NCBI GenBank assembly: GCA_946478985.1
Contig: CAMLDZ010000036.1
Coordinates: forward strand, 1 to 28,705
DNA: 28,705 nt
Source of the DNA: an uncultured Solimonas sp.
GTDB lineage: Bacteria; Pseudomonadota; Gammaproteobacteria; Nevskiales; Nevskiaceae
Reading direction: 5' to 3'
The position numbers and the translations under genes are program-made. The notes beneath the pieces were generated by a model that saw only the letters and a list, made by a program, of their open reading frames with translations, was not told the origin of the DNA and ran no database searches. Positions 1-28,705 of the stretch are shown piece after piece (within the stretch, counting starts at the first letter, position 1; every line of letters starts with the position of its first letter).

Positions 1-1707
<1,707 letters not shown>

Positions 1708-1775
1708 AGATGCGGATCAAGACCAGTCCGGCCAGCGCAGCCCGGACGTCATAAGAACGATAGAGACAAGGAACC

Positions 1776-3002
1776 ATGGCAATCGAAATCAGAGTCCCCA
1801 ACCTGCCGGAGTCGGTGTCTTCGGCCACCATCGCCGGCTGGCACGTCAAGGCCGGTGAGGCCGTCAAGCGCGAGCAGAACCTGCTCGACCTGGAAACCGA
1901 CAAGGTGATGCTGGAAGTGCCGGCCACCGCCGACGGCGTGCTCAAGGAACTGCGCGTCGAAGCGGGTGCGACGGTGCAGGCCGGCGACATCCTCGGCATC
2001 CTCGAAGAAGGTGGCGCTGCCGCAGCGGCGCCGGCGGCAGAAGCCAAGCCCGAGGCGGCAGCGGCCAAGGCCGCGGCACCGGCCACCGCGATGAGCTCGG
2101 CCGACGGCCAGAGCCCGGCAGTGCGCAAGCTGCTGTCGGAGCTCGGCCTGTCCGCCGAGCAGATCAGCGGCAGCGGCAAGGGTGGTCGCCTGACGGTCGA
2201 GGACGTCAAGGCGTTCTCCGAACAGAAGAAGGCAGCTCCTGCGCCGGCACCGGCCAAGGCCGAGGCGCCGAAAGCGCCGACGCCGGCACCGGCGCTGGGC
2301 GCCCGCGAGGAACAGCGCGTGCCGATGACGCGCATCCGCGCGCGCATTGCCGAGCGCCTGCTGGAGGCCAAGAACACCACGGCGATGCTGACGACCTTCA
2401 ACGAGGTCGACCTCAAGGCCGTCAACGAGCTGCGCGCCAAGTACAAGGGCGACTTCGAGAAGGCGCATGGCGTCAAGCTCGGCTTCATGAGCTTCTTCGT
2501 CCGCGCAGCCGTCGAGGCGCTGAAGAAGTATCCGGTGCTCAACGCCTCGGTCGACGGCAACGACATCGTCTACCACGGCTATTACGACATCGGTATCGCG
2601 GTGTCCTCGGAGCGCGGTCTGGTGGTACCGATCCTGCGTGATGCGGACCAGCTGTCGCTGGCCGGCATCGAGAAGGCCATCGGCGATTACGGCGTGCGCG
2701 CCAAGGCCAACAAGCTGACGATGGAAGACCTGTCGGGCGGCACGTTCTCGATCACCAACGGCGGCATCTTCGGTTCGATGATGTCGACGCCGATCCTCAA
2801 TCCTCCGCAGTCGGCGATTCTCGGCATGCATGGCATCACCGAGCGTCCGGTCGTGGTCAACGGCGAGATCGTGATCCGGCCGATGATGTATCTGGCCTTG
2901 TCGTACGACCATCGCATCATCGATGGCAAGGAAGCGGTGCTCGGCCTGCGCACGATCAAGGAGTGCCTGGAAGATCCGGCCAAGCTGCTGCTGCAGCTGT
3001 AA
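1776..3002 (+). CDS. sucB: Dihydrolipoyllysine-residue succinyltransferase, E2 of 2-oxoglutarate dehydrogenase
   Basis: This 408-residue protein is the E2 core of the 2-oxoglutarate dehydrogenase complex and transfers succinyl from its lipoyl-lysine to CoA. An N-terminal lipoyl domain (about residues 2-77) carries the motif [13 protein letters not shown], with K43 as the predicted lipoylated lysine. An Ala/Pro/Lys-rich hinge follows. The peripheral subunit-binding domain (about 105-140) contains [14 protein letters not shown] second Ala/Pro hinge leads to the acyltransferase domain (about 180-408), which ends with the catalytic motif DHRIIDG (H379, D383). Length and domain order are typical for the family. 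The ATG is preceded by AAGGA. An intrinsic terminator follows directly, so lpdA downstream is probably a separate or only partly read-through unit. Confidence 0.97.
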
Positions 3003-3013
3003 GCCGTCTCGGC

Positions 3014-3038
3014 AAAGGCCCGCTTCGCGCGGGCCTTT
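3014..3038 (+). terminator. Intrinsic terminator after sucB
   Basis: A perfect 10-bp stem (AAAGGCCCGC at 3014-3023 and GCGGGCCTTT at 3029-3038) encloses a 5-nt loop, and the right arm runs into a T-rich stretch (TTTCTC). It starts 12 bases after the sucB stop. The A/T ends make it potentially bidirectional, but the only nearby transcription is on the plus strand. Confidence 0.9.
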
Positions 3039-3122
3039 CTCATTATGGGCGCCACCCGCATGGTCGCGCCCATCAGCATTTTTGCGGGGGCGCGGCGCAG
3101 CAAACACGCGATTCAAGCCACC

Positions 3123-3151
3123 CGCACAAAGCCGCCATCAGCGACTAGAAT
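3123..3151 (+). promoter_or_regulatory. Weak candidate sigma-70 promoter for lpdA
   Basis: TAGAAT at 3146-3151 matches five of six -10 bases and sits 23 bases before the lpdA start. The hexamer 17 bases upstream (CGCACA, 3123-3128) is a poor -35. A local promoter makes sense because a terminator separates lpdA from sucB, but the sequence match is modest. Confidence 0.3.
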
Positions 3152-3174
3152 GCGCGGCAAAACCAAGGAGCGAC

Positions 3175-4611
3175 ATGACGGACCAGTATGATGTGGTGGT
3201 GGTCGGCGGTGGCCCGGCCGGTTATCCCTGCGCGATTCGCGCCGCCCAGCTCGGCTTCAAGACCGCCTGTATCGACGGCTGGCTGAACAAGGACCAGACC
3301 CCTGCATTCGGCGGTACCTGTCTCAATGCCGGCTGCATTCCGTCCAAGGCCCTGCTCGAATCCTCGGAGCTGTGGCACCGCCTGCAGCATGAAGTGAACG
3401 CGCATGGCATCAGCGTTGGCGACGCCAAGCTCGATCTGGCCAAGATGCAGGCACGCAAGACGGCCGTGTCCAAGGGCCTCACCGGTGGCATCAAGCAGCT
3501 GTTCGCTGCCAACAAGGTCACCGGCCTGGAAGGCTTCGGCAAGCTGCTCGGCGACGGCAAGGTCGAGTTCACCTCGCACAAGGGCGAGAAGCAGACGCTG
3601 AGCGCCAAGCACATCGTCATCGCCACCGGCTCGGAGCCGGTGAACCTCAAGATCGCGCCGTTCGACGACGAGCGCATCGTCGATTCCTGGGGCGCCCTGG
3701 ACTTCACCGAAGTGCCGAAGACCCTGGGCATCATCGGCGCCGGTGTGATCGGCGTGGAACTGGGCAGCGTCTGGAGCCGCCTGGGCGCCAAGACCGTCAT
3801 TCTCGAAGCGCTGCCGAATTTCCTGCCGATGGTCGATGCGCAGGTTGCCAAGGAAGCGCTGCGCCAGTTCACCAAGCAGGGGCTCGACATCCGTCTCGGC
3901 GCCAAGGTGATCACCGCCAAGAACACTGGCAAGACCGTCGAACTCGAATACGAAGCGGGCGGCGAGAAGAAAAAGGAAAGCTTCGACAAGCTGATCGTCG
4001 CGGTCGGCCGCAAGCCCAATACCAACGGCCTCAACGCCAAGGAAGTGGGCGTGGCGATCGACGAGCGCGGCTTCGTCAAGATCGACGCGCACTACAAGAC
4101 CAATGTCGCGGGCGTCTATGCGATCGGCGATGTCACCGGCGGCGCGATGCTGGCGCACAAGGCGATCGAGGAAGGCGTGGCGCTGGCCGAGCAGCTCGCC
4201 GGGCACCACACGCAGGTCAACTACGATGCCGTGCCGAGCGTGATCTACACCGCGCCGGAAGTGGCGTGGACGGGCCTGTCGGAAGAGCAGGCCAAGGCCA
4301 AGGGCTACGAGGTCAAGATCGGCACCGGCCCGTTCGCCGCCAACGGTCGCGCCAAGGCCATGGAAGCTGCCAACGGCCTGATCAAGATCATCGCCGACGC
4401 CAAGACCGATCGCATCCTCGGCGTGCAGATGGTCGGCCCTTATGTGTCCGAACTGCTCGCCGAAGCGGTGCTGGGTCTGGAATTCGCCGCGACCTGCGAA
4501 GACATCGCGCTGACCATGCACGGCCACCCGACGCTGTCCGAGAACTTCCACGAGGCGGTCTTGTCCGTTGATGGACGTGCGATTCACGCCGTCAACAAGG
4601 TCAAGAAGTAA
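3175..4611 (+). CDS. lpdA: Dihydrolipoyl dehydrogenase (E3)
   Basis: This FAD- and NAD-dependent flavoenzyme (478 residues) re-oxidises the dihydrolipoyl groups of 2-oxoglutarate dehydrogenase and related complexes. The N-terminal FAD fold is shown by VVVVGGGPAG. The redox-active disulfide motif GGTCLNAGCIPSK gives C49 and C54. The NAD-binding fold appears as GIIGAGVIGVELGS. A second FAD contact is VYAIGDVTGG. The C-terminal catalytic pair is in HGHPTLSE (H451, E456). The ATG at 3175 was chosen because it has an AAGGAG ribosome site and gives the usual family length; the frame is open further upstream, but that would add 84 unrelated residues. It has no N-terminal lipoyl domain. It follows sucB beyond a terminator. 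Confidence 0.97.
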   Translation: MTDQYDVVVVGGGPAGYPCAIRAAQLGFKTACIDGWLNKDQTPAFGGTCLNAGCIPSKALLESSELWHRLQHEVNAHGISVGDAKLDLAKMQARKTAVSKGLTGGIKQLFAANKVTGLEGFGKLLGDGKVEFTSHKGEKQTLSAKHIVIATGSEPVNLKIAPFDDERIVDSWGALDFTEVPKTLGIIGAGVIGVELGSVWSRLGAKTVILEALPNFLPMVDAQVAKEALRQFTKQGLDIRLGAKVITAKNTGKTVELEYEAGGEKKKESFDKLIVAVGRKPNTNGLNAKEVGVAIDERGFVKIDAHYKTNVAGVYAIGDVTGGAMLAHKAIEEGVALAEQLAGHHTQVNYDAVPSVIYTAPEVAWTGLSEEQAKAKGYEVKIGTGPFAANGRAKAMEAANGLIKIIADAKTDRILGVQMVGPYVSELLAEAVLGLEFAATCEDIALTMHGHPTLSENFHEAVLSVDGRAIHAVNKVKK

Positions 4612-4629
4612 GAACTCGGGAGCAAGCGG

Positions 4630-5220
4630 ATGATCGATGCCATCAAGGCAGCAGCGCGGTGGAGTGCCGCCGCGCTGCTGCTGTCAGCGGGCGCAGCGCG
4701 TGCCGAGACGGTGGACTTCTCGTTGTCGGACGACTCGTTCCGCTTCGGCGTAGTCGGTCCGCTGTCGCGGATCATCAGCAATGTCCAGGGCCAGTATGAC
4801 CTCGGCTTCATCAAGCGCGAGCGCCATGGCGACGACACCTATGCCGGCCATGTCGGCGCGCTGGTCAGCGGCGACATGGGCCTGCAGGACATCAACGTCA
4901 CCGCCGGTGCCGGCTTGCGCGCCGTGTTCGTCGGCGGCGACGGCGACAACGGCGGTGCGCTGGCGCCGGGCGTGCAGGCCGAGGCGCGCTTGCCCGGCTT
5001 CGAGCGCGTCGGCATCCTCGGCTATGCCTACTACGCACCCAGCGTGGTCAGCTTCGACGACATCGACAGCTATCGCGATATCGGAGCCGCAATCAGCTAC
5101 CAGCTGGTGCGCAGTGCGGCGCTGTACGTGGGGTACCGCAACATCCGCATCGGGGTCGAGCACGGTCCGGATGTCACGCTCGATTCAGGTTTCTTCGGTG
5201 GCTTGAGCCTCACGTTCTGA
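4630..5220 (+). CDS. YfaZ-family outer-membrane protein
   Basis: A 196-residue predicted outer-membrane beta-barrel resembling the poorly characterised YfaZ family. It begins with a Sec signal peptide (about 1-25; hydrophobic core SAAALLLSAGAARA, likely cleavage after ARA). The rest has no long hydrophobic helix but shows alternating strands, such as YDLGFIKR, INVTAGAGLRAVF and AALYVGYRNIRIGV, and ends in phenylalanine (GGLSLTF), the usual barrel C-terminus. A glycine-rich middle contains GGDGDNGGALAPG, probably a loop. It starts 18 bases after lpdA, so it may be read with it, though no functional link to E3 is obvious. The family call rests on overall pattern, so moderate confidence; the outer-membrane location is better supported. 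Confidence 0.75.
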   Translation: MIDAIKAAARWSAAALLLSAGAARAETVDFSLSDDSFRFGVVGPLSRIISNVQGQYDLGFIKRERHGDDTYAGHVGALVSGDMGLQDINVTAGAGLRAVFVGGDGDNGGALAPGVQAEARLPGFERVGILGYAYYAPSVVSFDDIDSYRDIGAAISYQLVRSAALYVGYRNIRIGVEHGPDVTLDSGFFGGLSLTF

Positions 5221-5263
5221 GGCATCGTTTCATCACGGTTCTGCAGGTTTTTGACGGGGATAT

Positions 5264-5980
5264 ATGGGGCGAGGTCCTAGCATCGCGGCACGCAAAGGCG
5301 TCGAAGATGCCAAGCGGGGCAAGCTGTTCACCAAGTTCATCCGTGAGCTGACGGTCGCCGCGCGCGCCGGTGGCGGCGATCCGAAAACCAACTCGCGCTT
5401 GCGGCTGGTGCTCGACAAGGCCTTCGCCGCCAACATGTCCAAGGAAACCGCCGAGCGCGCCATCAAGCGCGGCACCGGCGAGGGCGGCGCGGACAACTTC
5501 GAGGAAGTCCGCTACGAGGGTTACGCGCCGGGCGGTGTCGCGGTCATCGTCGATTGCATGACCGACAACCCGACGCGCACCGTCGCCGACGTCCGCCATG
5601 CCTTCAGCAAGAACGGCGGCAATCTGGGCACGTCGGGCGCCGTCGCCTACATGTTCAACCGCGTCGGCCAGATCTTCTTCGAGACCGGCAATGCGCAACA
5701 GGACGAGGAGATTCTCGAAGTCGCGCTCGAGGCCGGCGCCGACGACGTGATCACCGAGCATGGTTACACCGAGGTCCTCAGCGCGCCCGAGTTGTTCGAG
5801 GCGGTCAAGCAGGCGCTGGAAGCCAAGGGCCTGAAGCCGCTGCAGGCGGACATCACGCTGCGTCCCGACACCACGGTCGCCGTCGCCGGCGAGCAGCGCG
5901 AGGCGGTGATCAAGCTGATCGACATCCTCGAAGACCTCGACGACGTCCAGAAGGTCTATTCGAACGCGGATCTCGGCTGA
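5264..5980 (+). CDS. yebC: YebC/PmpR-family regulatory / translation-associated protein
   Basis: A 238-residue YebC-family protein. Family members have been described as transcriptional regulators and, more recently, as factors that help ribosomes through proline-rich stretches; which role applies here cannot be read from sequence. The core signature [15 protein letters not shown] is present near the start, followed by [16 protein letters not shown] and [14 protein letters not shown]. The N-terminus is [12 protein letters not shown] instead of the commoner MAGHSKWANIKHRK; from memory this variant also occurs in Xanthomonas-type YebC proteins. The gene lies 14 bases before ruvC, the common gammaproteobacterial order, and probably opens the ruv operon. 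Confidence 0.93.
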
Positions 5981-5994
5981 GCGCCGGTGCCGCG

Positions 5995-6513
5995 ATGACC
6001 CGCATCGTCGGTATCGATCCGGGTTCGCGACATACCGGGTACGGCATCATCGAGGCCGAGCGTGGCCGCGCGCGCTTGCTCGCTGCCGGCCGCATCAGTA
6101 CCGCCACCGGCACGGTGCCGCAGCGCCTGCTGCAGATCCATCAGGAACTCAGCGCGCTGATCGCCGAATTCCGGCCCGACGAGGCCGCCGTCGAGGAAGT
6201 GTTCGTCAACAAGAACGTGCACACCGCGCTGGTACTCGGCCAGGCGCGCGGTGTTGCGCTGTGCGCGCTGGCGCAGGCCGGCGTGGCCATCTCCGAGTAC
6301 GCGGCGTCGCAGGTCAAGCAGGCCCTGACCGGCTCCGGTCGTGCGGACAAGCTGCAGGTGCAACACATGGTGAAGATTCTGCTGAACACGCAGGGCAGCC
6401 TGCCCCTCGATGCCTCGGACGCCCTGGCGGCGGCGCTGGCGCATGCCCAGGTGCGGCAGACGCGCGCGGCGCTTGGCGTGGTGTCGACGGCACGCAGCTG
6501 GAGGCGGCTGTGA
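5995..6513 (+). CDS. ruvC: Holliday junction endonuclease RuvC
   Basis: RuvC resolves four-way recombination junctions by paired nicks, working with the RuvAB branch-migration motor. The protein has 172 residues, the family length. The four metal-binding acidic residues can be assigned at the conserved spacing: D8 (in GIDPGSRHTGYG), E67 (in VEEVF), and D139 and D142 (in LDASDALAAALAH). The ATG at 5995 follows the yebC stop by 14 bases. The stop codon overlaps the GTG start of ruvA, indicating translational coupling. Confidence 0.97.
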   Translation: MTRIVGIDPGSRHTGYGIIEAERGRARLLAAGRISTATGTVPQRLLQIHQELSALIAEFRPDEAAVEEVFVNKNVHTALVLGQARGVALCALAQAGVAISEYAASQVKQALTGSGRADKLQVQHMVKILLNTQGSLPLDASDALAAALAHAQVRQTRAALGVVSTARSWRRL

Positions 6514-7100
6514 TCGGCCGCCTGCACGGCAAGCTGGTGCTCAAGCAGCCGCCGCAGCTGGTGATCGATGTCAGCGGCCTGGGTTATGAAGTCGAGGCGC
6601 CGATGTCGACGTTCTACAAGCTGCCGGCGGTCGGCGAGACGGTGACGCTGCACACGCACCTGACGATCCGCGAAGACGCACATCTGCTGTTCGGGTTCGC
6701 CACGCCGGTGGAGAAGCGGCTGTTCCGCGAGCTGATCAAGATCTCCGGTGTCGGCCCCAAGCTCGCGCTCACGGTGCTGTCCGGTGTCAGCGTCGAGGAG
6801 TTCTGGAACACGGTGCGCGCCGGTGACGTGGCGCGGCTGACCAAGCTGCCGGGTGTCGGCCGCAAGACGGCGGAGCGGCTGGTGGTCGAAATGCGCGACA
6901 AGGCCGGTGACATCGGCGAGCTCGGCGCGGCAGCGCCGAGCTTGAGCAGCGACGGCTCCGCGCTTGGCGATGCCAAGGGTGCGCTGGCGGCGCTCGGCTA
7001 CAAGCCGGCGGAAATCCAGCGTTTCACGGAGGCCGTGTATAAAGACGGCATGAGCACCGAGCAGATCATTCAGGAAGCGCTGAAGCGCGCAGTACGATGA
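6510..7100 (+). CDS. ruvA: Holliday junction DNA helicase subunit RuvA
   Basis: RuvA binds Holliday junctions and loads the RuvB motor. The 196-residue protein starts at a GTG (6510) overlapping the ruvC TGA, giving the standard MIGRLHGKL beginning. The N-terminal OB-fold (about 1-62) is followed by two helix-hairpin-helix motifs, [15 protein letters not shown] and [17 protein letters not shown] variable linker ([13 protein letters not shown]) leads to the C-terminal RuvB-interacting helical domain ([14 protein letters not shown]). Length and order are typical. The next gene, ruvB, begins 16 bases after the stop. Confidence 0.97.
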
Positions 7101-7116
7101 GTGCGGAGGCGAACCG

Positions 7117-8141
<1,025 letters not shown>

Positions 8142-8145
<4 letters not shown>

Positions 8146-8579
8146 GCGCCAGCCCGAGCTTCGATTTCGGCGTCCGCGTGTACTACGAAGATACCGACGC
8201 CAGCGGTGTCGTCTATCACGCCCGCTACCTGCATTTCTTCGAGCGCGCCCGCACCGAGTGGCTGCGTGCCCTGGGGATGGGGCAGGAGAGCCTGATGCGC
8301 GAGCTGGACGTCGCCTTCACCGTGGCCAACCTTTCAATCGATTTCCGCGTGCCGGCGCGCCTCGACGATCAGCTGGACGTGCGCACGACGATCCCCGTGC
8401 TGCGCCGTGCCAGCCTGGTGTTCGAGCAGCAGCTGTATCGCCGCGGCGAGTCGCTGTTGCTGGCGCGCGCTTCGGTGCGTGTCGGCTGTGTCGATACCCG
8501 GGCCTTTCACCCGGTGCCTCTGCCGGATGCATTGCAGGCGGCGATCGACCGCTGGCGCAGCGGCGCCGAGAAAATCTAA
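8142..8579 (+). CDS. ybgC: Tol-Pal-associated acyl-CoA thioesterase YbgC
   Basis: A hot-dog-fold thioesterase of the 4-hydroxybenzoyl-CoA thioesterase type, 145 residues. The family hydrolyses short-chain acyl-CoAs or acyl-ACP and is almost always the first gene of the tol-pal cluster, as here. The signature [15 protein letters not shown] contains the predicted catalytic aspartate (D19) and H26. [11 protein letters not shown] continues the family pattern. The ATG overlaps the ruvB stop by four bases (ATGA). A gap of 76 bases to tolQ contains a GC hairpin (8581-8597). Confidence 0.95.
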
Positions 8580-8580
8580 T

Positions 8581-8597
8581 GCCGCCGCGCTGGCGGC
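8581..8597 (+). other. Small GC hairpin between ybgC and tolQ
   Basis: GCCGCC (8581-8586) and GGCGGC (8592-8597) pair around a 5-nt loop directly after the ybgC stop. There is no T-run, so it is not a clear terminator. It could be a processing or attenuation element within the operon. Confidence 0.35.
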
Positions 8598-8655
8598 CTG
8601 TGATAAGGTTTCGCGGTTATTTGCCCGGAGCCCTTTGCCAGGTCCTTTGCCCTCC

Positions 8656-9336
8656 ATGAATGCAAACCTTTCCCTGACTCATCTCATCCTGCAAGCCAGC
8701 GTGCTGGCGCAGATCGTGCTCCTTCTGCTGGTGGCCGCCTCGGTGGTCTCGTGGGCCGTCATCTTCACCAAGCGCGCGCTGCTGGCACGCATCGAGAAGG
8801 AAGCGGTCGGTTTCGAAGAGCGCTTCTGGAGTGGGGGCAACCTTTCGGATCTGCACGAGACGACGCGCCGCGCCGGCGATCAGCATGGCGTGCCGGCGAT
8901 CTTCCTTTCCGGTTACGAGGAGTTCGTCCGCCAGCAGACGGCCGGCCGTGCCGATATCGGTGACGTGCTCGCCGCCGTGCAGCGGCAGATGCGCGTCACG
9001 CAGACGCGCGAGGTCGAGAAGCTCGAGAACGGCCTGTCGCTGCTCGCGACGATTGCCTCGGTCAGCCCCTATGTCGGTCTGTTCGGCACGGTCTGGGGCA
9101 TCATGACGGCGTTCATCTCGATCGGTAATCAGAATCAGGCTTCGCTGGCCACCGTCGCACCCGGTATCGCCGAGGCGCTGATTGCCACCGCGATGGGTCT
9201 GTTCGCCGCCATCCCTGCGGTGGTCGCCTACAACTTCTTCACGCGCGGCGTCGAGCGTCTGGATACGCGTTTCCAGGTCTTCGCCGAGGAAATGATCGGC
9301 ATCATCGAGCGTGGCCTGCGCTCCGGGAAAGCCTGA
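8656..9336 (+). CDS. tolQ: Tol-Pal motor subunit TolQ
   Basis: TolQ is the inner-membrane proton-channel subunit that, with TolR, energises TolA during outer-membrane constriction at division. The 226-residue protein has three predicted membrane segments: around 16-36 (IVLLLLVAASVVSWAVIF), around 130-155 (containing SPYVGLFGTVWGIM) and around 170-192 (containing GLFAAIPAVVAYNFF). The MotA/ExbB-type signature GLFGTVWGIMTAF is clear. The start follows a CCTTTGCC-rich leader with no strong Shine-Dalgarno. The stop TGA overlaps the tolR ATG by one base. Confidence 0.96.
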   Translation: MNANLSLTHLILQASVLAQIVLLLLVAASVVSWAVIFTKRALLARIEKEAVGFEERFWSGGNLSDLHETTRRAGDQHGVPAIFLSGYEEFVRQQTAGRADIGDVLAAVQRQMRVTQTREVEKLENGLSLLATIASVSPYVGLFGTVWGIMTAFISIGNQNQASLATVAPGIAEALIATAMGLFAAIPAVVAYNFFTRGVERLDTRFQVFAEEMIGIIERGLRSGKA

Positions 9337-9788
9337 TGGGCGCGCAGCTCCAGGGCGGTCGCGGGGGCAAGAAGCGGCGCATGAACGCCGAGATCAACGT
9401 CGTGCCGTACATCGACGTGATGCTCGTGCTGCTGATCATCTTCATGATCACGGCGCCGCTGCTGACGCAGGGCATCGAGGTCGAGCTGCCGGAGGCCGAT
9501 GCGCAGTCGATGACCTCGCAGCAGGAAGAAGTGACTTTCGTGGTCACCCCGGCCGGCGAATACAAGGTTGCCGTCGGCGACGATGCCGGCGACGTTCTGG
9601 ATGACGCGGCGCTGGAGGCGAAGATCTCGCAGCTGATGGCGGAAAAACCGGACCGCATGATCCTCGTGCAGGGCGACTCCAAGGTCGCCTACGAGCGGAT
9701 CGCTCGCGGCATGGCGATCCTTCGGCGGGCCGGCGCGACCAAGATCGGGTTTGTCACCGCCCCGGACGAGGCTGCCCGCAGTCGCTAA
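9336..9788 (+). CDS. tolR: Tol-Pal motor subunit TolR
   Basis: TolR (150 residues) has a single N-terminal membrane segment and a periplasmic domain and partners TolQ in the proton channel. A basic cytoplasmic tail (GGKKRRMN) precedes INVVPYIDVMLVLLIIFMI, in which D27 is the conserved channel aspartate. The periplasmic ExbD/TolR domain includes VELPEADAQ and LVQGDSKVAYERI. Start and stop overlap the neighbouring tolQ and tolA by one base each, so translation is tightly coupled. Confidence 0.96.
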   Translation: MGAQLQGGRGGKKRRMNAEINVVPYIDVMLVLLIIFMITAPLLTQGIEVELPEADAQSMTSQQEEVTFVVTPAGEYKVAVGDDAGDVLDDAALEAKISQLMAEKPDRMILVQGDSKVAYERIARGMAILRRAGATKIGFVTAPDEAARSR

Positions 9789-10741
9789 TGATCGAGCGCC
9801 GACATCTGATAGCAGCCGCCGCGCTGCATGTCATCCTGTTTGCCCTGCTGTTCGTCAGCGCGCTGTTCTCGCGAAAAATCATCGCGCCTCCGCCCATCGA
9901 GGCGGTGCTGATCTCCAGTGAGGCGCTGCAGTCGCGCGCCGAGAAAATCGCCAAACCCACCGAGCCCAAGCAGGCTGAACCGCAGCCCGAGCCGGAACCG
10001 GAGCCACCCAAGCCGCCGGAACCCACGCCGCCGCCGCCCAAGCCGCCGGAACCGACGCCGGAGCAGCTGGAGAAACAGCGCCAGCAGGCGGAGGAGCAGA
10101 AGCGCAAGAAGGAAGCCGAGCAGGAGCAGAAGAAGGCCGAAGCGGCTGAGCGCAAGCGCAAGCAGGAAGAGCTGAAGGCGGAAGCCGAGCGCAAGCGGCA
10201 GGAAGATCTGCAGAAGAAGAAAGAAGCCGAGCAGAAGAAGCAGGAAGAGCTGCAGAAAAAGCGCGAAGCCGAAGAGCAGAAAAAGCTCGAAGAGCAGAAG
10301 CGCAAAGATGCCGAAGCCGAGATGAAGCGGAAGGTCGAGGCTGAGCGCAAGGAACAGGAGCGGCTCAAGCGCGAAGCCGAACTGGCCGAGCAGCGTCGTC
10401 GCCAGGCCGAGCTCGATGCCGCGCTGGCGGCCGAGCTGCAGGGGCGCATCCGTGCGGCCCAGGCCGACTGGGGTGCGGTGCTGGCAGCGCGCATCCGCAA
10501 GTTCTGGGTCCGCCCCCCCGGTTCGCCGGATGATTTCCGTTGCGTGGTGCAAATGCAGCTGGCCACCAACGGCGAGGTACTGTCGGCGCGGGTCGTCAGC
10601 AGCTGCGGCAGCGCGGCGCTGGATCGCTCGGTCGAGTCGGCGGTCATCAAGGCCAGCCCCATGCCCTTGCCACCTGATCCGAAGGCCTTCGTGCCCGATA
10701 TCAAGATCAACTTCTGTCCGAATCCGGCAGCCTGTCAGTAA
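9788..10741 (+). CDS. tolA: Tol-Pal cell-envelope protein TolA
   Basis: TolA links the TolQR motor to TolB/Pal across the periplasm. The 317-residue protein has an N-terminal membrane anchor (about 6-27, AAALHVILFALLFVSALF), a Pro/Glu linker (about 55-95, with PPPPKPPEPT), then a long Lys/Glu/Gln/Ala-rich helical domain (about 95-225) of KKEAEQ- and KRKAEA-type repeats. The C-terminal TolA domain (about 228-317) contains RIRKFWVRPPGSPDDFRC. The C-terminal domain has four cysteines, a possible source of periplasmic disulfides. The lysine-rich helix makes the DNA locally purine-rich on the plus strand (about 10060-10400); this is coding, not a separate repeat. Confidence 0.95.
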   Translation: MIERRHLIAAAALHVILFALLFVSALFSRKIIAPPPIEAVLISSEALQSRAEKIAKPTEPKQAEPQPEPEPEPPKPPEPTPPPPKPPEPTPEQLEKQRQQAEEQKRKKEAEQEQKKAEAAERKRKQEELKAEAERKRQEDLQKKKEAEQKKQEELQKKREAEEQKKLEEQKRKDAEAEMKRKVEAERKEQERLKREAELAEQRRRQAELDAALAAELQGRIRAAQADWGAVLAARIRKFWVRPPGSPDDFRCVVQMQLATNGEVLSARVVSSCGSAALDRSVESAVIKASPMPLPPDPKAFVPDIKINFCPNPAACQ

Positions 10742-10798
10742 CGGCCCTTGCGGCTGTTCAGTCTAGGCTCATACCTCACCACCAAGCTTGGCCCGATC

Positions 10799-12097
10799 AT
10801 GATGAATCTGTCGAAGCGAATCCTGACCGTTGTAATGGTGCTGCTCGGACTGGCGACTGCGCCGGCATACGCGCAGCTGGAAATCACCGTCACCGGCGGC
10901 GACATCGGCGCGTTGCCGATCGCCATCGTGCCGTTCGCGCAGGTCGGCGGCTCGACCACCGACATCGCCCAGGTCGTGCAGAACGATCTGGTCCGCAGCG
11001 GGCGGTTCCGGGCCTTGGCACGCAACGAGATGAAGGCACGGCCGACGCAGCCCTCGCAGTTCGACGCCACGTCGTGGCGCTCTCAGGGCATCGACAACGT
11101 TGTCATCGGCCAGCTGGTGCAGGATCCCAAGGGCGGCTATCTGGCGCGCTTCTTCCTGATGGATTCACTCAGCGGCAAGCAGGTCGTGGCCTATGACATC
11201 CCCGTGCGCGGCCCGGAACAGATGCGCTACGCGGCACATCAGATCGCCGACATCATCTATGAACAGCTGCTCGGCGTGCCGGGTTACTTCAACACCAAGA
11301 TTGCCTACGTATCGGCAGCGGGCCTGGGCTACCAGCGCTCGTACCAGCTGATCGTCGCCGATTCGGATGGCGAAAATCCGCGCGTGGTCGCCAATTCGCG
11401 CGAGACGCTGATGTCGCCGTCGTGGTCGCCGGATCGCAAGCAGCTCGCTTATGTCGGCTACGAGCGCGGCCGCTCCGCAATTTACCTGCATACCCTGGCC
11501 AGCGGCCAGGTGCGCAAGCTGATCTCGGAGAAGGGCATCAACGGCTCGCCGGTGTGGTCGCCCGACGGCAGCAAGCTGGCCTTCGTGCTGTCGTTCGAGA
11601 CCAACCCGGACATCTATGTGATGGATCTGCCCTCGGGTCCGCGTCGTCGTCTGACCGATCACTACGGCATCGATACCGAGCCGGCGTGGTCGCCGGACGG
11701 CAGCAAGATCGCCTTCACTTCCGATCGCGGTGGCAAGCCGCAGATCTATGAGATCAGTGCCAGCGGTGGCCAGCCCAAGCGCCTGACGTTCGAAGGCTCG
11801 CAGAACCAGCGCCCGAACTATTCGCCGGACGGCAAGTCGCTGGTCCTGGTCAGCACCAGCGGCGGTCAGCGCATCACGCTGCTCAACCTCGCCAACGGCT
11901 CGATGAAAGCCTTGAGCGACGGCCCGCTTGACGAAGGTCCGTCATTCGCGCCAGGTGGCGCCGTGATAATCTACTCGTCGCAGGGCCCCAAGGGACGTCA
12001 ACTCGAAACGGTTTCGATCGACGGGCGCGTGCGCCTGACGATGCGGCAAGCCAGTGGCGATGTTCAGGAACCGGCGTGGTCGCCTCTGCTTAAGTAG
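10799..12097 (+). CDS. tolB: Tol-Pal periplasmic protein TolB
   Basis: TolB is a periplasmic beta-propeller that binds Pal and receives the TolA signal. The chosen ATG at 10799 gives MMNLSKRIL and a normal signal peptide ending in PAYA before QLEITV; the adjacent ATG at 10802 is equally possible. A longer frame from a TTG at 10748 would bury the signal peptide. The N-terminal alpha/beta domain contains PIAIVPFAQ, and the propeller repeats include SWSPDRKQLAYV, VWSPDGSKLAFV, AWSPDGSKIAFTSDRGG and YSPDGKSLVLV. The protein has 432 residues, as expected. It starts 57 bases after tolA. Confidence 0.96.
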   Translation: MMNLSKRILTVVMVLLGLATAPAYAQLEITVTGGDIGALPIAIVPFAQVGGSTTDIAQVVQNDLVRSGRFRALARNEMKARPTQPSQFDATSWRSQGIDNVVIGQLVQDPKGGYLARFFLMDSLSGKQVVAYDIPVRGPEQMRYAAHQIADIIYEQLLGVPGYFNTKIAYVSAAGLGYQRSYQLIVADSDGENPRVVANSRETLMSPSWSPDRKQLAYVGYERGRSAIYLHTLASGQVRKLISEKGINGSPVWSPDGSKLAFVLSFETNPDIYVMDLPSGPRRRLTDHYGIDTEPAWSPDGSKIAFTSDRGGKPQIYEISASGGQPKRLTFEGSQNQRPNYSPDGKSLVLVSTSGGQRITLLNLANGSMKALSDGPLDEGPSFAPGGAVIIYSSQGPKGRQLETVSIDGRVRLTMRQASGDVQEPAWSPLLK

Positions 12098-12157
12098 TCG
12101 TACATCCTCCAGTCCATACCAAGCAACGCTCGCATCTTCCGTTTCGGGAGTTCAAAG

Positions 12158-12679
12158 ATGACCAAAAAGAACCTTCTGTTGTCGCTGTCTCTCGTGTCCG
12201 CGCTGTTCCTCGGCGCTTGCGCCTCATCTGGCAAGCATGATGGCAGCGATCAGGCTGCCGGCACTGCGTCGGGTTACAACGACAGCATCGCCGGTGGTGC
12301 GCAGATCGGCAATGCCGAAGAAGATGCCCGCGTCGCCGCCGAGCGCGCGCTGTCGACCAACGTCGTTTACTTCGACTATGACTCCGCTGAGATCAAGGCC
12401 GAGTATCAGTCGGTGGTCAGCGCCTACGCCAAGTACCTGCTCGCCAACCAGGTCGCCAAGGTCCGTCTTGAAGGTCATACCGACGAGCGCGGCACCCGCG
12501 AGTACAACATCGGCCTCGGCGAGCGCCGCGCCAACGCGGTTCGCGATGCGCTGAGCGCGCAGGGCGTCACCGCCGCGCAGATCTCGGTGCTGAGCTACGG
12601 CGAAGAGCGCCCGGCCGCCGACGGTCACGACGAAGCGGCCTATGCGCAGAACCGCCGCGTGCAGATCATCCGTCAGTAA
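12158..12679 (+). CDS. pal: Peptidoglycan-associated lipoprotein Pal
   Basis: Pal (173 residues) is the outer-membrane lipoprotein that ties the Tol system to peptidoglycan. It has a lipoprotein signal with lipobox LGAC, C21 being the predicted lipidated residue. A flexible Gly/Ser/Asp-rich linker follows. The OmpA-like peptidoglycan-binding domain (about 66-173) contains VVYFDYDSAEI, LEGHTDERGTREYNIGLGERRA and LSYGEERP. A GGGAG ribosome site precedes the ATG. Confidence 0.97.
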   Translation: MTKKNLLLSLSLVSALFLGACASSGKHDGSDQAAGTASGYNDSIAGGAQIGNAEEDARVAAERALSTNVVYFDYDSAEIKAEYQSVVSAYAKYLLANQVAKVRLEGHTDERGTREYNIGLGERRANAVRDALSAQGVTAAQISVLSYGEERPAADGHDEAAYAQNRRVQIIRQ

Positions 12680-12731
12680 TCTGTAGAAACATCGGCTGAA
12701 ACAACCGCCGTCTCTTTCGGAGCCTTCTCGC

Positions 12732-13643
12732 ATGCTTCACCTCCGTCTCGCCGCAGTCGCCGTGGTCGTCGCTACGATCTCTGCCTGCGCTTCCGATTAC
12801 GGCGGCAGCATCTCGGGTGGCAAGGACGCGTTGTCCCCGGAAGAGCGGCGGCTTCAAGCCGTCGAAACGCGCGTCGCGCAGCTGGCGCGACGCGTCGATT
12901 CGGTGAACCTGACCGAGCTGGATCAGAGTGGCCAGCGTGTTCGCGACGATATGCGCACGCTGCGCGGCGAGGCCGAGCGCCTGCGCTACGACGTCGATCA
13001 GCTCAAGCGCGGTCAGGCTGAGCTGCAGGCGCGCCTGCAGCGGCTGGAGGCCGGCGCGGCCCCGGCTGCGGCGACGCCAGCGTATGGTGCGAGTGCGCCT
13101 AGCGGCGCTGCTCCGGCATACCCGGCGACCACGCCGGCTCAACAGATTCCGATGCCAGCTGCGGCCGCGCCGGCAACAGCAGGCGTAGCCGGCCCGACCG
13201 CCGTGGCTCCCGCCACCGATGGCCCGAGCGCGACAATTTCACAGGGCAGCGGCCCGGCCGCCTCGGCGGATGAACAGGCGGCCTATCTGGCCGCGTTCGA
13301 TCTGCTGGGCAACGGCAAGTACGACGATGCCATCAAGAGTTTCCGCAGCCAGCTCGAACGCTGGCCGCAAGGTCGCTACGCCGATGCCGCGTTGTACTGG
13401 TCCGGTGAAGCCTATTACGTCAAGCGCGACTACAACTCGGCCTTGGCGGCGTTCCAGGCGGTGCTGCAGCGATTCCCGCAGAGCACCAAGCTGCCGGAAG
13501 CCTTGCTCAAGGTCGGTCTCACGCAGATGGACATGGGGCGTGATGCCGAGGGACGCACGACGCTGCAGCGCGTGATCAAGACCTATCCGCAGACGACTGC
13601 GGCCAAGCTGGCCCAGCAGCGGCTGGAACCGGCCAAGCGCTGA
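12732..13643 (+). CDS. cpoB: Cell division coordinator CpoB (YbgF), predicted lipoprotein form
   Basis: CpoB is a periplasmic protein that coordinates Tol-Pal activity with septal peptidoglycan synthesis in E. coli. This 303-residue version has an N-terminal signal whose end reads ISAC (C19), which fits a lipobox, unlike the soluble E. coli protein. A coiled-coil segment follows (about 35-110, with LQAVETRVAQLARRVDS and GQAELQARLQRLE). Next comes an Ala/Pro-rich linker (about 110-180), then a C-terminal TPR domain (about 185-303) containing FDLLGNGKYDDAI and YWSGEAYYVKRDYNSAL. It lies 52 bases after pal in the usual order. The family call is secure; lipidation is a prediction from the motif. 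Confidence 0.93.
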   Translation: MLHLRLAAVAVVVATISACASDYGGSISGGKDALSPEERRLQAVETRVAQLARRVDSVNLTELDQSGQRVRDDMRTLRGEAERLRYDVDQLKRGQAELQARLQRLEAGAAPAAATPAYGASAPSGAAPAYPATTPAQQIPMPAAAAPATAGVAGPTAVAPATDGPSATISQGSGPAASADEQAAYLAAFDLLGNGKYDDAIKSFRSQLERWPQGRYADAALYWSGEAYYVKRDYNSALAAFQAVLQRFPQSTKLPEALLKVGLTQMDMGRDAEGRTTLQRVIKTYPQTTAAKLAQQRLEPAKR

Positions 13644-13661
13644 GCATCAAGAAGTAAGCCG

Positions 13662-14330
13662 TTGGGTGCATCCGTTACCGCCGTCTCCGCGTCGCGGCTC
13701 AAAATCACCGAGATCTTTCTGTCGGTCCAGGGCGAATCCTCGTCCGTCGGCTGGCCGACGGTGTTCGTGCGCCTGACCGGCTGCCCTCTGCGTTGTCATT
13801 ACTGTGACACCGCCTATGCCTTCCACGGCGGGCAGTGGATGGAGCAGGACGCGATCATCGCCGCCGTCGCCCAGCATGGCGCGCGCCACGTCTGCGTGAC
13901 CGGCGGTGAGCCGCTGGCGCAGAAGAACTGCATTGCCCTGCTGCAGCGCCTTTGCGATGCCGGCCACGAAGTCTCGCTGGAGACCAGCGGTGCACTCGAC
14001 ATCACCGCGGTCGATGCGCGTGTGCGCCGCATCGTCGACATCAAGACCCCGGCTTCGGGCGAGGAAGGGCGCAACCGCTGGGCCAACCTCGACGCCTTGC
14101 GTCCGCACGACGAGATCAAGTTCGTGATCTGCGACCGCGCCGACTACGAATGGGCGCGTGCCAAGACCGCCGAGTCCGAACTGCCGCGCCGCTGCAGCGT
14201 GCTGTTCTCGCCGAGCCAGGATCAGCTGGCCCCTGCCGAACTGGCGCAGTGGATCCTCGACGACCGGCTGCCGGTACGATTCCAGCTACAGCTTCACAAG
14301 GTTTTGTGGGGCAACAGCCCGGGACGCTGA
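13662..14330 (+). CDS. queE: 7-carboxy-7-deazaguanine synthase QueE
   Basis: A radical-SAM enzyme that converts 6-carboxytetrahydropterin to 7-carboxy-7-deazaguanine in queuosine biosynthesis. The cluster motif CPLRCHYC supplies C41, C45 and C48, with [18 protein letters not shown] just before it, and TGGEPLAQ follows. The only plausible in-frame start is a rare TTG at 13662, giving [19 protein letters not shown] and 222 residues; there is no in-frame ATG or GTG before the core. The gene begins 18 bases after cpoB and is followed by queC after two bases, so the two deazaguanine genes are probably co-translated. The exact start is less certain than the function. Confidence 0.93.
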
Positions 14331-14332
14331 TC

Positions 14333-15040
14333 ATGTCGAAGAAAGCCGTCATCCTGCTGTCCGGCGGACTGGATTCCGCCACGGTGCTGGCGATGGCGCG
14401 CGCCCAGGGGTTTCAAGCCTACGCGCTGAGCGTTTCCTACGGACAGCGCCATGTGGTCGAGCTGGCCGCCGCCGATCGCGTCGCGGCCGCGCTCGGCGCG
14501 GTGCGTCACCAGACCATGCACGTCAATCTCGACGCGGTGGGCGGTTCGGCGCTGACCGATCGCAGCCTGGCAGTGCCGGAGGGCGAGTCCGGCGAGGCCG
14601 TGGCAGCCGGCATCCCGATCACTTACGTACCGGCACGCAACACCTTGTTCCTGTCGCTGGCGCTCGGCTGGGCCGAAGTGCTCGGCGCGCAAGACCTCTT
14701 CGTCGGCGTCAATGCGGTCGACTATTCGGGCTACCCGGATTGCCGGCCGGCATTCATCGAGGCTTTCGAGCGACTCGCCAATGTCGCCACCAAGGCGGGT
14801 GTCGAGGGCGCGGGATTCCGCGTCCATGCGCCGCTGATCCAGATGAGCAAGGCCCAGATCATCCGCGCCGGCACGGCGCTGGGTGTCGACTACGCCCTGA
14901 CCGTATCCTGCTATCAGGCCGACGGCGAGGGGCGTGCCTGCGGCCGCTGCGACTCCTGCCGCCTGCGGCGTGCCGGCTTCATCGATGCGGGCGTCACCGA
15001 TCCGACGCGCTATGTCGCGGCGCCGCCCAGCAGCATGTAA
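14333..15040 (+). CDS. queC: 7-cyano-7-deazaguanine (preQ0) synthase QueC
   Basis: QueC is an ATP-dependent enzyme that converts 7-carboxy-7-deazaguanine to preQ0, the step after QueE. The 235-residue protein has the PP-loop ATPase motif SGGLDSAT (from residue 10), [13 protein letters not shown], and the zinc-site cysteines C193, C203, C206 and C209 (the last three in [11 protein letters not shown]). The ATG at 14333 lies two bases after the queE stop. The last 31 bases overlap the 3' end of the convergent permease gene on the other strand. Confidence 0.96.
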
Positions 15041-15816
15041 GCGGACACGCACAGCAGCATCGCCGCGAACAGGCGCTTGAGCTGCCGCGGTGGCAGGCGG
15101 TGTGCCAGCCGCGCCCCCAGGGGAGCGCCGAACACGCTGCTCAGGGACAGAGCTGCCAGCGCCGGCAGGTACAGATAGCCGAGGCTGCCCGGCGGCAGAT
15201 CGCCGGCGTCGAGCCCTGCCATCAGAAAACCGCAGGCACCGGCCCAGGCGATCGGCACGCCGCCGGCCGCCGCCGTGCCGACCGCCTGACGCATCGTCGC
15301 GCCGCGCAGCGTCAGATACGGCACCGACAGCGAACCGCCGCCGATGCCGACCAGCGAGGACAGCAGGCCGATCGCGCTACCCGCGGCGAATACCTCGGCA
15401 CCGTGCGCGCGGACCCGGCTCTGGCTAACGGCAGCAGCCTTGCGGTCGAGCAGCATCTGCAGCGCGATCAGCAGCGCGCCGACACCGACGCAGCGGCGCA
15501 AGGCTTCACCGGACAGCGCATCGGCAACGAAGGCGCCGAGCCAGGCACCCAGCGCCAGACCCGGTGCAAAGCTGCGCAGCACCTGCCACAGCACGCCACC
15601 ACGTCGATGATGAGAGAGCGTCGACGACAGGGAGGTGAGGGCGATGACGCCGAGCGAAGTGCCGACCGCCAGGTGCACGGTGGCGTCGATGGGAAGATGC
15701 CGGCCCAGCGTCACGGTCAGGGCCGGGACCAGGATTAGACCGCCGCCGACGCCGAACAGGCCGGCCATCACGCCGGCGAGCGCGCCGACCGCCAGATACA
15801 GCAGGAATGCATCCAT
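15010..15816 (-). CDS. TauE/SafE-family membrane permease
   Basis: A 268-residue inner-membrane protein of the TauE/SafE (DUF81) family, whose members export sulfonates, sulfite or related anions; the substrate here cannot be told. The two-fold repeat is visible: [16 protein letters not shown] in the first half and [18 protein letters not shown] in the second. About eight hydrophobic segments are predicted. No sulfur-metabolism genes are nearby, so context gives no help. The TAG stop at 15010-15012 lies inside queC, giving a 31-bp tail-to-tail overlap with no room for a normal terminator between them. Confidence 0.88.
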
Positions 15817-15854
15817 CAGCGGTCTCCGCAGCGGTCCGGCGGCATCGGGCCCGT

Positions 15855-15879
15855 AACAAAAGGCCCGCGTGCGCGGGCC
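15855..15879 (-). terminator. Intrinsic terminator after tRNA-Lys
   Basis: Read on the minus strand, GGCCCGC and GCGGGCC (15862-15868 and 15873-15879) form a perfect 7-bp stem with a 4-nt loop followed by TTTTGTT. It lies 40 bases beyond the 3' end of the tRNA and before the permease gene, so it should end the tRNA transcript. Confidence 0.8.
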
Positions 15880-15918
15880 GGATTCACGACGATGCTGATC
15901 TTCGACGGATCTTGAAGA

Positions 15919-15994
15919 TGGTGGGTCGTGCAGGATTCGAACCTGCGACCAATTGGTTAAAAGCCAACTGCTCTACCGGCTGAGCTAACGACCC
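15919..15994 (-). tRNA. tRNA-Lys (anticodon UUU)
   Basis: A complete 76-nt cloverleaf including an encoded CCA. The acceptor stem GGGTCGT pairs fully with ACGACCC. The D-arm begins AGCTCAGCCGGTAGAGC. The anticodon stem GTTGG/CCAAT encloses loop CTTTTAA with anticodon TTT. The T-arm is GCAGGTTCGAATCCTGC. It appears to be a single-gene transcript with its own promoter and terminator. Confidence 0.97.
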
Positions 15995-16036
15995 CATGCC
16001 ATGGCCTGATCGCCAGGCCCGTTTCAGCGGGCGCGC

Positions 16037-16065
16037 ATGATAAACGAATGCGGCAAGCCGGTCAT
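16037..16065 (-). promoter_or_regulatory. Candidate sigma-70 promoter of tRNA-Lys
   Basis: On the minus strand, ATGACC (-35, four of six) and TATCAT (-10, five of six) are separated by exactly 17 bases. A GC-only discriminator follows, as seen in stringently controlled stable-RNA promoters. The start would fall about 35 bases before the tRNA. A 6-bp inverted repeat (16003-16019) lies in the leader. Confidence 0.5.
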
Positions 16066-16218
16066 CCGCGATGGCTCTGGCGGATGTCGCCGGCCCGGCA
16101 AAAACTACCGTTGAACGGCCCGTTGCGCCCCGACGCGGCCGCTGCCAGATACTGCGGCGCAAGGCGCAGCGGGCGCCGACAGGCATACTCGGGCAATCGG
16201 GGGCGACGAGAACAGCAC

Positions 16219-17562
16219 ATGGCGACCGGCAGTTTCGCGTTCATGCCGCACGGCTACTGCCTGACCTGGAACCCCTGGCTGGTAGGCGAGTACGTGGTCG
16301 CCGACGCCATCATCGGTCTGGCCTACTACTCGATCCCGCTGACGCTGATCTACTTCATCCGCCGCAATCGCGGCCTGGGCTTCGGCTGGCTGTTCTGGAT
16401 GTTCAGCCTCTTCATCTTCGCCTGCGGCACCGGTCATTTCATCGACATCGTCAATATCTGGTGGCCGCACTACGAGCTGCAGGCCTCGATCAAGGCCGTC
16501 ACCGCCGCCGTCTCGATCGCCACCGCCCTGGCGGCCTGGCCGATGCTGCCGAAAGTCTCGGCGATGATCGAGTTCAACCGGCGTGCGTCGCAGGCGCTGC
16601 AGCAGAGCAATACGGCGCTGCTGCAAAGCGAGGAACGCATCCGCCTGATCCTCAAGCACGCGCCGATCGGACTGGCAATCGTCAGCCTCGAAGGCCGCTT
16701 CGTCAGTGTCAACCACACGCTCTGCGAAATGCTCGACTACTCGGAGCCGGAGCTGCTGGCGCGGACGTTCCAGGACATCACCCACCCGGACGATCTGGGC
16801 GCCGATCTGGCGCATGTGCAGGAGCTGATCGACGGCGTGCGCGATTCCTACCGCATGGAGAAGCGCTACTTCCATCGCAGCGGCCAGCTGGTCTACGTGC
16901 AGCTGGACGTGTCGGTGCTGCGCGACAGCCAGGCGCGGCCTATCCATTTCATCTCACAGATCCAGGACATCTCGGATCGTGTCGAACAGCAGCGCAGCCT
17001 GGAGCGGCGGGCGATGATCGACGACCTGACGGGGCTGCCGAACCGTCGCTCGTTTCTCGAAGAGCTGGAGCGCGTCGCTTCACGCGCGGCGCGGCTGCAG
17101 CAGCCGGTCGCGCTGCTGATGATCGACCTCGACCATTTCAAGCAGATCAACGATGCCTTCGGCCATGCTTCCGGCGACCGCGTGCTGCGCGCGATGCGCG
17201 AGATCGTGCTGCCCAAGCTGCGCGGCGGTGACATGCTGGCCCGTCTGGGCGGCGAGGAATTCGCCGCGCTGCTGCCCAATACCGGTGTCGACGCGGCCCT
17301 GCCGGTCGCCGAACGCATCCGCCAGGCGATTGCCGATGCCGGGCTGCAGTCGGTCGATGGATTGCCGGTCCAGGTCACCGCGTCGATCGGCGTGATGGCG
17401 TTCCTAGGCCAGCACGATCTGGCGCGCGCACTGGAGTACGCCGACCGCGCGCTTTACGCCGCCAAGCGTTCCGGGCGCAATCAGGTGGTCCGCGCACCGC
17501 TGCTGGTCGACGGCTGGCCGAGCGACCTGCCGCTGTCGTCGTTCCGGGGCGAATCTCTGTAG
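16219..17562 (+). CDS. Diguanylate cyclase with ethylene-receptor-like membrane sensor, PAS and GGDEF domains
   Basis: A 447-residue predicted membrane-bound c-di-GMP synthase. The N-terminal three-helix domain (about 20-112) resembles the copper/ethylene-binding domain of plant ETR1. Against my memory of ETR1, D29, Y36, I66, C69, H73 and K92 fall on its D25, Y32, I62, C65, H69 and K91, and flanking stretches agree (AYYSIPLTLIYF; CGTGHFIDIVNIWW; KAVTAAVSIATA). A PAS domain (about 137-260) with HAPIGLAIVSLEG and ITHPDD follows, then a GGDEF domain (about 270-440). The active-site motif is GGEEF (344-348), with MIDLDHFKQIND upstream and an inhibitory RxxD site (R335-D338) at the canonical spacing. 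The ATG at 16219 gives a natural start; an upstream ATG at 16048 adds a low-quality 57-residue leader. The catalytic call is firm; the ligand is inferred. Confidence 0.9.
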   Translation: MATGSFAFMPHGYCLTWNPWLVGEYVVADAIIGLAYYSIPLTLIYFIRRNRGLGFGWLFWMFSLFIFACGTGHFIDIVNIWWPHYELQASIKAVTAAVSIATALAAWPMLPKVSAMIEFNRRASQALQQSNTALLQSEERIRLILKHAPIGLAIVSLEGRFVSVNHTLCEMLDYSEPELLARTFQDITHPDDLGADLAHVQELIDGVRDSYRMEKRYFHRSGQLVYVQLDVSVLRDSQARPIHFISQIQDISDRVEQQRSLERRAMIDDLTGLPNRRSFLEELERVASRAARLQQPVALLMIDLDHFKQINDAFGHASGDRVLRAMREIVLPKLRGGDMLARLGGEEFAALLPNTGVDAALPVAERIRQAIADAGLQSVDGLPVQVTASIGVMAFLGQHDLARALEYADRALYAAKRSGRNQVVRAPLLVDGWPSDLPLSSFRGESL

Positions 17563-17579
17563 TCCGGCAGGGGTTCGCG

Positions 17580-17608
17580 TTGCCCGGCCGCAGGCGATGG
17601 TGCAGAAT
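17580..17608 (+). promoter_or_regulatory. Candidate promoter of tRNA-Pro
   Basis: TTGCCC (17580-17585) and CAGAAT (17603-17608) are spaced by 17 bases, with TG directly before the -10 and a GC-rich discriminator after it. Each hexamer matches four of six consensus bases. The start would be about 35 bases before the tRNA. Confidence 0.4.
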
Positions 17609-17649
17609 CCGGCGCCCATGCGGTGGCGACGCGCCGCCGCTGCCCGCGT

Positions 17650-17726
17650 CGGGGCGTAGCTCAGTTTGGTAGAGCGCCTGCTTTGGGAGCAGGAAGTCGC
17701 AGGTTCGAATCCTGTCGCCCCGACCA
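17650..17726 (+). tRNA. tRNA-Pro (anticodon UGG)
   Basis: A complete 77-nt cloverleaf with encoded CCA. The acceptor CGGGGCG pairs perfectly with CGCCCCG. The D-arm contains TAGCTCAGTTTGGTAGAGC. The anticodon stem CCTGC/GCAGG encloses TTTGGGA, anticodon TGG. The T-arm is GCAGGTTCGAATCCTGT. The C at position 1, unusual in other tRNAs, is typical of bacterial tRNA-Pro. It lies 25 bases from the stop of convergent zwf. Confidence 0.97.
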
Positions 17727-17751
17727 TTCCTCCCGTTTCTTCCCTGCCGGT

Positions 17752-19203
17752 TCAGGCTTCCTCGCGCCAGGCATGGCCGTCGCGGGCGACCAATGCGCTC
17801 GATGCGGTCGGCCCCCAGGTGCCGGCCGGATACGATTTCAGCGGCTGCGCATTGCGTTCCCAGCTGTTGAGGATCGGCTCGACCCACTGCCAGGCGGCGT
17901 CGACTTCGTCGCGGCGCATGAACAGCGTCAGCTTGCCGTGCACCACATCCATGATCAATCGCTCGTAGGCGTCCCATTGGCGTGTGCGATAGGTCTCGGC
18001 GAGGGCGACGTCGAGGAAGATCGGCTGGATCTCCATGCCTTCGCCCGGCACCTTGGCCATCAGGTCCAGGCGCAGGCCTTCATCCGGCTGCAGGCTGATG
18101 ATCAGGCGGTTGGCCGGCTCGCCGCCACGAGCCGACAGCATCGGATGCGGCACGCCGCGGAAGTTGATGACGATCTCGGCGAGCCGCTCCTGCATGCGCT
18201 TGCCGGTGCGCAGGTAGAACGGCACGCCCGCCCAGCGCCAGTTGTCGAGCGAGGCCTTGATCGCGACAAAGGTCTCGTTGCGGCTGTTTGGCGGGATGCC
18301 GGCTTCTTCCAGGTAGCCGGGCACCGGCTGGTTGCGGATGGCCCCGGCGCGATACTGGCCGCGCACCGTGCGCGCTGCGACCTCCTCGGCGCTCATCGGC
18401 CGCAGGCAGCGCAGCACCTTGAGCTTTTCGTCGCGCATCGTATCGGCGTCGCTGCTGGCCGGCGGCTCCATGGCGACGATGCACAGCAATTGCAGCAGAT
18501 GGTTCTGCACCATGTCGCGCAGCGCGCCGGTGGAGTCGTAGAACTCGCCGCGGCTCTCGACGCCGACCGTTTCGGCGATGGTGATCTGCACGTCGCGGAT
18601 CCATGCGCGGTTCCACAACGGCTCGAAGAAGATGTTGCCGAAGCGCAAGGCGATCAGATTCTGTACCGCTTCCTTGCCCAGGTAGTGGTCGATGCGGAAG
18701 ATCTGCTGCTCGGCAAACACGCGGCCGACCTCCTCGTTGATCTTCCTTGCCGAGGCACGATCGCGGCCCAGCGGTTTCTCCAGCACGACGCGGCTCTGTG
18801 GCGTCACCAGGCCGGCGGCACCGAGCTGCGCGCTGATCGTCGTGAACAGGCCGGGCGCGGTGGCCAGATAGAAGACCCGCGTGCGCCCGGCCGTGTCGCC
18901 GAGCATGGCGCTAAGCGCCTGATAGTCGGCGGCGCAGGTGGCGTCGAGGCGCAGATAGTGCAGGCTGCCGGCAAAGGCGTTCCACGCCGCTTCCTCGAAA
19001 TCCTTGGCGGCCACCTGCTTGGCGCAGGCATCCCGGGCGAGCTGCAGGTAGTGCTCGCGGCTCAGATCCTGGCGGCCGATGCCGATGATCCGCCAGCCAC
19101 CGGTGTCTCCGCAGTCGCGGTGCCGGTAGTACAGCGCCGGCAGCAGCTTGCGCATGGCCAGATCACCGCCGCCGCCGAACAGGATGAAATCGAAGCTTTC
19201 CAA
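17752..19203 (-). CDS. zwf: Glucose-6-phosphate 1-dehydrogenase
   Basis: Zwf oxidises glucose 6-phosphate to 6-phosphogluconolactone, feeding the Entner-Doudoroff and pentose-phosphate routes. Conserved segments are the nucleotide-binding [28 protein letters not shown], the active-site signature RIDHYLGKE (H173), MVQNHLLQ with the second catalytic histidine, and YLRTGKRM. The third base-pair of the usual GGTGDLA motif reads GGGGDLA. The likeliest start is a TTG at 19203 (483 residues) with GAGG six bases upstream, placing the nucleotide-binding strand at the N-terminus as usual. An ATG at 19257 would add 18 residues lacking family character. It is divergent from edd. Confidence 0.93.
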
Positions 19204-19409
19204 GACTGACCTCGCGATCGTCGTTGATGGATGGGGGCCTCGCCGCAAGCCTCTCATGCTCGCGATGCCGCCGTCGCGCCACGGATGAGGTGGGAACGAA
19301 GTTTGCGACCGTATCAGCAGCGTTCAAGCAAGCGACGTGCCGCACTTGTAGTATCCCGAGGGCTGTGGCGTTGACCGGCCCGAAGCAATCAGCGCAGCCA
19401 GGAGGCGTC

Positions 19410-21254
19410 ATGCAGCTGCATGCGGTAGTAGCCACAGTGACTGAGGACATCCGCCGGCGCAGCGCGCCGACCCGCGCCGCCTATCTGCGGCAGGTGGAGG
19501 CCGCGCGCCAGGCCGGCACCGCGCGGCAGCGCGTGTCCTGTACCAATCTTGCGCATGCCTTCGCCGCGTCCACCCCGGACGACAAGCAAGCGCTGCGCGC
19601 CGGCCGCTGGCCGAATCTGGCGATCGTTTCTGCCTACAACGACATGCTGTCGGCGCACCAGCCGCTGGAGCGTTATCCGGCGCTGCTCAAGGACGGCGCG
19701 CGGCAAGCCGGCGCGGTGGCGCAGTTTGCCGGTGGCGTGCCGGCGATGTGCGATGGCGTCACGCAGGGCCAGGCCGGCATGGAGCTGTCGCTGTTCTCGC
19801 GCGACGTGATCGCGATGTCGACTGCCATCGCGCTGTCGCATCTGGTGTTCGACGGCACATTGTGTCTCGGCGTCTGCGACAAGATCGTGCCGGGCCTGCT
19901 GATCGGCGCCCTGCAGTTCGCACATTTGCCGACGATTTTCGTGCCGGCGGGGCCGATGACCACCGGTGTGTCGAACGCCGACAAAGCCAAGGTCCGCCAG
20001 CTGCACGCAGAGGGCAAGCTGGATCGCGAAGCGCTGCTGGAATCGGAGATGAAGTCCTATCACGGTGCCGGAACCTGCACGTTCTACGGCACCGCCAACA
20101 GCAACCAGATGCTGATGGAGGTGATGGGCCTGCATCTGCCGGGCAGCGCCTTCGTGACGCCCAATACGCCCCTGCGCGACGCGCTGACGCGGGCGGCGGC
20201 GATGCGCCTGGCGAAGATCACCGCACTGGGCGACGACTATCACCCGCTGGCGCAGATCGTCGACGAACGCGCCATCGTCAACGCCATCGTCGGCCTGCTC
20301 GCCACCGGCGGCTCGACCAATCACACCATTCATATGATTGCGATCGCGCGCGCCGCCGGCATCGTCATCGACTGGGGTGATTTCGACACGCTGTCGGCCG
20401 TGGTGCCCCTGCTGGCGCGCATCTATCCCAATGGCAGCGCCGACGTGAACCACTTCCACGCCGCCGGCGGCATGGGCCTGCTGATCCGCGAGCTGCTCGA
20501 CGCCGGACTGCTGCACGAGGACGTGCAGACGGTGATGGGGCAGGGGCTGCGGCACTACACGCAGGAGCCGTATCTGCACGATGGCGCGCTGGCCTGGCGG
20601 GCGGCACCCGCCGCGAGCCTGGATCCGCAGGTTCTGCGCAGCGCCGCCGCGCCGTTTTCCGCCGACGGCGGCCTCAAGCTGCTGCAAGGCAATCTCGGCC
20701 GTGCGGTGATCAAGGTCTCGGCGGTGAAGCCGGAACACCGCGTGGTCGAAGCGCCGGCGCGGGTGTTCGACGATCAGGACCAGATGCTCGAAGCCTTCAA
20801 GCGCGGCGAGCTGCACCGCGATTTCATCGCCGTGGTCCGCTTCCAGGGGCCGCGCGCCAACGGCATGCCGGAGCTGCACAAGCTGACGCCGGCGCTGTCC
20901 AGCCTGCAGGATGCCGGCTTCAAGGTGGCGCTGGTCACCGATGGGCGCATGTCCGGTGCGTCCGGCAAGGTGCCGGCGGCGATTCACGTGACACCGGAAT
21001 GCCTCGACGGCGGACCGCTCGGCAGGGTCCGCGACGGTGACCTGCTGCGCCTGGACGCCACGACCGGCGAGCTGGGGGCCAGCGTCGATGCGGCGCAATG
21101 GCGGCAGCGCGAGATTCCGCGCCCGGATCTCGCCGCCAACCAGCTCGGCGTCGGCCGCGAACTGTTCAGCGCCGCGCGCGCCAATGCCGGCGGTGCGGAG
21201 TACGGCGCGATGATGTTCGGCATGGCGCCGCCGCTGCCGACGGAGACGGTCTGA
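19410..21254 (+). CDS. edd: Phosphogluconate dehydratase (Entner-Doudoroff)
   Basis: Edd is an iron-sulfur dehydratase that converts 6-phosphogluconate to 2-keto-3-deoxy-6-phosphogluconate. The 614-residue protein matches the family length. Family segments include [35 protein letters not shown] and [16 protein letters not shown] (cluster-region cysteines C114 and C156), [16 protein letters not shown], and the C-terminal signature [19 protein letters not shown]. The ATG at 19410 has a strong AGGAGG four bases upstream; the frame is open further back to 19224, but that would lengthen it by 62 unrelated residues. The TGA stop overlaps the eda ATG by one base. Confidence 0.96.
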
Positions 21255-21886
21255 TGATAACGATCGACGAGGTGATGACCCGCTCGCCGGTGATGCCGGT
21301 GCTGGTGGTGCATCAGCTGGAACACGCCGTGCCGCTGGCGCGTGCACTGGTCGACGGTGGCATCCAGGTCCTGGAAATGACCCTGCGCACGCCGGTGGCA
21401 TTGGCGGCGATTCGCGCCATTGCCGATCAGGTCCCGCAGGCCATCATCGGCGCCGGCACGATCACCAACGCCGCCGAGCTTTCGCAGGCGCGCGCCGCCG
21501 GTGCGCAATTCGGCGTCAGCCCCGGGGCCACGCCGGCGCTGCTGCAGGCGGCGCGCGACAGCGGCTGGCCGTTCCTGCCCGGCACGATGACGCCTTCGGA
21601 GGTGATGGCCGCGATGGCTGCCGGCTTCACCGCCATGAAGTTCTTTCCGGCGGTGCCGGCCGGCGGGGTGGCGATGCTCAGCGCCTTGCACGGTCCGTTC
21701 CCGCAGCTGCGCTTCTGTCCGACCGGCGGCATCAGTCCGGCCACGGCGCCGGAGTTCCTGAGGCTGCCCAATGTCAGCTGCATCGGCGGCTCCTGGCTGG
21801 CACCGCGCGACAAGGTTCAGGCCGGCGACTGGGCGGCGATCACCACGCTGGCGCAGCACGCGGCAAACCTCAAACCCAAGGCCTAG
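21254..21886 (+). CDS. eda: 2-keto-3-deoxy-6-phosphogluconate aldolase
   Basis: Eda cleaves KDPG to pyruvate and glyceraldehyde 3-phosphate, the second step of the Entner-Doudoroff pathway. The 210-residue class I aldolase shows PVLVV, LEMTLRTP (E41 and R45), GAGTITN, and the Schiff-base lysine K129 in AMKFFPA, followed by FCPTGGIS. These positions are each four less than in the E. coli enzyme. It is translationally coupled to edd by a one-base overlap and ends at a strong hairpin. Confidence 0.96.
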   Translation: MITIDEVMTRSPVMPVLVVHQLEHAVPLARALVDGGIQVLEMTLRTPVALAAIRAIADQVPQAIIGAGTITNAAELSQARAAGAQFGVSPGATPALLQAARDSGWPFLPGTMTPSEVMAAMAAGFTAMKFFPAVPAGGVAMLSALHGPFPQLRFCPTGGISPATAPEFLRLPNVSCIGGSWLAPRDKVQAGDWAAITTLAQHAANLKPKA

Positions 21887-21893
21887 AACGACA

Positions 21894-21925
21894 ACGGGGC
21901 GGCACGCCGATGCGTGCCGCCCCGT
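21894..21925. terminator. Strong hairpin between convergent eda and lipoprotein genes
   Basis: A perfect 14-bp stem (21894-21907 with 21912-21925) surrounds a 4-nt loop. There is no T-run on the plus strand, and only a weak TTGTCGTT on the minus strand. Placed 7 bases after eda and 20 bases from the convergent lipoprotein stop, it probably terminates or stabilises both transcripts. Confidence 0.65.
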
Positions 21926-21945
21926 CCGGACCAGCCGGCAGGCGC

Positions 21946-22206
21946 TTACTGTGCCGCGTCCTGCGCCTTGTCCTTGGCTTCTTCGGCGCCTTCCTGGACA
22001 GCTTCGCCAGCGTCCTGAGCCGCGTCCTTCACGTCCTCGGCAGCGTCCTTGACGGGCTCGTTCTCACGCATATCCAGGCCATCCTTGACGGCTTCGCTGG
22101 TCTTGTCGACCGGACCCTGCTCGTCCTTCTTCTTGCAGGCGGAAACCGAAACACCCAGGCCGATCAGGGCGGCGAGGGCGACGACTTTGAGCGATGAGGC
22201 GTTCAT
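21946..22206 (-). CDS. Small lipoprotein with LEA-like helical repeats
   Basis: An 86-residue predicted lipoprotein with no assigned function. The signal peptide (1-23) ends in lipobox VSAC, with C24 lipidated and KKKDEQ after it. The mature part is highly charged and repetitive: VKDGLD, VKDAAED, VKDAAQD, then AGEAVQEGAEEAKDKAQDAA. This pattern of Lys/Asp/Glu/Ala amphipathic helix resembles the late-embryogenesis-abundant type; similar low-complexity helices are seen in small bacterial stress lipoproteins. GGAGAG lies three bases before the ATG. A role in envelope stress or desiccation is speculation. Confidence 0.75.
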   Translation of the reverse strand: MNASSLKVVALAALIGLGVSVSACKKKDEQGPVDKTSEAVKDGLDMRENEPVKDAAEDVKDAAQDAGEAVQEGAEEAKDKAQDAAQ

Positions 22207-22336
22207 GAACTCTCCATGTTAAATGACGGTGGCCGGCAGCCTAGCGGGGCGAAGCTGAACGCTACAGGACTGCAGCGCGCAGATCATGAACCGCGCAGGC
22301 CCGGCCTGCAAAGTGCCCGGCGGGTCAGGGCCGGCC

Positions 22337-23125
22337 TTACGCCGCCTTGCGCGCCTTCTGGATCAGGTCGTAGGCGGCGGTGATCGCCCGCGTCTGCTGT
22401 TCGGCCATTTCGCGCATGCTCTCCGGCAAGCCTTTGCCGGCGAGCTTGTCGGGATGGTGCTCGCTGATCTGGCGCCGATAGGCGCGCTTGAGCTCGGCGT
22501 CACTGGCGCTCGGTGCAACGCCCAGCACACGGTAAGCGTCTTCCAGCGCATCCGGGCGCGGCGTGCGCGACTGCGAGCCGCCGCCGGGCTGGGCGCCGCG
22601 CAGCATCGCCTCCAGCGCCATCACCTCCGCCTCGCTCAGGCCCAGGCCGCGCGCCACGCGCAGCAGCATCGCATGCTCGGCCGGATGCACCTGGCCATCG
22701 CTGGCCAGTGTGGTCAGCAGCACCTGCAGGAACATCTGATGCAGCAGGCGCTGGCCGCGCGAGGCGGCGGCAAAGCTGGCGACTTCGGCATCGACGTCGA
22801 AGTCCGCCTGCTTGCCGCGGTTGAATGCCGCCTTGGCCGATTCGCGCGCAGCGGGGCTCAGGCGCATGCGCTCGAACATCGCCTCGACGGCGGCGATCTC
22901 GTCGGCGCTGACCCGGCCATCGGCCTTGGACATGGCGCCGGCGACGGCGAACACCGCGTCGAAGAACCGCGATTGCACCTGGGCGAGCTTGCCGGTGGCG
23001 GCCTTGATCAGCAGTTGCGGCAGGATGCGGCTGATGCCGTAGCCGACCAGGCCGCCGATCAGCAGGCCCTTGAAGCCGCCGGCGAGCAGGCCGACGAGGC
23101 CGGCGATGAAAACCAGAACGTTCAT
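22337..23125 (-). CDS. djlA: DnaJ-like membrane co-chaperone DjlA
   Basis: A 262-residue type III DnaJ protein anchored in the inner membrane that stimulates DnaK. An N-terminal hydrophobic, glycine-rich segment (about 1-40, FIAGLVGLLAGGFKGLLIGG) forms the membrane anchor. A TerB-like helical domain (about 50-170) follows, with MSKADGRVSADE and TLASDGQVHPAE, the two acidic loops of that fold. A short Gln/Gly linker leads to a C-terminal J domain (about 195-262) with the HPD motif in EHHPDKL (H224-D226). This domain order defines DjlA. No strong ribosome site precedes the start. Confidence 0.93.
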   Translation of the reverse strand: MNVLVFIAGLVGLLAGGFKGLLIGGLVGYGISRILPQLLIKAATGKLAQVQSRFFDAVFAVAGAMSKADGRVSADEIAAVEAMFERMRLSPAARESAKAAFNRGKQADFDVDAEVASFAAASRGQRLLHQMFLQVLLTTLASDGQVHPAEHAMLLRVARGLGLSEAEVMALEAMLRGAQPGGGSQSRTPRPDALEDAYRVLGVAPSASDAELKRAYRRQISEHHPDKLAGKGLPESMREMAEQQTRAITAAYDLIQKARKAA

Positions 23126-23223
23126 AAGTTAAGGACAGCACGCCGGTGCGGCGCCTGCAGCATGAAGAGAGAGGAAAAGGCCGTGCATGATACAAACTGC
23201 ATCGCCGATGCGGAGGCAGGGCT

Positions 23224-23250
23224 TCAAGTTCGGCGCCGGCATGCCGATAC
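23224..23250 (+). promoter_or_regulatory. Near-consensus sigma-28 (FliA) promoter upstream of fliS
   Basis: TCAAGTTC (23224-23231), an 11-base spacer, and GCCGATAC (23243-23250). The E. coli FliA consensus is TAAAGTTT, 11 bases, GCCGATAA, so the match is 6 of 8 and 7 of 8 with exact spacing. It lies 48 bases before the fliS start, which belongs to the expected late flagellar class. Confidence 0.75.
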
Positions 23251-23298
23251 CCGAAGCACGAGGGCGACCGCCCGTTTTCGATCTGCCGGAGCAAGACC

Positions 23299-23682
23299 GT
23301 GTCGTATGCCGCCGTTCGTCAGTACCAGGACACCTCGGCCAGCGCGATCACTGGCGAGGTCTCGCCGCACCGCCAGATCAGCATGCTGTATGCCGGCGCG
23401 CTGGCACGTCTGGCCGCCGCGCGCGGCGCCATGGGCCGTGGCGACACGCCGGCCAAGCTGCAGGCAATGTCCGGCGCGCTGGCGATCATCGAGCATCTGC
23501 AGATTTGTCTGGACAAGAGTTCCGGCGGCAAGCTCGCCCAGAACCTGGAGTCCCTCTATGAGTACATGCGCCGCCGCCTGCTGCAGGCCAACCTCAACAA
23601 CGACGAGGCAGCGGTGGACGAGGTGATCCGTCTGCTGCGTCCGCTGCAGGACGCCTGGGACGCGATCGCGTCAAAGCTCTGA
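23299..23682 (+). CDS. fliS: Flagellar export chaperone FliS
   Basis: FliS binds the C-terminus of flagellin in the cytosol and prevents premature assembly before export. The 127-residue all-helical protein begins MSYAAVRQYQDTSASAI from a GTG, close to the family N-terminus, followed by SPHRQISMLYAGALARLAAARGAM, IIEHLQICLD, and LYEYMRRRLLQANLNND, which are characteristic FliS helices. Neither fliC nor fliD is directly upstream, where they usually sit; instead djlA is divergent and a sigma-28-like promoter is present. The next gene follows after 12 bases. Confidence 0.92.
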   Translation: MSYAAVRQYQDTSASAITGEVSPHRQISMLYAGALARLAAARGAMGRGDTPAKLQAMSGALAIIEHLQICLDKSSGGKLAQNLESLYEYMRRRLLQANLNNDEAAVDEVIRLLRPLQDAWDAIASKL

Positions 23683-23694
23683 CACTACGGACGC

Positions 23695-24252
23695 ATGGAC
23701 GACCATCCACTCGGACAATGGCTGTCGTACCGGGAAACGATGCCGCTGAGCTGGCAGCCCGGCGGCATTGACAGCCTGCCGGCGCTGCAGGCCGAGCACA
23801 ACCAGCGCGTGCTGGCGGCGGTGGCGACGCTGGAGGAGCGCTGGCGCACGGATGGCGATACCGCTCAGGCTCAGGAACTCGACCGTCTGCATCACAAGTT
23901 CGACGTGATGATCGAGTTGCTCGGCGCCCTGCTGCGGTCGATACAGCCGCAGGCCACGCCGCACTCGCTGCAGCTTTGCATCGCTGGCCTGAGCTGGACG
24001 CCGCAGGCGCCGTTGCCGGCAATCGGCAGCAGCCTCACCGTGAGTCTGCAACTGCACCCTTGCGCACCGAATCTCTGGCGCTGGGCCGGCGAAGTGATCG
24101 CACATCGTGGCGGTGAAATCTTCGTCCGCTTCGCGCCCATGCCGGACGCTTTGAGCGCCGCGCTGGAGCGCCACGTGTTCATGCGGCACCGTCGGTCTGT
24201 TGCCGATGCACGTTCACCTGCCAGTCGCGGACAGAGGGAAACGCCTCCCTAG
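23695..24252 (+). CDS. Atypical (tetrameric-type) PilZ domain protein
   Basis: A 185-residue cytosolic protein resembling the atypical PilZ family found beside flagellar genes in xanthomonads. A helical N-terminal half (about 25-85, ERWRTDGDTAQAQELDRLHHKFD) leads to a beta-rich domain (about 90-155, SLQLCIAGLSW, GSSLTVSLQL, EIFVRFAPM) and a closing helix ALERHVFMRHRRSVA, a hallmark of the group. The canonical c-di-GMP motifs RxxxR and D/NxSxxG are not recognisable, so it may not bind the nucleotide directly. It is 12 bases after fliS and likely co-transcribed. The assignment comes from pattern and context, so moderate confidence. Confidence 0.7.
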   Translation: MDDHPLGQWLSYRETMPLSWQPGGIDSLPALQAEHNQRVLAAVATLEERWRTDGDTAQAQELDRLHHKFDVMIELLGALLRSIQPQATPHSLQLCIAGLSWTPQAPLPAIGSSLTVSLQLHPCAPNLWRWAGEVIAHRGGEIFVRFAPMPDALSAALERHVFMRHRRSVADARSPASRGQRETPP

Positions 24253-24257
24253 AATCG

Positions 24258-24278
24258 GTTCCCAGGTCACTGGGGAAC
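24258..24278 (+). promoter_or_regulatory. Hairpin overlapping the ribosome site of the NarL-type regulator
   Basis: GTTCCC (24258-24263) pairs with GGGAAC (24273-24278), with further AG/CT pairing inside. The GGGGA Shine-Dalgarno (24272-24276) lies in the right arm, 5 bases before the ATG at 24282, so the folded RNA would hide it. Confidence 0.45.
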
Positions 24279-24281
24279 GAT

Positions 24282-24917
24282 ATGCGAGTGGTCATCGCGG
24301 AGCCGGAAACGCTGGTACGCGCAGGATTGCGCAAGCTTTTTGAAGCAGGCACGACAGCGTCCATCGTCGGCGAGGCGGGTGATGGCGAGCAGTTGCTCGA
24401 AGTCACCGGCCGCCTGCGCCCGGACGTCGTGGTCAGCGATCTGCATCTGCCGAAAATCTCCGGCCTCGAAGCCTTGGTGCAGATCCGCCGGCACTATCCG
24501 GAAGTCGCGGTCGTCGTGCTCGCCTCGGGCAGCGATGGCCCGCTCGCGCGCAGTGCGCTCAAGAGCGGCGCGGCCGGCGTCATCGCCACCGATGCCGAGC
24601 CGCAGGAACTGGCGCTGGCACTGCGCGCCGTCGAGCGCCACCAGATCTACCTGAGCCCTTCCGTCTCGCACAAGATCATCGACCGCCCGGGCGACGAGCG
24701 CTCGCAGGACAAGGCGCAGCTGACACCGCGCCAGCGTCAGGTGCTGCACCTGATCGCGCGCGGCAAGTCGACCAAGGAGATCGCGGTACTGATGGGTGTC
24801 AGCGTCAAGACCGTCGAGACCCACCGCGCGCGGCTGATGCAATCGCTCGGCCTCTACGGCATCAACGCCCTGATGCGCCACGCCATCCGCGTCGACCTCG
24901 ACAAGGCCCCGGTGTAG
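24282..24917 (+). CDS. NarL/LuxR-family response regulator with atypical receiver
   Basis: A 211-residue regulator with a receiver domain (about 1-118) and a LuxR-type DNA-binding domain (about 145-205; LTPRQRQVLHLIARGKSTKEIA and GVSVKTVETHRARLM). The phospho-acceptor D53 is present in VVVSDLHLPK. However, the acidic pair of the first strand is reduced to AEPE (E7), the switch Ser/Thr is A81, and the conserved Lys after the fifth strand is T103 (VIATDA). Phosphorylation-dependent switching may therefore be impaired. A hairpin in the leader (24258-24278) overlaps its ribosome site. It sits between the flagellar chaperone block and the sigma-54 gene, so a role in flagellar or surface behaviour is likely. 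Confidence 0.85.
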   Translation: MRVVIAEPETLVRAGLRKLFEAGTTASIVGEAGDGEQLLEVTGRLRPDVVVSDLHLPKISGLEALVQIRRHYPEVAVVVLASGSDGPLARSALKSGAAGVIATDAEPQELALALRAVERHQIYLSPSVSHKIIDRPGDERSQDKAQLTPRQRQVLHLIARGKSTKEIAVLMGVSVKTVETHRARLMQSLGLYGINALMRHAIRVDLDKAPV

Positions 24918-25008
24918 GGCGCGCGACGGAATTTCGTCGCTGTCGGGACAGACCTGACAGGAAGTCGGGAACAAATTGATTGGTATTAAGACGCGCGGTC
25001 GCCACAGT

Positions 25009-25028
25009 GTGTAGGAAATTTCTCACAC
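25009..25028. promoter_or_regulatory. Palindromic candidate operator in the rpoN2 leader
   Basis: A 20-bp dyad, GTGTAGGAAATTTCTCACAC, has GTGT/ACAC ends and a perfect GAAATTTC core, with two mismatched bases on each side. It is 22 bases before the rpoN2 ATG. Shorter dyads lie upstream (24923-24940; 24940-24951). No sigma-54 -24/-12 element was found. Confidence 0.4.
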
Positions 25029-25050
25029 GGACCGCCAGCAGGGGAGAAAG

Positions 25051-26535
25051 ATGAGCAAACTGCAAGCTACCGCCAGACTCCAGCAGCAGATCGCGATGAC
25101 GCCTCAGCTGCTGCAGTCGATCCGCCTGCTGCAGCTGTCGACGCTGGAACTGGAACAGGAGCTGCGTACCGCGCTCGAGCAGAACGTGATGCTGGAAGCC
25201 GCCGAGTCCGACGAGGACGCGGCCGAGCTGGAGCAGGACGACAGCGACCGCGACGCGACCGAGCTGCCGGACGATGATGAAGTCAGCGGCTGCGACGCCG
25301 CAGCCAGCAGCAAGGTCGAGGCGGATTTCGACTGGTCCAGCCGCGAGTCCTGGTCCGGTGGCGAACCGCATGGCGACGAGGACGGCGAATCCTGGCAGTC
25401 GCGCTTGCCGATGCCGGTCGAGACCGATGCGCGGGTCGCCGCGCTCAAGCAGCTGGAACTGATCGTCCGCAGCCAGCGCGAGGCGCTGATCGCCGCGGCC
25501 ATCGTCGATGCCGTCGACGACAACGGCTACCTGGAGCAGCCGCTCGACGGCATCGCCATGCAGAGCCGCATCGAGCCGCCGCCGACGCATGCCGAGATGG
25601 AGCGGGTGCTGGAGCTGGTGCAGTCAGTGGAGCCGACCGGCTTCGCCGCCCGTGATCTGCGCGAGTGCCTGCAGCTGCAACTCGATGTGCTGCCGCGCGG
25701 CACGCCGGGTCGCCTGCTGGCGAGCCGTCTGGTCGCCGAACAGCTGGATGCCGTCGCCGCGCGCGACTACCTGAAGTTGGCCACCGCGCTGGAGGTGGAC
25801 GCCGTCGACCTCGATCTGGCGCTGGAGCTGCTGTTGTCGCTGAACCCGAAGCCGGCGGCAGTGATCGCCGCCGCGGCCGATGCGGCGCTGCCGGACGTGA
25901 TCGTCAGCGGTGCGCGCGGCATGTGGAAGGTCGAACTCAACACCGAGCGCCTGCCGCGGGTGCGCGTCAACGGCCGCTACGAGCGCATGCTCGGCGGCAC
26001 CGCGCATGCGGCCCTGCGCGACCAGCTGCAGGAGGCGCGCTGGCTGGTGCGGGGTCTGGAGATGCGCCACGACACGCTGCTGCGCGCCACGCGGGCGATC
26101 TTCGAGCGCCAGCAGGCGTTCCTGGAGCGCGGCGAGGAGGGCATGGTGTCGTTGACGCTGCGCGAGATCGCCGACAGCATCGGCATGCACGAATCGACCA
26201 TCTGCCGCATCACCCACAACAAGTGGGTGCAGACGCCGTGGGGCGTTTACGAGCTGAAAGCCTTCTTCCCGTCGCAGATCAGCGGCGCTGGCACCGGCGC
26301 CGATACCTCCGGCACCGCGGTCAAGGCGATGATCCGCCGCATCATCGACGGCGAGAAGGCACAGGCACCGCTGTGCGATGGCGACATCGCTGCCTTGCTG
26401 GCGCGCAAGGGCGTGCAGGTGGCACGCCGCACGGTCGCGAAATATCGCGAGGCGATGCGGATTCCGGCGGTCAAGGACAGGACCGCCGCTCACCGTCCGC
26501 AGCGGGGCCTGGCCCTGCACAAGCGTGCGGGCTGA
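25051..26535 (+). CDS. rpoN: RNA polymerase sigma-54 factor, RpoN2-type
   Basis: A 494-residue sigma-54. Region I (1-50) is Gln/Leu-rich (LQQQIAMTPQLLQSIRLLQL). An acidic region II (about 50-115, with DEDAAELEQDDSDRDA) follows. Core-binding segments begin at about 130 and include VEPTGFAARDLRECL. The DNA-binding helices include TLREIADSIGMHESTICRIT, and the RpoN box ARRTVAKYRE lies at 458-467. It is flanked by flagellar regulators rather than the lptB/hpf genes that normally accompany the housekeeping rpoN. It is therefore likely to be the second, flagellar-type paralogue (rpoN2), as in Xanthomonas. The ATG has GGGGAGAAAG upstream. A receiver gene and fleQ follow within 18 bases and by overlap. 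Confidence 0.95.
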   Translation: MSKLQATARLQQQIAMTPQLLQSIRLLQLSTLELEQELRTALEQNVMLEAAESDEDAAELEQDDSDRDATELPDDDEVSGCDAAASSKVEADFDWSSRESWSGGEPHGDEDGESWQSRLPMPVETDARVAALKQLELIVRSQREALIAAAIVDAVDDNGYLEQPLDGIAMQSRIEPPPTHAEMERVLELVQSVEPTGFAARDLRECLQLQLDVLPRGTPGRLLASRLVAEQLDAVAARDYLKLATALEVDAVDLDLALELLLSLNPKPAAVIAAAADAALPDVIVSGARGMWKVELNTERLPRVRVNGRYERMLGGTAHAALRDQLQEARWLVRGLEMRHDTLLRATRAIFERQQAFLERGEEGMVSLTLREIADSIGMHESTICRITHNKWVQTPWGVYELKAFFPSQISGAGTGADTSGTAVKAMIRRIIDGEKAQAPLCDGDIAALLARKGVQVARRTVAKYREAMRIPAVKDRTAAHRPQRGLALHKRAG

Positions 26536-26553
26536 TATGACGAGGGAGCGGTC

Positions 26554-26932
26554 ATGGCGGGCACGTTTCGCACCTTGCTGGTCGACGACAATCGGCCGTT
26601 CCTCACGCTCGCGCGGCATCTGCTGGGCCTGTGCCGGGAGATCGAGTTCGTCGGCGAGGGCTACGACGGCCACGACGCGGTGCGGCTCGCCATGAGCCTC
26701 AAGCCCGATCTGATCGTCATGGATCTGGCGATGCCCGGCATGGGCGGCCTGCAGGCCACGCGGCTGATCAAGGCGCAGGACGCCGCACCGCGCATCATCA
26801 TTGCCTCGCACTACGACGACGCGGCGCACCGCGAGTTCGTCGCGCAGGTCGGGGCGGAAGGTTTCGTCAACAAGCGGCGCTACGAGATCGAGGTCTCGGC
26901 GCTGGTGCGCGCCTGGGCGCAGGGGGAAGCTC

Positions 26933-26940
<8 letters not shown>
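26554..26940 (+). CDS. Single-domain response regulator, VemR-like
   Basis: A 128-residue stand-alone receiver with all switch residues: D11 and D12 (LLVDDNR), phospho-acceptor D57 ([11 protein letters not shown]), switch S85 (IIASHYD) and K107 (EGFVNKRR). It has no output domain, so it must act through a partner. In Xanthomonas the equivalent position between rpoN2 and fleQ is occupied by VemR, which works with FleQ and sigma-54 in motility and exopolysaccharide control; homology is inferred from context and size. GAGGGAG precedes the ATG, 18 bases after rpoN. The stop overlaps the fleQ start by eight bases. Confidence 0.88.
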
Positions 26941-28450
<1,510 letters not shown>

Positions 28451-28508
28451 GCTTGCTGGTTGGGGGGTTGTCAGCGGCTGTGGTTGGTTGTTTTGCGTTG
28501 CTTTATTT
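28451..28508 (+). other. G/T-rich spacer after fleQ
   Basis: The 58 bases after the fleQ stop contain only two A and seven C, so about 84 percent G plus T on the plus strand. Blocks such as GGTTGGGGGG and GGTTGG could form a small two-tetrad G-quadruplex. No open reading frame or promoter is apparent. Confidence 0.5.
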
Positions 28509-28690
28509 CGCCCCTTGCAGGGCGACCGTTCTTTTCTTTGCTCGTGCAAAGAAAAGAAGGCAAAAGAAAGCACGCCCCGATGTTCGCGCCGGCGCTATCG
28601 CGCCGGTACCCGGCCGCAGCGCCGTGCTCGGGGCCGTCGCCCATGCGACATCCTGTCGCAAGGGCGACTATCGCGGCCATCCATGGCCGC
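28508..28690. repeat. Cluster of inverted repeats, likely dispersed intergenic element
   Basis: Successive dyads are: 28508-28525 (TCGCCC/GGGCGA), 28529-28558 (13-bp perfect stem TTCTTTTCTTTGC with its complement and a TCGT loop), 28574-28580 with 28628-28634 (GCCCCGA/TCGGGGC, enclosing the next), 28589-28606 (CCGGCGC/GCGCCGG), 28636-28668 (GTCGCCC and TGCGACA arms with an A-A mismatch between) and 28673-28690 (GCGGCCAT/ATGGCCGC). The CTTTTCTTTGC hairpin resembles a repeat I remember from xanthomonad genomes. The hairpins may also terminate fleQ. The element may continue past the window edge. Confidence 0.7.
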
Positions 28691-28705
28691 TCCCCCCTGC
28701 GCGCG

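Follow-up and report, generated by a model that had tools for sequence, protein, structure and literature searches.

A predicted ethylene-receptor-like membrane domain joined to a PAS domain and an apparently intact diguanylate cyclase in a probable Nevskiales bacterium

Introduction

The membrane domain of the plant ethylene receptor ETR1 binds Cu(I), with the metal held by C65 and H69; the source names I35, P36, I62, C65 and H69 as essential for binding, S98 as having a moderate effect on binding, and T94 as acting in signal transmission (PMC6586836). Mutation of D25 abolishes ethylene binding by ETR1 and K91 is involved in output, according to a second source, which equates D35, C75, H79 and K98 of AzoEtr1 with D25, C65, H69 and K91 of ETR1 and reports that residues 1-130 of AzoEtr1 bind ethylene (PMC11819568). 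Varied outputs have already been reported for bacterial ethylene-domain proteins in a review, whose figure may include GGDEF. Literature searches on an ethylene-domain/GGDEF fusion, covering mostly open-access papers, found no paper describing one; relatives of the protein treated here are already named 'sensor domain-containing diguanylate cyclase' in databases.

Here we describe such a protein, encoded within a 28,705-nucleotide stretch of DNA (the window), and compare it with its relatives in one bacterial order and across the phylum.

Results

An ethylene-receptor-like domain followed by PAS and GGDEF domains

Translation and Pfam placed the open reading frame and its domains where the original prediction had put them (Table 1). 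Pfam and alignment likewise bore out its central claim that an ethylene-receptor domain carrying the binding residues is joined to a PAS domain and a diguanylate cyclase that looks intact. A profile match to the ethylene-binding family had been set beforehand as a test; ETR1_N reached 118.3 bits where the curated cut-off is 27, a height at which the match is not due to chance, and PF25487 matched in 0 of 14 control genomes. The GGDEF domain scored 160 bits (cut-off 23.8), and a histidine-kinase output is absent from the protein, Pfam giving neither HisKA nor HATPase at E<=1. A second in-frame ATG upstream, at 16048, would give a product of 504 residues. The near-identical database protein P0002, which is unnamed and identical over residues 1-130, is also 447 residues long, and the next nearest protein, P0003, shares 72% identity across the whole length.

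The nearest named relative found shares 60% identity with the window protein across residues 7-424 and is from Solimonas soli, a member of the order Nevskiales, and the source bacterium of the window probably belongs to that order. This relative came from a contig scan with the whole protein as query; it alone was used, the loci ranked below it being left out as matches to the PAS/GGDEF part only or partial helix overlaps. A plasmid search limited to 5000 records turned up none that contained 80% of the query at a single location.

Table 1. Features of the gene and its surroundings, in positions of the window.
Feature	Coordinates	Strand	Evidence or note
EBD-PAS-GGDEF protein (P0001), 447 aa	16219..17562	+	ORF, translation, Pfam, AlphaFold2 model
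PHGYC motif, residues 10-14, outside Pfam domain	16246..16260	+	conservation
Ethylene-receptor-like membrane domain ETR1_N (PF25487), residues 22-115	16282..16563	+	E=1.8e-34
D29 (= ETR1 D25)	16303..16305	+	alignment
C69-G-T-G-H73, putative Cu(I) ligands (= ETR1 C65, H69)	16423..16437	+	conservation
K92 (= ETR1 K91)	16492..16494	+	covaries with D29
Signalling helix/linker, A103 to A148 of PAS motif APIG, distance 45, in heptad phase	16528..16659	+	
PAS domain, about residues 139-255	16633..16983	+	PAS_3, PAS, PAS_8, PAS_9, PAS_4 above cut-off
GGDEF diguanylate cyclase domain, residues 265-422	17011..17484	+	PF00990 E=5.5e-47
RGGD-MLARL-GGEEF: I-site RxxD and active-site loop	17221..17262	+	direct reading
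tRNA-Lys	15919-15994	-	one flank of gene
tRNA-Pro	17650-17726	+	other flank of gene
Atypical PilZ (tPilZ), candidate c-di-GMP receptor, directly after fliS (context)	23695..24252	+	PF16823 E=5.8e-14, above cut-off
FleQ-domain sigma-54 activator (context)	26930..28450	+	PF06490 E=5.6e-13, Sigma54_activat E=1.1e-75

An AlphaFold2 model of the monomer, built from an alignment of 93 sequences (the window protein and 92 of the 120 database proteins listed), had a mean pLDDT of 91.6 and a pTM of 0.66, with 383 of the 447 residues at pLDDT 90 or more and residues 1-11 and 433-447 below 50. Helices predicted at 19-49, 56-81 and 85-147, together with hydrophobic stretches, point to three N-terminal transmembrane helices, and helix 85-147 is modelled as running unbroken from the membrane domain to the PAS domain. 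No solved structure was related to the membrane domain by sequence. The top fold matches were the PAS-GGDEF-EAL protein PA0861 (5xgd) and a LOV-activated diguanylate cyclase (8c05), so the soluble part appears ordinary.

Residues of the putative copper and ethylene site

The membrane domain was aligned with 181 others, one of them that of ETR1. In this alignment D25, Y32, I35, P36, I62, C65 and H69 of ETR1 fall on D29, Y36, I39, P40, I66, C69 and H73 of the window protein, and K91, T94 and S98 on K92, T95 and S99. The six correspondences drawn originally (D25/Y32/I62/C65/H69/K91 with D29/Y36/I66/C69/H73/K92) were thereby reproduced. As a list of ligand residues the six stand in part: D25, I62, C65 and H69 hold, K91 is to be moved to an output role, and I35 and P36 had been left out. 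With Y32 counted among the binding residues, as we presume it should be, all seven residues needed for ethylene binding (D29, Y36, I39, P40, I66, C69 and H73) are present. The D-C-H-K spacing (D29/C69/H73/K92) is 40/4/19, as in AzoEtr1, and 40/4/22 in ETR1. C69 and H73 occupy positions i and i+4 of predicted helix 2 and, being four residues apart in one helix, would be able to share a face.

The 288 rows compiled (the window, 201 of 202 database proteins, 60 frames from the order and 26 of 29 loci from the phylum) reduced to 276 unique domains, over which conservation was counted. C69 is cysteine in 275 and H73 histidine in 272 of these; among the 99 unique domains of GGDEF members the copper-ligand positions are cysteine in 98 and histidine in all 99. 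Members were classed as GGDEF or other by the pattern GG[DE][EQ]F, the class 'other' being Pfam-checked in the 32 order members only.

The sequence PHGxC ahead of helix 1 is also nearly invariant (H11 in 268 of 276 unique domains, C14 in 266). C14 aligns with what we take to be C6 of ETR1 and may form a dimer disulphide or a copper entry site. Two loci of the phylum sample, L195 and L196, carry a divergent ETR1_N in which F-T-A-V-C-R replaces Y-I-P-I-C-H at the binding positions.

The cyclase output

Both the intact GGEEF motif (residues 344-348) and the RxxD inhibitory site (R335-G-G-D338, five residues upstream), as first claimed, are read directly in the sequence. All 28 GGDEF members of the order share the Asp, Lys, Asn and His of the motifs and the GG-E-F positions without variation. 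By pattern, RxxD is missing from one of the 28, L154, and stands at its canonical spacing in the other 27; in the larger set, 97 of 99 unique GGDEF members have it at the spacing seen in the window. The window protein is thus apparently an intact diguanylate cyclase. Three proteins (L147, L160 and L169) hold an ethylene-receptor domain with GGDEF and EAL together.

The cyclase form in the order and the phylum

PF25487 was found in 55 of 85 genomes of Solimonas soli's order versus 29 of 398 genomes drawn phylum-wide, S. soli included. Sixty of the 61 matches in the order were recovered as frames, one 29-residue fragment at a contig end being dropped. GGDEF was present in 28 of the 60, all confirmed by Pfam, and three of these also had EAL; HATPase_c was found by Pfam in 29 of the 32 frames without GGDEF. 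From the 32 matches of the phylum draw, S. soli, a 26-residue fragment in one genome (G352) and three weak matches that were not recovered by BLAST (L197-L199) were removed. The remaining 27 distinct frames, taken as lying outside the order since their genomes differ from those of the order search, yielded no GGDEF (0 of 27) by BLAST with the window's GGDEF domain. The EBD-PAS-GGDEF architecture is therefore common in the order and not unique to the window, and among the genomes sampled the cyclase form is peculiar to the order; other owners of it are possible among the database proteins of undeclared kin.

Joint variation at the D25 and K91 positions

Position 29 is aspartate in 51 of 99 GGDEF members versus 164 of 177 others. 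The full set of seven binding residues is retained by 51 of the 99 GGDEF members and by 154 of the 177 others. The other 48 unique GGDEF members have N, H, S or E at position 29 (H in 21 of the 99) with the cysteine and histidine kept. An acidic residue at 29 and a basic one at 92 occur together in 213 domains, neither in 50 and a mixed state in 13. By corrected mutual information the 29-92 pair ranks second of 5356 column pairs, and third of 5356 in a smaller set. This coupling agrees with a polar bond between D25 and K91 that is cited from modelling in PMC11819568. The pair is jointly lost in about half of the GGDEF members, the window belonging to the canonical half.

Changes at the two positions were also placed on a tree built without columns 29 and 92, which drew on about 108 columns and is weakly resolved. 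Eight of 11 changes at 92 shared a branch with the same change at 29, where 0.48 were expected, a number reached in none of 5000 random draws. A 'collapsed' repeat gave identical numbers and for that reason is not counted as a second test. A stricter independent-pairs test was not significant on either of two data sets (median p 1 and 0.5), and given this result and the weak resolution of the tree, the joint change was rejected as a proven ligand switch.

Many GGDEF-linked domains nevertheless appear, from their residues, to have re-made the D25/K91 part of the site. Ethylene is not to be assumed as the ligand of members lacking D25, since mutation of this residue abolishes binding in ETR1 (PMC11819568). 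With the pair replaced in about half of the GGDEF-linked relatives, ETR1_N is to be equated with ethylene across the group only with caution, and selection on the group as a whole is probably not for ethylene binding of just the ETR1 kind.

Heptad phase of the linker between membrane domain and PAS

A rigid coiled coil that passes a rotation or shift is predicted to keep a fixed heptad phase. The distance from A103 to the PAS motif APxG was 45, 52 or 59 in all 50 proteins with a plain motif, and a PAS profile built from these 50 was used for a wider count. The GGDEF members showed distances of 45 (2 proteins), 52 (19), 58 (1) and 59 (41), so that the linker between sensor and PAS equals 3 modulo 7 in 62 of 63, with L155 as the sole member out of phase. 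Linker length changed at least eight times on the tree, the out-of-phase change counted, and the shortest form, 45, is that of the window and P0003. Proteins of the other class with a PAS match were of mixed phase (26 with a distance under 110), and the fixed phase is accordingly claimed for GGDEF members only. Two further linkers, leading directly from the EBD to GGDEF, showed no clear phase.

Gene neighbourhood

All frames at the 60 order loci that reached a length of 80 residues were clustered, and families present in five or more loci were examined. GGDEF-type loci occurred in only three of the 25 neighbour families listed, ranked by their number of such loci (10, 7 and 6 loci), and these three are taken as shadows, their example frames lying on the opposite strand over the gene itself. 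Kinase-type loci shared many families, such as a frame whose first residues are receiver-like, present at 24 of the 32 loci; 'shadow' and 'receiver-like' were judged by position and letters, and a family with 26 loci was left uncounted as it overlies the gene. Across the 60 loci, then, no conserved neighbour family accompanies GGDEF, in contrast to the kinase loci. This difference is what would be expected between a stand-alone device and a kinase with a partner, although it may stem in part from closer kinship of the kinase-type genomes. The window's own neighbours recur elsewhere only as single-gene matches in two of the 60 loci, so the neighbourhood offers no clue.

The original description of the bacterium as flagellated agrees with a fliS match above cut-off and a FleQ-domain sigma-54 activator inside the window. 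The activator is preceded by rpoN and a stand-alone receiver and scores below cut-off with each of the 25 NCBIfam models listed. The tPilZ protein is perhaps tied to flagella, and it and the FleQ-domain activator are possible targets of c-di-GMP within the window.

Discussion

The reading we prefer, to which we give an even chance of being right, is that of a one-component membrane receptor in which Cu(I) and ethylene at an ETR1-type bundle set c-di-GMP synthesis through helix 3, the PAS domain and the GGDEF domain. A homodimer would hold Cu(I) between C69 and H73 on the second helix of the bundle, and ethylene or a similar small alkene would bind this copper from within the membrane. The resulting change would travel along helix 3 into the coiled coil of fixed heptad phase, through PAS to the GGDEF dimer, and alter c-di-GMP synthesis, with RxxD providing product inhibition; the PAS domain may carry a ligand of its own. 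The copper-loaded, gas-free state might be the one in which the cyclase is on, in which case ethylene would lower c-di-GMP and favour motility over biofilm. This guess follows the Azospirillum case, where ethylene and disruption of AzoEtr1 both reduce biofilm and AzoEtr1 mutants predicted not to bind ethylene fail to rescue, as described in PMC11819568. The same paper reports that ethylene increases biofilm in Synechocystis, the opposite sign, which leaves the direction of the response weakly founded and the weakest step of the proposal. The literature searched contained no binding or enzyme data for GGDEF members, and the exchange of D29 in 48 of the 99 unique GGDEF members also counts against this reading.

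Sensing of Cu(I) itself, or of another copper-binding gas such as CO, as the signal that sets cyclase activity is an appreciably less probable explanation, though one to be taken seriously. It would account for the retention of C and H in almost all members while D25 and K91 are not kept, the histidine that takes the place of D25 in 21 of the 99 unique GGDEF domains might serve as an extra metal ligand, and the ETR1 membrane domain does bind Cu(I); against this, the window keeps the canonical set including I39, P40, D29 and K92, and the femtomolar copper affinity reported for ETR1 (PMC6586836) would suit a fixed cofactor better than a sensor of changing copper levels. That the membrane domain serves mainly as anchor and dimeriser, with PAS as the real sensor, seems distinctly improbable: in its favour, PF00989 (PAS) matches 23 of the order's 28 GGDEF proteins and the best fold matches are to solved PAS-GGDEF structures, but the near invariance of C, H, Y, I, P, T and S is not expected of a mere anchor, no single PAS family matches more than those 23, and some members seem to have no PAS domain. 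A degenerate or inactive cyclase is very improbable, as no damage is seen in GGEEF, RxxD or the remaining catalytic motifs and no point in its favour was found.

Turning from the window's receptor, preferably read as a Cu(I)/ethylene-controlled cyclase, to its relatives, we suggest tentatively, and with more doubt than belief, that the Nevskiales made ETR1_N into stand-alone gas- or copper-controlled c-di-GMP synthases, about half of which would have exchanged the D25-K91 pair (N or H with M or L) while keeping the copper ligands, giving non-ethylene receptors beside canonical ones like that of the window. The natural variation at D25/K91 beside fixed C65 and H69 offers a ready set for separating residues of ligand choice from those of signal passing. 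A plant hormone gas, another copper-binding gas or copper may steer the behaviour of a bacterium via c-di-GMP. If ethylene or another copper ligand does act on the protein, a plant hormone gas would directly feed a main bacterial second messenger without a kinase relay, and ethylene-receptor signalling would become measurable as enzyme activity in a single polypeptide.

Among known systems, the structures of PA0861 (5xgd) and the LOV-activated cyclase (8c05) resemble the window protein in linking a sensor domain to GGDEF and differ in having no ethylene-receptor membrane domain. Plant ETR1 shares the binding residues and the positions of K91, T94 and S98, and the rest of its domain make-up is not known to include GGDEF. 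It differs in being a histidine-kinase receptor. SynEtr1/UirS of Synechocystis (slr1212) is likewise a bacterial protein with an ethylene-binding domain and affects motility and biofilm; unlike the window protein, it is also a light sensor with a two-component sensor-kinase output through response regulators. AzoEtr1 of Azospirillum brasilense (EBD-PAS-histidine kinase) also has an N-terminal ethylene-binding domain followed by PAS, with the identical D/C/H/K spacing of 40/4/19. According to PMC11819568 it has a histidine-kinase output, and its gene is immediately followed by one for a response regulator, whereas the window protein ends in a diguanylate cyclase whose relatives have no common neighbour family.
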